Of a DNA stretch of 64,000 nucleotides, positions 1 through 64,000 are shown piece by piece. Below the pieces are notes generated by a model. The model saw nothing but the letters and a program-made list of their open reading frames with translations, had not been told where the DNA came from and did no database searches. Origin of the DNA: a virus. The stretch spans positions 1 to 64,000 of the IMG/VR virus record IMGVR_UViG_3300010397_000042, one strand, 5' to 3'. The position numbers and the translations under genes were made by a program. Positions within the stretch are counted from its first letter, which is position 1, and each line of letters begins with the position of its first letter.

Positions 1-2
1 AT

Positions 3-212
3 GCGGGGACCTCGTTCATTGTGGACGTCTTTCCAATCGACTTCTATCGGACCATCCAGATCGATGCTGGTGCGATCGTCACCTTCTTTGCCGACGCCAC
101 GGATGGCAACGAGATCGACCACACCTATAACTTCCCGGGCGTCACTGACCCACCGCAGCCATACGGCGGTCAGTGGGCCAACGCGACCGTAGTGAACGTT
201 GTGAAGAGATAA
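3..212 (+). CDS. C-terminal end of a virion-associated protein, truncated by the window
   Basis: Open from the window edge in the frame of position 3 and stopping at a TAA at 210-212, directly abutting the ATG of the tail-fibre gene. About 69 residues are visible, beta-rich in appearance, with no motif I recognise. Abutment to the fibre gene suggests a tail or baseplate protein in the same operon, which is inference from position only. Confidence 0.6.
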   Translation, partial: AGTSFIVDVFPIDFYRTIQIDAGAIVTFFADATDGNEIDHTYNFPGVTDPPQPYGGQWANATVVNVVKR

Positions 213-3200
213 ATGAGCACGAAAATTCTTACCGATCTGGAGGTCGACGCACCGCTCCAGATGAACGCGAATTACCGTTTCAGTCCACTCGACCGGCGAT
301 ACATTGATGAACAGATCATTGGGATCGAGACGCTTCTCGTGCGTGCCCTCATTCGGGGCAACATGGGGACATACTACACCCTCGATCCAGATTCGACCGC
401 CGTTCCCCCTGGATACGCGGTGTGTCTTGGAAGCGCGGCAACGGGTACGGTTACCCTTGCCGACGCTGCTGCTCTTTCTTTAGCTAAGGCTCCTGTCGGC
501 GTCGCCCTTCTTGGTGCATCCCCCGGCGGACGTATCTTCGTTGTTCACGCAGGTATCATTCCCCCGTCAGTCACTGGATTCGAAGGCGGTGCCCCTGGGT
601 TCGCCCGAGTAAACGTGTCGACCGGAGCTCTCGAACGTGTCGCATCGCTCGACAGCACGGACTACGCGATCGGAACGATCGACAATGCCGGCTGGCTTCA
701 GATTGGAAACCACTCGGCAGCGGCATCCGGCGGTGGTGCGTACTCGGAGGTTACTGCACCGCTAACGAACAACGGAACCGGTCAGCTCGATAACGTGTCG
801 ACGTTGAACAGTGGTCTTGCGGTAAGCGCGATTCGATTTACTGGTGTAGCCCCCGACGTAACGGGTCTTGCAAACGGAACGGCAGGACGCCGCGTTCATG
901 TGATCGCGGTCGGCGGTCCTCTTGTTCTCGAAGAGAACAGCATCTCGAGCTCGGCTGGGAATAAGATCAAGACTGGCGCCGGAAACATCGAGATACCGCA
1001 AGGCTCTGCCGGCTGGCTTGTCTACGATGCGAGCTCGAGTCCGGGATACTGGGTCCTTTCTCAAACCGGCCCGATGGGCGGGCAGGGTGCAACCGGCGCG
1101 ATCGGCCCGACAGGACCTCAGGGTAATACCGGTGCCGTAGGACCCCAGGGCCCGACAGGACCCCAGGGCCCGACAGGACCTCAAGGTAATACTGGAGCCA
1201 CGGGGCCCCAGGGTACCACCGGAGCGACTGGACCTCAGGGTTCAACGGGACCCGCAGCGGTCTCCGGTGAAATCCCATCAGCCTATGTACACGACGCGAC
1301 GTCGCAGAACACGAATAGCAACTCGTTCTCGGATGTCACCAATGCGACAACTACGATCACTGTCGCATCCACCGTTCCGATCGTGGCGATGGCATCGATC
1401 TCTTGGAACGCTGGTGCCACCAACACGGACGCTGCCTTCCGACTTGTGATCGATGCTCAGAACGGATCCGAGCATCATGAGATCGTCGATACATCAGGTG
1501 ATGCGAGTACACTCGGCTTGATGTTTGAGTCGACCGCCCTAGCTGCTGGTACGTACACCGTCAAACTGCAGTACCGCGCCATCGCAGGCACGGTGAACTA
1601 CGAGTCGTCATCCATCACCGTTGTCGCCATGCAGGCTTGCGTGGGACCCTCTGGCGCAACCGGCATCCAAGGTGCAACGGGACCCCAGGGTGCGACTGGA
1701 GCAGTGGGCGCAACCGGAGCTGCCGGAGCGGCCGGTGCCGCTGGCGCAACCGGAGCTGTAGGGGCGACTGGCGCCGTTGGCGCAACCGGAGCTGTAGGTG
1801 CCACCGGTGCAGTGGGTAGCACCGGAGCTACGGGAGCTACCGGCATCGGGTTCGGATGGACGACGGTTCTCGACCTCGACTTCACTGCCGAGTCTTCCCA
1901 GACACTATCGACCGACACGACGTATGTGATCGGTGGGATCAACTGGACGAAGCAGAACTCGACGAACGACTCCACTGCGATGGCCCTGACCAATGGGACC
2001 GGCCTCGTCATCGTCCCGAAGTCCACGAGCGACTTCTACCAGGGTACGACGACGATGCCCCTCATCAAGACGGCCCTCAGCAACATCAGCTCGAAGCTGA
2101 TCTTGGGAAAGAAGATCCGGATCTGGTACTACTGGAGCGCCCAGAACTCCAACGCGGACTTCGACGGTGAGGTCGCCGGCATCTCCGACGGCACCTCCTC
2201 CAACTGGTACGGGTACTACCGCGGCAAGGCGGGCGCGACGAACCTCATCTCCCGCATCCAGGGGGCGAACGTCGACAAGTCGCTAGCCATCGCGTACACG
2301 GTCGGCACGGCGAACAACGTGACGATGCTGGAGATCCCCGAGCTGGGGGCTCCGTCGGTGCAGACGTTCTACGGGCAGTATTCGTCGGGATTCCCCGCGG
2401 AGTCCGCGCTGACGGCCAACCGGTACGTCAACGACCAGGCGACCAACATCGTCGGCCTCACCAACTCGAACGCGGTGCTCTTTATCGGGGCTATGCGCGC
2501 GGGCTCGGGCACCGCGTACTCGACCACGCTCGCGAGGATCAAGATCGAGGTCCTCGACGTCGACACCATGAACAGCTCCCAGGGGGCGACGGGTGCCACG
2601 GGTGCCTCCAACGTGACGGTTGCAGCGTTTTCCAGCCGCCCGTCTAACGCGGCAAACAAGGTCTTTTATCCCACGGACGGGGGCTTCAACCAGGTCGCGG
2701 ACGGCACCAACTGGTACAACGTCGTCGCGGGGGTTCCCCTGCGGGAACCGGCGGATCCGTCGGGCTACACGCAGACGAACTTCGGAACGAGTACCGTGTC
2801 GCTCACCCACGGGTGCGTGCACTTTGCCCCGCAGGTGAATGCCGGGCCCATCCTCCGGATGGCGGGCAAAACGATCAACACGCTCGCGGGGTCGTCGATC
2901 ACGTGCTGCGCCCAGATGTCGAACGTCGCCCAGTTCAACGGGCCGGGCGTCTACATGCGGGAGACGAGCACCAGCAAGGTCATGTCGCTGACCCTCCAGA
3001 CCCAGACCGCGGCATCGAAGGACCCTTGGACCCTAGGGAAAGAGATCTGGACTAGCAACGGAGCAACTCGTAGCGCTTCTGGTTTTTACTACGCGTCTGC
3101 CTTCGTCGCGAATCCCGGACCCATCCTCTGGCGTCTGGAGATCTCGGGCTCCAACGTCCTTATCCGCGTGTCGACAGACGGTGGGCAGAACTGGTTTACC

Positions 3201-3332
3201 ATCGAGACCGTTGCGCTCACGACCCCGTTCACGACCCAACCGAACGAGTTCGGAATCTGTATGCACGTCGAGAACAATACCACTCCCGCCCCAGTGGGAC
3301 AGTTCCAGTACGTGGCATTCGTGGGAGATTGA
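213..3332 (+). CDS. Collagen-repeat tail fibre protein
   Basis: A 1039-residue protein, probably the trimeric fibre or host-contact protein at the tail tip. An N-terminal globular part of about 285 residues is followed by a first Gly-X-Y block (about residues 286-350, GPTGPQG type), a globular domain (about 355-470), a second Gly-X-Y block (about 475-545, GATGAVG type), a long beta-rich region (about 548-790) and a short third collagen segment (GATGATGAS) before the C-terminal domain. Collagen-like repeats form triple helices in many phage fibres. The ATG follows the preceding TAA without a gap. Antisense open frames across the repeats are shadows. Confidence 0.9.
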   Translation: MSTKILTDLEVDAPLQMNANYRFSPLDRRYIDEQIIGIETLLVRALIRGNMGTYYTLDPDSTAVPPGYAVCLGSAATGTVTLADAAALSLAKAPVGVALLGASPGGRIFVVHAGIIPPSVTGFEGGAPGFARVNVSTGALERVASLDSTDYAIGTIDNAGWLQIGNHSAAASGGGAYSEVTAPLTNNGTGQLDNVSTLNSGLAVSAIRFTGVAPDVTGLANGTAGRRVHVIAVGGPLVLEENSISSSAGNKIKTGAGNIEIPQGSAGWLVYDASSSPGYWVLSQTGPMGGQGATGAIGPTGPQGNTGAVGPQGPTGPQGPTGPQGNTGATGPQGTTGATGPQGSTGPAAVSGEIPSAYVHDATSQNTNSNSFSDVTNATTTITVASTVPIVAMASISWNAGATNTDAAFRLVIDAQNGSEHHEIVDTSGDASTLGLMFESTALAAGTYTVKLQYRAIAGTVNYESSSITVVAMQACVGPSGATGIQGATGPQGATGAVGATGAAGAAGAAGATGAVGATGAVGATGAVGATGAVGSTGATGATGIGFGWTTVLDLDFTAESSQTLSTDTTYVIGGINWTKQNSTNDSTAMALTNGTGLVIVPKSTSDFYQGTTTMPLIKTALSNISSKLILGKKIRIWYYWSAQNSNADFDGEVAGISDGTSSNWYGYYRGKAGATNLISRIQGANVDKSLAIAYTVGTANNVTMLEIPELGAPSVQTFYGQYSSGFPAESALTANRYVNDQATNIVGLTNSNAVLFIGAMRAGSGTAYSTTLARIKIEVLDVDTMNSSQGATGATGASNVTVAAFSSRPSNAANKVFYPTDGGFNQVADGTNWYNVVAGVPLREPADPSGYTQTNFGTSTVSLTHGCVHFAPQVNAGPILRMAGKTINTLAGSSITCCAQMSNVAQFNGPGVYMRETSTSKVMSLTLQTQTAASKDPWTLGKEIWTSNGATRSASGFYYASAFVANPGPILWRLEISGSNVLIRVSTDGGQNWFTIETVALTTPFTTQPNEFGICMHVENNTTPAPVGQFQYVAFVGD

Positions 3333-3479
3333 CATAGTCTTAGAATCGTGGGTTTTGCCTCCACCGACATGACCGCGATCACCACCGCCAACCTGAGGTT
3401 CGTCATCGGAGCCATCAGGGCGAACTCGGGTACATCCCTGTCCGTTGCCGTGGCGAGGCTGAAGATCGAGTACAGATAA
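3333..3479 (+). pseudogene. Remnant of a second fibre C-terminal module
   Basis: This stretch is in the same frame as the fibre gene, directly after its TGA, and stays open for 48 codons to a TAA at 3477-3479. It encodes an IVG-F...LRFVIGAIRANSGTS...ARLKIE pattern that parallels the fibre's own IVG-L...AVLFIGAMRAGSGTA...ARIKIE at about residues 743-783. I read it as a leftover from modular exchange or duplication of fibre domains. Readthrough of the TGA is formally possible but not supported by any visible signal. Confidence 0.6.
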
Positions 3480-3501
3480 TCTTGTCACCGGTTGATACAC
3501 T

Positions 3502-4083
3502 ATGAGACTGATTCACATACTGGCACTTATCCTTCTTCTTCTCTCTTGCGCGCTAAATCCCGAATCTTCCTCTCCGGAATGTCAGGCTCATATCAGCAGA
3601 GTTGAGTTTCATGTCAGCTCTTCGTTCACTGGGGATGAGCAGGTCAAGCTGCTTGAGGCTGCTCAGGACTGGGGCTTCTTCTCACAAGATCGTATCCGGT
3701 TCAAGTTGATATATGACGGATATACCCCTCCGGGAACACCGTCTATCATTCGGGTTCATTCGCAAGACGCGATTGTCCGGAGCTACGACGAGATCCAGCA
3801 GGCGATACGTGGCACCGACTATCAGGCTAATGGCTGGTACGAGCCCGTAGTGAATCGCCTCTATCTGGTTGTGGATCGACTGGATGGAGAGAAGTTCCGA
3901 CTCGTTGCCACTCATGAGATGGGGCACGCTGCAGGATTGCGGTGGCCCGATTGCGATGAAGATCTGAAGCAGACATGCGAGCACGCTCGTGACCCCAGCG
4001 CTCTGATGGCGCAAAGGTATTCGAATAACCCATTGGGTCCTGGAGACCTTGAGTTCTGTAGAGCCTCTTGTCTTTGTCCATGA
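3502..4083 (+). CDS. Metzincin-like zinc metalloprotease lipoprotein
   Basis: A 193-residue protein with a lipoprotein signal peptide (hydrophobic run ending in LLLLSC, so the lipidated Cys is residue 16). A zinc site HEMGHAAGL sits at residues 138-146 and a probable Met-turn, SALMAQ, lies near the C-terminus. In metzincins the third zinc ligand normally lies three residues after the Gly; here that position is Trp148, so the third ligand may be a His or Asp in the Cys-containing loop that follows (CEHARDPSALM). Likely an exported, membrane-anchored protease. The TGA overlaps the next ATG. First of four protease families in this operon. Confidence 0.75.
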   Translation: MRLIHILALILLLLSCALNPESSSPECQAHISRVEFHVSSSFTGDEQVKLLEAAQDWGFFSQDRIRFKLIYDGYTPPGTPSIIRVHSQDAIVRSYDEIQQAIRGTDYQANGWYEPVVNRLYLVVDRLDGEKFRLVATHEMGHAAGLRWPDCDEDLKQTCEHARDPSALMAQRYSNNPLGPGDLEFCRASCLCP

Positions 4084-4301
4084 CAGCAATAATCGTAGCC
4101 ATAGTCGGTCTGGGACTGACCATCATCGGTCTCATTGTCAAGCTAACCACATTCAACACTGAGATTCGCATCTGGGTAGAGGAGATGCGAAAGGAAATGC
4201 ACATTCTCAAGCGCGTTCCGATGCTGGAGTATCGCGTTGGGGTGCTCGAGAAGCACGCAGGAATCTTCCTGTTTCAAGAAGAGAAGAACGATGAAAATTA
4301 G
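4080..4301 (+). CDS. Single-TM coiled-coil protein, inner-membrane spanin candidate
   Basis: ATG at 4080 overlaps the previous stop (ATGA). The 73-residue product has one N-terminal membrane segment (residues 2-20) followed by a charged, heptad-like helical stretch. That is the architecture of an Rz-type inner-membrane spanin, and the next gene starts inside its 3' end and encodes a small lipoprotein, as in Rz/Rz1 pairs. A holin of another class is the alternative. Function is inferred from topology and context. Confidence 0.55.
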   Translation: MTAIIVAIVGLGLTIIGLIVKLTTFNTEIRIWVEEMRKEMHILKRVPMLEYRVGVLEKHAGIFLFQEEKNDEN

Positions 4302-4488
4302 ACTACTCTTAGCGCTGACTTTCCTAGGGGCTTGCTTTCAACTGACTCCTGGCGATCGAGCGCAGCTCGCGGACGATGCCAACAAGATCGAGCAGTGCCA
4401 GGAGCAGGGACGTGCCTGTAAGGCAGACGGCGGGACGCACTGCAAGGATACCTACAACGACTGTATGAAAGATGCCGGGCTTCACTAA
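4291..4488 (+). CDS. Small Cys-rich lipoprotein, outer-membrane spanin candidate
   Basis: A 65-residue product with a signal peptide ending in lipobox LGAC (Cys15) and four further cysteines in the mature part. It overlaps the preceding TM/coiled-coil gene by 11 bp in another frame. The pair would span the periplasm and fuse the membranes at lysis. Rz1 proteins are usually Pro-rich, which this is not, so the assignment is contextual. Confidence 0.55.
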   Translation: MKIRLLLALTFLGACFQLTPGDRAQLADDANKIEQCQEQGRACKADGGTHCKDTYNDCMKDAGLH

Positions 4489-4664
4489 TGGATGAACTAG
4501 CAGTACTTGCCAAGTGGACCGAGTTTCTCTTGGCTCACATGGACTTGATCATGATGATCAAGAATGCAATCGATGGTGGTGCGTCCAAGTCTGAGATCGT
4601 GAAGGCGATTGAAGCGGGAATGGTTGCAGCGAGTGACGCTGAGATGGATCGCGAGCTCGGATGA
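4488..4664 (+). CDS. Small hypothetical protein (58 aa)
   Basis: The ATG shares its A with the previous TAA, and the TGA overlaps the next ATG. Helical, acidic C-terminal half, no recognisable domain. Translational coupling on both sides supports it as a real lysis-operon gene. Confidence 0.65.
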   Translation: MDELAVLAKWTEFLLAHMDLIMMIKNAIDGGASKSEIVKAIEAGMVAASDAEMDRELG

Positions 4665-5335
4665 AACACTCTAGGCTTCCTGAGATTGTTGTTCCAGGTA
4701 AACGTCTCGGTCGACACATCTTGCACGATCCCCGATCCTTCGGGTTCGCTTCACCGCATACGACTCTGAAGTCGGCGAGCTGGAAACGCCACTGTCTTCC
4801 GTTCGATCAGGGAGATGTCGGTTCCTGCACTGGCAACGCGATGGCGGGCGCTCTCATGACCGAGCCGTTCTTCAAGTCAGGTCGAATCCTGACGGAGAAG
4901 GATGCAGTCGATCTGTATTCAACCGCGACTCATTACGACGGTGTGGTTGGAGTTTATCCACCTGATGATACTGGTTCGAGTGGGCTAGCCGTAGGGAAAG
5001 CTGCCAAGAAGCACGGTTGGATCAAGAGCTATCACCATGCATTCGGTCTGAACCAGACGCTTGCGGCTCTCGTCGCGTCACCGGTGATTATCGGTATTGC
5101 TTGGTACGAGGGCTTCGATAAGCCTCAGGGTCATGACGCCGAGCTCGTTATCGGCGGGGCCCCTCGTGGAGGCCACGAAATCGAACTTCTAGCGGTGGAC
5201 CTGGGTAAGAAGCAGGTTCGCATGTGCAACAGCTGGGGAACCGGTTGGGGCGACCATGGATACGCGGTTTTGTCGTTCGCTACTCTCGAGCGGCTTCTCA
5301 ACGAGGACGGAGACGTCGTCGTTCCGGTGCAGTAA
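4661..5335 (+). CDS. Papain-family (C1) cysteine protease
   Basis: A 224-residue protein with the complete C1 peptidase layout: oxyanion Gln50 and nucleophile Cys56 in QGDVGSCTGNA, catalytic His172 in RGGHEIELLAVD, and Asn190 in CNSWGTGWGDHGY. There is no signal peptide and only a short N-terminal extension in place of a full propeptide. C1 peptidases in phages are uncommon; roles could be processing of virion or host envelope proteins. It is coupled by overlaps to the lysis genes. The family call is strong; the substrate is unknown. Confidence 0.85.
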   Translation: MKHSRLPEIVVPGKRLGRHILHDPRSFGFASPHTTLKSASWKRHCLPFDQGDVGSCTGNAMAGALMTEPFFKSGRILTEKDAVDLYSTATHYDGVVGVYPPDDTGSSGLAVGKAAKKHGWIKSYHHAFGLNQTLAALVASPVIIGIAWYEGFDKPQGHDAELVIGGAPRGGHEIELLAVDLGKKQVRMCNSWGTGWGDHGYAVLSFATLERLLNEDGDVVVPVQ

Positions 5336-5565
5336 TGGAATACACAGTACGTCAGGGAAAGAGCTATCGGGCTAAGATCGAGTTACCATGGACCAAAAGG
5401 GCTTTTGCCACCGAGAGGATTGTCGCTGACCGTCTTCTCGACGCTGGGTTCATCAACGTCACGGTCAAAGCTGAAGGCGGTGGAGTCTATTGGGCCTGGG
5501 GCGAATGGCCAGGTTTCGATGCGACCTCCGAGGTCGATTACGTTACTAGGTTGGATGAATTATGA
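5335..5565 (+). CDS. Hypothetical protein (76 aa)
   Basis: Begins with an ATG that shares its A with the protease TAA and ends in a TGA overlapping the next ATG. Mixed alpha/beta, aromatic C-terminal half, no known domain. The 113-codon frame starting at 5224 is longer but would run through the protease gene, so the coupled ATG is preferred. Confidence 0.65.
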   Translation: MEYTVRQGKSYRAKIELPWTKRAFATERIVADRLLDAGFINVTVKAEGGGVYWAWGEWPGFDATSEVDYVTRLDEL

Positions 5566-5729
5566 TGAAGTTTACATCTTGGCAATTGGTGGTGCTCGTA
5601 GCAGTGATGTTCACTGCGATCATCGCATCACAGGTATTTGCTCCAGGTGTCGCGTCTACCGTGGTTGCCATGGCGACGGCACTCTTTGGAACGCTGTTTG
5701 TTCAGCGTGAGACCTCTGAGAAACAGTGA
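5562..5729 (+). CDS. Two-TM small membrane protein, holin candidate
   Basis: A 55-residue product with two hydrophobic segments (about residues 7-22 and 28-46) separated by a short turn and a charged C-terminal tail. This matches small two-segment holins that let the endolysin reach the cell wall. It lies two genes upstream of the GH25 endolysin. Assignment from topology and position. Confidence 0.6.
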   Translation: MMKFTSWQLVVLVAVMFTAIIASQVFAPGVASTVVAMATALFGTLFVQRETSEKQ

Positions 5730-5899
5730 CTTGGTACACGATCGAATACCTCGGTAAGAACCGATATCGATTGGTTGTGAAGTGGTGGGATCCGCGCTTT
5801 TGGCGGGAAGGCTACCGCACCCTCCGAGAGTCTGGAACAGGGCGACTGGAGAGTCTCTATCTCACGCTCGTACTGATTTGGACGGTGATGTGTAAATGA
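5726..5899 (+). CDS. Small aromatic-rich protein (57 aa)
   Basis: GTG start overlapping the holin-like gene's stop (GTGA), with the stop overlapping the endolysin ATG. Rich in Trp, Tyr and Arg, with a hydrophobic C-terminal helix that may associate with membrane. No domain recognised; the coupling supports a lysis-cassette role. Confidence 0.6.
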   Translation: MTWYTIEYLGKNRYRLVVKWWDPRFWREGYRTLRESGTGRLESLYLTLVLIWTVMCK

Positions 5900-6627
5900 T
5901 TCGCGGGTTCGATGCTTCGTCCTGTCAGGGTGTCCTGCCATTCAAGCAACTAAACTCCGAGTATAACTTCGTCATTCTGAAGGCCCAGCAGGGCAATGAC
6001 GGATTCGATCCTGACTTCGAAAGGAACATGCTCGATGGCTTTGCGTCCGGTCTCGAAGTTTTTGCGTACTGTTTCGGATATCCTTTACCTCCTAAGGATG
6101 GGCATCCTGGAAGAGATCCTCGAGTTCAAGCGAAGCTGTTCGTGGACCGGGTTTACCGGTTCCCCCAGATGCGAGGACGTCCGATCTTCCTCGACTTCGA
6201 ATGGCCCGAACCACAAGACTGGGTGAAGTGGGGAGTCACCGCTGCGTTTATCTCGCAGTGGTGTCGCGATTGTGCCAACGAGGTCTGGAGACTTACTGGT
6301 GTAAAGCCGATTATCTATACCTACCCGGACTGGTGGCATCATGTCTCTACAGCCGACGTCTCTTGGGCGAGTACGTTCAGGTTGTGGCTGGCTGCCTATG
6401 TGAAGGCATGGCCGACGGATGGGAGCTCTCCACATGTGCCGAAGCCGTGGGAAGATTGGCTCTTCTGGCAGTGGGACGGGAATGGTGGTTTCCGATTGCC
6501 CAATGGTGTGGACGCAGACTTTTGTGTTTTCAATGGCGATAGAGCTGCTCTCACAGCTTTAGCGAACCCCCGACCGGTTGACGGTATCGAGGGTGATGCA
6601 GCCATCCTAACGGTGGAGCGCGTATGA
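5896..6627 (+). CDS. GH25-family lysozyme (endolysin)
   Basis: A 243-residue muramidase of glycoside hydrolase family 25: N-terminal GFDAS motif, a central FLDFEWPE acidic motif typical of the active-site strand, and the late W-x-W-D strand (LFWQWDGNGGF). It would cleave the MurNAc-GlcNAc bond of peptidoglycan. There is no signal peptide, so release should depend on a holin, consistent with the upstream two-TM gene. Coupled by ATGA on both sides. Confidence 0.85.
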   Translation: MIRGFDASSCQGVLPFKQLNSEYNFVILKAQQGNDGFDPDFERNMLDGFASGLEVFAYCFGYPLPPKDGHPGRDPRVQAKLFVDRVYRFPQMRGRPIFLDFEWPEPQDWVKWGVTAAFISQWCRDCANEVWRLTGVKPIIYTYPDWWHHVSTADVSWASTFRLWLAAYVKAWPTDGSSPHVPKPWEDWLFWQWDGNGGFRLPNGVDADFCVFNGDRAALTALANPRPVDGIEGDAAILTVERV

Positions 6628-6986
6628 TTCGAGATGGCGAGAAGTTACTGCTGAGTTTCGATATCGGGAGTGTTCCATGGAAGTACGTCGAGTCTGACGA
6701 CAGCATCGAAGACGAGATGACAGAAGCGCAAGGCATCATGCGCGCAGATCGTCAGGTCGTCTATGTGAACCGCAGTGAAACACCGCCTGAGGGTTATGAA
6801 TACGTGTTCTTCCATGAAGCAGGACACGCGGTGTTCTTTACTACTGGTGTCAAAGAAGCACTGAAACAGATCACTGGATTCGAGGGGGACAAGTGCACCC
6901 AACTCGAAGAATTCCTGATGTCCAACTTGATGCATGCCATGTACGACACGCTCAAGCGTAACGGCTGGCTGAAGATTCCCTTATGA
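6624..6986 (+). CDS. HEXXH zinc metallopeptidase-like protein
   Basis: A 120-residue protein with YVFFHEAGHAVFF near residues 57-69, a zincin motif in an otherwise compact ImmA/IrrE-like layout, with a downstream acidic helix that could supply the third ligand (QLEEFLMSNLMHAMYDTL). No signal peptide. ImmA/IrrE-type peptidases cleave repressors in some mobile elements. Here it lies between the endolysin and a short gene, so the target cannot be assigned. Confidence 0.65.
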   Translation: MIRDGEKLLLSFDIGSVPWKYVESDDSIEDEMTEAQGIMRADRQVVYVNRSETPPEGYEYVFFHEAGHAVFFTTGVKEALKQITGFEGDKCTQLEEFLMSNLMHAMYDTLKRNGWLKIPL

Positions 6987-7126
6987 GCGACACAACCCTG
7001 GTTCTTGTGGTCCCAACGGCCACCCTTACACAAACCCAATCGTCGGCGACCCTCGAACTTGAAACGGACGTCGATGCAACCATGACTCAATCGGTACTTT
7101 CGGCGGAGCTTATTGAAAATGAGTGA
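6983..7126 (+). CDS. Small Thr-rich protein (47 aa)
   Basis: ATG overlaps the previous TGA. The protein is a beta-prone, Thr/Val/Leu-rich sequence with internal near-repeats (TxTLxxTQS). Short and of unknown function; could be a tail decoration peptide. Its stop lies within the start region of the next gene. Confidence 0.5.
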   Translation: MSDTTLVLVVPTATLTQTQSSATLELETDVDATMTQSVLSAELIENE

Positions 7127-7475
7127 CTTTACGATCAACCGCGGTGACACAACGGAGTGGAAGCTCACCGCTCGCAAAGACGGCGTAGCCATCGATCTGA
7201 CTGGTGGTCAGGTCTTCATGGCGGTTCGACGCAACTACGCGTCACCATTGCTATTTCAACGGACGAGTGCTGAGGACGGCGGCATCACGATCGACGATGG
7301 TACCGGTGGTACCGCGACGATCGAGCTCAAACCCGAGGACACCCTCAACCTAGCTAATGACGTTCTTTCGGTGGTCTATTCCATCCACGTCGTCACGGCT
7401 GCTGGCAAGCAGTACACCGTCAAACGGGGCACCCTCGAAATCGATCCGATTGCGTGGGATGGTGAAACACTCTGA
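7119..7475 (+). CDS. BppU-like baseplate or fibre-anchor protein
   Basis: A 118-residue protein. The N-terminal FTINRGDTTEWKLTARKDG and IDLTG strands match the N-terminal domain common in baseplate upper proteins (BppU-like). ATG at 7119 is preferred over the TTG at 7113. Likely structural and out of place among lysis genes. The promoter that follows overlaps its stop codon. Confidence 0.6.
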   Translation: MSDFTINRGDTTEWKLTARKDGVAIDLTGGQVFMAVRRNYASPLLFQRTSAEDGGITIDDGTGGTATIELKPEDTLNLANDVLSVVYSIHVVTAAGKQYTVKRGTLEIDPIAWDGETL

Positions 7476-7491
7476 GTTTTTGTGCTATAGT
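7462..7491 (+). promoter_or_regulatory. Phage promoter, ACTCTGAG family
   Basis: -35 GTGAAA fused to CACTCTGAG, 18 bp, -10 TATAGT with an extended TGC. Drives the phosphoesterase gene. The TGA of the upstream gene (7473-7475) lies inside the conserved block. Confidence 0.7.
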
Positions 7492-7511
7492 TCAAGGATA
7501 GTGGAGGATCC

Positions 7512-8333
7512 TTGGACAAAGGCAAAATACATGTGGTCATCGGCGACACCCAAGTCAAAGAGGGCGTACCGACCAACCATCTTTCTTGGATAGGGCAGTA
7601 CATCGTCGACCACTTTGCGGAGTGGCAACCTGACCTCAGTATCATACATACCGGCGACCATGCCGACATGCCGTCACTCAGTTCTTACGACAAGGGTAAG
7701 AAGGAGATGGAGGGCAGGCGTTACAAGGCAGATGTCCGAGCGTCCAACAACGGCTGGGACCTACTGAACGAACCGCTCTACGACTACAACAAGAAGCGCC
7801 GTAAGCCATGGGAGCCCAAGCGATTCATCACTCTTGGGAATCACGAGTATCGAATCAACAAGGCCTGCGAAGACACCGCTCAGTTGGACGGTGTCATCTC
7901 CACGGACGACTTGAACTACAAGGAGTGGGGATGGGAAGTGATTCCATTTCTCGAGATCCTCGACTTGGACGGTATCTGGTACAGCCACTACTTCTATAAC
8001 CCGCAAACCGGCAAACCGTACGGCGGTGCAAACCTTTACACGCGTCTCCAGACCATCGGGCATTCGTTCACGATGGGTCATCAACAAGGATTGAAGGTTG
8101 CGAGTCGCGAGGTCGGTAAGACCCGGCATTGCGGTCTCGTTCTAGGATCCACGTATCTTCACGATGAGAAGTACTTGGGCCCTCAGGGAAATGCGTATTG
8201 GCGAGGAATCGTTGTCTGCCATCAGGTCGAAAACGGTGCCTACGACAGGATGGAAGTCAGTCTCGATTTCTTATGCAGACGTTATGAGGGGAAGACCCTC
8301 TCGGAGTTTATGCGAGGAGTAGTAGCAGCATGA
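7512..8333 (+). CDS. Calcineurin-like metallophosphoesterase
   Basis: A 273-residue metallophosphoesterase with the five-part metal-binding signature: GDTQ near residue 11, TGDHADM near 48, LGNHEY near 111, and two late His clusters (IGHSF-GHQ and TYLHDEK). It would hydrolyse phosphomono- or diesters with two metal ions; nucleic-acid ends or cyclic phosphates are possible. TTG start at 7512, chosen because GGAGG sits 5 bp upstream. It has its own promoter and begins a three-gene unit with the trypsin-like lipoprotein. Confidence 0.8.
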   Translation: MDKGKIHVVIGDTQVKEGVPTNHLSWIGQYIVDHFAEWQPDLSIIHTGDHADMPSLSSYDKGKKEMEGRRYKADVRASNNGWDLLNEPLYDYNKKRRKPWEPKRFITLGNHEYRINKACEDTAQLDGVISTDDLNYKEWGWEVIPFLEILDLDGIWYSHYFYNPQTGKPYGGANLYTRLQTIGHSFTMGHQQGLKVASREVGKTRHCGLVLGSTYLHDEKYLGPQGNAYWRGIVVCHQVENGAYDRMEVSLDFLCRRYEGKTLSEFMRGVVAA

Positions 8334-9040
8334 AGTTAGGTCTTATCTTTGCGTTCGTTCTTTCTTTGGCAGCATGTGTCACGCCATTAGACGTGGTTCC
8401 ACCGTCCGTTTCAAAGGCTCCTGTCTCGAAGGAGCAATCGGCTTTCAGTCTCAGATCAAAGACGGTAGCTCTGGTCCGGGGCACCGATGATGGTCCGGCA
8501 CCTTTTTGCACCGGGGTCTGGGTTACGCCGAGCACATTCCTGACCGCGCAGCACTGCGTCGACGAAGATAAGATGGGAGGGGTGTTCGTTTACACCTCCG
8601 AGAGTGACGTCTTCGGAAAGGGCGATCCTCATCCGAAGGCCAACATTCAAGTGCGACTAGCTTCACTAAAGAAGGTCGATGCGATTCACGACCTGGCGCT
8701 GCTGCATGCTCCCGATCCTCCCGAACAACACGGCATCGTCGAGACGGTGGCTAGCCGAGTTACCGCCGGTCAATTCGTTCAGACCATGGGGCACTCGATC
8801 GGACTCTGGTACAGCTACTCAAGCGGTGACGTAAGCGCGGTCCGATGGATCGATGCTGGTGACGGCAGCATGATGTACGTCCAGACCACCGTTCCAACCA
8901 GTCCGGGTAACAGCGGTGGTGGACTCTTCAACGAGAACCTCGAGCTCGTCGGGCTCTGTCACGGCACGGTGAAGCACGGTCAGAACATCAGCTTCTACGT
9001 TCACGCGCAGCACATCGCCGAGTTCTTGAAGGATAAATGA
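8330..9040 (+). CDS. Trypsin-like serine protease lipoprotein
   Basis: A 236-residue protein with a lipoprotein signal (LSLAAC, Cys16) and a complete S1-type triad: His75 in TAQHC, Asp121 in HDLALL, Ser195 in SPGNSGGG. Probably lipid-anchored in the outer or inner membrane and active outside the cytoplasm. The start overlaps the phosphoesterase stop. No PDZ domain follows, so it is not HtrA-like in full. Such exported proteases could act in lysis, superinfection exclusion or as lysogenic conversion factors; which one is not shown by sequence. Confidence 0.85.
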   Translation: MKLGLIFAFVLSLAACVTPLDVVPPSVSKAPVSKEQSAFSLRSKTVALVRGTDDGPAPFCTGVWVTPSTFLTAQHCVDEDKMGGVFVYTSESDVFGKGDPHPKANIQVRLASLKKVDAIHDLALLHAPDPPEQHGIVETVASRVTAGQFVQTMGHSIGLWYSYSSGDVSAVRWIDAGDGSMMYVQTTVPTSPGNSGGGLFNENLELVGLCHGTVKHGQNISFYVHAQHIAEFLKDK

Positions 9041-9216
9041 CGCCCGAGCAGTTCTGCTACTGGCTCCAAGGCTTCTTCGAGATGACCGGCGACAAGGCCA
9101 AGCTGTCGCCCGAGCAGGTCAAGATGGTCCGAGATCACCTTGCCATCGTCTTCAAAAAGGTGACGCCACCGCTCAAAACTGTCCGTCCATCAAGGTGGGA
9201 CGGGAAGCTCTGTTGA
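9037..9216 (+). CDS. Conserved small phage protein (59 aa)
   Basis: ATG overlapping the protease TGA. It starts MTPEQFCYWLQGFFEM and continues LSPEQVKMVRDHLAIVFKKVTP, a pattern I recognise from many phage genomes without a known function. Helical, probably cytoplasmic. Confidence 0.75.
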   Translation: MTPEQFCYWLQGFFEMTGDKAKLSPEQVKMVRDHLAIVFKKVTPPLKTVRPSRWDGKLC

Positions 9217-9262
9217 TTCGAACTCCGCGAGGTTTCCTCCTCCCTCGTGTTGAGTTCCTGGG

Positions 9263-9289
9263 ACCCCGGGGCCGAAAGGCTACCGGGGT
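9263..9289 (+). terminator. GC-rich hairpin, possible terminator
   Basis: ACCCCGG pairs with CCGGGGT around an inner GCC/GGC with a GAAA loop; followed by TTTCGGTCTTT, a weak T-run. Could end the late transcript, or shape the leader of the next gene. Confidence 0.4.
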
Positions 9290-9316
9290 TTCGGTCTTTG
9301 GAGGCGAAAGAAAACT

Positions 9317-9580
9317 ATGAGTACGTACGTCTATCCGTGTCATGTATGCGGCGAGGATCTGAGTCCCGGGTACTTCCACTACAAGATCGAAGTGAAAGGA
9401 AAGGTCGAGATGATCCACATCCCCTGTCTATCGAAGCTGGATCAAAATTCGATCACGTTGGTCCGCTACCGTGAGGGAGAAAACTCAACCCCGGACTCAA
9501 CCCCTGCTCAACCTCACGGGACGAAAACAGCGGGAACAGCGAAGGCAGTGAAGAGCCTTCGGAGCGACGAAACCCCCTAA
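9317..9580 (+). CDS. Small zinc-ribbon-like protein (87 aa)
   Basis: Good ribosome site GGAGG 12 bp before the ATG. Cys pairs CHVC and a downstream Cys (IPCLS) suggest a small zinc-binding N-terminal part; the C-terminal third is low-complexity Ser/Thr/Pro. Last plus-strand gene before the strand switch. Confidence 0.6.
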   Translation: MSTYVYPCHVCGEDLSPGYFHYKIEVKGKVEMIHIPCLSKLDQNSITLVRYREGENSTPDSTPAQPHGTKTAGTAKAVKSLRSDETP

Positions 9581-9643
9581 ATTCGGTGCCCAGAGACGGA
9601 ATCGAACCGCCGACACGGGGATTTTCAATCCTAAATTCAGTGC
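9576..9643. repeat. Direct repeats flanking the tRNA-Phe segment
   Basis: CCTAAATTCGGTGC (9576-9589) and CCTAAATTCAGTGC (9630-9643), 13 of 14 identical, 54 bp apart, one at each edge of the tRNA-like core. Possibly recombinase arm or exchange-related sites. Confidence 0.5.
9585..9631 (-). other. attP: Probable attP core: 3' half of a tRNA-Phe gene
   Basis: Read on the minus strand, this gives an anticodon loop TTGAAAA (anticodon GAA) with the complete 3' side of a bacterial tRNA-Phe: TCCCCGTGTC, T-arm GGCGG-TTCGATT-CCGTC, acceptor ...GGGCACC. The 5' half (acceptor, D-arm, 5' side of the anticodon stem) is not preserved beyond GGA. Conservation only from the anticodon loop to the 3' end is the usual form of an attP core matching a tRNA attB. 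An integrase gene lies 3.3 kb away and its operon reads towards this site. A decayed phage tRNA is the alternative. Confidence 0.6.
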
Positions 9644-9703
9644 ACCGATTCCAGCTAAAATGGCCGGAAAATGGCCACATTCAGTCTGGACTCACCCCCG
9701 GCT

Positions 9704-9901
9704 CTACCTCGACTTCCGAAGCGCATCTGCGATGCTGACGGCTTTTCCACCCCAGTTGAGCGCCAGGTTTTCCGCATGCACTCGACTGAACACTTCGGGT
9801 TCATCCGTATGCGTCCAGTGATAGCCGAGGCGCCCGCTTGTAAGACGCATCCCGTTACAGCGGTGCACGATGATCCAGGAGCCGTACTGATTCTTTCTCA
9901 C
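9704..9901 (-). CDS. Hypothetical protein (65 aa), last gene of the integrase operon
   Basis: GTG at 9901 chosen because GGAGGT lies 6 bp upstream; the longer frame to 9982 has no such site. Contains a DEPEVFSRVHAENLALNW stretch and basic N-terminus. No known domain. Confidence 0.6.
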   Translation of the reverse strand: MRKNQYGSWIIVHRCNGMRLTSGRLGYHWTHTDEPEVFSRVHAENLALNWGGKAVSIADALRKSR

Positions 9902-10018
9902 GGCTCTACCTCCAGATGCACCAAAACGCCGTACCAGGCCAGTCGTGCATTTCCACGCGGAGCTCGCTATAAGGATCGCCACGAAACGTCATATGCCATC
10001 GAAAATGGTGAACGCAGG

Positions 10019-10207
10019 TCATTCGAGCTCCTCGAGTTCGTCGATCGGGAGCCACTGCCAGCCGCAGGGTGTACCGAAGAAGGCCATCGGTTCGTCGTCG
10101 ATGATCTCCAGCTTGGTGACGGTGCCTTCCATGTCCTCCAGGGCGGCGATGAAACAGTAGCGTTTGTGGCTCTCCGCGGTGGGACGTACGCGACTACCGA
10201 TCTTCAT
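10019..10207 (-). CDS. Small hypothetical protein (62 aa)
   Basis: ATG overlaps the stop of the upstream gene. An SH3-like beta pattern (GSRVRP...GTVTKL) with an acidic C-terminal tail (IDELEELE). Unknown function. Confidence 0.65.
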   Translation of the reverse strand: MKIGSRVRPTAESHKRYCFIAALEDMEGTVTKLEIIDDEPMAFFGTPCGWQWLPIDELEELE

Positions 10208-10389
10208 TCCGAGTCCCCTCTCTGAACGAGGCGAAACATGCCTGCGGGTGCATAGTGGCGATCGCCAGCGTTGATGATCCCATCGGCGGAGATCTCTTTG
10301 ACGATCGTGATCTCGTCTGTCCAAGCTCGGCGATGTCGACGGACTACTAGATCGCCCAGCTTCGGTTCTTCACCTGTAGAGTACTTCAC
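10204..10389 (-). CDS. Small hypothetical protein (61 aa)
   Basis: GTG start overlapping the previous gene's TGA. The GDLVVRR...ITIVKEI pattern resembles the small beta-barrel proteins common in phages. No function can be named. Confidence 0.65.
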   Translation of the reverse strand: MKYSTGEEPKLGDLVVRRHRRAWTDEITIVKEISADGIINAGDRHYAPAGMFRLVQRGDSE

Positions 10390-10523
10390 GTAAACTCCGC
10401 GTCCCCTCTCTGGCTGGGAGTCACCGCCTGCCAGCGCATGGTTCTATGGAACTGCGAACGGCGGCACCTTCCGGTCCGCCGCCCATCATCGTCGAGCTCG
10501 TACTCGATAGCTGGCTTCTTCAT
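10386..10523 (-). CDS. Small basic protein (45 aa)
   Basis: Short frame starting MKKPAIEYELDDD and then Arg-rich. Its ATG overlaps the upstream TGA and its TGA overlaps the downstream GTG, which is why I accept it despite its size. Confidence 0.55.
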   Translation of the reverse strand: MKKPAIEYELDDDGRRTGRCRRSQFHRTMRWQAVTPSQRGDAEFT

Positions 10524-10777
10524 CAGTGGCCTCGCCGGTCGCAACTGGGGCACATGGGGTCTCTGCAGATGGGCCGTACCCGCCCGCCCAGCCTAACGAC
10601 TCGAGCATGTCGACCGTCAACTTCGCGAATCACACGAGCTAGTAAATGGACCAATCCTCGGTCGCTCCAACAAAGAGCTTCCGAACGACGCCGGGTGGTT
10701 GTGATATCGCCACCTGCGTACGAGTTCACGTAGGGTCCAGTACCGCGGCGCTTGCCAATCCGGATGTAGAACTTCAT
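10523..10777 (-). CDS. Hypothetical protein with C-terminal CxxC (84 aa)
   Basis: Basic, with CRDPMCPSC near the C-terminus, probably a small zinc knuckle. Coupled to both neighbours by ATGA overlaps. Function unknown. Confidence 0.6.
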   Translation of the reverse strand: MKFYIRIGKRRGTGPYVNSYAGGDITTTRRRSEALCWSDRGLVHLLARVIREVDGRHARVVRLGGRVRPICRDPMCPSCDRRGH

Positions 10778-11169
10778 AAAGCGGTGTCTCCCGGGACGTG
10801 AAGCCAGACGTGACCGTTCACCAGGTCCCAGACCTTGCGTTCGTAATCGGAGTACTGAACTCGCTCCACGACGGACGGAAACATTTTGAGGAGCTCCGGA
10901 GTGATCTGGACGGGTTCGTAGGGCATGAGCGTTACGATTTCATTCCCGGTCCAGTAGAACATGATGTTGTTCAGTCCCTGCCAGGCGGGATGATTTCGGT
11001 CCTTCAGGTATTCGAAGGCTTCCGCCATCGATCGCACCTCAACCGGTGCCTTGATGTCTTCGTGATAGAGGAACCATCGGTTGTATGTGACGCGGATGGA
11101 GTCAAACCCAGTGGCTTCCAGGGAGTACTCCCAGCGGAACTTCTTCGGCTCCCAAGTTACGATCTTCAT
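10774..11169 (-). CDS. Hypothetical protein (131 aa)
   Basis: Trp/Tyr-rich soluble protein, alpha/beta in appearance, no recognisable motif. ATGA coupled to the genes on both sides in the integrase operon. Confidence 0.65.
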   Translation of the reverse strand: MKIVTWEPKKFRWEYSLEATGFDSIRVTYNRWFLYHEDIKAPVEVRSMAEAFEYLKDRNHPAWQGLNNIMFYWTGNEIVTLMPYEPVQITPELLKMFPSVVERVQYSDYERKVWDLVNGHVWLHVPGDTAL

Positions 11170-11303
11170 TTCTTAGCCTTCGCTAGTTCGAGGGTATCGG
11201 CTACCAAATCGTTCCATCGTGTCTGAAGGTCGCTTGGGAGGTGCTCCCAAGGAGGGAGTTGTTCGCCGGATCGAAAGTACTCGTATAGATCTCGTCCGCT
11301 CAT
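11166..11303 (-). CDS. Small hypothetical protein (45 aa)
   Basis: Starts MSGRDLYEYFRSGEQLPPWE and ends in a Lys/Ala helix; the stop overlaps the downstream ATG. Too short for the usual gene cut-off but consistent with operon coupling. Confidence 0.6.
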   Translation of the reverse strand: MSGRDLYEYFRSGEQLPPWEHLPSDLQTRWNDLVADTLELAKAKK

Positions 11304-11306
11304 TTC

Positions 11307-12161
11307 TTAGCCTCCGCTTGCATGCCCATGGACGGGACACGCTTCATCGGGTATGCGCCGGTCGCTCGGCACGAACCCGCCGGCGCAGTCTTGTTCGTAC
11401 GTGCAGGTACAAAGCGCGTTAGCCAGCTCGGCGAGCACCGCGACGAAACCGTGCTTGAATGCAACCAACCCGTAGCGCTCGGCTTCGTTCACCACCTCAC
11501 GCGCCGCCTCGGCGACCTTCCGGAGCGCCAGCACCTCGTGGACGTAGTCTCGGAGCTCGTTCAGGGCGTACCCGCACTCTCCGCACGGCTCGTTCCCCAG
11601 ATCTTCGAAGTGCGACACCAGCTCCGACATCGACCGGATAGGTTTCGGCGTTGCCCTCTCTCGGCGTCGATCGGCAGCAACCTTGCGAGCAAGCCGACGC
11701 ACTTCCGTACCGGCGTAGTGCTCCGCCGTATCGAGCAGCTCTTTGAGCAAAAGGGCGTCGACCGAGACGCGATCCGGCGTTGACTCGTTGGAGGCTCGCT
11801 CGCGGCGAACCCTTTCCTCCCTCGACTTGGTGACCTCGTCAGCTAGAGCACGCACTTCATTGACAACGCAGCCCATGCTGTAGCCCTTCTGGCCCAGCGC
11901 AGTCATGATGATGTCCCGAACGAGACGCCAAGGATTCTCGTCGTGGACCTCACCGCAAGCCCCGTGAGGCTTCGCTTCGGCGGAGCGTGGCGCATCGGCG
12001 AAGTAGGCTGCACATGCTCCGTCTTCGCTGTTCGTGACGGCATTCCCCGGATGTTTCAGCATTCTGTCGGGCATCCGCCACTCGTCCGCACCGAACTTTC
12101 GGACTGAGCATCGCTTCGAGTGTCCCTCAGCCATGCCGCAGTAGGCACACACGTCGCTCAT
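11307..12161 (-). CDS. Cys-rich hypothetical protein with a paralogue at 51.6-52.4 kb
   Basis: A 284-residue protein with an N-terminal CAYCGMAEGHSKRC zinc-like motif, an internal CGECGY and a C-terminal Cys/His cluster (CTCTYEQDC...CPVH). It shares RRRERATP and ALRKVAE blocks with the gene at 51621-52442, and a stretch of more than 20 bp is identical between the two (near 11650 and 51895). The ATG at 12161 is preferred, overlapping the upstream stop. Role unknown; the shared core suggests duplication within the genome. Confidence 0.65.
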   Translation of the reverse strand: MSDVCAYCGMAEGHSKRCSVRKFGADEWRMPDRMLKHPGNAVTNSEDGACAAYFADAPRSAEAKPHGACGEVHDENPWRLVRDIIMTALGQKGYSMGCVVNEVRALADEVTKSREERVRRERASNESTPDRVSVDALLLKELLDTAEHYAGTEVRRLARKVAADRRRERATPKPIRSMSELVSHFEDLGNEPCGECGYALNELRDYVHEVLALRKVAEAAREVVNEAERYGLVAFKHGFVAVLAELANALCTCTYEQDCAGGFVPSDRRIPDEACPVHGHASGG

Positions 12162-12289
12162 TCTTCGGCCTCGAGCTCGACGATTCGATTCTGTAGTTGT
12201 TGACACCAGTGGCGCAGATCATCCATCTCTCGCCGGACACGCTGCAACTCATCGTACAGACGCCAGTAGTCGTCATCCCTCGTGCTCAT
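12158..12289 (-). CDS. Small coiled-coil protein (43 aa)
   Basis: Charged heptad-like helix (LYDELQRVRREMDDLRHW...LQNRIVELEAEE) with coupled start and stop. Unknown role. Confidence 0.6.
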   Translation of the reverse strand: MSTRDDDYWRLYDELQRVRREMDDLRHWCQQLQNRIVELEAEE

Positions 12290-12474
12290 CGGCGGTACAG
12301 CCCTTCGCCATGGCCACCAACGTTGGCGAGCATGGGCAGGATCGCGGCGAGCGTCTGATGCCACCATGGATGACCCGGGGCCATCCAACTAAGTGCCACA
12401 TATATTCCGGTATACACCGAGGTCTCGCCGACGAACTTCCAGAACAAGCGAGACGTGAAGATCTTCTCAATCAT
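12286..12474 (-). CDS. Small membrane protein (62 aa)
   Basis: Two moderately hydrophobic segments (about residues 17-30 and 39-52) after a charged N-terminus. Resembles short phage membrane proteins, sometimes holin-like; its place in the integrase operon argues against a lysis role. Coupled by ATGA overlaps. Confidence 0.55.
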   Translation of the reverse strand: MIEKIFTSRLFWKFVGETSVYTGIYVALSWMAPGHPWWHQTLAAILPMLANVGGHGEGLYRR

Positions 12475-12728
12475 CGGGCGAACACTCGATTCTGGGCTGC
12501 CACATAGTCTGGGTTGGTCACCTCTCGAAACTCGCCCTTCTCGAGCATGCGATCGACGCAAGCGAGCATCAGCCAACTGTCTCCGGTCGTGCCGCAGATG
12601 GCCGAACCCATGGTGAATGCACCCGCCTTCCGCAGGAGATCCTTCACCCGATCTCGAATCTCGATGTACATGTTGAGCCCCTCCTCAGTGAAGAGTCGCT
12701 CCTTCTCGTTTGGATACTTGTAGCTCAT
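12471..12728 (-). CDS. Conserved-type hypothetical protein (85 aa)
   Basis: Helical protein with GLNMYIEIRDRVKDLLRKAGAF and a C-terminal VAAQNRVF stretch. ATG at 12728 overlaps the upstream stop. No function known to me. Confidence 0.65.
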   Translation of the reverse strand: MSYKYPNEKERLFTEEGLNMYIEIRDRVKDLLRKAGAFTMGSAICGTTGDSWLMLACVDRMLEKGEFREVTNPDYVAAQNRVFAR

Positions 12729-12916
12729 CGGGGGATGATCCTCCCTTTGGTGATGTTCATCTTCTCGTCGAGCTCGAACTCGAGCGATGCGTACTCTCCG
12801 TACTCGAACCACTTCTCATCTTCTTCCTCGGACATGCCGAAGTGGTCGATAACCTCGTTCCACATGTCCGGGTCTTTGATGTCCTCGAGTACAACCTTGA
12901 TCGTCTTCTTCTTCAT
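12725..12916 (-). CDS. Small acidic protein (63 aa)
   Basis: Starts MKKKTIKVVLEDIKD, then strongly acidic. The small, coupled gene immediately downstream of the integrase could be a modulator, but nothing in the sequence shows it. Confidence 0.6.
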   Translation of the reverse strand: MKKKTIKVVLEDIKDPDMWNEVIDHFGMSEEEDEKWFEYGEYASLEFELDEKMNITKGRIIPR

Positions 12917-14154
12917 ACAGCCCTCAAGTGCCTCGGCTTAGGTACCTTCTCGAGCACCGCTTCAATCAACGGGGAGACGTCCGAGGCCTTCCTCTTCCCG
13001 TAGACCTGTTTCAACATTCGATCGTCTGAGTGTCCCATCAGCGGGTACGCAAGCTCGTAGGGGACGCCTGCCTGCATCAGCCATTGGGCAAATGTGCGGC
13101 GTAGGTCGGTTGGGCAGAAAGGCTCGAACACCGGAACCTTCTTGCACTCGGGACACTTCGGATCCCGACATGGCGTTCCCATGGTCTGAGAGGTGCCCCG
13201 AACCAAGCTGTTACCGCTCCTCCACCAGAGATTCTTGCTCTGCTCGCAGTCCTTGCACATCGACAGGTAAGCGCAGGCGATCAGGATGTCGCGTCTTACG
13301 TTGCCCCACGCGGCGAAGAGTGAGTCGTTCTTCCCGTCGGCGTTCCGCATGGCCCGCTCAAACAGGTGACGGCGATCGCTGGGGACGATGAACGTTCGAT
13401 CTCGGAGCTCGCGCTTCGTACCTCGGATGTGAACCTCGAACGTCTCCATGTTCATCTCAGATCGCTTGGAGTGCGCCACCTCGCTCGGGTAGGTCGATCC
13501 GGTCGAGACGATGAAGTCCAAGACACCGCCCTTCGCTGCCGATCGGTTCGCGTACCACCATCGCATAAACCGGTCGTACTCCTCTCGAGTCAGCCACCGT
13601 TCTCTAGGTACATAGAGAGCCTGGAAGTCTTCCGGCTTCATCTCGGTGACGGAGCCGCAACTCACTCCGTCCCGCTTCGCCATCTTCATCGCCATACTCA
13701 GGGCGGTGAGCTCCTTCCCGATGGTGTTGCCTTTGGTTCCCTCGTCGGTTCGCTGCTGAATGTACTGTCGTATCGTTTCTGGAGTGATCCCAGATAGGAG
13801 TAGATTCGGTCCCAATACACGGACAAGGACACCGCTCTTTTTCTCGTAGAACTTGATCGTGTCTTCCGCGAGCTTCTTTCGGGAGGGGTCATTGTTCTTA
13901 CGATTGCTCTTCAACCATTCGATCCGGTTGAGGAGAGCGGTGTTGAGGGTGCGCTCCTTTTTCTCGGAGCCGTCCACAGGATTCTTTCGGACCCGCTCGA
14001 GGTAGACGCGGTGGGCGGCGACATCGTCGCGCTGTCCGGTGCTCTCTCGGATGTGCCGTCCCCCCTTCGGATTCGGGAGCTGCATCCACCAGATCGTCGA
14101 GCCCGGGTACTTGAAGAGCTCTGGGTAGCGCTGATGCCGGATGTAGCCTGACAT
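12913..14154 (-). CDS. int: Tyrosine recombinase (integrase) with altered active site and zinc insert
   Basis: A 413-residue integrase. N-terminal arm-binding region (MSGYIRHQRYPELFKYPGST), SAM-like core, then the catalytic domain. Box I reads TGSTYPSEVAHSKRSEMN, where the usual TGxRxSE Arg is absent. The beta-hairpin Lys is present (RGTKRELRDRTF), box II reads LRRTFAQW with Arg but not the usual HxLR His, and MGHSDDRMLKQVYGK supplies box III His and the nucleophile Tyr. Between the hairpin and box II is an insert with two Cys clusters (CKDC, CRDPKCPEC), a probable zinc finger. ATG at 14154 follows AAGGAG. Recombines attP and attB if still active. Confidence 0.75.
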   Translation of the reverse strand: MSGYIRHQRYPELFKYPGSTIWWMQLPNPKGGRHIRESTGQRDDVAAHRVYLERVRKNPVDGSEKKERTLNTALLNRIEWLKSNRKNNDPSRKKLAEDTIKFYEKKSGVLVRVLGPNLLLSGITPETIRQYIQQRTDEGTKGNTIGKELTALSMAMKMAKRDGVSCGSVTEMKPEDFQALYVPRERWLTREEYDRFMRWWYANRSAAKGGVLDFIVSTGSTYPSEVAHSKRSEMNMETFEVHIRGTKRELRDRTFIVPSDRRHLFERAMRNADGKNDSLFAAWGNVRRDILIACAYLSMCKDCEQSKNLWWRSGNSLVRGTSQTMGTPCRDPKCPECKKVPVFEPFCPTDLRRTFAQWLMQAGVPYELAYPLMGHSDDRMLKQVYGKRKASDVSPLIEAVLEKVPKPRHLRAV

Positions 14155-14306
14155 GTTCGAGACTCCTTCCACTGTTCGAAGGCCTCACGTGAAACGCGAA
14201 TGGACCTCCCCGACACGAGGCGTGTGCACTCGCGAGCGATCTCATACGCGCGCGTCAAGCTAACGCAAAGCTCTTTCGAGATATCCTTTGCAGTCAAGTA
14301 CTGCAT
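13911..14306 (-). CDS. xis: Excisionase-like HTH protein, heavily overlapping the integrase
   Basis: The first ~50 residues (MQYLTAKDISKELCVSLTRAY...SGRSIRVSREAFEQWKES) form a typical MerR/excisionase HTH that binds bent DNA at att sites. The frame then continues for ~80 Ser/Arg-rich low-complexity residues inside the integrase gene. This tail is probably a read-on shadow, or the real product is a shift into the integrase frame at AAGGAGT near 14166. The HTH part is solid; the 3' limit is not. Confidence 0.55.
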   Translation of the reverse strand: MQYLTAKDISKELCVSLTRAYEIARECTRLVSGRSIRVSREAFEQWKESRTCQATSGISATQSSSSTRARRSGGCSSRIRRGDGTSERAPDSATMSPPTASTSSGSERILWTAPRKRSAPSTPLSSTGSNG

Positions 14307-14383
14307 TTGAACGCGTATACGATTACAGAAAGTCCTACAATCACCCAAAGAGTCGCGCAAACATATACGATTGATGTAAACAT
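14294..14383 (-). CDS. 29-residue single-TM peptide
   Basis: AGGAGT 6 bp before the ATG; product is essentially one membrane helix (IVYVCATLWVIVGLSVIVYAF) and overlaps the xis start by 13 bp. The start lies 13 bp after a tRNA-like element. Confidence 0.5.
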   Translation of the reverse strand: MFTSIVYVCATLWVIVGLSVIVYAFKCST

Positions 14384-14395
14384 TATTTACTCCTA

Positions 14396-14490
14396 GGTGA
14401 TTCGGCAGGACTCGAACCTGCACCTGGTGTTGCGTCTGCCAATTGCGCGCGGATCTCGTTAGCAAGACGAGTCCGTCACCCACGAATCAC
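14396..14490 (-). tRNA. tRNA-like element with abnormal arm order
   Basis: Perfect 8-bp acceptor GTGATTCG/CGAATCAC and a perfect T-arm GCAGG-TTCGAGT-CCTGC. The interior is odd: a 5-bp stem with 7-nt loop (CTCGT-CTTGCTA-ACGAG) precedes a D-arm-like GCG-CAATTGGCAGA-CGC, and position 37 of the loop would be T. No CCA is encoded. It could be a class II tRNA with a shrunken D-arm and long variable arm, or a decayed tRNA. Amino-acid identity is not assigned. Confidence 0.4.
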
Positions 14491-14566
14491 TCAGTATCGA
14501 ATCCGATCCAGTGAGCACCAGTGCCTCGATACCTCTGGACGTCGCTGCTCAATCGCTAAGTCCATA

Positions 14567-14639
14567 GGACAGATCGCGGACTCGAACCGCTGCCGAAGGA
14601 GGGCGACTCCCCGTTCAGAACCCCTCTGATCAATCTGTC
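14567..14639 (-). tRNA. tRNA-like element with a 7-bp acceptor and T-arm
   Basis: Acceptor GACAGAT/ATCTGTC is perfect and the T-arm is GCGG-TTCGAGT-CCGC. A D-arm-like TCAGA/TCTGA stem and a GGGGA/TCCTT stem enclosing GTCGCCC fill the middle. The loop nucleotide at 37 would be C and no CCA is encoded, so a functional identity (nominal anticodon CGC) is doubtful. Confidence 0.4.
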
Positions 14640-14701
14640 AAAAAGGGGCGACCTCTCCGTCACCCTCCACCACGCCAATCAAGTACCATTACCCAATTAG
14701 C

Positions 14702-15044
14702 GGTGGACAAGTCGGGAATCGAACCCGAGTCCGAAAAACATCCTCATTCCCTTCATTCACGTGCGTAGCCTCTGTTGTAGCCAGAGGCAGCATTCATGAC
14801 GGTCTACGTCGGTGTCATGCAGACGACCCTGAAACAACCACGACTCGGGTCATCCGTGGCGATTGCCCTATAGGTTTACCCTGGAGCGATACTAGGGCGA
14901 TATGTGCTCCAGAGTCCTCACTCAGGCCGCAGCCTGGAGCTCGGGGATTGCGTTATCGTTCGCAGTTACGTTTCCCGATTGAAGAGGTCGGGGCTCTTGC
15001 ACGCAGAGTCTGATTCCATTCTCCGTCGAAACCATTGCTTGCCC
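14702..15044 (-). ncRNA. ssrA: tmRNA (transfer-messenger RNA)
   Basis: The 5' end GGGCAAGCAATGGTTTCGAC carries the conserved GGTTTCGACGG segment, and the 3' end has TTTTTCGGACTCGGG and a TTCGATT T-loop ending in GTCCACC. The termini pair GGGCAAG with CTTGTCC (7 bp, one G-U). The tag frame starts at a GCG codon at 14963 after CGTAACT and reads ANDNAIPELQAAA then TGA at 14922-14924. Length is about 343 nt before CCA completion (final A not encoded). It rescues stalled ribosomes and tags nascent proteins for proteolysis. Phage-encoded tmRNA is known but uncommon. Confidence 0.9.
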
Positions 15045-15150
15045 TAATGCAGCCGCCGTTGGGACCGGCGCAGCTCTTTCGAGCAACGTTCCCGTTTCGG
15101 TCATTCAAGCTACCCCGACCGGCCGCATGGGTAGCACTGCTAACTTCTAA

Positions 15151-15612
15151 TCAAAATGGAATGTCGTCGTCGCTCACATCACTCGTGAAATCATCATCTA
15201 CAGACTCAGGTTCCGGATTTGTATTTCGTCGCGGTGCAGCAGCCTTCTTAGACTCCTTAGCCTCGCTCTCTCCTCCACCTCGCTTTCCGCCACACAAGAG
15301 AACTTGGTTGGCATTGATCTCTGTTCGGTACCTCTTCTCGCCATCCTTCTCGTAACTCGAGGTACGTAGGCCTCCTTTTACGAAAATGCGATCCCCCTTA
15401 TTGAGGATCTTGGACAGCCCTTCCGCTCGCTTTCCCCAAAGCGTTACAGAGTGCCATTCAGTGCGCTCTTGACGCGTGTTCTCCCTGTCCAGATACGACT
15501 CGGTCGTCGCGAGTCGCAGCTTCAGAATCGCCTGACCGCCACTCGTCACCCGCAACTCAGGGTCTGCTCCGAGGTTCCCCAACAGATTTACTTCGTTTAG
15601 CCCTTCTGCCAT
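15151..15612 (-). CDS. ssb: Single-stranded DNA-binding protein
   Basis: A 153-residue SSB: OB-fold signature (NLLGNLGADPELR, FLT-like W-HSVTLWGKRAE), flexible Gly/Glu-rich linker and an acidic tip DDDIPF that recruits partner proteins. Leader of about 15 nt with AAAGGAAAC ribosome site. It lies downstream of the Sak4-type ATPase, and Sak4 annealases are known to need SSB. Confidence 0.92.
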   Translation of the reverse strand: MAEGLNEVNLLGNLGADPELRVTSGGQAILKLRLATTESYLDRENTRQERTEWHSVTLWGKRAEGLSKILNKGDRIFVKGGLRTSSYEKDGEKRYRTEINANQVLLCGGKRGGGESEAKESKKAAAPRRNTNPEPESVDDDFTSDVSDDDIPF

Positions 15613-15633
15613 TGCTGTTTCCTTTCAAGTCTT

Positions 15634-15662
15634 AGTATAGCACCGTGTTCAGAGTGTGTCAA
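15634..15662 (-). promoter_or_regulatory. Phage promoter for ssb
   Basis: -35 TTGACA (block TTGACACACTCTGAA), 17 bp, -10 TATACT with extended TGC. The -35 overlaps the TGA of the upstream nuclease gene. Confidence 0.85.
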
Positions 15663-16783
15663 GACGCCATCGGCAAGCGCTTTTGCTTCCGGAACTCAGG
15701 GTAGACAGTTTTTCCCTTGAAGGACGCAAGCTTCTTCTCGATGTCTTCATCAGACATACCGAGCTTTGCGAGAGCCTTGACGAGCTCGCCTCGCATTGCA
15801 TCGGTGTCTTCGTATGATCGGCTCCTTTCGACGGGCCTGACTTCGTACTTATCACCGATCGGGATAGGCTTTTCCGCGGCGATTTTCTTCAAGCCTTTGA
15901 GTACGGGCTCAAGGAGTTTCTCCGCCTGTTTTGCCAGCTCCCAGACCTGACCCATCTCCTCCGGTGTGAGAGCGGTGAGATGAGGTCCTTGGGTAATCTC
16001 GGTGAGTTTCCCCAGCATCGCTTTCGCGGTGTTCATCCAGTACGGACAGTACGTCATCGCAGGGCAGTATGCACATGCTTCGTCACTAGGACTGACGGGC
16101 GGCATGATCCCAGACGCCAGCAAGCTCTTGGCTGCTAGTACGTTGTCAATCGCGCTTTTCAGCTGATCGCAGTACTCCTCCGCATCGAACAGGGTGAACT
16201 CGTGGCCATCGTGCTTGATTTCACCGCTGTCCCAGATGTACGCAACACGGCTAATAGCCGTAGAAGCGTCGTAATAGAGCATCAGTCCGGTAGCGCAAAC
16301 TCGTCGCTGCCAGTGCTCTGCTGGATCCCCGATGCTCTGGCCGCTCTTGTAATCCAACTCCACTGGCGTTGTTTCGAAGAATGCCTCGACGTCGATCGTG
16401 AAAGGAATTTCATACGTAGATAGCGGTGCTTGTCCCGTTCGCTCCAGTTCTCCATTGTAGTCTCTCCCAATGTTGGTGCCGACGTATCGGGTGGTTCGGG
16501 TTTGGACATTCAGCGCGTAGGCCTTCTCGCATCCAGTTACGCGAAGACCATCGAGAGCCGAGTTCAGATTCATGCCAGCAGCGGTGTGGCGATACTCTTC
16601 GCTTACAGCCGCGAGAGCGGCATCGCGAGAGCTCGGACTTATGGTTACTACTCGAGCGAACGCGTGAAGCTCGTTCCCGCGCTCAGCTCGCTCAGTGCTC
16701 GTTCTGACTTGGGGAAGCGCAAGGCGCGTGGGGCAAAGAATCGTTGCCCCAGCACCCGACGCCGACATGCCAGACCAGCTCAT
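15659..16783 (-). CDS. PD-(D/E)XK nuclease, RecB/Cas4-like with Cys cluster
   Basis: A 374-residue protein whose core holds the nuclease motif ELDYKSGQ (Asp and Lys of the active site) and a C-terminal CAYCPAMTYC cluster typical of iron-sulphur RecB/Cas4-family exonucleases; I place it near the phage DUF2800 group. Likely resects DNA ends for the recombination module. Coupled by ATGA to the Sak4-type gene upstream and followed by the ssb promoter at its stop. Confidence 0.75.
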   Translation of the reverse strand: MSWSGMSASGAGATILCPTRLALPQVRTSTERAERGNELHAFARVVTISPSSRDAALAAVSEEYRHTAAGMNLNSALDGLRVTGCEKAYALNVQTRTTRYVGTNIGRDYNGELERTGQAPLSTYEIPFTIDVEAFFETTPVELDYKSGQSIGDPAEHWQRRVCATGLMLYYDASTAISRVAYIWDSGEIKHDGHEFTLFDAEEYCDQLKSAIDNVLAAKSLLASGIMPPVSPSDEACAYCPAMTYCPYWMNTAKAMLGKLTEITQGPHLTALTPEEMGQVWELAKQAEKLLEPVLKGLKKIAAEKPIPIGDKYEVRPVERSRSYEDTDAMRGELVKALAKLGMSDEDIEKKLASFKGKTVYPEFRKQKRLPMAS

Positions 16784-17763
16784 GCCGCTGCGCTCCGCAG
16801 TTCAGCGGTTCGAACCTTGAAGGCCTCAGCAAGCTTCTTGTACTCCTCCGGAGAGATTTGCTTGTCATTCCAGACTTGTCGGATCTCGACTCCGATGGCC
16901 TTCAGAGCGACCTCGTCGGGGGCGGTTTGGATGGACACGAGGAGCGTCTCGAACGAGCTACTCGGAACAGAAGGAGAGCTACTCGGAGCTGATGGTGCTG
17001 CCTCCGGTACTGCCATGATCCGAGGATTCGACTCGACGTCGTAATCGGACAGCCACTCCATGATCGGCTTGGCGATGTTGGCACCAGGCATGGAGTACAG
17101 CTGACCATCGAGGGAACGACATCGCGTCTTGTCGATCGTCATGTTGTGATCCATGTCCATGTTGGCCTGGATATCGAATTCGTACTCGAATCCGTCGCGC
17201 ATCTGCGCGCCCATGCCGACCTTGACCTTCTTCTTCTTCCCGTTGACCTCCTCGTCGGCGTACTCGGTCTTCGCCCGAAGATTGCCGATAAAGTGGCAGG
17301 GAAGGTTCAGGATCGTCGTGATGAGCTCGTTGTATTGCTTGGTAACGACCTTCCAAGCTGCGAAGCTGTCGTACTTACCTGACTTGACCTGAATTCGCTT
17401 GGCAACGATTTCGACCTGATCGAGAGCACCGCCGTTTGCGAACCAGAAGTGACTGAGGGAGTCCACAACAATCCCGTCATACTGGCCGCCGAGCTCGCGA
17501 AGAGCCTCGGTAAGCGACTCGAGATTGTAATTGCCCTTCCAGCAATCGTTGTCGATGACCTTGAACTTGCGAGGGAACTCCTTACGATACTTCGCCGCAG
17601 AACCCTGCTCGGTATCGAGGACGAGAATGTTCTGACATCCCATCTCCATCAGAATGTTGATGGCTGAGAACGTCTTACCGCTACCCGAGGGACCCGTAAT
17701 CGCCATACGGAGATGGCCTTGGACCTTCGCTGCTTCCTTCACGAAACCGGAGAATTTACCCAT
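16780..17763 (-). CDS. Sak4-type RecA-like ATPase
   Basis: A 327-residue AAA/RecA-fold ATPase with Walker A GPSGSGKT near residues 24-31, Walker B-like IVVDSLSH, and a C-terminal tail after a Ser/Pro/Ala linker. Matches Sak4 single-strand annealing ATPases of phage recombination modules. Operon: Sak4, nuclease, then ssb. Its own promoter lies directly upstream and the AGGAGAAAGG ribosome site is strong. Confidence 0.85.
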   Translation of the reverse strand: MGKFSGFVKEAAKVQGHLRMAITGPSGSGKTFSAINILMEMGCQNILVLDTEQGSAAKYRKEFPRKFKVIDNDCWKGNYNLESLTEALRELGGQYDGIVVDSLSHFWFANGGALDQVEIVAKRIQVKSGKYDSFAAWKVVTKQYNELITTILNLPCHFIGNLRAKTEYADEEVNGKKKKVKVGMGAQMRDGFEYEFDIQANMDMDHNMTIDKTRCRSLDGQLYSMPGANIAKPIMEWLSDYDVESNPRIMAVPEAAPSAPSSSPSVPSSSFETLLVSIQTAPDEVALKAIGVEIRQVWNDKQISPEEYKKLAEAFKVRTAELRSAAA

Positions 17764-17787
17764 TTGAGCTACCGCCTTTCTCCTCGT

Positions 17788-17816
17788 ATTATAGTCCGAA
17801 CCTCAGAGTGTGTCAA
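17788..17816 (-). promoter_or_regulatory. Phage promoter for the recombination operon
   Basis: -35 TTGACA in TTGACACACTCTGAG, 17 bp, -10 TATAAT. Divergent from the promoter at 18023 across about 200 bp in which I see no convincing gene. Confidence 0.88.
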
Positions 17817-18022
17817 GTAGAGTTGCAAAGAAACTGAGAGTGTGCTAGATTTCAAGTGTGCTTTACGAGACAGAGTGGAGAGGGAAGGTCTATCAGTACC
17901 GGACGCACGGCAGCTCAGCGTGTCTCTCTATAGATGGACAAAACATCTGGTGGGGCAAGACCGGTCAGCCGTTGCCGTGTCGGATAGCACCGCTGATTGT
18001 GATACTGACTTTGTCCCTCGCA

Positions 18023-18051
18023 TTGACACACTCTTAGGTGTGCGCTATACT
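18023..18051 (+). promoter_or_regulatory. Phage promoter for the replication block
   Basis: -35 TTGACA in TTGACACACTCTTAG, 17 bp, -10 TATACT. TSS predicted near 18058, followed by TGAGGTGA and a TTG start. Confidence 0.88.
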
Positions 18052-18072
18052 ATGGGCATATGAGGTGATTCC

Positions 18073-18399
18073 TTGGCATCTAGCAATTATTTCAAGACTA
18101 TCGACGGTTCCTTTTTCTTCTTCAATGAACACTTCCCTATCTCGGTTTCGCAGGCGTTTCGAGCTGCTCTGGGGGGTCCTGACGACCCGCTCCCTGCCAT
18201 CTACTCTCCTGTTTGGATTGCCGGTCCGTGGGATCAGTGTCCGATCGTTGGTCATCGACCACGTAAGAAGGTCTTGAAGGACCTGGCTCGAACCGATGAA
18301 CCGGGAACGATCGAGCAGCTCCACAAGGAGCTCAGCGCCATCGAGAATCGATTTGAAGCGGTGGGCCGACGAGTTCCTCTTGAGACGGTGGCGGCGTGA
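18073..18399 (+). CDS. Hypothetical protein (108 aa)
   Basis: TTG start at 18073 with GAGGTGA upstream. Aromatic N-terminal half and a helical, charged C-terminus. No known domain; first gene of the plus-strand replication block and coupled to the HNH gene. Confidence 0.65.
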   Translation: MASSNYFKTIDGSFFFFNEHFPISVSQAFRAALGGPDDPLPAIYSPVWIAGPWDQCPIVGHRPRKKVLKDLARTDEPGTIEQLHKELSAIENRFEAVGRRVPLETVAA

Positions 18400-18848
18400 G
18401 CGATGCCGAACGCTTCTGGAGCAGGGTTCAGAAGGGTCCTAACAATCACTGCTGGATATGGATTGCAGGAAAGCAACATGGATATGGAATACTGAGAGTT
18501 GGCGGTAGATGCGTACGCGCACACCGCTATAGCTTCATGTTGAATTCCGGAGAGCCAATTCCAGAAGGAATGAACGTCCTGCATAAGTGTGACAACCCAG
18601 CTTGTGTGCGACCAGATCACCTGTTCTTGGGTACGCAAGAAGACAATAATCACGATCGATCGAGAAAGAATCGAAATGCTAAAGGGGAAACGAGAAAGAA
18701 CGCCAAGCTGACAACTGAAGATGTCGTCCGTATTCGCGAATTGGCGGCAGCTGGTATACCTCGGAGAACCCTTATGCATATGTTCGGCATATCCGGCACC
18801 ACCGTAAACAACATCAAACGTCGCGTAGATTGGAAACACGTGGAGTGA
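18396..18848 (+). CDS. HNH endonuclease with C-terminal HTH
   Basis: A 150-residue HNH_3-type nuclease: HKCDNPACVRPDHLFLGT holds the paired Cys and the DHL/H-N motif. It is followed by a HTH segment (AAAGIPRRTLMHMFGISGTTVNNI) that would add DNA contacts, as in NUMOD-containing homing endonucleases. The gene is less GC-rich than its neighbours by eye, suggesting recent arrival as a free-standing mobile endonuclease. Confidence 0.8.
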   Translation: MSDAERFWSRVQKGPNNHCWIWIAGKQHGYGILRVGGRCVRAHRYSFMLNSGEPIPEGMNVLHKCDNPACVRPDHLFLGTQEDNNHDRSRKNRNAKGETRKNAKLTTEDVVRIRELAAAGIPRRTLMHMFGISGTTVNNIKRRVDWKHVE

Positions 18849-19021
18849 GTAATGAAATTGAAGTATATAATCGCTTATGCTGGTGTGGCTGTCATCACGC
18901 TACGCACTGGCGAGATCACCACGGAGAAGGTCCATGCCTCGGTCTCCGTTGCGACGGGTGCCCATTCTTCCGCGATCGCTGGGAACCGGATCCCCTACTG
19001 GTGAGAGGTAAGAAGAAATGA
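18845..19021 (+). CDS. Small Cys/His-rich protein (58 aa)
   Basis: GTG at 18845 overlaps the HNH stop. Contains CWCGCHHATH...CLGLRCDGC, a likely zinc site. A competing ATG frame at 18852 exists but has no matching motif, so this frame is preferred. Confidence 0.6.
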   Translation: MSNEIEVYNRLCWCGCHHATHWRDHHGEGPCLGLRCDGCPFFRDRWEPDPLLVRGKKK

Positions 19022-19404
19022 GAGAGGAATTAGACCAAGCCCTCTGTAGGGATTTTCCGATTCTCTATCGAGATCGGAACGGATCGCTACGAGAGACTTG
19101 TATGGCATACGGTTTCTGTTGCGGCGACGGTTGGTACCACATTATCAGGTGGTTATCTGAGAAACTGGAACCTGCAATCGCAGCACTCCCTGAAGAGGAG
19201 CGACCGTGCGCGTTCCAAGTGAAGGAGAAATTTGGAACTCTCCGGTACTACATGTCGTCCGAAACCGACGAGATGACGAAGTGGATCGCAATGGCTGAGC
19301 ATCTGAGCGCTGACACCTGCGAGGAATGCGGCGCCGAAGGCAAGCTCAGACCAGGTGGATGGATTCAAACCCTTTGTGACGGGTGCCATGAAAAGCGCAG
19401 CTGA
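19018..19404 (+). CDS. Conserved phage zinc-ribbon protein (128 aa)
   Basis: Contains CAFQVKEKFGTLRYYMS and a C-terminal C-x2-C/C-x2-C ribbon (CEECG, CDGCHEKRS), a combination seen in many phage hypothetical proteins. Coupled by ATGA to the previous gene. Confidence 0.7.
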   Translation: MREELDQALCRDFPILYRDRNGSLRETCMAYGFCCGDGWYHIIRWLSEKLEPAIAALPEEERPCAFQVKEKFGTLRYYMSSETDEMTKWIAMAEHLSADTCEECGAEGKLRPGGWIQTLCDGCHEKRS

Positions 19405-19591
19405 GCGAACGATCGCAATGTTTCCCGATGAACCTATTCGCCCTAAGAAGCGACTAGGTCCGTGTAGCAAAACCTTGAAGACCAGGTTGTGGAAGACCGC
19501 AATCGCCTGGGTTCAGGGAAAAGAGCTGGCCGCGAACGTAGCTGCCTACGCCGAACAGCTGGCTAGGGTCCTGGAGACGGAGGGGAAGTAG
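19388..19591 (+). CDS. Hypothetical protein (67 aa)
   Basis: ATG at 19388 inside the 3' end of the previous gene. Basic N-terminus, Ala-rich C-terminal helix. Start is uncertain; function unknown. Confidence 0.5.
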   Translation: MKSAAERTIAMFPDEPIRPKKRLGPCSKTLKTRLWKTAIAWVQGKELAANVAAYAEQLARVLETEGK

Positions 19592-20008
19592 ATGAGCTTG
19601 ATTAGTGATTCATACAAGTTGCACCAGAATGGCACTCACATAAGGTGGGTGGTTGTACCCGAAGTGGATGATGTCAGTTCATGTGTTGCGGCAATGAATG
19701 AACTTGCAGAGATGCTCGATCTACATGAGGGGCAGCCCAAAACGCACGTCTATGAGAAGGGCAAGGCAATCAGGTTCCGTAGGCTCGGTACGACCGAATG
19801 GGGTGCAATCGAACGTTTCTTGGATGAGCAAGAGTCTCGATTTCGCGGTCACGTAAAAGATCGAAGCATCCACAACCCCAACGCGAAAGACGATGGGGAT
19901 TATCGCGATATCGAACGACGCGGCATGCCACCCAAGGATTGGGTTCGAAGAATACATGCACTGCGGCGAGGAATCGAACACCACGCATCTTCGCACTACA
20001 ACCGATGA
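19592..20008 (+). CDS. Hypothetical protein (138 aa)
   Basis: ATG directly after the preceding TAG. Alpha/beta N-terminal half and a basic His/Arg-rich C-terminus; no motif I recognise. The stop overlaps the polymerase ATG. Confidence 0.65.
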   Translation: MSLISDSYKLHQNGTHIRWVVVPEVDDVSSCVAAMNELAEMLDLHEGQPKTHVYEKGKAIRFRRLGTTEWGAIERFLDEQESRFRGHVKDRSIHNPNAKDDGDYRDIERRGMPPKDWVRRIHALRRGIEHHASSHYNR

Positions 20009-22263
20009 TCTCCGCATGGACGTCACACGGTAGAATCCTCTCCTCATACCGCAAGAACGGTGTGCTCGACATTCGCGACATCGGCGGCGCCGAGTATGTC
20101 GGCTTCATCAAGAAGGGTACACCGCATAATCTACTTGATGATCCCGGAGTCCTCTCGATCCGAGATGACTTCCCGGGTTGGCAGAAGGTCGCGTTCGTAG
20201 ATTACGACTCGCGTAAGGCATGTCTCGAGAACAACCCCCGTCTCCTATTCGAGGCTGACGTACCGCCAGTTCGTCGATTCTTGACGGACAATTTTTGCAA
20301 GATCGACCCCCCACGCCGTGTGTTTCTCGACATCGAAACGGATTCGCGGGTGCCTTTTTCGCAGGCTTTGGTTACCGGCACGCGGCTTCTGTCGTTCGCA
20401 CTAGTCGACGAGGAAAACAACAAACACGTCCTCGGGCTCGAGGATGACGACGATCAGGCGGAAGCCGAGCTCTGGGGCGAGCTCTGGCGTCTGATGGGAG
20501 AGTACGACCAGGTCTGCGCATGGAGCGGTGATCGCTTTGACTTTCAGGTCATGAAAATCCAGTGTGAGAAGTACGCACGGAGGTTCAAGCGGATCCTAGA
20601 TCCATACTGGGATCATCGACGGCGGATTCAGCAGGTCGATCAGATGTTGTGCTTCAAGCGCCATCACATGGCAGCTGAAAGCGGCGACGAGAAAACCTCC
20701 CTGCGCCTGAACGACGTCTGCGAGGCCCTCTTCGGCGAGGGTAAGAACGATTTTGATAGCAGTAAGACTTGGGAGGCATGGTCTGCAGGCGGTGCAGCTC
20801 GACAGGAGCTCCTCGACTACAACTTGCAGGACACCGCTCTCCTGAATCGTCTGGAGCAGGAGACGGGCTACCTCGCTCTACAACAGACGATCGCTGAGGT
20901 CACCCTTACGTTCGTAAACACGCACACGCTGAAGCCGATGCCGTGGATTGATGCCTATCTCCTCAAGATGGCACACAAGCTCAAGACTCATCTTCCGAGT
21001 AAGCACCCAGGTGAGAACGGCGCTGATGTCGAAGGTGCGATCGTCATTCCACCCAGAAAGCTCGGCGTTCACGAGAACGTGCACGTGTGCGACTTCAAGA
21101 GTCTCTATCCAACGGTGATCAGGACCTGGAATCTAGGAAGCGAAACCATTCTCGACGGGCCCGCCGAAGGTGCTTGCAAGGCAGCGAACGGTCACTACTT
21201 CCGAACGGATCAACAGAGCATGCTCTCCATGTTCTGCGAAGAGATGATGAACGGTCGCGATAAATACAAGAAGGAGATGAAGAAGCACCCTCCAGGAACT
21301 CCCGCATGGAAGGATGTCGAACGTAAATCGAAAGCCTTCAAGATCGCGAACAACTCAGGGTTCGGAGTCACGGGTAACCCGTTCTTCCGGCTCTACGATC
21401 CGCGTATCACCGACGCTATCATCAGCGGGGCTCGAGTGTGCCTCCTGACTGTCGAAGAGGCTGCAGTGGCCGCGAATAAAGATGCTCTTTATGGGGACAC
21501 GGACAGCTTGTTCGTTTGTGGTGGTACCGTTGCTGAATTCGACGATTTTGTCAAGAGATGCAATTCTGATCATCTTCCCAAGATGCTTGACACCTATGGT
21601 TGCCGTCAAGATTTCCGTGTGATCGAGCTCGCCTACGAAAAGCAGTTCGCAAGACTTGTGTTTCCCCTTGGCAAAGACGGAACGGCTAGCGCCAAGCGAT
21701 ATGCTGGTCTTTACGCGCATTACGGTGGTAAAGCAGCCACCGCCGATTCGAAGCCTGAGATTCGTGGGCTCGAGTGGATGCGAACAGACTCCACTCGCGG
21801 AGCTCGTCACATGCAGCGTGACGCCATCGAGATGATTCTGCGAGGTCGCGTGACCTCGGAGGAGGCGGAGGAATGGGTCAAGCGACGTCGGCAGCTGTTC
21901 TTCGAAGGAGAGGTTCCGCTCGAGGACATCGTTCTTAGTAAGGGCATCTCAAGACCCCTTGACGCATACAAGACGGTTGGTCCACACGTTCGTATCGCCT
22001 CAGCGCTTGCTGAGGCAGGCGAGGACATCGGAGAGGGAACTCGCATCTCGTATGTGGTTACCGATGGTTCGGTGAGCCCGGCGACCGTGATCCCAGCAAG
22101 CGAATACAAAGGGCAGTTCGACCGCTATCACTATTGGAATAAAGCTTACTATTCCGCAACATTACGAGTTCTCGCAGGTGCGTTTCCAGACCGTAACTGG
22201 CTTCGCTGGGTCGCAAGGCGTCCGCGAAAAGTCCCTGTAAAACAGCTTAGTCTTATCACTTGA
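20005..22263 (+). CDS. Family B DNA polymerase with 3'-5' exonuclease
   Basis: A 752-residue replicative polymerase. Exo I FLDIETDS, Exo II WSGDRFDFQV, Exo III YNLQDTALL; polymerase motif A DFKSLYPTVI, motif B KIANNSGFG, motif C YGDTDSLFV, and a KxRY-type AKRYAGL. All catalytic carboxylates are present. ATG at 20005 overlaps the upstream TGA. The promoter for the next gene overlaps its stop codon. Confidence 0.95.
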   Translation: MISAWTSHGRILSSYRKNGVLDIRDIGGAEYVGFIKKGTPHNLLDDPGVLSIRDDFPGWQKVAFVDYDSRKACLENNPRLLFEADVPPVRRFLTDNFCKIDPPRRVFLDIETDSRVPFSQALVTGTRLLSFALVDEENNKHVLGLEDDDDQAEAELWGELWRLMGEYDQVCAWSGDRFDFQVMKIQCEKYARRFKRILDPYWDHRRRIQQVDQMLCFKRHHMAAESGDEKTSLRLNDVCEALFGEGKNDFDSSKTWEAWSAGGAARQELLDYNLQDTALLNRLEQETGYLALQQTIAEVTLTFVNTHTLKPMPWIDAYLLKMAHKLKTHLPSKHPGENGADVEGAIVIPPRKLGVHENVHVCDFKSLYPTVIRTWNLGSETILDGPAEGACKAANGHYFRTDQQSMLSMFCEEMMNGRDKYKKEMKKHPPGTPAWKDVERKSKAFKIANNSGFGVTGNPFFRLYDPRITDAIISGARVCLLTVEEAAVAANKDALYGDTDSLFVCGGTVAEFDDFVKRCNSDHLPKMLDTYGCRQDFRVIELAYEKQFARLVFPLGKDGTASAKRYAGLYAHYGGKAATADSKPEIRGLEWMRTDSTRGARHMQRDAIEMILRGRVTSEEAEEWVKRRRQLFFEGEVPLEDIVLSKGISRPLDAYKTVGPHVRIASALAEAGEDIGEGTRISYVVTDGSVSPATVIPASEYKGQFDRYHYWNKAYYSATLRVLAGAFPDRNWLRWVARRPRKVPVKQLSLIT

Positions 22264-22288
22264 CACACTCTTGGTTTCGCGCTATAAT
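22260..22288 (+). promoter_or_regulatory. Phage promoter at the polymerase stop codon
   Basis: -35 TTGACA in TTGACACACTCTTGG, 17 bp, -10 TATAAT. The TGA of the polymerase gene lies within the -35. Only 10 bp separate the -10 from the next ATG, so the predicted mRNA would start about 3-4 nt before it. Confidence 0.85.
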
Positions 22289-22298
22289 AGGAGGTAAT

Positions 22299-22511
22299 AT
22301 GGCTGAACTTTTTGACTTCATGTATCTCATTTTTCTTCAGGCGTTGAGTCTCGGGATGTCTTCTTGTGGGAGCATCATCACCGCGTGCGCCAACATGGTG
22401 CATGTCTACTTCATCCGTCGTGCGATCAAGCATGACGAGAAGTATGTGAAGAGCTCCAAGTCTGACCTAGAGTCTACACCGCTTGTGTATCTCGATAAGT
22501 CGGTGAACTGA
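22299..22511 (+). CDS. Small membrane protein (70 aa)
   Basis: One or two hydrophobic segments in the first 45 residues, charged C-terminus. GGAGGT lies just upstream of the ATG but might not be in the transcript if the promoter is used as predicted. Confidence 0.6.
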   Translation: MAELFDFMYLIFLQALSLGMSSCGSIITACANMVHVYFIRRAIKHDEKYVKSSKSDLESTPLVYLDKSVN

Positions 22512-23429
22512 TTGGATCAGATCATCGTGTGTGGGGACTGCTCAGACGCAGATCCCAAGCAGTTCGACGTCATGATTGTGGATCCGCCCTACTCGGCGCA
22601 CGTCCACAAGAATGCCACTAGCCAGAGTCCGCGTCGTGGTACTCGCCATCGAGATCTCGGATTCGAGCATCTGAGTGATGAACTTCGTGAGACGATAGCC
22701 GGCTTTGCATCGCAGGTAAGACGCTGGAGTCTGATCTACTCGGACGTGGAAGGTCTTCATGCGTGGCGAAAGTCCTGCATTGAGCATGGAGCAAGCTACA
22801 TCCGCCCAATGGCATGGGTTCGCTGGAGTATGCCCCAGTTGAGCGGTGACCGGCCTACGACGGGGTTCGAGCTCGTCACATGTTACTGGGGCTCGCAGGG
22901 TGGTCGCAAATCCTGGAACGGTCCTGGAAACCTGACACATCTCGATCACAAGTGCTTACGCGGTGAGGGTAAGCACAAGGCTGAAAAGCCACTCGATCAG
23001 ATGTTGGATCTGGTTACGTGGTTTTCTAATCCAGGTGACAAGATCCTCGATCCGTGCGCCGGAGCAGGAACGGTGGGTCTTGCCTGTAAGATCCTGGGTC
23101 GAGAGTACGTCGGGTTCGAGATTGACCCGGTATGGGCGGAGAAGGCGGCTGCTCGGTTGGCTGCACCACTCTCAGAACGAGATCAAGAGCGCTATCAGCG
23201 TTGGCTTGATTCGCAAGTGAAATACTCTGAGAAAAAAGCTATACGCGACGCCAACACGGCGAAGGTGAGGAGGAAGAATGCTCGATCTAAAGACAACAAT
23301 TCAAATGGAGTTGGAGATTCGCAGACTGCAAGTGGGGCAAGCCCGGAAGCGGCTTCGGATGGAGGAGCAGGAAGCGGATCGGGAGAGACGCAGCATCCCC
23401 CACAAGACGCGAGACCGGCTGCTGAGTGA
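22512..23429 (+). CDS. Beta-class DNA N4/N6 methyltransferase
   Basis: A 305-residue methyltransferase: catalytic motif IV VDPPYSAH near residue 25 precedes the SAM-binding DPCAGAGTVGL motif near 190, the beta-class order. TTG start, giving the usual DQIIVCGDC lead-in. The last ~60 residues are Ser/Gly/Ala low complexity and overlap the next gene in another frame. May protect phage DNA from host restriction. Confidence 0.85.
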   Translation: MDQIIVCGDCSDADPKQFDVMIVDPPYSAHVHKNATSQSPRRGTRHRDLGFEHLSDELRETIAGFASQVRRWSLIYSDVEGLHAWRKSCIEHGASYIRPMAWVRWSMPQLSGDRPTTGFELVTCYWGSQGGRKSWNGPGNLTHLDHKCLRGEGKHKAEKPLDQMLDLVTWFSNPGDKILDPCAGAGTVGLACKILGREYVGFEIDPVWAEKAAARLAAPLSERDQERYQRWLDSQVKYSEKKAIRDANTAKVRRKNARSKDNNSNGVGDSQTASGASPEAASDGGAGSGSGETQHPPQDARPAAE

Positions 23430-23517
23430 CATTCGGGATGCGCAGTTGAACGTGGATGCATGTCTGGCTTCGCTCGCAGGAGTCAGTAAGTACCCGCCAC
23501 TTACTAGGAGGATCTGA
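23278..23517 (+). CDS. Helical coiled-coil protein overlapping the methyltransferase
   Basis: 79 residues, charged heptad-rich. Strong AGGAGG site before the ATG. Overlaps the methyltransferase 3' end by 152 bp in another frame; both frames look used. Confidence 0.6.
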   Translation: MLDLKTTIQMELEIRRLQVGQARKRLRMEEQEADRERRSIPHKTRDRLLSDIRDAQLNVDACLASLAGVSKYPPLTRRI

Positions 23518-23660
23518 TGAGTAACTTGAATCCTAATGCTTTGGCTCTTTGGTTGTTTCTTGTTCTGCTCGGCTTCCTGATCGGCGGTTGGCATTACGCC
23601 CTTATTGGTCTGACGGTAGGCGTCGGTATTTCCCTTGCTGTCTCATTGATTGGCGAATGA
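23517..23660 (+). CDS. Two-TM membrane protein (47 aa)
   Basis: AGGAGG site; two hydrophobic helices (about residues 8-23 and 26-44). ATG shares its A with the previous TGA. Unknown role. Confidence 0.6.
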   Translation: MSNLNPNALALWLFLVLLGFLIGGWHYALIGLTVGVGISLAVSLIGE

Positions 23661-24412
23661 CGAAATACCTCAACGACAAGTTCAGCGTATCGGTCGGAGG
23701 GCCCGAGTACGCCGAGGGGTGGGAACGCATCTTCGGTAAGAAGGAAATCGATCCTTCGGATCCCGCGGAGGTTGTGAAGCTCGCGGACAAAGTAAGGGAC
23801 CGTTGGAACGAGACGTTCTTCGGAACGATGGAGGAAACAGTGCAAGAAGTACAACAGCATCTCGAAACAGTCGAAACAGATCTCGCGTTTGACACGTTCG
23901 CAATGGGGCTTCAGAAAGCCTTGGACGAGTATTGGAGGACCGGCCACCGCTCGGATATTCGCGTTCAGGTTGAAGAGTTCCATCGGGCCTACGGGCAACC
24001 GGTACTCGATACACCACAGGTGCCCTCTGAGGAGCGCGTTCGCTTTCGGATGAAGCTTATCGGAGAGGAGTACCTCGAGTTGGTCTCCTCTGTATTCGGA
24101 GTAGATCCGGAGTCTCACAAAGCCTCTGTTGAAATTCTCAACCAGGTTTACGACTTGGCTCCAATCAAGGTTGATCTTCCAAAGGCTATCGATGCACTCC
24201 ACGATATCGATTACGTGGTTGAGGGAATGCGCCTCGAGCTCGGGGTGAATGGATCTCCGATCGCGTGTGAGGTTCATCGAGCCAATATGAGCAAGTTTGG
24301 TGAGGATGGCAAGCCCGTGCTCAACGAATTTGGAAAAGTCATCAAAGGACCAAACTTCAGTCCCCCGGACATCGAAGGTGAGCTGATCAAGCAAGGGTGG
24401 GTGAAGCCATGA
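23657..24412 (+). CDS. MazG-superfamily nucleotide pyrophosphohydrolase-like protein
   Basis: A 251-residue protein whose C-terminal half has the all-alpha NTP pyrophosphohydrolase signature: GEEYLEL, then DALHDIDYVV with acidic metal ligands, and the CEVHRANMSKFG element typical of the phage MazG/PRA-PH-like family. The N-terminal ~110 residues are an added helical domain. Would hydrolyse non-canonical or signalling nucleotides; sits with ThyX and RNR in nucleotide metabolism. Confidence 0.75.
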   Translation: MTKYLNDKFSVSVGGPEYAEGWERIFGKKEIDPSDPAEVVKLADKVRDRWNETFFGTMEETVQEVQQHLETVETDLAFDTFAMGLQKALDEYWRTGHRSDIRVQVEEFHRAYGQPVLDTPQVPSEERVRFRMKLIGEEYLELVSSVFGVDPESHKASVEILNQVYDLAPIKVDLPKAIDALHDIDYVVEGMRLELGVNGSPIACEVHRANMSKFGEDGKPVLNEFGKVIKGPNFSPPDIEGELIKQGWVKP

Positions 24413-24573
24413 ACAAGCGGGTATTCGACGCTGCTCTCAAACGCCTCGAGCGTAGTGGTCAGGTGACTGTAAGTCACGATGAAGAGGGTAGGAAGGTTTA
24501 CAAACTCAATGGGGATTATCGAGATCATGATTCTAGGCTGGATGCTGGGCCTGGCGTGGTGGTGCACTACTGA
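24409..24573 (+). CDS. Small hypothetical protein (54 aa)
   Basis: Basic N-terminus, beta C-terminal part. Coupled to both neighbours by ATGA. Unknown. Confidence 0.6.
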   Translation: MNKRVFDAALKRLERSGQVTVSHDEEGRKVYKLNGDYRDHDSRLDAGPGVVVHY

Positions 24574-25262
24574 TGCAGATACTTGATCACGGCTACATCC
24601 GTCTCGTCGAGACATGGGGTCACGGTGACTTCGGTGTCGCCGAGGCAGGAATCATTGAAGCGGCTCGACAGAGCACCCAAGGCAGCTTTCGCGGCTGGGA
24701 TCGCGACGAGAAGCTGCTTCGATTCCTCTACGAGCACAAGCACTCCACTCCGTTCGAATTCGCGGGAGCAGTAATTGAGGTTCAGGCTCCCATCTTCGTA
24801 TTCCGGGAGTGGCACCGCCATCGAACGCAGAGCTACAACGAGATGAGTGCTCGCTACGAGCCGCTCCCAGACCTCTACTACGTTCCGTCCATCGAGCGCC
24901 TCATGATGAATGCAGGTGGCTCGAACAAGCAGGCCGGCACGGTCTCCGGCTCTGTTGGCCTCACGACCCAATACGCAGAGGCATTTCGAGCACGCCGAAT
25001 CCAGCGGTGCGCTGAGTGGCAGGCTGAGTACGAGGCCGACCTAGCCAACGGTATCCCAAAGGAGCTGGCTCGAGGAGGAATGCCTGTCGAGCATTACACT
25101 CGCATGCGGGCCAGTGCCAACCTCCGCAATTGGCTTTCATTTCTCACGCTACGACAGGATCCGGCAGCGCAATGGGAAATCAGACAATACGCCAATGCGC
25201 TAAACGAAGACATCCTCTCCACTTCCTTCCCTCGTACCTTATCCCTCTTCAACAAGGTGTAA
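24573..25262 (+). CDS. thyX: Flavin-dependent thymidylate synthase
   Basis: A 229-residue ThyX with the signature RHRTQSYNEMSARY near residues 87-100 and C-terminal R-WLSFLTLR substrate-binding helix. Methylates dUMP using methylene-THF and FAD. Followed without gap by the RNR gene: a dNTP-supply unit. Confidence 0.93.
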   Translation: MQILDHGYIRLVETWGHGDFGVAEAGIIEAARQSTQGSFRGWDRDEKLLRFLYEHKHSTPFEFAGAVIEVQAPIFVFREWHRHRTQSYNEMSARYEPLPDLYYVPSIERLMMNAGGSNKQAGTVSGSVGLTTQYAEAFRARRIQRCAEWQAEYEADLANGIPKELARGGMPVEHYTRMRASANLRNWLSFLTLRQDPAAQWEIRQYANALNEDILSTSFPRTLSLFNKV

Positions 25263-27167
25263 ATGCTTAGTCGTGACTTCCTCGCTCCATACTACAAAGC
25301 TGGCGACCCGTTTCCCGATCTCCTTGCCCGATCAACCTACAAGGGAAAATACCAACGACCGGAAGACACATGTTGGACTGACACTATTAGAAGGGTCGTC
25401 CTTGGGAACGTGGCACTCGATCCTGAAGTCACAACTCGCGAAGCCGAGTTCCTTTTCGATCTATTTTGGAGGGGGTACGCTCTTCCACCAGGTCGAGGGC
25501 TTTGGACTGGTGGAGTTCCAGGTATCCCTGTAGACGCTCGCTACAACTGCCACTACGGCACGCTTCGCAGCATCGACGACTGGTGCTGGGCGGCCAACAT
25601 GCTGATGTGCGGTGGCGGTGTTGGCATCGGCTTGCAGCACATCGACGAGCTTCCTCGAGTCCAGTATGCGCGAAATGCGCGTCTCTATATCTTGTGCTCG
25701 AAGTCTCATCCGAACGAGGGTGAGGTTGTGCCCGATGAACTCATCTACGACCGCGATAATGTGGAGTGGGTTGTCGTTGAAGATTCGCGCTTGGGTTGGG
25801 TAGAAGCGCTGAGGTCGGTGCTTACTGCTGCCTTTGAAGGTCGAAGCATCGTCGTCAACGTCAGCTCCATCCGTCAGCGAGGAGCGCTGATCAAGACGTT
25901 CGGTGGGATTGCTTGCGGTCCGGCACCGCTTGCGACGCTACTCCGAGAAGTCTGGACCATCGTTCGAAGTGCTGTAGGTCACAAGCTAACTAGCGTTGAC
26001 TGTCTGGACATCACGAATCACATCGGAGTGTGTATCAAGAGCGGCAACGTTAGGCGTTCCGCGCTGATCGTCCTCGGTAACGCCGACGATTGGGAATTCC
26101 GTCAGGCTAAGCAGGACTGGAAGGCGGTGACAACACACCGCCATTCCAGCAACAACTCGATCGTATTCGAGCACGAATGGCAGATCGATAACTTCAATTG
26201 GACCGACCTCATTGAGGATAACGCGGTATTTGGTGAACCAGGGATCTTGAACCTCTGGAAGATCCGCAAGACGGACCCGGGCGTCGAAGGCGTCAATCCA
26301 TGCGGTGAAATCCCGCTTTACGATCGCGAGGCGTGCTGCCTCTCTGAGATCTATCCAGCGAAGTTCTTGAATCGCGGTAACGATATCGCGAGGATATTCA
26401 AAGCTGTAACTCGGTACACGATGCGACAGCGGCTCGAGCCGATGAGTGACCGTCGTGCGAACCTGGTTCGCGTAGCCAACATGCGGATCGGTGTCGGACT
26501 AGGCGGCATCTGCGATTTCGACTGGTGTGCGGACGATCTCACCTACTTCCGAAAGATCGTACAGAACGAGAGTATCGCCTACGCGAACGAGCTCGGGTGC
26601 ATGTACCCCATCGCAACTACGACGGTGAAGCCGAGCGGTACGATCAGTCTGCTGAACGGGAGCTCGCCAGGCATTCACGCTCCATTTGCACCGTATTACC
26701 TCCGGCGCACCAGGATTAGCGTCAACGAGCCGATGGCTCAGGCTTTGGTTCAGGCGGGCGTTCCCTACGAGCAATGCATCTACGACAGCACCGGTAACAC
26801 GCTGGTGTTCTCGTTTCCGATGAAGTCGGAAGCGTACGTCACTCAGCAAGATCAGACCATCTTGGACCAGATCGGACGTCAAGTCGTCGTCCAGAAGAAT
26901 TGGGCCGATAACTCCGTTAGCTCAACAGTGTCATTCCATGAGGACGAGAAAACGGAGCTGGCTAGGATGCTCGCGTTCTACGCGAAGGACTTGAAGTCAA
27001 TCAGCTGCCTACCGGTCAAACACGGATACGAGCAACCACCGTACCAGGCCATCGAAGAGAGCGAATACGATTTCATGATGTCTGGAATCGATGGCAACCA
27101 TCCTCTCACGCTGGGTGGGGAACTTGACACGATGGAATGTGAGAACGGCGTTTGTCCTATCAAATAG
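25263..27167 (+). CDS. nrdJ: Class II (B12-dependent) ribonucleotide reductase
   Basis: A 634-residue monomeric reductase. N-terminal redox Cys in DARYNCHYGTL, catalytic loop NPCGEIPL with Asn, Cys and Glu, and C-terminal redox pair CENGVCPIK. The pattern matches adenosylcobalamin-dependent ribonucleoside-triphosphate reductase, oxygen-independent. Starts immediately after the thyX TAA. Confidence 0.88.
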   Translation: MLSRDFLAPYYKAGDPFPDLLARSTYKGKYQRPEDTCWTDTIRRVVLGNVALDPEVTTREAEFLFDLFWRGYALPPGRGLWTGGVPGIPVDARYNCHYGTLRSIDDWCWAANMLMCGGGVGIGLQHIDELPRVQYARNARLYILCSKSHPNEGEVVPDELIYDRDNVEWVVVEDSRLGWVEALRSVLTAAFEGRSIVVNVSSIRQRGALIKTFGGIACGPAPLATLLREVWTIVRSAVGHKLTSVDCLDITNHIGVCIKSGNVRRSALIVLGNADDWEFRQAKQDWKAVTTHRHSSNNSIVFEHEWQIDNFNWTDLIEDNAVFGEPGILNLWKIRKTDPGVEGVNPCGEIPLYDREACCLSEIYPAKFLNRGNDIARIFKAVTRYTMRQRLEPMSDRRANLVRVANMRIGVGLGGICDFDWCADDLTYFRKIVQNESIAYANELGCMYPIATTTVKPSGTISLLNGSSPGIHAPFAPYYLRRTRISVNEPMAQALVQAGVPYEQCIYDSTGNTLVFSFPMKSEAYVTQQDQTILDQIGRQVVVQKNWADNSVSSTVSFHEDEKTELARMLAFYAKDLKSISCLPVKHGYEQPPYQAIEESEYDFMMSGIDGNHPLTLGGELDTMECENGVCPIK

Positions 27168-27176
27168 TGCTATACT
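27168..27176 (+). promoter_or_regulatory. Extended -10 element
   Basis: TGC-TATACT, directly after the RNR stop, without a good -35. Followed by the ACTCTGAG block, which here lies downstream of the -10 start. Possible weak promoter for the RNA ligase. Confidence 0.5.
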
Positions 27177-27191
27177 CTGAGTGAGGTGACA

Positions 27192-28265
27192 ATGTCAGAA
27201 TTCAAGATTCAAGTCGTGCGTCTGGGCAAGATCGGGAAGCATCCAAATGCAGATACTCTGAGTATTACTCAGGTATTGGGAAACTACCCGGTCGTCCTGA
27301 AGTCAGGGACGTTCCAACCAGGCGATCTCGCGGTTCACATTCCACCGGATTCGCTCGTACCGGTGGACCATCCGGCTTTCAGCTTCTTAGCTAATAAGGC
27401 GACTAATGGGTTCTGTCGGATTCGCTTCAGTAAGATCCGCAACGTACCGAGTTACGGATTCCTGGTTCCGCTGTCGGATGTGACTTTTCCCGAGCAGAGC
27501 GGACGAGATCTATACGGGCAGGAAATCTACGAAGGCATGGATGTTCAGGAGCTTCTGGGCGTTCAGAAGTACGAACCTGGCCCCTGCTACCAGCTGGGCG
27601 GCGAGATCGCTGGTGAGCACATCAGCCTTCCGCAAGGCGGTGTTGTTCCTCACTACGACATCTTTGGACTCCGCAAGTACGAGCGGCTCTTCGAGGATGG
27701 CGAGCGAGTTATCGTCACCGAGAAGATTCATGGTTCGAACGGTCGGTGGATCTTCCTGAATGACGAGCTCTACTGCGGGTCTCGTACCCGGTTCCGTCGC
27801 GACTCGGTTTGGAATCGCATGGCGGAGAAGTACGACCTCAAGGCGACCCTGGAGATGGTCCCGGGGATTGTTCTTTACGGTGAAGTCTATGGTAGCAAGA
27901 TCCAAGATCTGACCTACGGCATCGACGATCAGCGCGTTGTGTTCTTCGACATCTACGACACGCGCACCGGTACTTGGTGGGACTCCGATCGGTTCCGCAT
28001 CTTCTGTCGCGCGTTCAATCTGCCAGCGGTACCGGTTCTGTACGACGGTCCATTCGAGCTCGACAGGATGTACGAGTACGCCGAAGGCGGCTCGATTCTT
28101 CACATGGACAATTACGCAGCGCGAAAGCCCGGCTGCGCAGGCAACTTCCACGTGCGAGAGGGCATTGTCGTCAGGCCTGCCGAGGAGCGGTGGGATCAGC
28201 GATTGGGACGCGTGTTCTTGAAGCTTCCCGGGGAAGGTTACCTCCTCCGAAAGCAAGCAGCGTGA
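27192..28265 (+). CDS. DraRnl-type ATP-dependent RNA ligase
   Basis: A 357-residue ligase with an N-terminal OB-like domain (VVRLGKIGKHPNADTL...RNVPSYGFLVPL) and a nucleotidyltransferase core with motif I TEKIHGSNG (adenylated Lys near residue 178) and late motifs (REGIVVRP, FLKLPGEGYL). The domain order matches the Deinococcus DraRnl family, which seals 3'-OH/5'-P breaks in RNA. ATG at 27192 preferred over GTG at 27186. Could repair tRNAs cut by host defence nucleases. Confidence 0.85.
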   Translation: MSEFKIQVVRLGKIGKHPNADTLSITQVLGNYPVVLKSGTFQPGDLAVHIPPDSLVPVDHPAFSFLANKATNGFCRIRFSKIRNVPSYGFLVPLSDVTFPEQSGRDLYGQEIYEGMDVQELLGVQKYEPGPCYQLGGEIAGEHISLPQGGVVPHYDIFGLRKYERLFEDGERVIVTEKIHGSNGRWIFLNDELYCGSRTRFRRDSVWNRMAEKYDLKATLEMVPGIVLYGEVYGSKIQDLTYGIDDQRVVFFDIYDTRTGTWWDSDRFRIFCRAFNLPAVPVLYDGPFELDRMYEYAEGGSILHMDNYAARKPGCAGNFHVREGIVVRPAEERWDQRLGRVFLKLPGEGYLLRKQAA

Positions 28266-28534
28266 ATCGCGATTACTTCTTTCTTGCTTGCGCCAAGGCA
28301 CTCGGAATCGCCGGAATGGGCTGCGCCTACGTCGGTTGGATGCAGCTTGGCGCTTTTCTTCTCTTTCTCGATGCGGTGTGTCTTGCGGTCCTCGTGAGCT
28401 CCTGCGTCCGGAGGTTGTTGCTTGAGTACAAGGAGTCACAAGAGACGCAAAGCTCGCGAGTGGATGACAAAGGAGCAAGAGCGACACGAGCAGATCCAGA
28501 AAGCTCAGCTCGAGAGTCATCGCCAGCAGGCTGA
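28262..28534 (+). CDS. Membrane protein (90 aa)
   Basis: GTG overlapping the ligase TGA. Two hydrophobic segments (about residues 5-25 and 30-52), then a hydrophilic tail that overlaps the next gene in a second frame. Confidence 0.5.
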   Translation: MNRDYFFLACAKALGIAGMGCAYVGWMQLGAFLLFLDAVCLAVLVSSCVRRLLLEYKESQETQSSRVDDKGARATRADPESSARESSPAG

Positions 28535-28793
28535 ACGTATCCGACGCGAAGAGCGCGAGAAGTACATCAACGTCGTCTCGCCGGATGACGACAATGTCTG
28601 CTGTCCGCTCGGTAAGCCGGACTCGCTTTACTACAAGGTCGCTGTCAAGCCGGGAATCCCAACCCGGTTTATGAACCGGCACGACTACCGCTTCTATGAT
28701 GTGAAAGAGCATCTCTTTCGAGTCAGGCAGTACGCCCACCGTCTACCAGATGGAACTACAGTCATTTGGTACGGGTTGGAGCACTGCGGTTGA
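28422..28793 (+). CDS. Helical/beta hypothetical protein (123 aa)
   Basis: TTG start after GGAGG. The first 50 residues are a highly charged coiled coil; the rest is beta-rich and aromatic. Overlaps the previous gene's tail by 113 bp. Unknown function. Confidence 0.6.
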   Translation: MSTRSHKRRKAREWMTKEQERHEQIQKAQLESHRQQAERIRREEREKYINVVSPDDDNVCCPLGKPDSLYYKVAVKPGIPTRFMNRHDYRFYDVKEHLFRVRQYAHRLPDGTTVIWYGLEHCG

Positions 28794-30118
28794 GACTCTG
28801 GCCACATCAGGAAAAAGCCATTTCTATGACCGCAGCTCAATTCCGTCAGGGTAGACGGGCTGTATGCCTAGTGATGCCGACAGGGGCCGGCAAAACCACA
28901 ACTGCGAGCGCAATCATCAAGCAGCACCTAAAGAAGAAGCCGGATGGATGTGTTCTATTCTGCGCCCATCGGGAAGAGCTCGTAGCGCAAGCTTACGATG
29001 ACCTTCTGAGCTGGGGACTTCTCCCCAGCGTCATCCAGGCCAACCCCGATCCGCTACGCGTTCACAACCCCCATCGTAGGGTTCAGGTGGCATCTACGCA
29101 GACCATTCTCAGTCGAGAGATCTTTCCGAAGATTTCACTGCTGGTACTGGACGAATTTCACCACTACGCGAGCGACAAGTGGGAGGTGTTGGGATCCAAG
29201 TACAAGCAGATGGGCGTTCCGATCATAGGTCTCACCGCTACTCCGATCCGTGGAGACGGACGTGGGTTCGAAGGATTGGTAGACGAGCTCATATGCCCGA
29301 TCTCCATGCGCGAACTCATCGAGCAGGGCTTTCTCGTTCCGTACGAGTTGGTGGTACCGGACAAAACGCTACGTAGTGACCAGATCGTACAGTCACCGGT
29401 CGACGCCTACCTCGAACATGCGAAAGGTCGCAAAGCGATCGTTTTTGCGGGAAACGTCAAAGCCGCTTACGAGTTTGCTAGTCAATTCGAGAATGCGGGG
29501 ATACGTTCATCTGTTGTTCATGGAGCCATGGACGCCGGGGAACGGCGTCGGGTTCTTGAAGACTATAAATCGGGGAAAATTCGCGTACTTGCGAATGTCG
29601 GCGTTCTCACGGAAGGATTTGATGACCCTTCGACATCTTGCGTCATCCTTGCACGCGCCATTGGAACGCTGGCCCTCTACCTGCAGATCTGTGGCCGAGC
29701 ACTTCGTGTAGCCCCAGGTAAGACCGATGCCATCATCATCGACCTACATGGTAGTTCCAGGGTGCACGGCGAACCTGCCGAGGACCGAGAGTGGACCCTC
29801 GAGGGTCGGGGGATCGTCAAGAAGAACCTGGAGCAACCTACAGAGCGGTTCTGTCCGGTCTGCGGTGTGTACCTCGAATCGGGTGCCGGGAACATCTGTG
29901 AACTTTGCGGCATCGCCAGGCCCGAAGCGGGCGCCCCAGAGGTGGTTGGAGGTAGGTTGGTCAGGTACGCGCGGAAGCTCCGCGAGTCGCCAGAGATACG
30001 TCGTGTTTACTTTGAAAAGCTCAAAGGAATCGCAAGGGTCAAGGGATACAACAAGTGGCAACCGCATGCGAAGTACAAGGCCATTTATGGGGAGAAACCC
30101 CCCCGAGAGTGGTGGTGA
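28790..30118 (+). CDS. SF2 DNA helicase with C-terminal zinc ribbon
   Basis: A 442-residue helicase: Walker A MPTGAGKTTT, DEAH-like box DEFHHY, motif III TATP, and motif VI QICGRALR. A four-Cys ribbon (CPVC...CELC) follows near residues 358-376. TTG at 28790 overlaps the previous stop, with GGAG upstream. Replication or recombination helicase of the RAD25/UvsW-like type. Confidence 0.85.
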   Translation: MRLWPHQEKAISMTAAQFRQGRRAVCLVMPTGAGKTTTASAIIKQHLKKKPDGCVLFCAHREELVAQAYDDLLSWGLLPSVIQANPDPLRVHNPHRRVQVASTQTILSREIFPKISLLVLDEFHHYASDKWEVLGSKYKQMGVPIIGLTATPIRGDGRGFEGLVDELICPISMRELIEQGFLVPYELVVPDKTLRSDQIVQSPVDAYLEHAKGRKAIVFAGNVKAAYEFASQFENAGIRSSVVHGAMDAGERRRVLEDYKSGKIRVLANVGVLTEGFDDPSTSCVILARAIGTLALYLQICGRALRVAPGKTDAIIIDLHGSSRVHGEPAEDREWTLEGRGIVKKNLEQPTERFCPVCGVYLESGAGNICELCGIARPEAGAPEVVGGRLVRYARKLRESPEIRRVYFEKLKGIARVKGYNKWQPHAKYKAIYGEKPPREWW

Positions 30119-30148
30119 CTTTTGCCTCATGAAATAGTCTGGGACAGT

Positions 30149-30177
30149 TTGACACACGCTGTCTCCCATGGTATACT
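30149..30177 (+). promoter_or_regulatory. Phage promoter before the VRR-NUC gene
   Basis: -35 TTGACA in TTGACACACGCTGTC, 17 bp, -10 TATACT with extended TGG. Conserved block is more diverged than in other copies. Confidence 0.75.
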
Positions 30178-30204
30178 TTCTCTATATTCTTCGAATTCCA
30201 CGGA

Positions 30205-30549
30205 TTGATCTTGAGAGAAACGATTTTACAAGCAAAAATTCGGGCGGTTCTCTGCCATAGAGACAGCCCATGTAGGTTGTTCAGAAACAATGTCGGAGCA
30301 CTGCCTGGAGCGGACGGGAAACCTATCCGTTTCGGTCTAGGAAAGGGGAGTGCTGACTTGATCGGCCTCATCATTCCAACTGGGCAGTTCCTCGCAGTCG
30401 AAGTGAAAACGCCCGTAGGCCGTTTGAGCAAGGAGCAAAAAGCGTGGTTGAGAACGATCAACAAAATGGGCGGAAGAGCATTGGTGATCAGGTCGGTCGA
30501 AGAGGCTCGACAACTTGTCGAGTCCCTAAAGGTGAAAAAAGCAGCATGA
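30205..30549 (+). CDS. VRR-NUC domain nuclease
   Basis: A 114-residue minimal VRR-NUC: RNNVGALPGADGKPIRFGLGKGSADLIG then VEVKTPVGRLSKEQKAW, with the PD-(D/E)XK core Asp, Glu and Lys. Structure-specific nuclease in replication. Start uncertain between TTG 30205 and TTG 30211. Confidence 0.8.
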   Translation: MILRETILQAKIRAVLCHRDSPCRLFRNNVGALPGADGKPIRFGLGKGSADLIGLIIPTGQFLAVEVKTPVGRLSKEQKAWLRTINKMGGRALVIRSVEEARQLVESLKVKKAA

Positions 30550-30740
30550 ATAACATGGCGATCGCTGATCTGATCGATGATCTCGGGGGTAAGTACTACG
30601 ACCGAGGTTGCCAGTGGCTCGTGAAGCTGGACGAGAAAGGCGAGGGAGGCGTCTTTTTGCGAAAGCTAGCGATCAGGATTCTCAATGGCGAAAAGGAGGA
30701 ACGCGCACTATTCGAAATGCTGAAGGAATTGAATGACTGA
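30546..30740 (+). CDS. Small hypothetical protein (64 aa)
   Basis: Coupled start (ATGA) after the VRR-NUC gene. Helical, charged; unknown. Confidence 0.6.
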   Translation: MNNMAIADLIDDLGGKYYDRGCQWLVKLDEKGEGGVFLRKLAIRILNGEKEERALFEMLKELND

Positions 30741-30882
30741 AGACGAGAAAATTGACTTACTTATCGAGCTCTTCGGATGGGACAACTCGGAGCTCTCCCG
30801 ATACTCGGCTCTGAGATTGCTTAGACTGGCACGAAAGGAACCAGTTCCTGCTTATGATGACTTCCTCGTACACCGGTATTGA
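30733..30882 (+). CDS. Small acidic helical protein (49 aa)
   Basis: ATG inside the end of the previous gene, the frame running into the next gene's start. No domain. Confidence 0.5.
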   Translation: MTEDEKIDLLIELFGWDNSELSRYSALRLLRLARKEPVPAYDDFLVHRY

Positions 30883-31249
30883 ACAAGCGGAGAGGGCGTT
30901 CGGTTGCAAACTTAGCTACCGAAAAGAACCGGGTGGCGCGGACCGACTAGACGATCTCGCCCAAGCTTGGATCGATGGCGACCGCAAACGAGTGCGAGAA
31001 TATGTGCTACACTATGAGAAGGAGAAAAGGAGAGGATGGAATACAGGTTCGCGGAACAGCAAGAAGCGCTTAGAGGCGCGACGGACCCGGAGGGTCCTCC
31101 GGTTACGGTCTGGGGGTCTTACAACCCGCCAAATAGCAAAACGGTTGAAGGTGAGTCAAAGGACAGTGTTTCGGATCCTGTCGACCATCCGCGACACTAC
31201 AACGTGCACCCCAGCGGTGTTGAGTGCATCACCGTTACCAAGCACATGA
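30854..31249 (+). CDS. HTH DNA-binding protein (131 aa)
   Basis: A clear HTH of the HTH_23/28 type at about residues 85-115 (GLTTRQIAKRLKVSQRTVFRIL) after an Arg-rich segment. Its second half overlaps the DUF3310 gene's N-terminal part by 214 bp in a different frame. Possible regulator. Confidence 0.55.
   Translation: MMTSSYTGIEQAERAFGCKLSYRKEPGGADRLDDLAQAWIDGDRKRVREYVLHYEKEKRRGWNTGSRNSKKRLEARRTRRVLRLRSGGLTTRQIAKRLKVSQRTVFRILSTIRDTTTCTPAVLSASPLPST
31005..31013 (+). promoter_or_regulatory. Extended -10 element before the DUF3310 gene
   Basis: TGC-TACACT with no good -35; followed by AAGGAG and the ATG at 31036. Internal to the HTH gene. Confidence 0.4.
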
Positions 31250-31377
31250 ATTTCTGTTTGGGGAACGCGATGAAGTACATTTGGAGGGCTGGCGAGAAGG
31301 GTGACGCGATCGAAGACTTGAAGAAGGCAATTTGGTATTGTCAGTGTGAGATTGATAGACTACAAGGAATAAAATAA
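31036..31377 (+). CDS. DUF3310 phage protein
   Basis: A 113-residue protein. The core DPVDHPRHYNVHPSGVECI...GNAMKYIWRAGEKGD..EDLKKAIWY matches DUF3310, a conserved phage family of uncertain biochemical role in nucleotide metabolism. The first ~43 residues are an extension overlapping the HTH gene. SD AGGAGAGG abuts the ATG. Confidence 0.8.
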   Translation: MEYRFAEQQEALRGATDPEGPPVTVWGSYNPPNSKTVEGESKDSVSDPVDHPRHYNVHPSGVECITVTKHMNFCLGNAMKYIWRAGEKGDAIEDLKKAIWYCQCEIDRLQGIK

Positions 31378-31580
31378 TGGCAAAAGCAAAGCGAACGGGT
31401 GGTGTGACGTTGACTCTTACGGGCACTGAGGCTAGCCAGTTGGCTGCGCTCCTCATGCAGCGTTCGGATTGGTTTGAGGAGGGTGAGGAGTTGTTTGAAG
31501 ACATCTACAACGCTCTTCAAGATGGTGCGGAGGTCGAGGAGGGCCACCTTGCGAAGCACTGGTCTGCCGACGACGACTGA
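31377..31580 (+). CDS. Small acidic protein (67 aa)
   Basis: ATG shares an A with the previous TAA. Basic tip, then acidic helical part. Unknown. A TGATACACTCTAAGG promoter-like block follows its stop. Confidence 0.6.
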   Translation: MAKAKRTGGVTLTLTGTEASQLAALLMQRSDWFEEGEELFEDIYNALQDGAEVEEGHLAKHWSADDD

Positions 31581-31603
31581 TGATACACTCTAAGGAAACA
31601 GAC

Positions 31604-31870
31604 ATGCAGCGCGTGGCTACGGCGTTCGGAGTTCTTGGGAAGATCCTCAAGGTCAATGGACGCCGCAAGGTGCGCGCTGAGTGCGAGATCAGGATGCGTC
31701 TGATTCGGGACGATCAGGGTGCAGCTCGATTCGCTCCGATGGAGGATCGCAAGACGCGTCGCGCCATCGCAAGAAGGCTGAACATACCGTTCAGGCCTGT
31801 TTACTTCTACAAAGGATCAGGAGCTCCCGGAGCTCCAAAAACCATCCGGCATGGTATGGCAGGAGGCTAG
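31604..31870 (+). CDS. Basic hypothetical protein (88 aa)
   Basis: ATG at 31604 chosen because AAGGAAACAG precedes it; the frame is open from 31580. Lys/Arg-rich, probably nucleic-acid-binding. Unknown. Confidence 0.55.
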   Translation: MQRVATAFGVLGKILKVNGRRKVRAECEIRMRLIRDDQGAARFAPMEDRKTRRAIARRLNIPFRPVYFYKGSGAPGAPKTIRHGMAGG

Positions 31871-31871
31871 C

Positions 31872-32042
31872 GTGTATTACGTTATCACCTACGGGAATCA
31901 ATATCTTAGCAAGTTCGGAACGGGTTGGACCTTTTGGTCGCAAGACGAAAAGGAGGCTCGCGTGTTCTCTTCCCTAACGATGGCAGAGGATATTGCGATT
32001 CTCGTAGGTGGTAACATCGAACTACGTTGTGCAGAGGAATAA
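31872..32042 (+). CDS. Small hypothetical protein (56 aa)
   Basis: GTG with AGGAGG 5 bp upstream at 31861. Beta-rich and aromatic. Unknown. Confidence 0.6.
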   Translation: MYYVITYGNQYLSKFGTGWTFWSQDEKEARVFSSLTMAEDIAILVGGNIELRCAEE

Positions 32043-32237
32043 ATGGAACGATCTTATGTAATCGTAGACGCAAACAGTAATCTGTACTGCGGAATGGATC
32101 AATGGGAGCCCGATCTTTCGTTTGCGGCCCGATGGTCAACACTTCGAGGTGCCTGCCAAGCTCTGGACAGGCTTATCTCCGGTTCTGAGAACGACGCAAG
32201 ACCTTTTCAAATCACTAAGTACGTGCCCAAAGGATGA
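32043..32237 (+). CDS. Small hypothetical protein (64 aa)
   Basis: ATG directly after the preceding TAA, the stop overlapping the primase ATG. Unknown. Confidence 0.6.
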   Translation: MERSYVIVDANSNLYCGMDQWEPDLSFAARWSTLRGACQALDRLISGSENDARPFQITKYVPKG

Positions 32238-34543
32238 CAGCTACGGCAAACACCGCTCAAAATACATTCGAAATTCTACAACAATGTGTCCAATACCTCG
32301 GAGTGGCCATCCTTCCGCTTTGGGGTCTGGACAAGGAAGGCAACTGCCTCTGTCCAAAGGGGAAGCAGTGTAAGGAATCGCGTAACGCAGGGAAACATCC
32401 GTACTCCAAGCTCTGTCCGAACGGCGTAAAGAACGCCACTCGCGATCTGTCGATCATCCGTCAATGGGTTCGACAAGCGCCCAACTGCAACTGGGGCATT
32501 CGCTGCGGCGAGCCCATTCCCGATGGGGGCTTTCTAGGTGTGTTCGACTGGGATCCTCGTAATGGGTCTGAGGCGAGTCTTGCTGAGATCCGATCGCGCG
32601 GCGACATTCTTCCCGAGACAGTCACTCAGGTCAGTGGCGGTGGCGGCGGCCACCGCTTGTATCGGTTCCCGAAGTCCCCAGCGAGTCGATCCATCGCTCC
32701 TGGGTTGGACTTCCAGGGTGCGGGTAAGTACATCGTTATCAGCCCAAGTAAGCACTATACAGGCGGTGTTTATCTCTGGGAGCTCGGACAAGGTCCTGGT
32801 GAGATCAAGGTAGCCGATGCTCCCGAGTGGCTGATTACTGGCACTGAAGAGGCTCAGGCGCGTCCAGCAGGCGATGGTGGTACCGCTCGAGAGACGGTTT
32901 TAGGCGAGGCGTTCGCGCTCGCCGGTAGGGCAGGCGCCATCATGCCGACGGGCGAGATGTTCGTCGACTGCCCTCATAGCCATTTGCATTCCGATAGCCG
33001 AGGCCGAGGTCAGGACGCGTCGTGTGTGATTCTACCCCCAGCGGGCGGGTCCCGCTTCGGTGGCTTCAAGTGTCAGCATGGCCATTGCGCGAACCTGAAA
33101 TGGCAAGACGTCATCAATAGCTTCACAAAGGAGATCCGTGAAGAGGCGTTCAAGAAGTATCCAAGGCTAGGTGCAGTTCCACCCCCTCCCGAAGGTGCAC
33201 CGGATCAACCCGAAGAGGAGCTACCCGAAGACGAGCTCCGCGAGATCAAAGAGCGACTCGCCTTCAAGAACACAACCAAGGGATCGAAGATCATCCAGGA
33301 CATCATCAACCTGGTGGTGATCCTGAAGTACGATCCCCGGTGGAAGGATGTTCTCAGGTTCGATGAGTTCTCGCAGGTTCTGAGGTTCACCAAAGAGCCC
33401 CCATGGCATCCCGACGACAAGAGCAAAGACCAGACGGACATCTGGACTGATGCCGACGTTACGCGTCTGGATCTCTGGCTTCGTCGAAACTGGGCCCTCG
33501 AGCTCCCGAACCAGAAGATCCACGAGTGCGTCTACATCGTGGGCCGCGGAAACAGCATCAATCCTCTGAAGGACTACCTCAACGGTTTGGTCTGGGATGG
33601 CCAGCCCAGGATCGATCGATGGCTCCCCACATACGCAGGCACCAAAGACACCGCCTACACCCAGAGTGCAGGGCGGAAATGGCTCATTTCGGCAGTGGCT
33701 CGAGCCTTGGATCCCGGCTGTAAGGTCGACCAGCTGATCATTCTCGAGGGTCCCCAAGGGAAAGGAAAGAGTACTTTACTAAGGACTATTACAACCGGCT
33801 CTCCAACGACGGGAGATGGGCCACATGCCGAGTGGTTCAGCGATACGCCCATCCCGATCGGGGAGAAGGATTCTTATGTTGCTCTAAAGGGTAAGTGGAT
33901 TATCGAGCTACCCGAGCTCGCGAGCTTGAAGAAGGCTGACCTCGATCGCGCCAAGGCATTCTTCTCGGCACCGGTGGACTCGTACCGACCTCCCTACGGT
34001 CGGGAGAACGTGTCGGTCCCTCGTACCGCGGTGTTTGCAGGCACGGTCAACCTAGGTGAGTACCTGAATGACGTCACGGGAGCTAGGCGCTTCGTTCCCG
34101 TCTTGTGCGGTGCAATCGACATCGAAACTCTGGCTGCAGACCGAGATCAGATCTGGGCTGAGGCGGTGCACGTCTATAAGGACTGGGTAGCGCAGGGTCG
34201 AAAACAGAGTAGGTGCCTCTGGTGGCCATCGATGGAAGAGATCCCCATGTATGAGGAAGAGCAGCTACGCCGACAGGTGGCAGGCACTCAGCATCCTTGG
34301 ACAGAAGCGATCGCGCTCTGGTTGATGACCGAGAAGGCCCAGACGATGCTCGAGAAGAACGGTTACCTCACGCTTAGGGAGATCGGCATGCATGCGATCA
34401 ATCTCAGCGACAAGGAATGCGATCACAACACGCTGACAGGAATCGGCGGAGTCATGTCAAGGGAGATGAAATGGACGAAGTTGCAAGTACCGAAGGGCGG
34501 AGCGAAAGCGTGGGGCTACAAACCCCCCACCGCAGGCTCCTAG
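32234..34543 (+). CDS. Primase-polymerase fused to VirE-family helicase
   Basis: A 769-residue replication protein. N-terminal archaeo-eukaryotic primase domain: FDWDPRNG acidic pair, SGGGGGHRLYRFP, and SPSKHYTGGVYLW. A Cys/His zinc segment follows (CPHSHLHSD...CQHGHC, near 255-290). The C-terminal VirE/D5-like ATPase has Walker A GPQGKGKSTLL and the LPELASLKKAD and GARRFVPV elements. It would prime and unwind at the fork with the family B polymerase. Confidence 0.88.
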   Translation: MTATANTAQNTFEILQQCVQYLGVAILPLWGLDKEGNCLCPKGKQCKESRNAGKHPYSKLCPNGVKNATRDLSIIRQWVRQAPNCNWGIRCGEPIPDGGFLGVFDWDPRNGSEASLAEIRSRGDILPETVTQVSGGGGGHRLYRFPKSPASRSIAPGLDFQGAGKYIVISPSKHYTGGVYLWELGQGPGEIKVADAPEWLITGTEEAQARPAGDGGTARETVLGEAFALAGRAGAIMPTGEMFVDCPHSHLHSDSRGRGQDASCVILPPAGGSRFGGFKCQHGHCANLKWQDVINSFTKEIREEAFKKYPRLGAVPPPPEGAPDQPEEELPEDELREIKERLAFKNTTKGSKIIQDIINLVVILKYDPRWKDVLRFDEFSQVLRFTKEPPWHPDDKSKDQTDIWTDADVTRLDLWLRRNWALELPNQKIHECVYIVGRGNSINPLKDYLNGLVWDGQPRIDRWLPTYAGTKDTAYTQSAGRKWLISAVARALDPGCKVDQLIILEGPQGKGKSTLLRTITTGSPTTGDGPHAEWFSDTPIPIGEKDSYVALKGKWIIELPELASLKKADLDRAKAFFSAPVDSYRPPYGRENVSVPRTAVFAGTVNLGEYLNDVTGARRFVPVLCGAIDIETLAADRDQIWAEAVHVYKDWVAQGRKQSRCLWWPSMEEIPMYEEEQLRRQVAGTQHPWTEAIALWLMTEKAQTMLEKNGYLTLREIGMHAINLSDKECDHNTLTGIGGVMSREMKWTKLQVPKGGAKAWGYKPPTAGS

Positions 34544-34728
34544 ACCTGCTAGCCGGCTGGGAACAGTATGTTGATTTTATTGGTAGCCCCAACGAAGCGA
34601 ACGCCATCGCGGAGCTCTATCAGCAGGCAGGTCGAAAGGAGAACATGACGAGGACGGAGATCTACTTGATGCTCACTGGTCCGATCGTCGACATCCTTTG
34701 GACAGGTAAGACTAATGGGGGCATCTAA
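34471..34728 (+). CDS. Hypothetical protein (85 aa)
   Basis: ATG at 34471 with GGGAGAT upstream, starting inside the primase gene. Helical. Unknown. Confidence 0.55.
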   Translation: MDEVASTEGRSESVGLQTPHRRLLDLLAGWEQYVDFIGSPNEANAIAELYQQAGRKENMTRTEIYLMLTGPIVDILWTGKTNGGI

Positions 34729-34858
34729 AGGTAGCAAACGAGAACGCCGAAACGAACTCGAAAAGAAAAAGGAAACGTGCTCCCGATGCCCTCCTCACGA
34801 CAACGAAAACCGCGGAAGAAGACCCCGTACCGATCGCCACAAGAACCACCGATCCTAA
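34715..34858 (+). CDS. Small conserved phage-type basic protein (47 aa)
   Basis: MGASKGSKRERRNE then CSRCPPHDNENRGRRPRTDRHK, a pattern I recognise from many phages, with a CxxC and a very basic tail. Overlaps the previous gene's end. Confidence 0.65.
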   Translation: MGASKGSKRERRNELEKKKETCSRCPPHDNENRGRRPRTDRHKNHRS

Positions 34859-34977
34859 CACCAGAGGAATGCGAGCGTCTCTTGCAGGAGGGTCTAGAGC
34901 TACGCAAAGCGCTGGAAGAGCGTCTAAACCGTATGACTCGACTCACTGCTGAGGACTGGCATTTCAGGTGTAAGTGA
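34786..34977 (+). CDS. Small helical protein (63 aa)
   Basis: Starts inside the previous gene; C-terminal half LTPEECERLLQEGLELRKALEE is a convincing helix. Ends 14 bp into a convergent minus-strand gene. Confidence 0.5.
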   Translation: MPSSRQRKPRKKTPYRSPQEPPILTPEECERLLQEGLELRKALEERLNRMTRLTAEDWHFRCK

Positions 34978-35185
34978 TCGGTTCCTTACAGAGAGCGCAA
35001 TGATCGTCGCGGTTCTGTTCGCATGGGACCGCTTCCTTGTCGGTCTCGCATGCTCGGTTCCAAAGTGACTCTGGTATGTGCTCGTCTTGCCAGCAGAAGG
35101 CTAATAAGCGCATACAATCGAGGCACCCAACGCCAAGCGTCTGGTCGCATACTTCAGTGATCAGACGTTCGTGTTTACAGCTCAT
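34964..35185 (-). CDS. Zinc-binding protein with three Cys pairs (73 aa)
   Basis: CKHE...CDQ...CLDC and CALCKEP: paired Cys/His suggests one or two small zinc ribbons. Last gene of the minus accessory operon, convergent with the replication block. Confidence 0.6.
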   Translation of the reverse strand: MSCKHERLITEVCDQTLGVGCLDCMRLLAFCWQDEHIPESLWNRACETDKEAVPCEQNRDDHCALCKEPITYT

Positions 35186-35469
35186 GGTGGAAACTCAACT
35201 CCTACGCAAAAAGCGCAAGCATCCTCGGTGGGGCAGTACCAGAAATCGCCTAGTTTGCGATTGCAGAGCCTGCACGTGAACTTCAGCTCGCAATAAGGGG
35301 CGATGCTAGCGGATGCCTCAAGGGCATCTAACGCGTCTACTTCTTCCTGGTCTGTTTCCGAGTCGATCTGTTCCTCTGCGATAGCTTCCCCCTCACGTTT
35401 CACGAGAGCACGGGCGCTCTTGATTCGCGGTTCCGTGTCAAAACTTCGTTTGCTGCCGTAAGGTCTCAC
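35182..35469 (-). CDS. Hypothetical protein with C-terminal zinc ribbon (95 aa)
   Basis: GTG start; acidic middle, then CRLCNRKLGDFWYCPTEDACAFC, a four-Cys ribbon. Coupled to the next gene. Confidence 0.6.
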   Translation of the reverse strand: MRPYGSKRSFDTEPRIKSARALVKREGEAIAEEQIDSETDQEEVDALDALEASASIAPYCELKFTCRLCNRKLGDFWYCPTEDACAFCVGVEFPP

Positions 35470-35482
35470 GAGAGCTACGCCT

Positions 35483-35692
35483 TTATTCTCCGTGGGTCGA
35501 ATCGAGCGGCCGTTGCCACCAACTCGCTTCGCAGTTCCGACACGTGCGGGCCATCAGGTCGAGATCTGATCGGTAGATGTACCTCACGCTATCTCCACCG
35601 CACTTCGGACAGGTGCACTCCTTTACGAAGGGTGGGTACTTGGGAGGAGGTTGGTCTGCTGGCTTTGCGTTCTGTCTAAAAGGATTCCACAT
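35483..35692 (-). CDS. Small zinc-ribbon protein (69 aa)
   Basis: Pro-rich N-terminus, then CTCPKCGG...CRNCEASW, a classic two-knuckle ribbon. A GCGCAGCTATG leader resembles that of the next gene upstream. Confidence 0.65.
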   Translation of the reverse strand: MWNPFRQNAKPADQPPPKYPPFVKECTCPKCGGDSVRYIYRSDLDLMARTCRNCEASWWQRPLDSTHGE

Positions 35693-35702
35693 AGCTGCGC
35701 CC

Positions 35703-35921
35703 TTATCCTCCGTCGCTCAGTGCTCTGATGGCACACTCGACATCGCAGACGGATCGGATCAACTCACGAGTCGCCAAGTCGAGATCGATGTCCTCGTATG
35801 TTCGCTGAGATTCAGCGTGCACGAGCGAGTGCGCACCGCGGAGCAGTGTGCAAGCCTGCTTTGCCAGTTCAACGGCCGCATCGATATTCGTCTTCGCGTT
35901 CTTCTCGATACTGTTCAACAT
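35703..35921 (-). CDS. Helical protein (72 aa)
   Basis: ATG at 35921 chosen for AGGAGG 8 bp upstream. Mostly alpha. Unknown. Confidence 0.6.
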   Translation of the reverse strand: MLNSIEKNAKTNIDAAVELAKQACTLLRGAHSLVHAESQRTYEDIDLDLATRELIRSVCDVECAIRALSDGG

Positions 35922-35932
35922 AGCTGCGCCTC

Positions 35933-36109
35933 CTAACTCCGTCGCTCCTGGTAACCCAACCGCCCGTCTTCCACACCAGCCTCGTAAGCCTCGCGAAGCT
36001 TGGCCTCGACGTGCTGGCGGTACTTCTCGATACGGGAGGGCCACTGACACCCGCTCGGTACTCCGGGGTGACATCCGACGAGCCATCTTGATTCTAATCT
36101 GAAGTCCAT
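35933..36109 (-). CDS. Small hypothetical protein (58 aa)
   Basis: MDFRLESRWLVGCHPGVPSG then YRQHVEAKLREAYEAG, good codon bias. The AYEAG helix motif also occurs at 36858-37085. Confidence 0.55.
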   Translation of the reverse strand: MDFRLESRWLVGCHPGVPSGCQWPSRIEKYRQHVEAKLREAYEAGVEDGRLGYQERRS

Positions 36110-36134
36110 GATCTTCCTTCTCTCAGCTACGCTC

Positions 36135-36329
36135 CTAACATCCGTGACTTTTCACCCAACGAACGATCGCGGCATTCGAGACGGTCCACCATCGCCGCTT
36201 CTTTTCCGGATCGAAGAATTCGGTCACAAGACGAACCACTCCCGTCTTGGTTGAGCAGCAGTACAGAGGCGCTCCCAAGGTCTTGGGGTAATGCTTTTGC
36301 TCGCACTTCTTACACTGGACTTCCAACAT
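36135..36329 (-). CDS. Small zinc-ribbon protein (64 aa)
   Basis: CKKCEQKHYPKTLGAPLYCC at the N-terminus. Start at 36329 or five codons earlier at 36344; unknown function. Confidence 0.6.
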   Translation of the reverse strand: MLEVQCKKCEQKHYPKTLGAPLYCCSTKTGVVRLVTEFFDPEKKRRWWTVSNAAIVRWVKSHGC

Positions 36330-36371
36330 CCTGACTTCCCTCATCGCACCTACGGAGTGGCGCTCCGTGGG

Positions 36372-36638
36372 TTATCGACAACCCTGACAACCCCGCGGTG
36401 TTGTGCACTCGGATGACGGATGTGTAAAATCGAGTGGTTTTGGTGTGACTGCGTCTCTACGGCGATCCAGTGCTTCATGAAATGCGGCGTTCTTCGCTGC
36501 CTCGATCAGAAGCGCTAGCGCTGATTCGCAAGCCGTTTTCAGGTAGACCTGAGAACATCGTTCGGCTTGTCCTGCCATTTTAGAGATGGTGTCGGACAGT
36601 TCGAGAATCTCGTCGGTTGTTATTTTTTGTTGTTTCAT
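36372..36638 (-). CDS. Helical protein (88 aa)
   Basis: MKQQKITTDEILEL then a helical bundle and a C-terminal C...CQGC. Start weakly supported. Unknown. Confidence 0.55.
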   Translation of the reverse strand: MKQQKITTDEILELSDTISKMAGQAERCSQVYLKTACESALALLIEAAKNAAFHEALDRRRDAVTPKPLDFTHPSSECTTPRGCQGCR

Positions 36639-36640
36639 GT

Positions 36641-36868
36641 TCAAATCCAGATCGCAAACCACTTACAGCTGATTACTAGGTAGACTCGAGATAGCTCGCC
36701 CCATTCAACGTAACCCCAGCTGATAGGACCCAGGCTTCCGCAGGAGCCTCGAAGGACGCAGCAATCTACCGGTACGTAAACGAACGGCTTTCCCTTCTCG
36801 TAGTCGAGATCGGTGTGGACCTGCCGGTAGGGAGGTCCCGCGATCGATGTTCCGCGACTACCGCTCAT
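36641..36868 (-). CDS. Hypothetical protein (75 aa)
   Basis: ATG at 36868 lies inside the end of the upstream gene. Beta-rich (FVYVPVDCCVLRG, WGELSRVYLVIS). Unknown. Confidence 0.55.
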   Translation of the reverse strand: MSGSRGTSIAGPPYRQVHTDLDYEKGKPFVYVPVDCCVLRGSCGSLGPISWGYVEWGELSRVYLVISCKWFAIWI

Positions 36869-37085
36869 GACCGCGTGCTCCGAGCAGATATCGAATTTCC
36901 TCGGATCGGGCTTTCTTGCCAGCCTCGTAGGCTCGCGCGAGCATGCGGAGGATGGTTTCATGCTCGAAAAGCCGGGTAGGGTGAAGGTGAACTCCGGGAG
37001 AACAACCGTGATATCCAAGTCCGGGACCCCGAAATTCGTACTCTGTACCGATCGCGGTTTCATGTTCTTTTGCTGAATACGTCAT
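36858..37085 (-). CDS. Hypothetical protein (75 aa)
   Basis: His-rich middle and C-terminal helix with AYEAGKKARSEEIR. Coupled start (ATG overlapping the upstream TGA). Confidence 0.6.
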   Translation of the reverse strand: MTYSAKEHETAIGTEYEFRGPGLGYHGCSPGVHLHPTRLFEHETILRMLARAYEAGKKARSEEIRYLLGARGHER

Positions 37086-37279
37086 AGATAGCTCTTGAGC
37101 CAACCCACGGTGTTTTTCCAACGATACATCTCAGTCATGTCTTCGTGATTGTCGTCTTCCTCAAACAACTTCTTCGAATCGCGATAATACTTAGAAGCAT
37201 CCGCGATTAGTAATTTGAGAAACGCCTGCTCTGCAGGTATCGCCTTGTAGCGAATTGCGCGTCGGGACTCATTTTTCAT
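37082..37279 (-). CDS. Small charged helical protein (65 aa)
   Basis: Basic N-terminus and acidic centre; coupled. Unknown. Confidence 0.6.
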   Translation of the reverse strand: MKNESRRAIRYKAIPAEQAFLKLLIADASKYYRDSKKLFEEDDNHEDMTEMYRWKNTVGWLKSYL

Positions 37280-37323
37280 GCTGCTTCACCCATGGGACTA
37301 GATGTCGTGTTTTTGGAGCATGG

Positions 37324-37698
37324 TCATCCGCGCCACCCAGGTCTAATCGTGATCGAAACGTGGTTTGGTGCATAATTGTTGAGCAGTTTGAACATGTCGT
37401 TTCGGCCAACCGGATTCATCGTGTGAAGGATGATCTCCTCTGGCCACACATCGTTTTCGACCATCCAAAGCGCGACGTCGTAACCGGTAGGCTCTTTCAG
37501 CATCGGTCGAATGTCTTCGTATCCGTAGAGGTCAACATGGTCGAATAGGGCTTGATCGTAATGCTCCTCGGCTAGGTCGTGATCGAGTGAGATCGCTTCC
37601 ACGTCGCCGATTCTGAGTTGCTCGATCGCGCCAGCAGCGGTGTAAACACGCTCCCAACCGAACGGAGCCGGTCGGACATCATCCAAGTAGACTTTCAT
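37324..37698 (-). CDS. cREC-type receiver-fold protein
   Basis: A 124-residue protein: N-terminal YLDDVRPAPFGWE, central AISLDHDLAEE, and HTMNPVGRNDM match the phage and bacterial family described as cyclic-phosphate-processing receiver (cREC) domains, which computational work links to RNA-end repair. Metal-binding acidic residues D6/D7 and the DHD are present. Coupled to the downstream genes. Confidence 0.7.
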   Translation of the reverse strand: MKVYLDDVRPAPFGWERVYTAAGAIEQLRIGDVEAISLDHDLAEEHYDQALFDHVDLYGYEDIRPMLKEPTGYDVALWMVENDVWPEEIILHTMNPVGRNDMFKLLNNYAPNHVSITIRPGWRG

Positions 37699-37904
37699 GA
37701 TTCGAGGGGCACCAAGCGAGAATAGGCGCCGAGAATTATTGGGTCGTGCTCACCGCCATTTTTGGCGTCGTACTTCAGGTGATCGTCACCCTCGCAGTGT
37801 ACAAATCCTTTGGACACCTTGGCGATCGTGACGATCGAAGCCGTCTCGATGCCGGCGATCGAGAACAACTTCACAACCTTCTGACCCTTCTTGAACTTCT
37901 TCAT
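37695..37904 (-). CDS. Small SH3-like hypothetical protein (69 aa)
   Basis: ATG at 37904. KKGQKVVKL...IVTIAKVSKGFVHC, an SH3-barrel pattern. Coupled to the glycosyltransferase upstream. Confidence 0.6.
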   Translation of the reverse strand: MKKFKKGQKVVKLFSIAGIETASIVTIAKVSKGFVHCEGDDHLKYDAKNGGEHDPIILGAYSRLVPLES

Positions 37905-38998
37905 GCTGCCCAACCTTCTCCCCATAGGGTTTCAATCTGACCAAACCACTCCGCGTACATCGGTCTAACCGCATCTAGGCTGAAGTTCCGATTTGCGTAA
38001 TCGGCAATTCGTTGCCTATCCAAGCCCATCGCCTCAATCACGGCTTGGCATCCTTGTTGTAGGGTCCGGAAGCGACGTCCAACCTGATGATTGATCGTTT
38101 CCGTAAACGCACCCCAATCGCTGGCGACCACGGGGCAACCCGCCATCATCGCTTCGATGGCGACACCGCCGAATGGCTCGACATACAAGGTCGGCATGAG
38201 AACGCACGCGGCATTGCGTAGGAGCTGAGCTCGCTCGTGCTTGCTCGTAATCTCCCCCAGGTAGCGCACGTTGCCCTCAATGGTGCAACCGTCGCCCTGG
38301 ATCGGTCCAAGGGCCTTCTGAGAGCCCCCAGGCCCGGCAATGAGTAGTTTCATTCCCAAGCGGGCAGCGATCTGACCTGCGATGTGAGGTCCCTTCCGAA
38401 CGGTTACCCTGCCCAGGTAGAGTAGGTAGGAGTCAGGGTTATCGTTGACCGGTAGGAAATCTGCAGGGTCGAAGTAGTTGGGAATCACCTGATCGTAGGC
38501 ACGACCGTTTCGCCACTTGTTCAGACCGTAGACGTGGTGCATCCACGAATAGCTCTCAAAGGCGCATGCGTTGGTGTAGATCCCCTCGTAACCGACACCC
38601 CACTCGACGGGATAGAGCAACGGAACGGCATCCGAGATCGGTTTCTGCGCGTTACCCCCAATAATAAGGAGGAGATCACGAGTCTGAGCTCGTGCTTGCA
38701 ACGCCGGGATCGCGCGAGACGCGAACAGCTGCCAGTAAGACATGTTCGAATCCCATACGAGCGGTGTCGAAACGGTGTTGAATCCGGGACCGAAGTGGAA
38801 GGTTCGTTCGCCTTCCGAGATGCACTCCACATGCTCCGCGTAACCCGAGGTACCGGAAACGTCAGCGCCCGCATAAAGGATAATGGGATAGGAGTTACCC
38901 ATCATCTTGCAGAATTTCGCCACTTTCTGGGTGTATGCGCAGCTTAGGAAGCTTTCTGCAACCTGGGTATGCGGGAGAGCCAATAAGTGAAGTTTCAT
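37901..38998 (-). CDS. GT4-like glycosyltransferase
   Basis: A 365-residue GT-B fold enzyme: LYLGRVTVRKGPH in the middle, and EPFGGVAIEAMMAGCPVVASD, the GT4 nucleotide-sugar-binding EX7E motif. Could modify phage DNA bases or host or virion surface glycans. Preceded by a phage promoter whose -10 ends 5 bp before the ATG. Confidence 0.85.
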   Translation of the reverse strand: MKLHLLALPHTQVAESFLSCAYTQKVAKFCKMMGNSYPIILYAGADVSGTSGYAEHVECISEGERTFHFGPGFNTVSTPLVWDSNMSYWQLFASRAIPALQARAQTRDLLLIIGGNAQKPISDAVPLLYPVEWGVGYEGIYTNACAFESYSWMHHVYGLNKWRNGRAYDQVIPNYFDPADFLPVNDNPDSYLLYLGRVTVRKGPHIAGQIAARLGMKLLIAGPGGSQKALGPIQGDGCTIEGNVRYLGEITSKHERAQLLRNAACVLMPTLYVEPFGGVAIEAMMAGCPVVASDWGAFTETINHQVGRRFRTLQQGCQAVIEAMGLDRQRIADYANRNFSLDAVRPMYAEWFGQIETLWGEGWAA

Positions 38999-39003
38999 GA
39001 CGT

Positions 39004-39032
39004 ACTATAGCACGTTATTCAGAGTGTGTCAA
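39004..39032 (-). promoter_or_regulatory. Phage promoter, leaderless type
   Basis: -35 TTGACA in TTGACACACTCTGAA, 17 bp, -10 TATAGT; 5 bp to the ATG. The -35 overlaps the TGA of the 58-aa gene upstream. Confidence 0.88.
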
Positions 39033-39205
39033 GCCGCGGCACGAAGTTTTGAGATTTCGTTCAGTTGCTTGTGGGCTAGGTCGCGGTAACGGCGCGATGC
39101 CGTTCCGTTGTTCTTGCCTTGATGGTAGGAGTGTTTTGATCCGCTGTACCAAAGGTGCAGTCGGATCGCTTCGCGGTATTGTTCGATGTAGTATGTTTCG
39201 GTCAT
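39029..39205 (-). CDS. Small hypothetical protein (58 aa)
   Basis: MTETYYIEQYREAIRLHLWY, then a basic helical part. ATG overlaps the upstream TGA. Unknown. Confidence 0.6.
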   Translation of the reverse strand: MTETYYIEQYREAIRLHLWYSGSKHSYHQGKNNGTASRRYRDLAHKQLNEISKLRAAA

Positions 39206-39663
39206 TGTTCTAATAGGTACTGTAATGCGAGTCTTATCGGTTCGGGCATGTCTGGAAACTGTTCGCTGTTTACGAGCTGTAAGATCTGACGGTCCGGGAT
39301 GGTTTGCTTGATGCGTTTCAGGGTAGATGCGTTTGCTTTCGCGGCGTGCTCAGGCTTGCCGCCGTCTCTGAGCTCGCGTTGTATGGCCTCCCCTAGGATG
39401 AGTAGGGGGCGCACGTTCTTAGCGAGCGGTCTAGGCACGTCTGGGTTGTCCAGAGGGTTGTCTAGACCTTCAGTGTTACAGAATATTTCGAGTTTTTCGA
39501 GAGCATCATCGGGAAAGGATGCATGTCCGCGAATGGCCTTGGTGAATCCGGAAGTAGGAACGTTCGTCTCAGTCATCATGTCTAGGATCTCAGCTAATCC
39601 CTTAGCGGATCCAGCTGCACGGATAACCGGTAACCACGCGGGATGAACCCCAAGCTTTCTCAT
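39202..39663 (-). CDS. Hypothetical protein (153 aa)
   Basis: All-helical in appearance; no recognised motif. Coupled. Confidence 0.6.
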   Translation of the reverse strand: MRKLGVHPAWLPVIRAAGSAKGLAEILDMMTETNVPTSGFTKAIRGHASFPDDALEKLEIFCNTEGLDNPLDNPDVPRPLAKNVRPLLILGEAIQRELRDGGKPEHAAKANASTLKRIKQTIPDRQILQLVNSEQFPDMPEPIRLALQYLLEQ

Positions 39664-39713
39664 TTGGATCGGAGTATAGCAATCGCGATGCCGATCAGCA
39701 AAGCGAGGGTCAT
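39660..39713 (-). CDS. 17-residue hydrophobic micro-ORF
   Basis: AAAGGAG site, product MTLALLIGIAIAILRSK, coupled to the next gene by ATGA. Possibly a membrane micropeptide. Confidence 0.4.
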   Translation of the reverse strand: MTLALLIGIAIAILRSK

Positions 39714-39907
39714 AGCAGCGTCTCCTTTGGTTGTTTCCGTCCCCCTCCGTACACCCAAGTGAACGACCAGAAACGGGTTGGGGTTTCGATGGCGATCGAG
39801 CGTGTATCGAGCAATCCTGCTTCGCCTGGCCAGTAGGATAGGAACGTACTACCTAGGCCGATCCAATAGTATGGTGATCCATGTTTCTCTCCTCGTCCCC
39901 AGTTCAT
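39710..39907 (-). CDS. Small hypothetical protein (65 aa)
   Basis: Trp/Gly-rich, beta-like. Coupled by ATGA on both sides. Unknown. Confidence 0.55.
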   Translation of the reverse strand: MNWGRGEKHGSPYYWIGLGSTFLSYWPGEAGLLDTRSIAIETPTRFWSFTWVYGGGRKQPKETLL

Positions 39908-40191
39908 GCGATGGGCCTCCCTTCATCGTCGAACAACTCAGGGATCGGGAGCATGTCGACTAACTCACCTAATACCGTTTCGATTATTTCTCGGGCGCCT
40001 AAGGGCGGGTTATGGTGCCACTGGATCGACTCGACCAGACGTCGCCTAGCCTGTTCCGGGTTGAGTCCGTCGAGTAGCGTTCCCTTCCCGTCAACCGAGG
40101 CGAGAGTGTAGTAACAACCCCCTAGTTGATCGTTGGCTTCTACCTCAGCGGTGCCCCACGCGTTGATGGTAACTCGGATACTAAATGCCAT
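39904..40191 (-). CDS. Hypothetical protein (95 aa)
   Basis: Mixed alpha/beta, coupled, no motif. Confidence 0.6.
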   Translation of the reverse strand: MAFSIRVTINAWGTAEVEANDQLGGCYYTLASVDGKGTLLDGLNPEQARRRLVESIQWHHNPPLGAREIIETVLGELVDMLPIPELFDDEGRPIA

Positions 40192-40496
40192 TATTGTCCC
40201 CTATGTCGTTTGAACCATTCACAATAGTCGTTTAGTGACATCGAACTGTAATAACTCGGTATGTGCAGCTCGACCGCGATCACGCAATCGTGATAATTCC
40301 AGTTGACGGCGCACATTTCGAGCTCATAGGTGAACGAGCGTTCGAATCCGAGAGGTCCGTCCGGTTTCTCGAATCGGAATACGATCCGGTCCCCTTCGCG
40401 TGGCACGTGATCGACCAAATAATCACGTACCTTGTAGTTGAGATCCCGGACGTCGAGTTTCGCCTCGTCTAGGTTGGTGTGGAATGTGAGCTTCAT
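40191..40496 (-). CDS. Hypothetical protein (101 aa)
   Basis: DLNYKVRDYLVDHVPREGDRIVF...SFTYELEMCAVN, beta-rich. Unknown. Confidence 0.6.
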   Translation of the reverse strand: MKLTFHTNLDEAKLDVRDLNYKVRDYLVDHVPREGDRIVFRFEKPDGPLGFERSFTYELEMCAVNWNYHDCVIAVELHIPSYYSSMSLNDYCEWFKRHRGQ

Positions 40497-40810
40497 TACT
40501 TGCGCATCTCCTTACTCCAGCTACAGGAATCGAGCGCATAGCTCGCGGCCATGCGTGCACGTTGGCAGGCAGCACGGTGCATTGGTCCGCCGTGGAAGAT
40601 GGCTAGATCGTCTGCCGATACGCTTACGCATATGCAAACTTCGGTAGAGGTGCTAATCATTTCCACGTAGGCCGCAGGCACTGCAATTAGAACCGCATCA
40701 CGGATCTCTTGTGCGGATCTCTCGGCTAGGGCGCGATCGGCGACCGTACACAATCCGTAGATCCGAACTAAACAACCGTAACGATCACGCGTCCAGGAAC
40801 AGCCTTTCAT
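40496..40810 (-). CDS. Hypothetical protein with Cys (104 aa)
   Basis: Helical with five Cys, coupled start, downstream of an interrupted gene. Unknown. Confidence 0.55.
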   Translation of the reverse strand: MKGCSWTRDRYGCLVRIYGLCTVADRALAERSAQEIRDAVLIAVPAAYVEMISTSTEVCICVSVSADDLAIFHGGPMHRAACQRARMAASYALDSCSWSKEMRK

Positions 40811-40983
40811 TCTGCACCTACGATGTGGAAACCTTCGGCAGCAAGTTCGTTTAGGAGTGTGTCACGGTCGCGACGTCATCGGAGCGAATCGCCTGTTTCC
40901 GCGTGATAGGCCTCCCAAACGTGATTTGGAATGGCGCTTGGGGTTCGAAGCTTCTTGACGATAACGGAAGGTTTAGAGCTCAT
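40807..40983 (-). pseudogene. Small gene interrupted by one in-frame TGA
   Basis: Open from the ATG at 40983 for 35 codons to TGA at 40876-40878, then open in the same frame for 22 more codons to a TGA at 40807-40809 that overlaps the next gene's ATG. The second part (LLNELAAEGFHIVG) is a plausible C-terminus and its ATGA coupling matches the operon style. A CGA-to-TGA change, or programmed readthrough, would explain it. Confidence 0.55.
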
Positions 40984-41234
40984 TCGGGTAGGTCCGGCGG
41001 GAATTCGCATCTCAGGATGTAATGACGTTTGATGATGAGATCGTGTTCAGTTTGGGCTTCGCTCTGCGATTGGTCGTTCTGTAGACACCCGATGTAGATG
41101 CGTTCGGCGTAGTTGTGGAGTGCTTTATAAGCATCCGAGTAATATGTGTATGGTCCGGCTTTGATCCCACCGTGATGGCCATCGGAGATCACCCAACGGC
41201 CAACCCATTCGAGGATGATGAATCGATCTCTCAC
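40980..41234 (-). CDS. Hypothetical protein (84 aa), paralogue of 41479-41739
   Basis: EWVGRWVISDGHHGGIKAGP aligns with WNGDWVLPDHDHGGIDPGP in the gene two places upstream. A duplicated, unknown family with a His-rich loop. Confidence 0.6.
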   Translation of the reverse strand: MRDRFIILEWVGRWVISDGHHGGIKAGPYTYYSDAYKALHNYAERIYIGCLQNDQSQSEAQTEHDLIIKRHYILRCEFPPDLPE

Positions 41235-41482
41235 GACTGAGCCTCGACGATGCTGTTCTCGAGAGCATCCGAAACGCGGTGGAGTTGCGTCATACCCTTT
41301 TCCAGGATCTGGGTTAGCTTGGGGTTGAGGGCTGGCTTGACCTCAGTGAGGAGGGTCAAGGCGCGTTCAATGTTGCGGTGGGCTTCTTCCTCAACGTCAA
41401 GGTAATCCTTATCGTCGGTCGTATCGTTGTCGTCGTATTCGTAGTACGACGGGACTTCCAGCTTGTAATGATCGTAACTCAT
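41231..41482 (-). CDS. Acidic helical protein (83 aa)
   Basis: MSYDHYKLEVPSYYEYDD then acidic and helical. Coupled both sides, between the two paralogues. Confidence 0.6.
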   Translation of the reverse strand: MSYDHYKLEVPSYYEYDDNDTTDDKDYLDVEEEAHRNIERALTLLTEVKPALNPKLTQILEKGMTQLHRVSDALENSIVEAQS

Positions 41483-41739
41483 GGTTCCTCTTCTGGAGTG
41501 TAGGTGGGCCAATCGAGTCGAATGATGGTGTGGTAGGCTAGGAAGATCCGTTTCTCGCGTGCTGCGAATTCGGGGGTATGTCCGTCTCGGATCCAACCTT
41601 CCTCGATCGCACGTGCGACGGCTTGTAGGTGATCGTTAGCGGTTCCCCAATGCTGGTATGGTCCTGGATCGATTCCGCCATGGTCGTGATCGGGAAGCAC
41701 CCAATCACCATTCCAGGCCACTATGAGCCAACGAGTCAT
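41479..41739 (-). CDS. Hypothetical protein (86 aa), paralogue of 40980-41234
   Basis: WNGDWVLPDHDHGGIDPGPYQHW pattern shared with the downstream paralogue. Coupled to the micro-ORF upstream. Confidence 0.6.
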   Translation of the reverse strand: MTRWLIVAWNGDWVLPDHDHGGIDPGPYQHWGTANDHLQAVARAIEEGWIRDGHTPEFAAREKRIFLAYHTIIRLDWPTYTPEEEP

Positions 41740-41816
41740 CGGATGAGGCCCAAGGTGAGTGCTAGTTGCAGACCGACCGAGACGAGCCAGCTGAGGTAGG
41801 CGAGCACGTTACGCAT
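41736..41816 (-). CDS. 26-residue single-TM peptide
   Basis: MRNVLAYLSWLVSVGLQLAL..., a membrane helix with ATGA coupling to the next gene. Confidence 0.45.
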   Translation of the reverse strand: MRNVLAYLSWLVSVGLQLALTLGLIR

Positions 41817-42270
41817 TGCTGTCCTCCTCATTCGCGAGATGTACGTACCATGCGTTCAAAATGACCCCGGCAACTTGCTCGATCGCACATACCTGAATTA
41901 TTTGAATGTGATCCGTAATGTGCGAGCCCGTAGGTGTTTTGGATGGCTCGTAATATCCACTAGCGTTGTCTTCCGCATCGGTAAATAGCGGTGTACGGTG
42001 CATGTCGAGGCCCCACTGCCAGAGATCGTGGGAGTCAATGTCCTTCCGCGTTTCGGCGTAGCCTTGTAGATCGTCGATCACTTCTAGATCCCCTTCGTCA
42101 ATTGCCTCGCATGCGGCCTGGCATTCCGAGTAGATCCAATTTTGGGGTAGCGCACCATCATGGGCGTCTAGAACGGCTTTCATGAGCCAATCGGGACGAT
42201 TGACCGTCAAGCCCCAGTAGAATTCCCCGTTACCCTTCGAGTGCTTCATCCAGAAATTTGCGAGCTTCAT
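41809..42270 (-). CDS. Hypothetical protein (153 aa)
   Basis: ATG at 42270 preferred over 42276. Mixed alpha/beta, Trp-rich N-terminal half. A 43-nt hairpin lies 1 bp upstream of the ATG. Confidence 0.6.
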   Translation of the reverse strand: MKLANFWMKHSKGNGEFYWGLTVNRPDWLMKAVLDAHDGALPQNWIYSECQAACEAIDEGDLEVIDDLQGYAETRKDIDSHDLWQWGLDMHRTPLFTDAEDNASGYYEPSKTPTGSHITDHIQIIQVCAIEQVAGVILNAWYVHLANEEDSNA

Positions 42271-42271
42271 G

Positions 42272-42314
42272 ATCACCTAAAGCCCGCATCCCACGTGGGA
42301 GCGAGCTAGGTGAT
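42272..42314 (-). promoter_or_regulatory. Structured hairpin abutting a start codon (copy 1)
   Basis: ATCACCTA/TAGGTGAT outer stem, GCTCGC/GCGGGC inner stem, apical TCCCACGTGGGA. The AGGTGA that could serve as ribosome site lies in the 3' arm. Confidence 0.55.
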
Positions 42315-42316
42315 AC

Positions 42317-42547
42317 TTAGCGCCAGCTTGATTCTTGCGCGCCTTCAATACGACTGAGGTTTACGCAAACCTCCCAATCGTCACTAGGTTCGCGTGCCAA
42401 CAACAGATCACCGATCCCGTATCGGTTCGGTAACTCACGCACTACGAACCACTCTCCTTCGAATCCGTCCGGACCGAAGCGACCCGATCCGTTGTAGCGA
42501 GACAGGACAGTGACCTTCAAGCCCTTTTCGTATCGTTCCGTCTTCAT
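42317..42547 (-). CDS. Hypothetical protein (76 aa)
   Basis: KGLKVTVLSRYNGSGRFG...WFVVREL, beta-rich. Its ATG lies 6 bp from a -10 box, predicted leaderless. Confidence 0.65.
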   Translation of the reverse strand: MKTERYEKGLKVTVLSRYNGSGRFGPDGFEGEWFVVRELPNRYGIGDLLLAREPSDDWEVCVNLSRIEGAQESSWR

Positions 42548-42553
42548 ACCTAG

Positions 42554-42582
42554 ACTATAGCTCGGACCTCAGAGTCTGTCAA
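42554..42582 (-). promoter_or_regulatory. Phage promoter, leaderless type
   Basis: -35 TTGACA in TTGACAGACTCTGAG, 17 bp, -10 TATAGT, 6 bp to ATG. Overlaps the RadC-like gene's TGA. Confidence 0.88.
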
Positions 42583-43049
42583 CCGAGACACGAACGAAAT
42601 TTCATTTTTTCTGCAGTGACCACCAAGTGGTCAAGCATCGGGAGGCCCACGAGGTTAGCTGCAATGCCGATCGCGGCGGTGGTTTCGAGATCCTGGCGTG
42701 ATGGTGTGGGATCGTTGTTGGGGTGGTTGTGGATGAGAACGAACGCATCCGCGTGACCGATGAGAACAGCACGCAAGATATCCGGCACTTTCAGACTCGC
42801 CGAATGCGCTCCACCTTGGGAGAGCGTTGTAATGTTCGTGATGTCACCTCCCGAGTTGATGAGGATCGCGATCATGTATTCGATCGGCATGTGGCCAATG
42901 AGCTTGTGTCCGATGAGTGCAGCCTGAGCCGGATCGGAACACCTATCGATAGGGAGCGAAATGGTCTTCTCTTTGACCATTCGCAGGCCGACTTGCTTGA
43001 TCTTGTACGATTTCGTGCCAGCCAAAGATCCAACGTATTGGGAGTTCAT
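42579..43049 (-). CDS. RadC/JAB-domain protein
   Basis: A 156-residue protein with the JAMM-like signature HNHPNNDPTPSRQDL typical of RadC-family MPN domains, often found in mobile elements with unclear function. Zinc ligands are the two His and the following Asp. Confidence 0.8.
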   Translation of the reverse strand: MNSQYVGSLAGTKSYKIKQVGLRMVKEKTISLPIDRCSDPAQAALIGHKLIGHMPIEYMIAILINSGGDITNITTLSQGGAHSASLKVPDILRAVLIGHADAFVLIHNHPNNDPTPSRQDLETTAAIGIAANLVGLPMLDHLVVTAEKMKFRSCLG

Positions 43050-43167
43050 GTGTGTCTGATACCTCGTGGAAAACGCCAGCGTGTGGCCATTGTTCGATTA
43101 GAACGAATCGTGATTGCGGTGGGAAATTGTAGTGGTCGTGATTGAGCCTAAAGTGTGAGTGTGACAT
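42943..43167 (-). CDS. Possible small ORF between ParB-like and RadC-like genes
   Basis: The first 40 residues lie in the 98-bp gap between the neighbouring genes and look codon-biased; the rest overlaps the RadC-like gene. No ribosome site. Kept as low-confidence. Confidence 0.3.
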   Translation of the reverse strand: MSHSHFRLNHDHYNFPPQSRFVLIEQWPHAGVFHEVSDTHELPIRWIFGWHEIVQDQASRPANGQREDHFAPYR

Positions 43168-43456
43168 GTTGGGTGGAAACTACCTTCCCAGATCTAGAGT
43201 ATTCGCGCACGATGGCTGATATCTGAGTGTCGCCACGTTCGCGGGCAACGGTTAGACGATGTCTGCCGTCGGTCAAGATCGGCGCTTTGCCGGGCCACAC
43301 TTCGACTACGATCGGGCGCATGGCTTTCCCGGATGCTCGTTCCCCTCGCACGATATCCAGGCTTTCTGGACGCATTCCCGAGTAGTCGATAGTTACCTCA
43401 CGAATAGATGTCACCCGTGATTGTGGTGTGCTCGCGCTCGATCCTCTGCCGCCCAT
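43148..43456 (-). CDS. ParB-N/sulfiredoxin-like protein (102 aa)
   Basis: VEVWPGKAPILTDGRHRLTVARERGDTQISAIV carries the GRHR-like nucleotide-binding motif of ParB N-domains. ATG at 43456 has GAGAGG upstream. Roles range from partitioning to DNA binding. Confidence 0.65.
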   Translation of the reverse strand: MGGRGSSASTPQSRVTSIREVTIDYSGMRPESLDIVRGERASGKAMRPIVVEVWPGKAPILTDGRHRLTVARERGDTQISAIVREYSRSGKVVSTQHVTLTL

Positions 43457-44081
43457 GATGTAACCTCTCAACGTGTAGTGATGGGTAATACGTAACGTGT
43501 GGTGCTAGCCATTCGGGTAGCTTGCCCCCAATGCATACGATGCGTGTGGGGTGGAGTGCTGCGCGCATTGCCTCGAAACCCTCGCGATACTCGACAGGGT
43601 TGCGGCTCGCGCCATAGGCGGAAATCGCGATCGTGGAGTCTTGTGGGAGCCCTAGAAAGCAGTATTTCCAGCTTTCAGGATCCGCCCACGAGACCGAAGG
43701 GATAACGTGGGCTCCACGTACCTGTAATGCACGCGCGAGCCAACGTGAGCGGAATACCTGCCATTGCTTCGCAGCTAGAGGCCATTCCGGATAGATCGAA
43801 AAATCTGGACTGCAGATAATACGATCGTTGATCTTATATCGATCGGGAGAGCGCCAAAGTGGCTCGAATCGATAATCATCTGTAAAACAGTGGATGCCCT
43901 CGAGAGGAGTAGCGCGCTTTCGGTCGGGCCAAGCATGCCAACGATTTGGGAGTGTATCATCGTACCTCAAAACGTAGGGGATACCTAATAGATTGTCGCT
44001 CGCGTAGTATTCGCGTAGGTTTAGCGGATCGAAGCGCGCGGTACGTTGGTCAGTATTGATTCTGCGAAGCGGATTAGTCAT
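43398..44081 (-). CDS. DUF4417 protein
   Basis: A 227-residue protein. FTDDYRFEPLWRSPDRY, SPDFSIYPEWPLAAKQWQVF and HVIPSVSWADPESW match the DUF4417 family, frequent in phages and plasmids, biochemical function unknown. Overlaps the ParB-like gene by 59 bp. Confidence 0.8.
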   Translation of the reverse strand: MTNPLRRINTDQRTARFDPLNLREYYASDNLLGIPYVLRYDDTLPNRWHAWPDRKRATPLEGIHCFTDDYRFEPLWRSPDRYKINDRIICSPDFSIYPEWPLAAKQWQVFRSRWLARALQVRGAHVIPSVSWADPESWKYCFLGLPQDSTIAISAYGASRNPVEYREGFEAMRAALHPTRIVCIGGKLPEWLAPHVTYYPSLHVERLHHGRQRIEREHTTITGDIYS

Positions 44082-44280
44082 CGGGTTGCCCCGTTCGGTA
44101 GCAGCCATCGAGTGTGCAACCCTCGTGACGTGCTTCCAACGCGTGCTCTTCGCAGGCGTACCATTCGGGGTAGTGACGTTGGGAGATCTCAGCTACGGCA
44201 GGCTTACCGCACGGCACGTAGGTGACGTGGGAACCGCAGTCTTCGTAGGGATCGGTTAGGTTGCGTTGACATGTGTTCAT
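44074..44280 (-). CDS. Cys-rich small protein (68 aa)
   Basis: Six Cys and several His, likely zinc-binding (CGSHVTYVPCGK, CEEHALEARHEGC). Coupled to DUF4417. Confidence 0.6.
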   Translation of the reverse strand: MNTCQRNLTDPYEDCGSHVTYVPCGKPAVAEISQRHYPEWYACEEHALEARHEGCTLDGCYRTGQPDD

Positions 44281-44579
44281 GATTCCTCTATCAAATCAGC
44301 CCAATCGATTCCTTCGTGGATCAGTTGGGCCGTTTGGGGTTCAAGAATAGTGATCGCATCGAGTAGCAGACCGATAGGACCGCGCGAGTCGACCTTGTGA
44401 CCACTATATAACCATACGATCTTGAGAAGAGTTTGCACCGCGTCATACCGAATCGATGCATTAGTTATTAGTTCGGTCTCGGTCGCCTTCACACGCGCTG
44501 CTAACTCGCGTACCGCTTTCCTACGATCCACGTCACTAAAGGCGTGGACCATGCATAAAACTTCGTCCGATAGACTCAT
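44277..44579 (-). CDS. Helical protein (100 aa)
   Basis: All-alpha, coupled to the VWA-like gene by ATGA. Unknown; part of the same transcript. Confidence 0.6.
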   Translation of the reverse strand: MSLSDEVLCMVHAFSDVDRRKAVRELAARVKATETELITNASIRYDAVQTLLKIVWLYSGHKVDSRGPIGLLLDAITILEPQTAQLIHEGIDWADLIEES

Positions 44580-45373
44580 GATGCCGCCTTTACTTGGTTG
44601 ATACGTTCGGCGATCCAGCGCGTTGGTTCCTTTACGATCGTGTCCGTGAGGTAGACCTCAGGGACGAGCACGTCGGTTGGGAGCATTTCGGTAACCTTGC
44701 GTAGGTAGTTGCGATATTGCTCGGTACCCATCGCGTGATATGAACGAGGCCATGCGCCATAGAAGCCGTATTTCTCAGCGTGGCCGTAGCAGACGTTGCG
44801 GGAGAATGACGGATGTGCGAGCGCGAATGCGGCCGACGAGATGTCCAAGGGTTTGGACTCGACGCGGATAACCTGAAACAGATCCCCGTCATCTCCGCCA
44901 TTGGTGCAGCACATGAGGAACAGATCAACGCCTACTTGGTTGCGCTGGAGCTGTTCCAGGAATCCGAGGATCGTGATCCCGCGCTTCAGCATGACGGATG
45001 CGTCGATGCCAGCTGAGCACGTCATGTCCACGTAGACCGAGACGTGACGTGTGACTTGCTCGGTTCGCTTGCGCTGGCGCATGCACATGGGATTACCCGC
45101 GAGGTATGCAGGCACGCATACGCGCGAGCCGGCGACCGAGGGCATGAACGCGAGCTTCAGAGTCTCGTCACATTCGATGTCCAAGTTTTCGAGGGCTTTC
45201 ATTGCTTTCGAGGCGATTTCGATGTCACCCGAAAGGGCGCGCTTACGTGCCTCAGGACCTCGCACATTGAGATCCCACTGAGTGCTAGAACAGCCCTCGA
45301 TTTGGTCCCACGTGCTGCTTTTCTTGCTGGCTTCGAGAAATTCGGCGACGGAATCGAAACGGAGGATCGTCAT
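44576..45373 (-). CDS. VWA-like (MIDAS-type) protein
   Basis: A 265-residue protein. SVYVDMTCSAGIDASVMLKRG looks like a divergent MIDAS metal site (DxTxS) and the downstream LQRNQVGVDLFLMCC like the next strand of a VWA fold. A MoxR-type ATPase lies one gene upstream, the usual partner of such proteins. Predicted leaderless. Confidence 0.55.
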   Translation of the reverse strand: MTILRFDSVAEFLEASKKSSTWDQIEGCSSTQWDLNVRGPEARKRALSGDIEIASKAMKALENLDIECDETLKLAFMPSVAGSRVCVPAYLAGNPMCMRQRKRTEQVTRHVSVYVDMTCSAGIDASVMLKRGITILGFLEQLQRNQVGVDLFLMCCTNGGDDGDLFQVIRVESKPLDISSAAFALAHPSFSRNVCYGHAEKYGFYGAWPRSYHAMGTEQYRNYLRKVTEMLPTDVLVPEVYLTDTIVKEPTRWIAERINQVKAAS

Positions 45374-45376
45374 GGT

Positions 45377-45613
45377 TTAGGTGTAGCTCGATTCTGAGAG
45401 TATGTCAAACGGTTTTTTGAGAGCGCGCGCCATATCTCGCGCTTCCCACCGTGTGCCGTAGTACCAGAACGATGGGGCCTCCATTTGCGACGATTGCCAC
45501 TGCACGCACCATGCATGCTTGCCGCGTTCGATGTAGCTGCGGTGCGTACGGCTATCCGTGAGAAGGATCCCCCAATGGGATCGTGGATTGATCTTGCGAA
45601 CAATAGCTTTCAT
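45377..45613 (-). CDS. Hypothetical protein (78 aa)
   Basis: WGILLTDSRTHRSYIERGKH... and a C-terminus (FDILSES) that is encoded by the next promoter. Preceded by a structured hairpin that abuts its ATG. Confidence 0.6.
   Translation of the reverse strand: MKAIVRKINPRSHWGILLTDSRTHRSYIERGKHAWCVQWQSSQMEAPSFWYYGTRWEARDMARALKKPFDILSESSYT
45380..45408 (-). promoter_or_regulatory. Phage promoter, leaderless type, inside a coding end
   Basis: -35 TTGACA in TTGACATACTCTCAG, 17 bp, -10 TACACC, 6 bp to ATG. Lies within the last codons of the upstream gene. Confidence 0.8.
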
Positions 45614-45614
45614 G

Positions 45615-45658
45615 ATCGCCGAAAGCCCGCGATCCGTTAGGATGCAAGCTAGGGCGAT
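45615..45658 (-). promoter_or_regulatory. Structured hairpin abutting a start codon (copy 2)
   Basis: ATCGCC/GGCGAT outer stem, GCTTGC/GCGGGC inner stem with wobbles, apical ATCC-TAAC-GGAT. Ends 1 bp before the ATG. Confidence 0.5.
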
Positions 45659-45675
45659 AATATCCGAGTGTGTCG

Positions 45676-46737
45676 TTATGCTGCGCTCTTCACGCTATCC
45701 CATTGTTCGGGAGTCATGGCGCTGGCCATGGTCATCTCCTCAACCGTGCTTTGATCCAGACCTTGGGACAGCAGGTCCGCGCCATCGAACGATGCACGTG
45801 GTGTAACGAGCACGCGCAACCCCTTGGACATAACAGCCTTGCGGATCGCCTGCACACGCTTAGTCCACGTCATGTTGGGCGCAACAGCCAATTCCAGATC
45901 CAGATCGTACGGCCACGCGACGCGAACGAACCGATCCAGAAACGCGCCGTCCAGCTTGTTTCGGCCCACGTACTCATGGGTAGCGCCATGCCCCCATGTG
46001 TTGGCCGCAGCGATGATCACGCAATCGGGGTGACGCGTAACCATACCATCGGGGAAGGCTGCTACGCCGTTTGCCAAGAGGGCATTGAACGCAACGAGCG
46101 CGGTGGGATCGGATCCGTCGACCTCATCCCACAAGAACACCCCACCATGTTCGTATGCCTCACGCAACATGGTGCGCTTATAGTTCCCGTTCGCGTCAAT
46201 GAAGCCTAGGAGAGCGTAGGGATCCGAGACTGCACCCGTGTAGTAGAATTTCAAGCCGAGGGCTTTCGCCACGTTCTCAGCAGCGGTGGTCTTGCCCGAT
46301 CCTGCAGGACCTGCAACCCATGCGTTACGCTTGCGCGTGTTGCAAGCGGCGAGCAAGCGGGGAAAATGCTTGTGCTGTAGGCCTACGTCGATCGTGCTCA
46401 GATCCGGCCGAACCACGTTGATCGTGACGGCCTTGATCGAGCTCATGGCTTGCTGGATTGACTCCAGATCAAGCCGTTCCTCGATCATGGGGTAGAGTAC
46501 TTCTGCGAGGCTTTCGAGCGCGTTGGAGTGAGCCTTGGGCGTTTCGGTAGATGAGGTATTGACCTGCATGTTCTCGGACGTTTCACCGCCCCATTTCCCC
46601 CTGCGGGTCCACGAAATCATATCGCCCGCGTGAATGCGATCCGAGCACAAGTCGCACGGACCATCAAACTTTGCAGGAAACGCGCGCTTGACTGATTTGC
46701 CGTTCTTTTCTTCCCAGCACTTGGCATGAAATGGCAT
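45676..46737 (-). CDS. MoxR/CbbQ-type AAA+ ATPase
   Basis: A 353-residue AAA+ protein: Walker A GPAGSGKTT, Walker B VFLWDEVD, sensor 1 AANTWG, arginine-finger region LDGAFLDRFV. N-terminal ~50 residues include a CDLC zinc-like motif. MoxR ATPases remodel partner complexes, often with a VWA protein, which is encoded two genes downstream. Good SD AGGAGAG and a 42-nt leader. Confidence 0.8.
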   Translation of the reverse strand: MPFHAKCWEEKNGKSVKRAFPAKFDGPCDLCSDRIHAGDMISWTRRGKWGGETSENMQVNTSSTETPKAHSNALESLAEVLYPMIEERLDLESIQQAMSSIKAVTINVVRPDLSTIDVGLQHKHFPRLLAACNTRKRNAWVAGPAGSGKTTAAENVAKALGLKFYYTGAVSDPYALLGFIDANGNYKRTMLREAYEHGGVFLWDEVDGSDPTALVAFNALLANGVAAFPDGMVTRHPDCVIIAAANTWGHGATHEYVGRNKLDGAFLDRFVRVAWPYDLDLELAVAPNMTWTKRVQAIRKAVMSKGLRVLVTPRASFDGADLLSQGLDQSTVEEMTMASAMTPEQWDSVKSAA

Positions 46738-46779
46738 GGTCTCTCTCCTGTTTTACGTCTGTTCCGACGCTCGTGATTA

Positions 46780-46808
46780 TGTGTAGCGCGAATCTAAGAG
46801 TCTGTCAA
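46780..46808 (-). promoter_or_regulatory. Phage promoter for the MoxR operon
   Basis: -35 TTGACA in TTGACAGACTCTTAG, 17 bp, -10 TACACA; leader of about 35 nt. Confidence 0.8.
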
Positions 46809-46859
46809 TCAATTATCTATCGATCGAGGTTACACGTGGGTGCGCGTGTTTCCCTACAT

Positions 46860-47000
46860 TTATTTCACTTGAATCGAACAACACCAACCTGGTTGCCAGC
46901 GCCAGTGTGTCCCGCATACTGGACACGTCCAATTCGGTCCTTTGCGCTTGGTCGTGCAGACATCACACCAACAATCAATCCCGTGTTTGGTTTTACTCAT
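46860..47000 (-). CDS. Cys-rich zinc protein (46 aa)
   Basis: CWCDVC, CPVCGTHW and terminal CC: a small ribbon. Start shares a base with the upstream TGA (TGATG). Not the product of the upstream gene. Confidence 0.6.
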   Translation of the reverse strand: MSKTKHGIDCWCDVCTTKRKGPNWTCPVCGTHWRWQPGWCCSIQVK

Positions 47001-47224
47001 CATGTGCGTTCCTTTCGGATCACTAGCGAGCCATCGAGTGTCGCGTAGGCGACTCCACGGCAGATCCCGGTCACGTATGGCACGTCACATTTGGCGCCTT
47101 GCCAATACACGTTGCCGTCGATTTGACCTCGAACGTCATCCGTTGAGATCATGCGAATCGCTTGGATCGCTAGATCCATATTGGATAGTTCCGCAAACGA
47201 CCAAATCAGCGTGCCTTTACTCAT
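47000..47224 (-). CDS. Hypothetical protein (74 aa)
   Basis: Helical N-terminal half, beta C-terminal. Preceded by a 13-bp perfect hairpin ending 3 bp before the ATG. Confidence 0.6.
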   Translation of the reverse strand: MSKGTLIWSFAELSNMDLAIQAIRMISTDDVRGQIDGNVYWQGAKCDVPYVTGICRGVAYATLDGSLVIRKERT

Positions 47225-47227
47225 GAC

Positions 47228-47267
47228 GCCCTAAGCCTCGATCCAACGTGGGACCGAGGCTTAGGGC
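47228..47267 (-). promoter_or_regulatory. Structured hairpin abutting a start codon (copy 3)
   Basis: 13-bp perfect stem GCCCTAAGCCTCG/CGAGGCTTAGGGC with an apical TCC/GGA, loop CACGTT. Strongest of the three. Confidence 0.65.
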
Positions 47268-47284
47268 ATGAATCTCTGAGTCTA

Positions 47285-47419
47285 TCACTCTAGGATGTAG
47301 CGAGCTCGACGTGTGAGCGGTGGACGAGCGATCATGCCGCGGCTCAGCTCAGCGCGAGCACGTGCGATGATGTTGTAAACGGTCGTGAGATCAACGAGGA
47401 TTTGCTTACTTGGGTGCAT
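47285..47419 (-). CDS. Small basic protein (44 aa)
   Basis: AAGGAGG ribosome site 5 bp before the ATG. ILVDLTTVYNIIARARAELSRG then a basic tail. Unknown. Confidence 0.55.
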   Translation of the reverse strand: MHPSKQILVDLTTVYNIIARARAELSRGMIARPPLTRRARYILE

Positions 47420-47430
47420 GTGGGCCTCCT

Positions 47431-47490
47431 TCAGATGAAATGGTGTAGGACGATCGCTGCGAAACCAACGTAGGCGAGTAGGGTTCTCAT
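47431..47490 (-). CDS. 19-residue single-TM micro-ORF
   Basis: MRTLLAYVGFAAIVLHHFI. ATGA-coupled to the upstream gene and 12 bp from a -10 box. Confidence 0.4.
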   Translation of the reverse strand: MRTLLAYVGFAAIVLHHFI

Positions 47491-47693
47491 CGGGGTGTTG
47501 GGAGTATGGTGCTGTTCTCAGAGTCTGTCAATCTGTTTTTATCCGCCAGCGCGACGATCGCGATTGGGTTGTGCATGCGAGCGCGATACCAGCGGATGAA
47601 ATGCTCATGACACCGCCTGCATTGGAGCACGGTCGGTGTCACCTGATGACCCGTTGCCGGATGCGCAGGTCCGCCGCAGAAAAAACAGCTCAT
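47487..47693 (-). CDS. Zinc-binding small protein (68 aa)
   Basis: CFFCGGPAH and CRRCHEHF, paired knuckles. The C-terminal NRLTDSENSTIL is encoded by a promoter sequence. Confidence 0.6.
   Translation of the reverse strand: MSCFFCGGPAHPATGHQVTPTVLQCRRCHEHFIRWYRARMHNPIAIVALADKNRLTDSENSTILPTPR
47503..47531 (-). promoter_or_regulatory. Phage promoter inside the end of a coding region
   Basis: -35 TTGACA in TTGACAGACTCTGAG, 17 bp, -10 CATACT. Lies within the C-terminal codons of the zinc-protein gene (47487-47693). Confidence 0.8.
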
Positions 47694-47899
47694 GATACCT
47701 CCACATTGAACCATGCCGCATCGGTGCTCATGACGCGCGAGATGATGCGGGCGTACTGACTGCGATCCATCTCACGGCCGATCGTGAGTGAGAACATCTC
47801 GCACACACGACGGGCCGTTGCGATACGAGACTTCGTGGTCTCGATCGTAAACTTGTGTGCACCTTGTGTCGTGAGGATCGTGACGTTCCGGGTAGCCAT
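47690..47899 (-). CDS. Small hypothetical protein (69 aa)
   Basis: KFTIETTKSRIATARRVCEMF... helical. Predicted leaderless (6 bp between -10 and ATG). Confidence 0.65.
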   Translation of the reverse strand: MATRNVTILTTQGAHKFTIETTKSRIATARRVCEMFSLTIGREMDRSQYARIISRVMSTDAAWFNVEVS

Positions 47900-47905
47900 G
47901 ACCAG

Positions 47906-47934
47906 AGTATGGCCGCTACCTCAGAGTCTGTCAA
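47906..47934 (-). promoter_or_regulatory. Phage promoter, leaderless type
   Basis: -35 TTGACA in TTGACAGACTCTGAG, 17 bp, -10 CATACT, 6 bp to ATG. Confidence 0.85.
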
Positions 47935-48026
47935 GACTTCACTTGAGAATAGTTCGTACCTGGCGGTACGTATGCCCAAAAATACGTGCCATCCCGGCGT
48001 TTGATCTGGATCTTGTGCCATCCCAA
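47931..48026 (-). CDS. Small ORF (31 aa or longer) with unclear start
   Basis: The frame reads GWHKIQIKRRDGTYFWAYVPPG and ends in a TGA inside the next promoter's -35. It has good codon bias but no ATG; a TTG at 48026 is the only conventional start, without a ribosome site, so a non-AUG start after AGGAAAATC is possible. Confidence 0.4.
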   Translation of the reverse strand: MGWHKIQIKRRDGTYFWAYVPPGTNYSQVKS

Positions 48027-48046
48027 TTGTATTAGTTCGCGTGGTG

Positions 48047-48280
48047 TTATCTTGATTTTCCTAGGGTTAGATTGTTGCGATTCGTTTCAATTTGAAGCGC
48101 GCCCAATTTCGTGAGTCGTAAGACCACGTGGCCTTGATTCGACGCAACCGAGATCCACCGCTGTTTGATTGCTTCCCAATAGAGAGCGAGCTGGTCAGGC
48201 GAGTCAATTCGAAGCTCAGTGATCACACGTTCGAGCACTGCTATCTGTTGCCGTAGATCGGCTATCGTCTGGCGACTCAT
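48047..48280 (-). CDS. Helical protein (77 aa)
   Basis: ATG overlaps the previous TGA. IADLRQQIAVLERVITEL coiled coil. Unknown. Confidence 0.6.
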   Translation of the reverse strand: MSRQTIADLRQQIAVLERVITELRIDSPDQLALYWEAIKQRWISVASNQGHVVLRLTKLGALQIETNRNNLTLGKSR

Positions 48281-48582
48281 AGCTCGTCCACCAAAGAGCG
48301 GAGATCTTCCTTGCTCATTTGCTCCAGGATGCGCCGTAGCGTCCGTTTGACACCTGCAACGTACGTAGACCTCCCGTTGTGCATCGATGCCGTGCGGCGC
48401 CACGTGCGATCGTTCGTCTGGTCGGGATCGCGCTCGAGACGAGCTTCCGGGTAGTCCCGGTACCAGCGTTTGAGGTACGGGCCGTATAGACTCTCGTGGT
48501 AGTCGAATGCTGGATGAGTCGTGACCATACGTCCGATGATTTGGAAACCATGCTTGACGAGAAAGTATGTAATGTCTGACAT
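48277..48582 (-). CDS. Hypothetical protein (101 aa)
   Basis: YFLVKHGFQIIGRM N-terminus, basic middle. First gene of this minus unit, 7 bp from the -10. Confidence 0.6.
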   Translation of the reverse strand: MSDITYFLVKHGFQIIGRMVTTHPAFDYHESLYGPYLKRWYRDYPEARLERDPDQTNDRTWRRTASMHNGRSTYVAGVKRTLRRILEQMSKEDLRSLVDEL

Positions 48583-48589
48583 GACCTAT

Positions 48590-48618
48590 AGTGTAGCAGA
48601 AAGCTTGTAGTATGTCAA
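48590..48618 (-). promoter_or_regulatory. Phage promoter, leaderless type
   Basis: -35 TTGACA in TTGACATACTACAAG, 17 bp, -10 TACACT, 7 bp to ATG. Confidence 0.8.
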
Positions 48619-48624
48619 GAGACG

Positions 48625-48925
48625 GTAGGATACGGGGGTAGTCGAGAGGGGTATCCTCGGGAACTTCAATGATTCCAATGACTCTATACCCTAGAAACCC
48701 TAAAACACCCTAGATTTGAAAAGTCAAAAGATTATTTACGTCACCTAATAGGTTTTGCTATAGACCTATATGCGGAGAGGGTATAGACGGTATCTACAGA
48801 TTCGTGAATGATTTCATAGGCAATTTGACCAAAATCGGAAAACCATAGGGTGTCGAAGGCTTACCGCGCTTTTTTGAGTGATTTCGAGGGCTACCAGAAA
48901 TCGACACAACTATCCCAATCGGTAT
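48625..48925. other. AT-rich divergent intergenic region
   Basis: About 300 bp without a supported gene, visibly richer in A and T than its surroundings, with short repeats such as CCCTA (ATACCCTAGAAACCCTAAAACACCCTAG) and TATAGAC motifs. Lies between divergent promoters; could hold a replication origin or control region. Confidence 0.45.
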
Positions 48926-48954
48926 TGGACACACTCTAAGATCCGATCCATACT
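48926..48954 (+). promoter_or_regulatory. Phage promoter, leaderless type
   Basis: -35 TGGACA in GGACACACTCTAAG, 17 bp, -10 CATACT, 6 bp to ATG. Confidence 0.8.
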
Positions 48955-48960
48955 ATCAGC

Positions 48961-49107
48961 ATGTACACGCTCAACAATCAAAACACGTTCGGCAGCTTCT
49001 CTGATGCAATCGAGGCCTCGCGCGACTTGCGCGACGCTGGTTATCGCGGGGTCATTGTGATCCACGACGAGAATGGCGAAGTCTGTTACTACCACGCCGC
49101 GCTGTAA
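48961..49107 (+). CDS. Small hypothetical protein (48 aa)
   Basis: MYTLNNQNTFGSFSDAIEAS then GYRGVIVIHDENGEVCYY, alpha/beta. The leaderless layout makes the ATG start firm. Confidence 0.6.
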   Translation: MYTLNNQNTFGSFSDAIEASRDLRDAGYRGVIVIHDENGEVCYYHAAL

Positions 49108-49122
49108 GGCTCGACGACATAA

Positions 49123-49161
49123 CCCGCAGGGGATAACCGCTAACGCGGTGTCTCTTGCGGG
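49123..49161. repeat. Nested stem-loop after the 48-aa gene
   Basis: CCCGCA/TGCGGG outer stem enclosing ACCGC-TAAC-GCGGT. Could act as a terminator; no T-run. Confidence 0.45.
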
Positions 49162-49200
49162 GGCAGGGGGAGCCGCTAAGCACTGCGGGGCGATGAATGC

Positions 49201-49226
49201 GTAGTGTGTTAGCTAATAACACCTAC
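49201..49226. repeat. Inverted repeat before the next promoter
   Basis: GTAG-T-GTGTTA, short loop, TAACAC-CTAC. Possible operator or terminator. Confidence 0.4.
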
Positions 49227-49264
49227 ATCTCTCACTTATTATCAATCATTAGCGCTATTAGACA

Positions 49265-49294
49265 TCGACACACTCTAAGAAATCGAGTCATGCT
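49265..49294 (+). promoter_or_regulatory. Phage promoter, leaderless type
   Basis: -35 TCGACA in TCGACACACTCTAAG, 18 bp, -10 CATGCT, 6 bp to ATG. Weaker -35. Confidence 0.65.
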
Positions 49295-49300
49295 CTAGTT

Positions 49301-49498
49301 ATGTACACGGTCATCATCATCCACGCACCGATCCTCGGTAACTACAGCGCTAGCAACGTGCTCTGCTACGTCCGTTCGCGCAAGGCAGCGGACAAGATGG
49401 TGCGCGAGCTTAGCGCTAAGAACGCGGGCAACGGTTACGTCGCAGGCTACATGTTTTGCGAGGGAAAGCTCGCAAGTACGATTTCTCAGATTTCTTGA
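49301..49498 (+). CDS. Small hypothetical protein (65 aa)
   Basis: MYTVIIIHAP... then a basic helix and VAGYMFCEGKL. The opening MYT and strand pattern resemble the 48-aa neighbour. Leaderless layout. Confidence 0.6.
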   Translation: MYTVIIIHAPILGNYSASNVLCYVRSRKAADKMVRELSAKNAGNGYVAGYMFCEGKLASTISQIS

Positions 49499-49527
49499 TT
49501 GACATACTCTGAGGCCCACGCTATAGT
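49499..49527 (+). promoter_or_regulatory. Phage promoter, leaderless type
   Basis: -35 TTGACA in TTGACATACTCTGAG, 17 bp, -10 TATAGT, 6 bp to ATG. Starts directly after the previous TGA. Confidence 0.88.
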
Positions 49528-49533
49528 CTACTC

Positions 49534-49692
49534 ATGTTCGACGCCGCAAAAAAGCACGATGCCCGACGCGCCGAAGTCTACGCGCGTTTGCTCGCCGCTA
49601 CGGCCGCTCTTGAGGCCTCGATCGCAACGTCCGTCAAGTACGTCAGCACCACGGCCGACACCACGGCCGCCACTGTTCGCCCCTCGCGCTGA
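49534..49692 (+). CDS. Small Ala-rich protein (52 aa)
   Basis: Helical, Ala-rich, basic tip. Leaderless layout. Unknown. Confidence 0.55.
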   Translation: MFDAAKKHDARRAEVYARLLAATAALEASIATSVKYVSTTADTTAATVRPSR

Positions 49693-49715
49693 TACACTCT
49701 AAGAAAGGCGATAAT
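49689..49715 (+). promoter_or_regulatory. Variant phage promoter
   Basis: CTGATA-CACTCTAAG with -10 GATAAT at 15 bp spacing, overlapping the previous TGA; only 3 bp to the ATG. Less certain. Confidence 0.4.
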
Positions 49716-49718
49716 CCC

Positions 49719-50054
49719 ATGGTCACCCTATCGTTCATTGTACTCGCGCTGTTCCCCATCGTGCTCCCGTCGGTACTTGCCCTCGTTGGGCTCGTCCTGC
49801 TCGTGTGCGTCCCCACGCGCTCGTTTGAGCGTGAGGAGACTGCTCTGTACGTTGCCGAACAAGCGGCACTCTGGTCGGCCGTACGGGACGCGTACAATGC
49901 GGATGCGTTAGAGCTTGGGCTCGCTGTCGTGGAAGCGCAGCACACACCTGTACCTACAGAGCCTACCATGGCGGATGCGCTCTTCGCTGGGATGGCGGTT
50001 TACAGTAGGATTAGAACTTCTAATGTCACTGTAATCGATGAGTCGAGGGCCTGA
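49719..50054 (+). CDS. Membrane-anchored protein (111 aa)
   Basis: N-terminal TM helix (residues 3-31), then a soluble Ala/Thr-rich region. Unknown. Confidence 0.6.
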   Translation: MVTLSFIVLALFPIVLPSVLALVGLVLLVCVPTRSFEREETALYVAEQAALWSAVRDAYNADALELGLAVVEAQHTPVPTEPTMADALFAGMAVYSRIRTSNVTVIDESRA

Positions 50055-50259
50055 GTATCCCGTTCGGGATGTAGTACACTCGATAGGGATAGCATTAGCG
50101 CGATAATCGCTATCCCAACTCGGATATTACGCGATGCGTTATCCGCGCGATATTACTCATGATTTCGCACTGGGGGCCGATACCCCCTCCCCACCCCCCT
50201 CGTAGGAACGCAGGACTGGTCCCCCTACAACAAGAAACGATACTAGCATTAGGTGTAGA
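50055..50259. other. Intergenic region with hairpins and a C-rich run
   Basis: Contains ATCCCG-TT-CGGGAT (50057-50070), GGGATAGC/GCTATCCC (50086-50116), and a C-rich run at 50183-50199 whose complement has G-runs (GGGGGG-T-GGGG-A-GGGGG). A palindrome AGGTGTAG-A-CTACACCT (50251-50267) overlaps the next gene's stop. No gene supported. Confidence 0.5.
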
Positions 50260-50442
50260 CTACACCTTATTCCTACGATAATGGCACCCGTCGTGGTCTT
50301 TGCACTTCCATGTGCCCTCGCCGAAGATCTGTCTCGGGTATGAGTTATTGTCACATAACTCACACGGCCTCAGGTATCCACGCATCCACAAGCAACCCCC
50401 ACCGAATCCAATCAAAGCAAAGATAATAGCTACTAGAAGCAC
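50260..50442 (-). CDS. Membrane-anchored Cys-rich protein (60 aa)
   Basis: GTG start; N-terminal TM (LLVAIIFALIGFGGG), then CELCDN...CKDHDGCH, a likely zinc site outside the membrane. Overlaps the upstream lipoprotein gene's end. Confidence 0.6.
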   Translation of the reverse strand: MLLVAIIFALIGFGGGCLWMRGYLRPCELCDNNSYPRQIFGEGTWKCKDHDGCHYRRNKV

Positions 50443-50942
50443 TTATTTTCCCCATTCTGACCTGCGTTATCGCAGTGTTCTTTGATCCATCGTTTGTAAT
50501 ACCAAACGCTTCGATCGAGCTGCAGATACTTCCCGGTGATCGGCACATCAACGAGCTGTCCATCGCAGATCCATGCGCTCTCCGTGCGTCCAACCAGGAC
50601 CTCGTTCCCACGTAGATCATGCCCTACGTGATGCTTGAGGGTCCCAGTACAGTGAGATTTCGCCCACTCGTTCATGCGAACCTCTTCGGCATCGAGCTCG
50701 CGTTTTTTATCGGCTAGCTTCGCCTCGTAGTCGTCGCACTGAGGACACCTCACACGTTTGGCAATGTCGGTCCGAGGTGGCGGATCTGGCTGCGCAGGCG
50801 GTGGTCTGTTCGCAACTTCGATTTGCCGTGCCTGATCAGCCTGCTCAGCAGGAGTTGGAGGTCTCCACGATTTGTCCTCCGCATGACTCGCAGCACATCC
50901 CGTCGCTATCAGTACCAGCCCAAAAAAATAAAATTTTCTCAT
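50433..50942 (-). CDS. Lipoprotein (169 aa)
   Basis: Lipobox ATGC (Cys at residue 16), Pro-rich linker, then CPQCDD and a helical region. Exported to the envelope. Unknown function; a degenerate promoter motif lies 10-20 bp upstream. Confidence 0.7.
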   Translation of the reverse strand: MRKFYFFGLVLIATGCAASHAEDKSWRPPTPAEQADQARQIEVANRPPPAQPDPPPRTDIAKRVRCPQCDDYEAKLADKKRELDAEEVRMNEWAKSHCTGTLKHHVGHDLRGNEVLVGRTESAWICDGQLVDVPITGKYLQLDRSVWYYKRWIKEHCDNAGQNGENKCF

Positions 50943-50981
50943 TTCGGAATGGTAATAATCGAAGAGTGTGTCGTCAAGAGC

Positions 50982-51518
50982 TCATGTTCGAGGTCCCTGC
51001 AGGCTCTCAAGTGCAACGCGTAGATCCACCTCGCGATCCCTAATGAAGGCAGCTACATACTTGCTCTGAGCAGGATCGTTTCGTTGTGGGTCAGTACACC
51101 AATTGATGAGGCCTCTGGCCGCCACGATGACTCGCCACATCCCATCGATCTTTTTCTGCGCTGCCTGAGGTCCCTTGACACCCAAATCCCGCTCTACGTC
51201 TTCCCAACTCATTTGTTTATCCTCTGACCATCGGTGTTCGCCATCCGAGTGGTAGTCGAGAAGGTGATTCTTCCCAAAGACGCACTCGTATCCGTTGTAA
51301 GTCGCTCCACATTGTAAGTCCGGTCGTTCGATCGTGAATGGCGACTTGAATCCCATCTCGCGAGCAATCTCCTCGAGTCGCTCATCGCTGGCATCGATCG
51401 CAGGTCCGTGGATCTGCTGATACGCGAGCAATCGCTTCGCCGGATTAGGCGATATACACCATCCCAACCGGATGCCGCCAACATCTCCCCACCAGATCAG
51501 AGCCGAGTCCTGCTTCAT
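50982..51518 (-). CDS. Hypothetical protein (178 aa)
   Basis: ATG at 51518 with AAAGGAGAC upstream; the longer frame to 51599 lacks such a site. Contains CGATYNGYECVFGKNH and a C-terminal helical part. Unknown. Confidence 0.65.
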   Translation of the reverse strand: MKQDSALIWWGDVGGIRLGWCISPNPAKRLLAYQQIHGPAIDASDERLEEIAREMGFKSPFTIERPDLQCGATYNGYECVFGKNHLLDYHSDGEHRWSEDKQMSWEDVERDLGVKGPQAAQKKIDGMWRVIVAARGLINWCTDPQRNDPAQSKYVAAFIRDREVDLRVALESLQGPRT

Positions 51519-51624
51519 CGAGTCTCCTTTGCGCCGCAGCGCGAGCAGCGGTAGTAGTCGAACGGCCCCAGGAGGAATCCAGCCGCCACAGGTGGCCAAA
51601 CATCATGCACATCCAAGCGATCAT
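51515..51624 (-). pseudogene. Small zinc-ribbon gene with a frameshift
   Basis: From the ATG at 51624 (with AGGAGG) the frame reads MIAWMCMMFGHLW, a typical phage zinc-ribbon opening, but the matching C-terminus GPFDYYRCSRCGAKETR lies in the -1 frame and ends at 51515. Length to that stop is 110 bp, so one frameshift separates the halves. Confidence 0.45.
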
Positions 51625-52442
51625 GTGCCCTCCTGCGTTGCCTTGGCCGAGGCTCGCCACGCCTCGAGCGCGTTTGAGAGGACCACGTAGGTCCCGAACC
51701 CTACCTGCGTCTCCCGGATGTCATTCTTCCCGAGGGTCTCGCGGACTCTTTCTGCAACCTCGGCGACCTTCCGGAGCGCGGCGAGCTCGATGTGCAACGC
51801 TTCGAGCTTCGATGCGTCGCCAGAATTGAGCACCCGGATATCGCCGACCCGGGGGGCCGTGCGATCGAATTCAGCGCAAGGACCATCGCACGGCGTTGCC
51901 CTCTCTCGGCGTCGCAGCGCACGGAAAGTCTCGACGAGATGGTGCTCGATATGGCCGTTGCTCACGTCGCGCTCGACGATGGCCACGCATGCCTCAATGG
52001 CGTTGTCCCACGTCGCGTCCAGCGATGCAGTCCAGCTCGGCTGCGCCTCGTTGGAGCAATACCCTGGCACATCGCGCCGAAGATTCTCGGGCATGCGACG
52101 CCACACGAAGGGGTCAATCCCTGACCCTACGGGCGGGTCATCGGCGGAGTCCCGCTCATCTACCTGCTCCCAAAACCCGCACTCCTCGGGATGACCTGAG
52201 GGGCGATGACAACGCCTCAGAAACGGGATATCGGACTGAACGGCGAACGTACCCGTGCACCTCGGTTCGGCGGAGCAAAGCGGGATCCGCTCCCCATCCT
52301 CGCTTACATACGTGTCTGCAGGTCCTGGTACGATGGCGATAGTTGTCTCGCTCTCTCCTCGTCCTTGAGCAGTATTCACCAGACGGCTTTTCGGCTTTGC
52401 CGTGCCATCCTCATCTAAACGAGCAAACTCATCATTCGACAT
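51621..52442 (-). CDS. Hypothetical protein (273 aa), paralogue of 11307-12161
   Basis: Shares RRRERATP and ALRKVAE blocks and a DNA stretch of more than 20 bp with the 284-residue protein at 11.3-12.2 kb. N-terminal Cys/His cluster (CSAEPRCTG...CHRPSGHPEEC). Long, mixed helical. Confidence 0.65.
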   Translation of the reverse strand: MSNDEFARLDEDGTAKPKSRLVNTAQGRGESETTIAIVPGPADTYVSEDGERIPLCSAEPRCTGTFAVQSDIPFLRRCHRPSGHPEECGFWEQVDERDSADDPPVGSGIDPFVWRRMPENLRRDVPGYCSNEAQPSWTASLDATWDNAIEACVAIVERDVSNGHIEHHLVETFRALRRRERATPCDGPCAEFDRTAPRVGDIRVLNSGDASKLEALHIELAALRKVAEVAERVRETLGKNDIRETQVGFGTYVVLSNALEAWRASAKATQEGT

Positions 52443-52452
52443 AGCTAACTCC

Positions 52453-52908
52453 TTATGCCCATTCGACGTAGTCTGCTTCGAGTTGCGCTAGCGTGCGTGT
52501 TTCATCGTTGATCCGACGTGTCAGACTAGCGATCGTGCTCTGGATCGATTCACGTCGCTTCTCGAGCACGCTGGGTACCGGCTTACCGAGGTACCGACGG
52601 AAGAAATCGGTAGCCGTGAAGCGCCGTCCATCCATGGTTTCCAGTCCCTCAATACTCTCATTCCGGCCTGAGAAGGATCGAAGTACCCAGCACTGCTTTC
52701 CGACCATGTCATCGAGCTTGTTCACTCGAAACAGAGCGCAGATCTCTCTGGTCCACTGCTCTCGGAATTCGTTCAGTACATAGCCACCGAAGGCTTGAAA
52801 GCACCCTTCGGTGAGTCTGATTCCGATAAACATGGTATCGAACCGTCCATCGCAGTCGTCATCTTTGATGTAATCGATGGTTCCGTGCTCACGATGTTGC
52901 TTTTTCAT
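52453..52908 (-). CDS. Hypothetical protein (151 aa)
   Basis: Beta-rich N-terminal half, helical C-terminus (SIQSTIASLTRRINDETRTLAQLE). Unknown. Confidence 0.6.
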   Translation of the reverse strand: MKKQHREHGTIDYIKDDDCDGRFDTMFIGIRLTEGCFQAFGGYVLNEFREQWTREICALFRVNKLDDMVGKQCWVLRSFSGRNESIEGLETMDGRRFTATDFFRRYLGKPVPSVLEKRRESIQSTIASLTRRINDETRTLAQLEADYVEWA

Positions 52909-53300
52909 GATCCGAACTCCACAAGTCGAACGGGAATGCCCTTCTCTCGAGCCTTCTTGACGGTGTCCATGGTGCCTCCTGTCTTTCCATCCCAGAACGC
53001 GAGCACGTAATCGACCCCCGAGTTCACCATCTGAGTGTTCCTCATCGGGCCGGCTTTCTTCCCGTAGGTGTTCCAGTCGGCAAGAAAGACCTCCGTTGAG
53101 AACCCCATTTCCTTAGCCACACCGTCGGCAAACATGTCCGCACCGCTCTCCAGTACCTGCTTTCTTCGAACCATCTTGTACTTTCCCTGTCCTCCATGGA
53201 CGATCGTGACGCCCTCTTCAGGAAGCGTTTCGAACTCACGCCTCATGACGGGTAGATGCTTCTCGCGGAACGTTCGGGACCCGCAAACAAGTACTCTCAT
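52905..53300 (-). CDS. SLOG-family (DUF2493, YspA-like) protein
   Basis: A 131-residue protein. MRVLVCGSRTF, IVHGG, GADMFADGVAKEMG, and ADWNTYGKKAGPMRN match the YspA-like SLOG fold, which binds nucleotides or ADP-ribose-like ligands in signalling and defence contexts. Coupled start. Confidence 0.75.
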   Translation of the reverse strand: MRVLVCGSRTFREKHLPVMRREFETLPEEGVTIVHGGQGKYKMVRRKQVLESGADMFADGVAKEMGFSTEVFLADWNTYGKKAGPMRNTQMVNSGVDYVLAFWDGKTGGTMDTVKKAREKGIPVRLVEFGS

Positions 53301-53530
53301 GCTCGAGCCAGCCGATCGAAGTGAATTTGAGCCTCATCCAGAGCGAATTTGGCCTTCTTCAACAACTCAACTCGAAGTCGCGCCACTGCTTCCTCAGGCG
53401 AATCGGCCACGACGACCTTGTGAACTGCCCCAGGAAGCACCGTTCCAGCACTCCACTTGCCCCCGTTGATGCAAAAAGTGACCGTACTCGCCGGAAAAGC
53501 ATTCAAAATAGCCCTAATATCGTCGTTCAT
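53297..53530 (-). CDS. Helical/beta protein (77 aa)
   Basis: ATG at 53530 overlaps the upstream stop. Unknown. Confidence 0.6.
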   Translation of the reverse strand: MNDDIRAILNAFPASTVTFCINGGKWSAGTVLPGAVHKVVVADSPEEAVARLRVELLKKAKFALDEAQIHFDRLARA

Positions 53531-53736
53531 GCTTGGTACTCGGGGCACATCGACATTGCCTTCTTCGCGTAGAAGCAGGCTTCTTCCATCTTCGTTCGAC
53601 AGAGACTCAGCTCCCTCGACTCCACGGTAAGAGCTCGTAGAAGTCCTTCCAGCATCAGATCGAACCCTTGTGCGATTTGCTTGGCTCGTTCTTGCCCTTG
53701 CTCATTCAACATGTGTACTTCAAATTCCTTATTCAT
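53527..53736 (-). CDS. Helical protein (69 aa)
   Basis: All-alpha, coupled. Unknown. Confidence 0.6.
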   Translation of the reverse strand: MNKEFEVHMLNEQGQERAKQIAQGFDLMLEGLLRALTVESRELSLCRTKMEEACFYAKKAMSMCPEYQA

Positions 53737-53924
53737 TTAGCAGGCACCTCTCCGTTCCCATCACACCAATCGCAGTCAATCCATCCGAAACCCTGACACT
53801 CCTCGCACTCCCCAACCTCTTCGTCGTCAGGATGCGTGTCCGCGTCACCCGAGCCCCCGCAGTTCCAGCAGATGATGGTCCCATCGCCATCGCACTCTGG
53901 GCATTCATCGTAAATCTCGTCCAT
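53733..53924 (-). CDS. DnaJ-type zinc-finger protein (63 aa)
   Basis: Four CxxCxGxG-like repeats (CPECDGDG, CWNCGGSG, CEECQGFG, CDWCDGNG), the DnaJ Cys-rich domain without a J-domain. Could act as a small chaperone- or RNA-binding module. Confidence 0.7.
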   Translation of the reverse strand: MDEIYDECPECDGDGTIICWNCGGSGDADTHPDDEEVGECEECQGFGWIDCDWCDGNGEVPAK

Positions 53925-54114
53925 TTCTCATAAGCTCCATAATGTCTTGTTCAAGCTCCCCGATCTTGCGATCTAAAACACGAATAATCCGAGCCAAATC
54001 TCGAGATTTGGGTGGAATCTTGTCGTTCCAAGCAGACTCGATCTCCAATTCCCGTGCTCGCTTGACGATGTCTTCCCAATCCCAGTCATCAACCGGATCC
54101 CAACGCTCGGTCAT
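53905..54114 (-). CDS. Acidic helical protein (69 aa)
   Basis: Trp-rich N-terminus then charged helix (IIRVLDRKIGELEQDIMEL). Overlaps the DnaJ-finger gene by 20 bp. Confidence 0.6.
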   Translation of the reverse strand: MTERWDPVDDWDWEDIVKRARELEIESAWNDKIPPKSRDLARIIRVLDRKIGELEQDIMELMRNGRDLR

Positions 54115-54509
54115 TCGAAGAACACCGAGGGGGTCGGATTGCCGTTTTGGATCCGAATCCAGCTCAAAAGCTCCCGCTTCCGGTCGCTCCCCAGCGCCGC
54201 CTGAAGCAGAATCCGCTCCTCATGGGAGCGCACCGGTCGATTGAGATACACAATGACGTGTCGATGTGGGAGTCCGCTTTTGGAAGGAATGGCGCCGTAT
54301 CCAAACACGTATCCAGCTTGGCTCAGTACCGTGTAGTGTCTCAAAAACACCCCGAAGTCCTCTTCCGTATCGATATCGATGAAGAGTTCGTGCTCTGCTG
54401 GTTCCACAACCTGCTGTCCGGCTCCGGCAGCACACACCTTTTGAAAATCCTGACTGAAGTAGTCATCCAACGACGGTGCCTTGCGCACTTCCATGCAGAG
54501 TTTAGTCAT
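54111..54509 (-). CDS. Possible AEP/primase-like protein (132 aa)
   Basis: ELFIDIDTEEDF gives a DxD acidic pair, SKSGLPHRHVIVYL an S-x-H-like strand, and GSDRKREL a late acidic site, compatible with a minimal primase-polymerase core. No zinc domain. Family assignment is tentative. Confidence 0.45.
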   Translation of the reverse strand: MTKLCMEVRKAPSLDDYFSQDFQKVCAAGAGQQVVEPAEHELFIDIDTEEDFGVFLRHYTVLSQAGYVFGYGAIPSKSGLPHRHVIVYLNRPVRSHEERILLQAALGSDRKRELLSWIRIQNGNPTPSVFFE

Positions 54510-54739
54510 AATGTCCTCTTAGCTTTGAGCTTGGTAAGCCGGCATTCCAGATCTGCAATCTGCTTTTCGATCTCACCGCATTTGAAACAAGTCCAGACAC
54601 CATCTACCTCGATTTCCGATTTCGTAGCGTCATCTAGACCCTCCTCGTAAGAACCAATCGCCTTATGTCCACACGAGAGCACGGGAAACCACTGACGTGG
54701 CGGCTGATAATCGGCCCAGTCTATGATCTTGACCTTCAT
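54506..54739 (-). CDS. Zinc-ribbon-like protein (77 aa)
   Basis: ATG at 54739. SCGHKAIG...CFKCGEIEK then a coiled coil. Coupled. Confidence 0.6.
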   Translation of the reverse strand: MKVKIIDWADYQPPRQWFPVLSCGHKAIGSYEEGLDDATKSEIEVDGVWTCFKCGEIEKQIADLECRLTKLKAKRTL

Positions 54740-55098
54740 AGAAAACGCTCCACTCGACGCTGTTCTGGCGTCACTAGATCCCCATACCAAATCTCAACCT
54801 CATCGAGTGCCACCCAGTGCTCGATTCCGTGAACTGGCACTCGTAATCCAGGCACCTGACTGTGAACATCGTAGGAATGCCCATGGTCGTAGACCCTACG
54901 GGTCTCAGTTCGGATGGAGATCAGTTCGAAGGTTGCGACTCCATTCGGCCATTGCACCATAACGACATCCCCATCCTCGAAGATGAGTCCGTATCGAACG
55001 TTGGCCGTCTTGTCCGGACCCAGCCCGAATCCTGGAAGGGAGAAGTAGATGTTTCCCCAGTCATCATGCCGCTCAAGTTTGATGTATTGATGGCTCAT
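54736..55098 (-). CDS. Beta-rich hypothetical protein (120 aa)
   Basis: ATG at 55098 overlaps the upstream stop. Gly/Val-rich strands. Unknown. Confidence 0.6.
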   Translation of the reverse strand: MSHQYIKLERHDDWGNIYFSLPGFGLGPDKTANVRYGLIFEDGDVVMVQWPNGVATFELISIRTETRRVYDHGHSYDVHSQVPGLRVPVHGIEHWVALDEVEIWYGDLVTPEQRRVERFL

Positions 55099-55394
55099 CG
55101 ACCATCCCATCGGAAGCGTTCCATGACCGTCCTAGCCTTTGAAATGGAACCCCATACGATCAGGTTGTAGACGTCGCTAATGAGTTCCTGCGCTCGCCAA
55201 CGCATTAGCGCCAGCTCATCGCGTTCTTTCCGCAGCTCCTCATTCTCAGCCCTCAGAACCTCGAGCTCCTGCTCGTAGGAGGCCTTGATTGACGAAACAG
55301 CAGCTCCGGCCACCGCTCCAACAGCCTCATTGAGATCCTTCCACGGATCCTGCTGGGGCTGCCTCCAGTTTGAAATCCAATCTCTAATACTCAC
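55095..55394 (-). CDS. Coiled-coil protein (99 aa)
   Basis: Ala/Gly segment then LEVLRAENEELRKERDELALM coiled coil. Unknown. Confidence 0.6.
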   Translation of the reverse strand: MSIRDWISNWRQPQQDPWKDLNEAVGAVAGAAVSSIKASYEQELEVLRAENEELRKERDELALMRWRAQELISDVYNLIVWGSISKARTVMERFRWDGR

Positions 55395-55621
55395 GACTGA
55401 GATCTCCAGGACTGAAGGGCGTCTCGCATGGCCACCAAGTAGGCCTCAACGGCTACGACCTCGGCCTCGAACATCGTCTCACACGGAACCCAGTTTCTCG
55501 CCGTCTGTACCAAGACTCGAGCCTGAGCGAGCTCCTCCGGTGAGGTTCGCCAGAACCTGAACGTGAGCGATAACTCACCCGGTTGCTCGGCGTCATCATC
55601 ATGCCAATCGATCCGAATCAT
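55391..55621 (-). CDS. Hypothetical protein (76 aa)
   Basis: Beta then helical; coupled. Unknown. Confidence 0.6.
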   Translation of the reverse strand: MIRIDWHDDDAEQPGELSLTFRFWRTSPEELAQARVLVQTARNWVPCETMFEAEVVAVEAYLVAMRDALQSWRSQS

Positions 55622-55836
55622 CGTCCGTATTCTGCCTCCTCGGCAGCTTGTTGGAGTTGCTCACCAAGCATTCGAGCGATGTCGCACGTGAGAGTTTGAC
55701 CGGTTCCTCCGATGCTCAGGTGAACCTGTTTTCCCTCCTCATTCCACGTGAGCTTGATATCTTCGAACATCCAAACAGCGCTTCTTTCCATTGCAGGCAC
55801 CCTCTCTATTTCTCCCGGCGTTCGATATGCACTCAT
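55618..55836 (-). CDS. Hypothetical protein (72 aa)
   Basis: WMFEDIKLTWNEEGKQVHLSIGGTGQTL then a helical tail. Coupled. Confidence 0.6.
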   Translation of the reverse strand: MSAYRTPGEIERVPAMERSAVWMFEDIKLTWNEEGKQVHLSIGGTGQTLTCDIARMLGEQLQQAAEEAEYGR

Positions 55837-55973
55837 AGCTTCAGAACCTCCTCAGCTTCCTCCGCGATGTCGGAGAGCTCGAGGATGATTTCTGCGGCAT
55901 CATCGCCATGCCAACTCAGATGGACCAACCTCTCCAGAATCTCTTCCATCGCTTCGTATTTCTCTCGGTTCAT
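55833..55973 (-). CDS. Acidic helical protein (46 aa or 83 aa)
   Basis: ATG at 55973 has AAGGA upstream. The frame is open to a GTG at 56084, which would add a TM segment but would run through a terminator-like hairpin. The shorter form is preferred. Confidence 0.5.
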   Translation of the reverse strand: MNREKYEAMEEILERLVHLSWHGDDAAEIILELSDIAEEAEEVLKL

Positions 55974-55984
55974 TTCGTAGTCCT

Positions 55985-56017
55985 TATAAAACGGGTCCCC
56001 GGAGCCGTAGCTCCGGG
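55985..56017 (-). terminator. Hairpin with T-run, minus strand
   Basis: CCCGGAGC/GCTCCGGG stem (8 bp) with a 4-nt loop, followed on the minus strand by CCCGTTTTAT. Intrinsic terminator or mRNA 3' end between two genes. Confidence 0.5.
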
Positions 56018-56023
56018 AAATCC

Positions 56024-56263
56024 CTAATCTGAAGAAGAGAAGAACCCATAAGGCCAAAAGAGAGACATTGAGAACCTTGTCCACGCTTGCATGACCTCGG
56101 GACTGGACTTCAGCCCCTTGAACTGCTCGAGGACTTCAGCTCCCACAAGATTCCAGACATCCTCCCAGGAATCCCATCGTCCCATCATCCAAAGAGGACA
56201 GAACCATGTGAGTACCGACAGTCCGGAATAGAAGAAGATAAGCGAAGCGATAAAGCTAACCAT
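56024..56263 (-). CDS. Membrane protein (79 aa)
   Basis: ATG at 56263 within the upstream gene's last codons (AATGGTTAG). N-terminal TM (FIASLIFFYSGLSVLTWF). Unknown. Confidence 0.55.
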   Translation of the reverse strand: MVSFIASLIFFYSGLSVLTWFCPLWMMGRWDSWEDVWNLVGAEVLEQFKGLKSSPEVMQAWTRFSMSLFWPYGFFSSSD

Positions 56264-56615
56264 TGATAAGCTCCAACAGGTCACCCATCGCCACGTCACG
56301 ATCCAAACAACGAAACTCGATCTTCAGGCCGTATTCCATCGCCGTTCGAAACGCATACCTCATCCCACCACTCACGCCTCGATCGAGATAGAACGCCACC
56401 ACGTCGGCAAACTCACGCCACGCGAATCCAGCCTGGATGCCCTGCTGTCGCTCATCAAACACCGCGTCATTGAGAATACCCTGTTGCGTGTACAGTAGAT
56501 GACTCGCAAACGGTGCTTCCTTGCGGTTGAGGCAATCCTTCATACACTTTCGAGCGTATGCGACGTTTGCCGTAACCTCGCCCTCATACGGAGATTCGAT
56601 AACTACCAGCCGCAC
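56256..56615 (-). CDS. DUF7768-like phage protein (119 aa)
   Basis: VVIESPYEGEVTANVAYAR, APFASHLLYTQQGILND and GFAWREFADVV, conserved across many phages; a Rossmann-like nucleoside-processing enzyme is a common guess. GTG at 56615 with GGAG upstream. Confidence 0.7.
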   Translation of the reverse strand: MRLVVIESPYEGEVTANVAYARKCMKDCLNRKEAPFASHLLYTQQGILNDAVFDERQQGIQAGFAWREFADVVAFYLDRGVSGGMRYAFRTAMEYGLKIEFRCLDRDVAMGDLLELING

Positions 56616-56995
56616 TTCTCGGACTCCTCGATCTCCATGTCCATGAGCTTGCGACAGAACTTGAGATCCGTTGTGCATCTGAAGTCGGTAAACTGACGAC
56701 GAGCCTCGAACTCGGCGACCGGTCCGTCGTCGTAGTGACTCAGGATGACGGCCTGGTTTGCGTTCGCCGTGACGTCGTCGGTAAGCAAGACCTTGCGGAT
56801 GTCCTCGGCGAGCTTGAGTACCTGCTCGAGACGAGCCATCTTCTCATCCTCGTTCCAGAGTTCGGAAGTCGCCCAGAGCAACATGTGTCCAAGCTGCTTC
56901 TTGAGGATTCGTGATCTCAAGTCGTGAACTTGCTGATCCTCTTCCAGCTTCAGCAACGCACCCGACCAACCCTCTACGTACTTCGGCTCAGACAT
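56603..56995 (-). CDS. Helical protein (130 aa)
   Basis: ATG at 56995. All-alpha, charged. Overlaps the next gene by 13 bp. Confidence 0.6.
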   Translation of the reverse strand: MSEPKYVEGWSGALLKLEEDQQVHDLRSRILKKQLGHMLLWATSELWNEDEKMARLEQVLKLAEDIRKVLLTDDVTANANQAVILSHYDDGPVAEFEARRQFTDFRCTTDLKFCRKLMDMEIEESEKCGW

Positions 56996-57380
56996 TCTGC
57001 TCCTCCACGAACTTCCTAATGTGAGCCGCGACCTCACGAGCGGTCGCATCCTCACCGAGTCGGCCGTCGGCGTAGTTGTTTGGAATGAAGAGCCGCAAGT
57101 ACTCACTTATTGAGAGTCCAAAGATCCTCTCTGCGACCTCTACAGCTCCGGAATTCTCGTTGTCTGCCATCCTGGGCATGACTCCTCTGAACTCGTCTGG
57201 AACCAGAGTGGCACCCAGCTTCTGGAACTCTGGCATCGAGCAAGCCCAACCCAGTGCACAAGCGGTGGTCCCGCAACCACCCTCGAACCAGTCATCGGAC
57301 GCCCAACTCGCGTAATTGAACCTCTCTGGTGGAAGATCATCCAGAAAGTCAGCCAATCTAAGCAATCGTTCTTTATTCAT
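56988..57380 (-). CDS. Conserved-type hypothetical protein (130 aa)
   Basis: CGTTACALGWACSMPEF is a motif shared by a phage family of unknown function. Coupled. Confidence 0.65.
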   Translation of the reverse strand: MNKERLLRLADFLDDLPPERFNYASWASDDWFEGGCGTTACALGWACSMPEFQKLGATLVPDEFRGVMPRMADNENSGAVEVAERIFGLSISEYLRLFIPNNYADGRLGEDATAREVAAHIRKFVEEQNV

Positions 57381-57703
57381 TCCCAGCTCCTACACGGTCC
57401 ACATCGGAACCCCTCTTTGACCTCGGCAAATTCGTTGTAGTCTCCACATTTGCTGCAAACAGCTCCGTAGACTGGAGGTGCAGCTTTGAACGTTTGAATC
57501 GTGGGCACCCCGAAGCGCCGCCACTTGTAGGCACCCCGCTGGTGATAGGTGATGTAGAAGTCCAACCCATCAAGATTCAACTTGACGTAACTTCCACTTA
57601 TTTGGGTGACAGTCCCTTCACCAAGAGGGATACCGCTGTAATCGACCTCAATGATATCGCCTACTATGAGATCCTCAGGACAGTCCCAATCAGTCATCAT
57701 CAT
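57377..57703 (-). CDS. Hypothetical protein with C-terminal zinc ribbon
   Basis: From the ATG run at 57703: SH3-like VGDIIEVDYSGIPLGEGTV, then CSKCGDYNEF...CGPCRSW. The same frame is open and strongly coding back to about 57829, where the upstream gene's N-terminal part lies in another frame, so this may be the C-terminal part of a frameshifted longer gene. Confidence 0.55.
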   Translation of the reverse strand: MMMTDWDCPEDLIVGDIIEVDYSGIPLGEGTVTQISGSYVKLNLDGLDFYITYHQRGAYKWRRFGVPTIQTFKAAPPVYGAVCSKCGDYNEFAEVKEGFRCGPCRSWE

Positions 57704-57926
57704 CTTCCTCAGGTACACTTGGTAATCCTCGATTAGCTCGCAGGCGTCGGAGAGCTCCATGGGTATTTCGAAATGCGTGGTCTCGACCTGGCCATTCACC
57801 AAGATCTCGAATTCCACCCTGGAAGTAGACGGCGTTTCGCCAGAACTCACCCTCCAGCCACACAAGTGCATAGTAATCTCCGTCCTCGAATTCATAGTTG
57901 CCTTCTCCGAGACGCTTCCAGCTCAC
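57690..57926 (-). CDS. Hypothetical gene with an apparent +1 frameshift
   Basis: Codons from 57926 to about 57830 (MSWKRLGEGNYEFEDGDYYALVW...) are clearly coding. After that the third-position GC bias moves to the +1 frame, which reads RVEFEILVNGQVETTHFEIP and runs on into the ATG at 57703. In its own frame the ORF continues to 57690, but with weaker bias. One-base change, error, or programmed shift. Confidence 0.5.
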   Translation of the reverse strand: MSWKRLGEGNYEFEDGDYYALVWLEGEFWRNAVYFQGGIRDLGEWPGRDHAFRNTHGALRRLRANRGLPSVPEEDDDD

Positions 57927-58162
57927 TTCTCAACGAGTTCTCCACTCGGCGTCACCTTGAAGTTCGCTCGAATCTTGGCTTCGGGGATAATCGTGTATCC
58001 CATCTCGTCTTCCTCGGTCACATGGTCGATGAGCCCATCGACGTCACCAGGGACCCACTCCGGGTTCTCCTCGAGAAAGTGGTAAACGTCGTCCTCTTCC
58101 TCAGCATCGACGAAGAAGGTCACTAAGCGCTCCATCACCATATCGACTCGGTAAGTGTTCAT
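57923..58162 (-). CDS. Hypothetical protein (79 aa)
   Basis: ATG at 58162, 7 bp from the -10, predicted leaderless. FVDAEEEDDVYHFLEENPEW, acidic. Unknown. Confidence 0.6.
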   Translation of the reverse strand: MNTYRVDMVMERLVTFFVDAEEEDDVYHFLEENPEWVPGDVDGLIDHVTEEDEMGYTIIPEAKIRANFKVTPSGELVEK

Positions 58163-58169
58163 AGTCTGT

Positions 58170-58198
58170 ATTCTAGCACTAAACTCAGAGTGTGTCAA
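58170..58198 (-). promoter_or_regulatory. Phage promoter, leaderless type
   Basis: -35 TTGACA in TTGACACACTCTGAG, 17 bp, -10 TAGAAT, 7 bp to ATG. Confidence 0.85.
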
Positions 58199-58239
58199 AC
58201 GGTTTCAAAAGAAAAGGCGCCACTACCGACGCCTGTTCT

Positions 58240-58695
58240 TCAGAGGACGAAGTACCGTCCCTCGATCTTGGTGATCACGCCACGAGACTTGAGCTCATCG
58301 AGGGCCGAATACAACCGATCGCGGTGTTGCTGGTCGTCGAGCCCGTAGAGCTTACGAACGAGCACACCGTTGTCGATGTGGCCATTGCCCTCTTTGATGG
58401 CTTGGATGATGAGTTTCTGGACACGACTCGAGCCGCGAGGCTTGTTCCTAGGGGGTCCAGCATTACGGATAAGCCCAAGGTTTTCGAGATCGTCCCAAAG
58501 ATTCAAGGACTTGATCTCTCGGTTGATGGTGCTGAGGCTAACCTCGAGGGCTTCCGCAGCCTCTTCGCGGTTTCCATCATGCTTCTTCATCGTATCAAGG
58601 ATGAGCTTTCGGCGCTCTTCCTCTGTGAATCTGCGTCGCATTCCACTTCCTGCGGGTTCAGATTGGAATTTCTTAGCTCCCGCCCTGTTCTTCAT
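58240..58695 (-). CDS. HTH/winged-helix transcription regulator
   Basis: A 151-residue protein. A Fis-type HTH near residues 30-60 (NREEAAEALEVSLSTINREI) is followed by a winged-helix-like domain (VQKLIIQAIKEGNGHIDNGVLVRKLYGLDDQ...SALDELKSRGVITK). Predicted leaderless from its own motif promoter, so possibly autoregulated. A candidate regulator of the promoter family. Confidence 0.7.
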   Translation of the reverse strand: MKNRAGAKKFQSEPAGSGMRRRFTEEERRKLILDTMKKHDGNREEAAEALEVSLSTINREIKSLNLWDDLENLGLIRNAGPPRNKPRGSSRVQKLIIQAIKEGNGHIDNGVLVRKLYGLDDQQHRDRLYSALDELKSRGVITKIEGRYFVL

Positions 58696-58702
58696 GAGCT
58701 CT

Positions 58703-58730
58703 ATTTTAGGACAATTTGAGAGTATGTCAA
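58703..58730 (-). promoter_or_regulatory. Phage promoter, leaderless type
   Basis: -35 TTGACA in TTGACATACTCTCAA, 16 bp, -10 TAAAAT, 7 bp to ATG. Confidence 0.8.
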
Positions 58731-58745
58731 TGTCATAGGTGAAAA

Positions 58746-59012
58746 ATGTCTAATCGTGCGAAAGAAGCTCAGAAAAAAGTCATCGAAGAGAAGCTGAAGG
58801 AGATGCTGATTTACTACGCCAGCATCAGCGGTGGGAAGTTCCCAGAGAATATCTGTGAGGATGAGAAGACCTACAAAGGTTTGGTGCTGCGATGGATGGA
58901 ACCCATCATCCCGGGCGTCGACAACGTCATTCTGATCGAGGAGTGCTTGGGCGACAATTGGTCACTCCGGTTCGACAGGATTCGGGAGCAGATCAAAATT
59001 TTCACTCCGTAA
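58746..59012 (+). CDS. Hypothetical protein (88 aa)
   Basis: AGGTGA 4 bp before the ATG. Charged helical N-terminus, mixed. Start of the packaging block. Confidence 0.6.
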   Translation: MSNRAKEAQKKVIEEKLKEMLIYYASISGGKFPENICEDEKTYKGLVLRWMEPIIPGVDNVILIEECLGDNWSLRFDRIREQIKIFTP

Positions 59013-59014
59013 TG

Positions 59015-59023
59015 TGCTATACT
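59015..59023 (+). promoter_or_regulatory. Extended -10 element
   Basis: TGC-TATACT with ACTCTTAG after it; no good -35. Confidence 0.4.
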
Positions 59024-59042
59024 CTTAGAAAAAGGAAATATT

Positions 59043-59714
59043 GTGGTTCAGGTTAGTGACGTCTTAGATTTTTTTGTAACCAGGTACGCGAACGCCCCCT
59101 CTGCGATGGGGGCATCGATGGAAATAGCCGAGAGTAACTTCGGAAAACGTAAAGAAGAAAGGCAGCACCGAAACTCCGATCAGATGGAGGAGGATCCTCC
59201 GAAGACGGGTCCGAACGAAGAGATAGTAGGACAATACATGCGGGTAGGTAACGATTTCGCCCGCGTCGACACGAATCAGGAAGTCCGGATGATGCGGCAA
59301 GCAAGAATCTTGCGCTGCATCCAAGAGTTCCAGAGTACAGCTGAGTTCAAAGACCGGTATGTGGACGGTGCGGCTGTCCTTCGCAAGGAAGCGCGGTTCA
59401 AGACGCTGTCCAAACTGAGGAAGTCAACCGCCTACCCCGAGGGGCTAATAGCGGTGGGCATTCTTCGGGCTTACCAAGAATGGGGGACGCAGAGCGTCGA
59501 GCGTGGACTCTTGGAAGTCTACAATTACCTGAAGAATATTGCACCTGAAAAGGTGCCTCATACCTCGAAGACGCATGCGGATCTGTTGCAGGCCTTCCGC
59601 GAGGGCGCCGAAAAACGAGCTCGGAATGCAGCGTGCGAAGCGTACGCGGATGCGCTCCTGGCCCTTCGAGATCACGTAATCGAGTTCAATCGCGAAGAAG
59701 CAAAACGGAAATGA
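59043..59714 (+). CDS. Hypothetical helical protein (223 aa)
   Basis: GTG start with AAGGAAA upstream. Charged and helical throughout; no motif. Precedes the glycosyltransferase with coupled stop/start. Confidence 0.6.
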   Translation: MVQVSDVLDFFVTRYANAPSAMGASMEIAESNFGKRKEERQHRNSDQMEEDPPKTGPNEEIVGQYMRVGNDFARVDTNQEVRMMRQARILRCIQEFQSTAEFKDRYVDGAAVLRKEARFKTLSKLRKSTAYPEGLIAVGILRAYQEWGTQSVERGLLEVYNYLKNIAPEKVPHTSKTHADLLQAFREGAEKRARNAACEAYADALLALRDHVIEFNREEAKRK

Positions 59715-60676
59715 ATCATCACTTAGCCGACCATCGACATCATCACGAGCTCCAAACCGACAGCACGTTGCATGTCGTCGGAGTCTTGAGCAATCCAGTT
59801 CGCTGGCACACGCGCTACCGCCTGGCGAGACAGTGGCTTTCTGAGATGGAGAAGCACCCGAACGTGCGGGCCTACATGGTGGAGGCCGCTTTCGGCGATC
59901 GCCATCATGAGGTGACGATGATGGACGATCACTGTCACCTACAATTGAGGACGAACACCGAGATCTGGATCAAAGAAAACATGATCAATCTCGGCGTCCG
60001 CTATCTGCTTCCTCGAGACTGGAAGTACATGGCGTGGGTCGATGCCGACATCACTTTCCGGAATCCGAACTGGGCGCTCGAGACCATCCATCAGTTGCAG
60101 CACTGGCCCGTCGTCCAGCCGTGGCAGCAGTGCTCGGACCTGGGCCCTCACGGAAACGTGATGCAGCTCCATCAGAGCTTCGGCTGGATGCACCAGCAGG
60201 AGAAGCCCAAAAAGAAGCATCCGGACGACTACTACGGATTCGCTCACCCCGGTTACGCGTGGGCGTGTACTCGGAAGTTTTGGGAACAGGCCAATGGTTT
60301 GATGGACTTCTGTATCCTCGGCTCTGCCGACCGTCATATGGCATGGGCGATGATTGGTGACAGTGAGTGGTCGGTGAATTCCGAACTGCGCCCCGGCTAC
60401 CACCGCCGAGTGAAGGAGTGGCAAGATCGAGCCGTTCGAATCACCCACAAGCAGGTGGGATTCACCCACGGTCGCATCGAACACAACTTCCATGGCAGTA
60501 AAAGCGATCGTAATTACCAGTCCCGATGGCAGATCCTCATTGACCACAAGTACGATCCGGACACGGACCTGATGTACGACGAGCAGGGCCTCATCTACCT
60601 CGCCGGCAAGCCGGACTTCGAGCAAGCCATCCGTCAGTACAACCGAGCTCGCAATGAGGATAGCGGCGATGAGTGA
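59711..60676 (+). CDS. GT-A-type glycosyltransferase
   Basis: A 321-residue protein, ATG at 59711 overlapping the previous TGA. WVDADITFRN is the DxD metal/nucleotide-sugar motif; GFAHPGYAWACTRKFWEQANGL...FCILGSADRHMAWA matches a phage glycosyltransferase family near terminase genes. Could glycosylate DNA or virion proteins. Confidence 0.75.
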   Translation: MNHHLADHRHHHELQTDSTLHVVGVLSNPVRWHTRYRLARQWLSEMEKHPNVRAYMVEAAFGDRHHEVTMMDDHCHLQLRTNTEIWIKENMINLGVRYLLPRDWKYMAWVDADITFRNPNWALETIHQLQHWPVVQPWQQCSDLGPHGNVMQLHQSFGWMHQQEKPKKKHPDDYYGFAHPGYAWACTRKFWEQANGLMDFCILGSADRHMAWAMIGDSEWSVNSELRPGYHRRVKEWQDRAVRITHKQVGFTHGRIEHNFHGSKSDRNYQSRWQILIDHKYDPDTDLMYDEQGLIYLAGKPDFEQAIRQYNRARNEDSGDE

Positions 60677-60869
60677 TGCTGTCGTTCCTAGTTACTGTCC
60701 TTGTGAGTTTTGTCGGATACACGGGAGTTTCAATGCCTGCTCTGTACGCGAGATGATCCTCCGGATAACGCAACTCGAGCTCGCCATCAAAGACGCCCTC
60801 AAGGCGAACTCAGTTGCCGAGTGTGCAGCGGCGTTACACATCTTCCGAATCCTGATGGAGGCACCCTGA
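60669..60869 (+). CDS. Small Cys-rich protein (66 aa)
   Basis: CPCEFCRIHGSFNAC at the N-terminus, helical after. ATG at 60669 within the previous gene's end. Confidence 0.6.
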   Translation: MSDAVVPSYCPCEFCRIHGSFNACSVREMILRITQLELAIKDALKANSVAECAAALHIFRILMEAP

Positions 60870-61234
60870 AACCCATCAAAGCAGCATGGCTTGCAAAACA
60901 TCTTGGGATCCCAGAACGCGCAGTTCGACGGTGGGCCTCACGAGTCGGTAAACAGTTGGACGGTGCCTGGTACGTCTCGATCGACGAGCTCGCGAAGTGT
61001 GACGGCATCGGCGGACTAACTGGAGCCTTACTCCTAATGAACGGTCCGCCCCGGAAGTGGCAGGAGGCGGTGCCGCTGGTGACAGGAGCACTCGGAGTTT
61101 CCTCGAGAACCGTCGAGGAGTGGTGTCAGAATCGACAAGGATTCGCCAAGCGTCTTGGGGACGTTTGGTACATCGATCTGGAAGAGATGAAGGAAAATTG
61201 GACCAACGAGGAAGACTGTGAAACTGCTGGATAA
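60866..61234 (+). CDS. Tandem HTH protein with a CTG start
   Basis: A 122-residue protein with two excisionase/MerR-like HTHs, AAWLAKHLGIPERAVRRWA and VTGALGVSSRTVEEWC, each followed by a wing. The start is placed at CTG 60866, overlapping the previous TGA with GGAGG 4 bp upstream. No ATG fits, and an upstream GTG near 60821 lacks a site. Could assist packaging or regulate the terminase operon. Confidence 0.6.
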   Translation: MKPIKAAWLAKHLGIPERAVRRWASRVGKQLDGAWYVSIDELAKCDGIGGLTGALLLMNGPPRKWQEAVPLVTGALGVSSRTVEEWCQNRQGFAKRLGDVWYIDLEEMKENWTNEEDCETAG

Positions 61235-61294
61235 TATGAGAAGTACCGGTCACTACCGCAACGAAATGTTGCTTATATTATGAGAGGGTAAGAG

Positions 61295-61528
61295 ATGAAT
61301 ATCATTGATCAGCCCCTCTTCCCGTGGCCACCCGCGACGCCGGTGATTCCGGACTATTCTTGGGTGCTCGGTAAAGCACTCGAACCACAGTCTACCTCGC
61401 AGCTTGTGGCTCAGCTGAAGGCTCGTCGAGACCACATCAAGCGCGAACTAGAGTCACACTCGATGCTACTCAAAGAGCTCGAGTACCTGGAATATCTTCT
61501 TGAAAAAGAAGAACAATTTCACAAGTGA
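61295..61528 (+). CDS. Coiled-coil protein (77 aa)
   Basis: MNIIDQPLFPWPP, then a coiled coil (LKARRDHIKRELESHSMLLKEL). Stop overlaps the terminase GTG. Confidence 0.6.
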   Translation: MNIIDQPLFPWPPATPVIPDYSWVLGKALEPQSTSQLVAQLKARRDHIKRELESHSMLLKELEYLEYLLEKEEQFHK

Positions 61529-62130
61529 AACCTAGTGAATCCCTCAAGGAACAGCGCCCTGCGCTGGTCCATAATGAGGACTTGATGCATGGGTACGACG
61601 ATCGTACCCCTCTCGGCCCGCCACCCGCGAAGTACACGGCAGCGGTTCACGAGAAGATTTGTGACGAACTGAAGAAGGGTCAGAGCAAGCGGGCAGCCGC
61701 AGCTCGCGCCGGCATTACCGAGGCCACTCTACATGACTGGCTCAAGCGGGGCCGGGACGGCGATCCTCACCTCTGGCAGTTTGCCGAGGATGTCGAGATT
61801 GCCCAGCATCTGTTCGAGGCAGGAGCGGTGGAAACCATCACCGCAAGTGCTCTGAGTCAGGAACCTGACAAGCAGAGTTCCGAAGATGCGAAGTGGATGC
61901 TCGAACGCACACGATCTGATGCGTTCTCGAAGCAGGTGAAAACCACCGTTGAAAACCAAATCAGAGACTTCATGATTAGGCTCGAGGCTGCACTCGACGA
62001 GCGCACCTTCGCCAAGGTCCTAGCTGTCTACCTGGGCCAGGCACTGCCGGCCGAGTTGGAAGTAGTAGGGATTCTGCCCGAAAATGGCAGCACGGAAGAG
62101 ACAGACGAAAACGCCGAAGAACTCGGCTGA
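61525..62130 (+). CDS. terS: Small terminase subunit-like protein
   Basis: A 201-residue protein with GTG start. N-terminal HTH (KRAAAARAGITEATLHDWLKRG), central coiled-coil and acidic C-terminus. Located directly before terL, overlapping it by 47 bp. Would recognise phage DNA for packaging. Confidence 0.7.
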   Translation: MKPSESLKEQRPALVHNEDLMHGYDDRTPLGPPPAKYTAAVHEKICDELKKGQSKRAAAARAGITEATLHDWLKRGRDGDPHLWQFAEDVEIAQHLFEAGAVETITASALSQEPDKQSSEDAKWMLERTRSDAFSKQVKTTVENQIRDFMIRLEAALDERTFAKVLAVYLGQALPAELEVVGILPENGSTEETDENAEELG

Positions 62131-63487
62131 GAGCGCTCTCGCTCGCTACGCAAAAGAAAGATACGCAGCATTACAGGATAAGACGAGAGGGAATCTAGCA
62201 GACCTCCCGCTCTTCGACTTCCTGACGACGACCTCGCCACATCTTTGTCGTCCGGAGCATCTGGTCTCAGTCGTTCCGTACATGGAGGCACTCGACGAGT
62301 CGCCTCAGGCCTTCGCGCTGTCGGCGCCACCGCGGCACGGTAAGAGCGTTCTGGTCAATCATCTCTGCGCTCGGCAGATGATTCGACATCCGGGACTCAA
62401 GGTCGCTTACGGGTGCTACTCTCTCGACCTCGCAGGCTTCAACAGCCTCGAAGTCAAAGACATCCTTATCGCGAACAACGTCGAGCTCGACCGGAACCAG
62501 AATTCCAAGGAAGAGTGGCGACTCGAGAACGGAAGCGTCTTCAAGTGCGTCGCCCCCGGATCAGGCTTCACGGGTCGCGGAGCAGACCTCATCATCATCG
62601 ATGACCCTTACAAGGGTCGAACCGAAGCCGAGTCAGGACGCATCCGAGATGCCACGTGGTCCTGGTTCACCGCCGTCGCTATTACGCGACGTAGTCCTAA
62701 CGCTTCCGTCATAGTCACTCACACTCGATGGACGGTTGACGATCTCATCGGAAAGGTCACCAAAGAACACGGGTGGCCCTACGTGAATCTGCAGGCCATC
62801 AATGATCAGAGCGATGCGCTCTGGCCCAACGAATGGCCGCTCGATAAGCTTCTCGAGATCAAGTCCCTCATCGGTCCTTACGAGTGGCACTCGCTCTACA
62901 TGGGCGAACCCAGACCTCGTGGCGGAGCGGTGTTCGGGGATCCCAGTCCTTGCTCAAAGGAAGACTGGCCGACGGCGTTCGACAAGATCGTCATCGGAAT
63001 CGACTGCGCGTACACGAAGAAGACCCACTCAGACTGGTCAGTCGCCGTTGTACTCGGAGTCAAAGACGGTATTCACTACATCCTCGAAGTTGTTCGCAAG
63101 CAGTGCGAGGCTCCCGAGTTCGAGAGCATTCTTCGAGGTCTTCGATTCAAGTACGGCAACCCGCCGATCTACTGGTACGTGGGTGGTCAAGAAAAAGTCA
63201 TCGCTGACTTCTTCATCAACCGCGGTGTTCCGGTCAAGGCGATTCCCGCCAAGGACGACAAGTTCGTTCGTGCACAAGCGGTGGCTGCAGCATGGAATGC
63301 ACACCGTGTAATGGTTCCTGCGGAAGACCAGCGATGGAGCCGCGACTTTCTTTCTGAGGTCTTATTGTTCACGGGTCTCGATGACCCTCACGACGACCAG
63401 GTTGACGCTCTCGCTTCGGCCTTCATTCCTTCGGCTTCTAAGCGCGTTGTTCGCGGCAACCTGACGACTCAGCTTCTTTCGTACTGA
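62084..63487 (+). CDS. terL: Large terminase subunit (ATPase/nuclease)
   Basis: A 467-residue packaging motor: Walker A APPRHGKSV, Walker B ADLIIIDDPY, then an RNase H-like nuclease with GIDCAYTKK and DDPHDDQVDALASAF acidic residues. Powers DNA packaging and cuts concatemers. Confidence 0.92.
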   Translation: MAARKRQTKTPKNSAESALARYAKERYAALQDKTRGNLADLPLFDFLTTTSPHLCRPEHLVSVVPYMEALDESPQAFALSAPPRHGKSVLVNHLCARQMIRHPGLKVAYGCYSLDLAGFNSLEVKDILIANNVELDRNQNSKEEWRLENGSVFKCVAPGSGFTGRGADLIIIDDPYKGRTEAESGRIRDATWSWFTAVAITRRSPNASVIVTHTRWTVDDLIGKVTKEHGWPYVNLQAINDQSDALWPNEWPLDKLLEIKSLIGPYEWHSLYMGEPRPRGGAVFGDPSPCSKEDWPTAFDKIVIGIDCAYTKKTHSDWSVAVVLGVKDGIHYILEVVRKQCEAPEFESILRGLRFKYGNPPIYWYVGGQEKVIADFFINRGVPVKAIPAKDDKFVRAQAVAAAWNAHRVMVPAEDQRWSRDFLSEVLLFTGLDDPHDDQVDALASAFIPSASKRVVRGNLTTQLLSY

Positions 63488-63495
63488 TAGACTCT

Positions 63496-64000
63496 ATGAA
63501 ACTTGGAACATTAGATCAGAAGCATAGCTCCTATGATGCTGATCGCTGGTGCCAAGTAGAGGCTCTTGCGAAGGGTGGCAAGAAGTTCCGAGAACATATC
63601 GGCTGCTTTCTTCCGCAGAACCCTGTCGAGCCGGAAGAGATCTACTTCCAACGACGATCGCAGGCTCACTACCGATCGTACATGGGAAGTATTATCAACC
63701 TGTATGTAGGTTGGCTCTTTGCTTCCTCGTTTAGCGTCAAGCCCTACGAGCGTGGAACCGAGACTCCCGTCGCGGAAGTCGACAAGTTCTACGGCTTCTT
63801 TCAAGAAGACGTGGGTAACGAGACTCAGCTCAATGCGTTCATGCAGGAGCGCTTTCGAGGCGCCCTGACGAATCACAAATCGTACTGGCTGATCGAGTTG
63901 CCCAGCAACGATGGTCAAGAAGCTGAGGATGCTGCGGACTACGAGCTTCGTGGTCTTGGTCGAGCAACTCTCAAGGCGATTGAACGCCATGAGATGTACG
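63496..64000 (+). CDS. Portal protein, truncated at the window edge
   Basis: Starts at 63496, 8 bp after the terL stop, and runs off the window. YFQRRSQAHYRSYMGSIINLYVGWLF is typical of SPP1-like portal proteins that form the packaging pore. The first 168 residues are visible. Confidence 0.75.
   Translation, partial: MKLGTLDQKHSSYDADRWCQVEALAKGGKKFREHIGCFLPQNPVEPEEIYFQRRSQAHYRSYMGSIINLYVGWLFASSFSVKPYERGTETPVAEVDKFYGFFQEDVGNETQLNAFMQERFRGALTNHKSYWLIELPSNDGQEAEDAADYELRGLGRATLKAIERHEMY

What the first reader, a model, noticed from the sequence alone, without database searches (positions are those of the whole stretch)
14702..15044. Phage-encoded tmRNA with a tag ending LQAAA
Both tRNA-like ends pair, the GGTTTCGACGG segment is present and the internal frame reads ANDNAIPELQAAA. 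The tag opens like host tags (AND) but its C-terminus differs from the familiar LAA form, so tagged proteins may go to a different protease or be handled differently. It lies next to two odd tRNA-like elements.
Basis: partly seen in the sequence, partly recalled or inferred. Interest (0 to 1): 0.75.

Follow-up and report, generated by a model that had tools for sequence, protein, structure and literature searches.

The report
Ordinary phage tmRNA, slightly variant tag
A bacterial virus carries its own complete tmRNA, the RNA that frees stuck ribosomes and adds a destruction tag to unfinished proteins; such viral tmRNAs are already known, the tag's AAA ending is as common in bacteria as in viruses, and the only mildly unusual feature is a polar residue just before the final alanines.

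Summary
Window 14702-15044, minus strand, is a one-piece tmRNA (ARAGORN; Rfam RF00023, 103.5 bits, E 2.4e-39) with tag ANDNAIPELQAAA. It has a perfect acceptor stem with the alanine-specific G3:U70 pair, a T-arm and pseudoknot PK1. It lies in an 89-kb virus record between a phage ssb gene and an integrase gene. The record has no SmpB, so the RNA must use the host's. The closest tmRNAs found are all viral; two sit in large tRNA arrays, so the two tRNA-like elements downstream may be remnants of such an array.

The inference drawn from "LQAAA" is not supported. Tags ending AAA were equally frequent in sampled bacterial and viral one-piece tmRNAs (13/148 and 8/93 unique tags, p = 1.0). The terminal Ala-Ala that matters most to ClpXP is kept, and poly-alanine tails are themselves ClpXP degrons. 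A ClpXP-type fate is the default.

One broader pattern emerged. A polar residue (mostly K, R or Q) just before the terminal alanines occurs in 21/93 viral but 4/148 bacterial tags (p = 1e-6; exploratory), also after clustering. The window's tag is of this class. Whether it alters degradation is unknown. The host was not identified.

The parts
14702..15044 (-). tmRNA gene (one-piece), 343 nt; CC of the CCA end encoded, final A not
   Evidence: ARAGORN; RF00023 103.5 bits, E 2.4e-39
14922..14963 (-). tag reading frame ANDNAIPELQAAA plus TGA stop (resume codon GCG)
   Evidence: ARAGORN coding part 82-123 of the gene; preceded by the conserved TAACTGC region
14705..14711 (-). 3' strand of the acceptor stem (CTTGTCC), pairing with 15038-15044 (GGGCAAG) and including the G3:U70 pair
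   Evidence: 7 of 7 pairs; G3:U70 in the window and all 123 viral tmRNAs compared, with compensatory changes at pairs 4-7
14974..14998 (-). pseudoknot PK1: AAGAG/CTCTT interleaved with CCCGA/TCGGG
   Evidence: 19 of 500 shuffles reach it, but relatives L616, L592, L128 and L162 keep it with different base pairs
14646..14665 (-). terminator-like hairpin followed by CTTTTT, after the tmRNA
   Evidence: about the number expected in shuffles, so weak
14567..14639 (-). tRNA-like element, tRNA-Ala(CGC)-like, just under ARAGORN's default threshold
14396..14490 (-). rearranged tRNA-like element: 7-bp acceptor stem, T-arm, and a tRNA-Leu-like D-arm displaced by about 32 nt
12913..14172 (-). integrase gene (tyrosine recombinase family) downstream of the tmRNA
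   Evidence: PHROG 1 E 4.2e-27; PF00589 E 2.8e-7
15151..15612 (-). phage single-strand DNA-binding protein gene upstream of the tmRNA
   Evidence: PHROG 44 E 3.8e-41; PF00436

Best explanation
This is a phage-encoded one-piece tmRNA that works like bacterial tmRNA together with the host's SmpB, alanyl-tRNA synthetase and CCA-adding enzyme. During infection or lysogeny it would supplement or replace host ssrA: enter stalled ribosomes, donate alanine, resume on its own frame and append (A)ANDNAIPELQAAA. The tagged protein most likely still goes to ClpXP-type proteases, because the terminal Ala-Ala is kept. Shown here: the gene, its structure, the tag frame, its place among phage genes, and the absence of SmpB from the record. 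Inferred: expression (probably read-through from the ssb operon, then processing), charging, tagging and proteolysis.
For: Full-length covariance match and tag frame. Intact acceptor stem with G3:U70, T-stem, and PK1 conserved through compensatory changes in viral relatives. Phage genes on both sides. The nine nearest tmRNAs are viral, and L616 and L128 keep theirs inside tRNA arrays, which fits lasting viral residence. No SmpB in the record while ten control bacteria are found. AAA endings are common in bacterial tags. Ala-Ala is the main ClpXP determinant and alanine tails are degrons (PMC7652416; PMC8012679).
Against: No expression data. No sigma-70-like promoter nearby. PK2-PK4 were not established, and posterior values in the middle of the alignment are low. 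CCA is not fully encoded. The nearest phages by SSB and TerL lack a tmRNA in the records held.
Confidence: 0.85

Rival explanations
1. The gene is a host ssrA picked up because the phage integrates at ssrA (attachment-site capture); it has no function for the phage.
For: An integrase gene starts about 530 bp beyond the tmRNA's 3' end. Integration at ssrA is common for islands and prophages (PMC12595487; PMC9004378).
Against: The gene is complete rather than a 3' fragment, two tRNA-like elements lie between it and the integrase gene, and its nearest relatives are other viral tmRNAs rather than any sampled bacterium.
Confidence: 0.08
2. The tag directs proteins away from ClpXP, to another protease or to stability, so that the phage rescues ribosomes while sparing tagged proteins.
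For: A polar residue before the terminal alanines is enriched in viral tags (21/93 against 4/148; holds after clustering). Mycoplasma shows that such a specificity switch can evolve (Gur and Sauer 2008, cited in PMC8138137).
Against: Terminal Ala-Ala is kept; antepenultimate changes raise KM only modestly (PMC7652416); bacterial tags such as ANDEHYAPMRAAA have the same form.
Confidence: 0.12
3. It is an inhibitory decoy that titrates SmpB, like the reduced tmRNA of mycobacteriophage DS6A.
For: DS6A carries a tRNA-like-domain-only tmRNA that is reported to inhibit tmRNA (PMC4131195; PMC11915505).
Against: This RNA is full length, with a conserved resume region, an open tag frame and a stop.
Confidence: 0.04

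Closest known systems
Bacterial one-piece tmRNA (ssrA), Rfam RF00023
   Same: Full-length match, tRNA-like ends with G3:U70, resume region, tag frame with stop, PK1
   Different: Carried by a phage without SmpB; polar Q directly before the terminal alanines, rare in the bacterial sample (4/148)
Phage tmRNAs: mycobacteriophages Bxz1, Cali, Wildcat, Bacillus phage G (PMC4131195); 402 of 18,146 phage genomes (PMC9004378)
   Same: Complete tmRNA in a phage genome that relies on host SmpB
   Different: Different phage lineage with no close relative in the phage collection; different tag; next to an integrase gene
Viral tmRNAs L616 (ANDNATAYGLAA), L073 (ANDNAVQAAA), L064 (ANDNITPQKAAA), L592 (ANDNSIALPVQKAA)
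   Same: Nearest in sequence; ANDN opening; three of the four share a polar residue before the terminal alanines
   Different: Other viruses, with no shared protein-coding synteny found in the loci held; L616 sits in an array of 23 tRNAs
Acidobacteriota genome G122: host tmRNA L295 and prophage tmRNA L418
   Same: Phage-borne second tmRNA with a tag ending AAA (AKNVFTFVRSFFTPHSEQEWAPVALPAAA), among phage genes
   Different: Much longer tag; its host's own tag is known (ANDNFELALAA)

Membership tests
tmRNA, one-piece (RF00023) | Full-length covariance match above the curated cut-off | tested here: met
   103.5 bits against 47, model 1-374
tmRNA, one-piece (RF00023) | tRNA-like domain: 7-bp acceptor stem with G3:U70, T-arm, GGNTTCGAC segment | tested here: met
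tmRNA, one-piece (RF00023) | Tag reading frame with Ala resume codon and a stop | tested here: met
   GCG...TGA, ANDNAIPELQAAA
tmRNA, one-piece (RF00023) | Pseudoknot PK1 upstream of the resume codon | tested here: met
   interleaved 5-bp helices, compensatory changes in relatives
tmRNA, one-piece (RF00023) | Pseudoknots PK2-PK4 | tested here: inconclusive
   stems of the model are partly filled, with low posterior values; not examined further
tmRNA, one-piece (RF00023) | SmpB partner | not testable with these tools
   No SmpB in the phage record; host unknown
tmRNA, one-piece (RF00023) | Charged with alanine and active in trans-translation | not testable with these tools
   needs an experiment
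Permuted two-piece tmRNA (RF04321) | Permuted order above the family cut-off | tested here: not met
   28.5 bits against 47
Tag-less tRNA-like-domain inhibitor (phage DS6A type) | Little more than the tRNA-like domain, no tag frame | tested here: not met
   343 nt with a tag frame
ssrA-type ClpXP degron | C-terminal Ala-Ala | tested here: met
   tag ends AAA; importance of Ala-Ala from PMC7652416
ssrA-type ClpXP degron | Degraded by ClpXP | not testable with these tools
   needs a degradation assay

The most novel reading that the evidence does not exclude
Viral tmRNAs as a class carry modified degrons: a polar (mostly Lys, Arg or Gln) residue replaces the leucine-type residue before the terminal alanines, so that phage-directed trans-translation recycles ribosomes while tagged proteins are degraded more slowly or through another adaptor or protease. 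This tag (LQ-AAA) would be one example.
Probability: 0.15. Interest if true: 0.6.

Novelty: new member of a known kind. Interest (0 to 1): 0.3.

Why it matters
The gene adds one more intact phage tmRNA, from a divergent myovirus that carries an integrase. The statistic found on the way (polar residue before the terminal alanines in 23% of viral but 3% of bacterial unique one-piece tags) is a cheap, testable lead on whether phages retune the fate of tagged proteins. Without that, the finding is routine annotation.

Tried and rejected
Nearest phages: no DNA match to the tmRNA region in 50,697 phage records; no relative of the integrase in phages or IMG/VR; no tail-sheath match; TerL and RNR relatives are at 40% identity or less and give no host. 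Relatives by SSB and TerL lack a tmRNA in their records. Host identification through resemblance to bacterial tmRNAs failed, because the nearest sequences are viral. A permissive whole-window tRNA search gave only noise. The idea that AAA endings are virus-specific was rejected by the survey. The two-piece and tag-less forms were rejected. My first blast rankings were made before the last viral loci were decoded; one search supersedes them, with L616 closest.

Full report
WHAT IS THERE. The window lies in an 89,011-base virus record. ARAGORN reports one tmRNA, 14702-15044 on the minus strand, tag ANDNAIPELQAAA. Rfam RF00023 matches the same place over the full model at 103.5 bits, E 2.4e-39. 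The permuted model reaches only 28.5 bits, so this is the one-piece form. The acceptor stem GGGCAAG/CTTGTCC pairs at all seven positions, with the G3:U70 pair that marks alanine acceptors (established knowledge). The T-stem pairs at five of five. In the window sequence plus 123 viral one-piece tmRNAs, G3:U70 was present in all 124, while acceptor pairs 4-7 changed with compensation. Upstream of the tag are two interleaved 5-bp helices (AAGAG/CTCTT, CCCGA/TCGGG), with the position and form of PK1. Taken alone this is modest evidence (19 of 500 shuffles reach it), but L616, L592, L128 and L162 keep it with different pairs. PK2-PK4 were not established: the model's alignment there has low posterior values. 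After the discriminator A the DNA reads CCG, so the terminal CCA must be completed by the host.

SETTING. The genes on both sides are phage genes: ssb (15151-15612) upstream and an integrase (12913-14172) downstream, and in the rest of the record an exonuclease, a Sak4-like protein, DNA polymerase, helicases, a ribonucleotide reductase, terminase, portal, head protein, tail sheath and others. No SmpB is encoded in the record, whereas the same search rings in ten control genomes, all bacteria. No sigma-70-like promoter lies close by. One terminator-like hairpin follows the tmRNA, a number that shuffles also reach. Transcription from the ssb operon with processing is therefore an inference.

RELATIVES. 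The closest tmRNA among about 325 compared is L616 (ANDNATAYGLAA, 102-kb viral contig), followed by L073, L064 and L592; the nine nearest are all viral. In L616 and L128 the tmRNA sits among 23 and 17 tRNAs. Here two tRNA-like elements lie downstream on the same strand. One is recognised as tRNA-Ala(CGC) just under the default threshold. The other has a tRNA-Leu-like D-arm displaced by about 32 nt. Remnants of a tRNA array is the simplest reading, not proven. Apart from the tmRNA itself, no protein-coding neighbour is shared with the L616, L592, L073, L064 or L128 loci. The phage's nearest relatives by SSB and TerL have no tmRNA in the records held. The host was not found.

IS THE TAG UNUSUAL? 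I decoded tags from one-piece tmRNAs of Acidobacteriota, SAR324, Pseudomonadota, Bacillota, Bacteroidota and Actinomycetota genomes and from viral contigs found by patterns that do not look at the tag. Loci of genomes first chosen by an -AAA pattern, and the G122 prophage copy, were left out of the bacterial set. The result was 148 unique bacterial and 93 unique viral tags. AAA endings: 13/148 and 8/93, no difference (p = 1.0). Bacterial examples include ANDNYALAAA, ADDYALAAA and ANDEHYAPMRAAA. A polar residue directly before the terminal alanine run: 4/148 bacterial, 21/93 viral (odds ratio 10.5, p = 1.2e-6). After single-linkage clustering by sequence similarity at five thresholds the contrast stayed (for example 19/64 against 2/84 clusters, p = 2e-6). 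The window tag, LQ-AAA, belongs to this class; the window itself was not counted in the test. Caveats: hosts are not matched; six phyla are sampled, with high-scoring members over-represented; the viral set may include host ssrA genes flanking prophages, which would dilute the contrast; and the split was chosen after seeing the tags, so the p-values are exploratory.

MEANING. In E. [quoted passage not shown] changing the antepenultimate Leu raises KM only modestly; alanine tails are degrons too (PMC7652416; PMC8012679). The tag keeps Ala-Ala, so the default prediction is ordinary degradation. A different fate is possible, as Mycoplasma shows (Gur and Sauer 2008, cited in PMC8138137), but nothing here requires it.

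KNOWN OR NEW. Phage tmRNAs are established: 402 of 18,146 genomes in one survey (PMC9004378), listed phages in PMC4131195, and viruses included in the genome sets of PMC11915505. I found no published report of the polar-residue contrast in the papers held, but that search was limited. Verdict: a genuine, complete, ordinary phage tmRNA; a new member of a known kind.

Noticed in passing
window 14396-14490 (-): tRNA-like element with a perfect 7-bp acceptor stem and T-arm, but an anticodon-like hairpin (loop CTTGCTA) placed before a tRNA-Leu-like D-arm; its order does not fit a normal cloverleaf and is unexplained.
   Followed up: partly
window 14567-14639 (-): Marginal tRNA-Ala(CGC)-like element, found only with ARAGORN's threshold lowered to 95%.
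   Followed up: partly
viral loci (e.g. L592, L162, L160, L182, L195): Viral tmRNA tags often carry K, R, Q, E or N directly before the terminal alanines (21/93 unique tags), rare in the bacterial sample (4/148).
   Followed up: partly
L069 and L071 (GADNKCPDFIPDWVMDEVLVAV), L155 (ANDMDASVTCPDFIPDWVMEEAAVLV): Related viral tmRNAs with long tags that do not end in Ala-Ala at all.
   Followed up: no
L418:9643-9988 (G122:C1:1443642-1443987): An Acidobacteriota chromosome with its own tmRNA (tag ANDNFELALAA, L295) also holds a second tmRNA among phage genes with tag AKNVFTFVRSFFTPHSEQEWAPVALPAAA: a natural host-prophage pair for testing.
   Followed up: partly
L086 (393-kb viral contig): Two tRNAs with anticodon TCA (called tRNA-SeC) beside a tmRNA with tag ANDNAIRAAA; possibly a phage that reads UGA as an amino acid.
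   Followed up: no
window 27186-28265 (+): RNA ligase with a PHA02142-type OB-fold domain; a possible tRNA or tmRNA repair enzyme.
   Followed up: no
window 8330-9040 (+): Trypsin-like serine protease encoded by the phage, in the same strand run as the endolysin and metallophosphoesterase genes.
   Followed up: no
window 12913-14172 (-): Divergent integrase-family protein without detectable relatives in the phage collection or in the IMG/VR scan.
   Followed up: partly
window 213-3332 (+): 1039-aa tail-fibre protein matching collagen-like minor tail and tail-fibre families.
   Followed up: no
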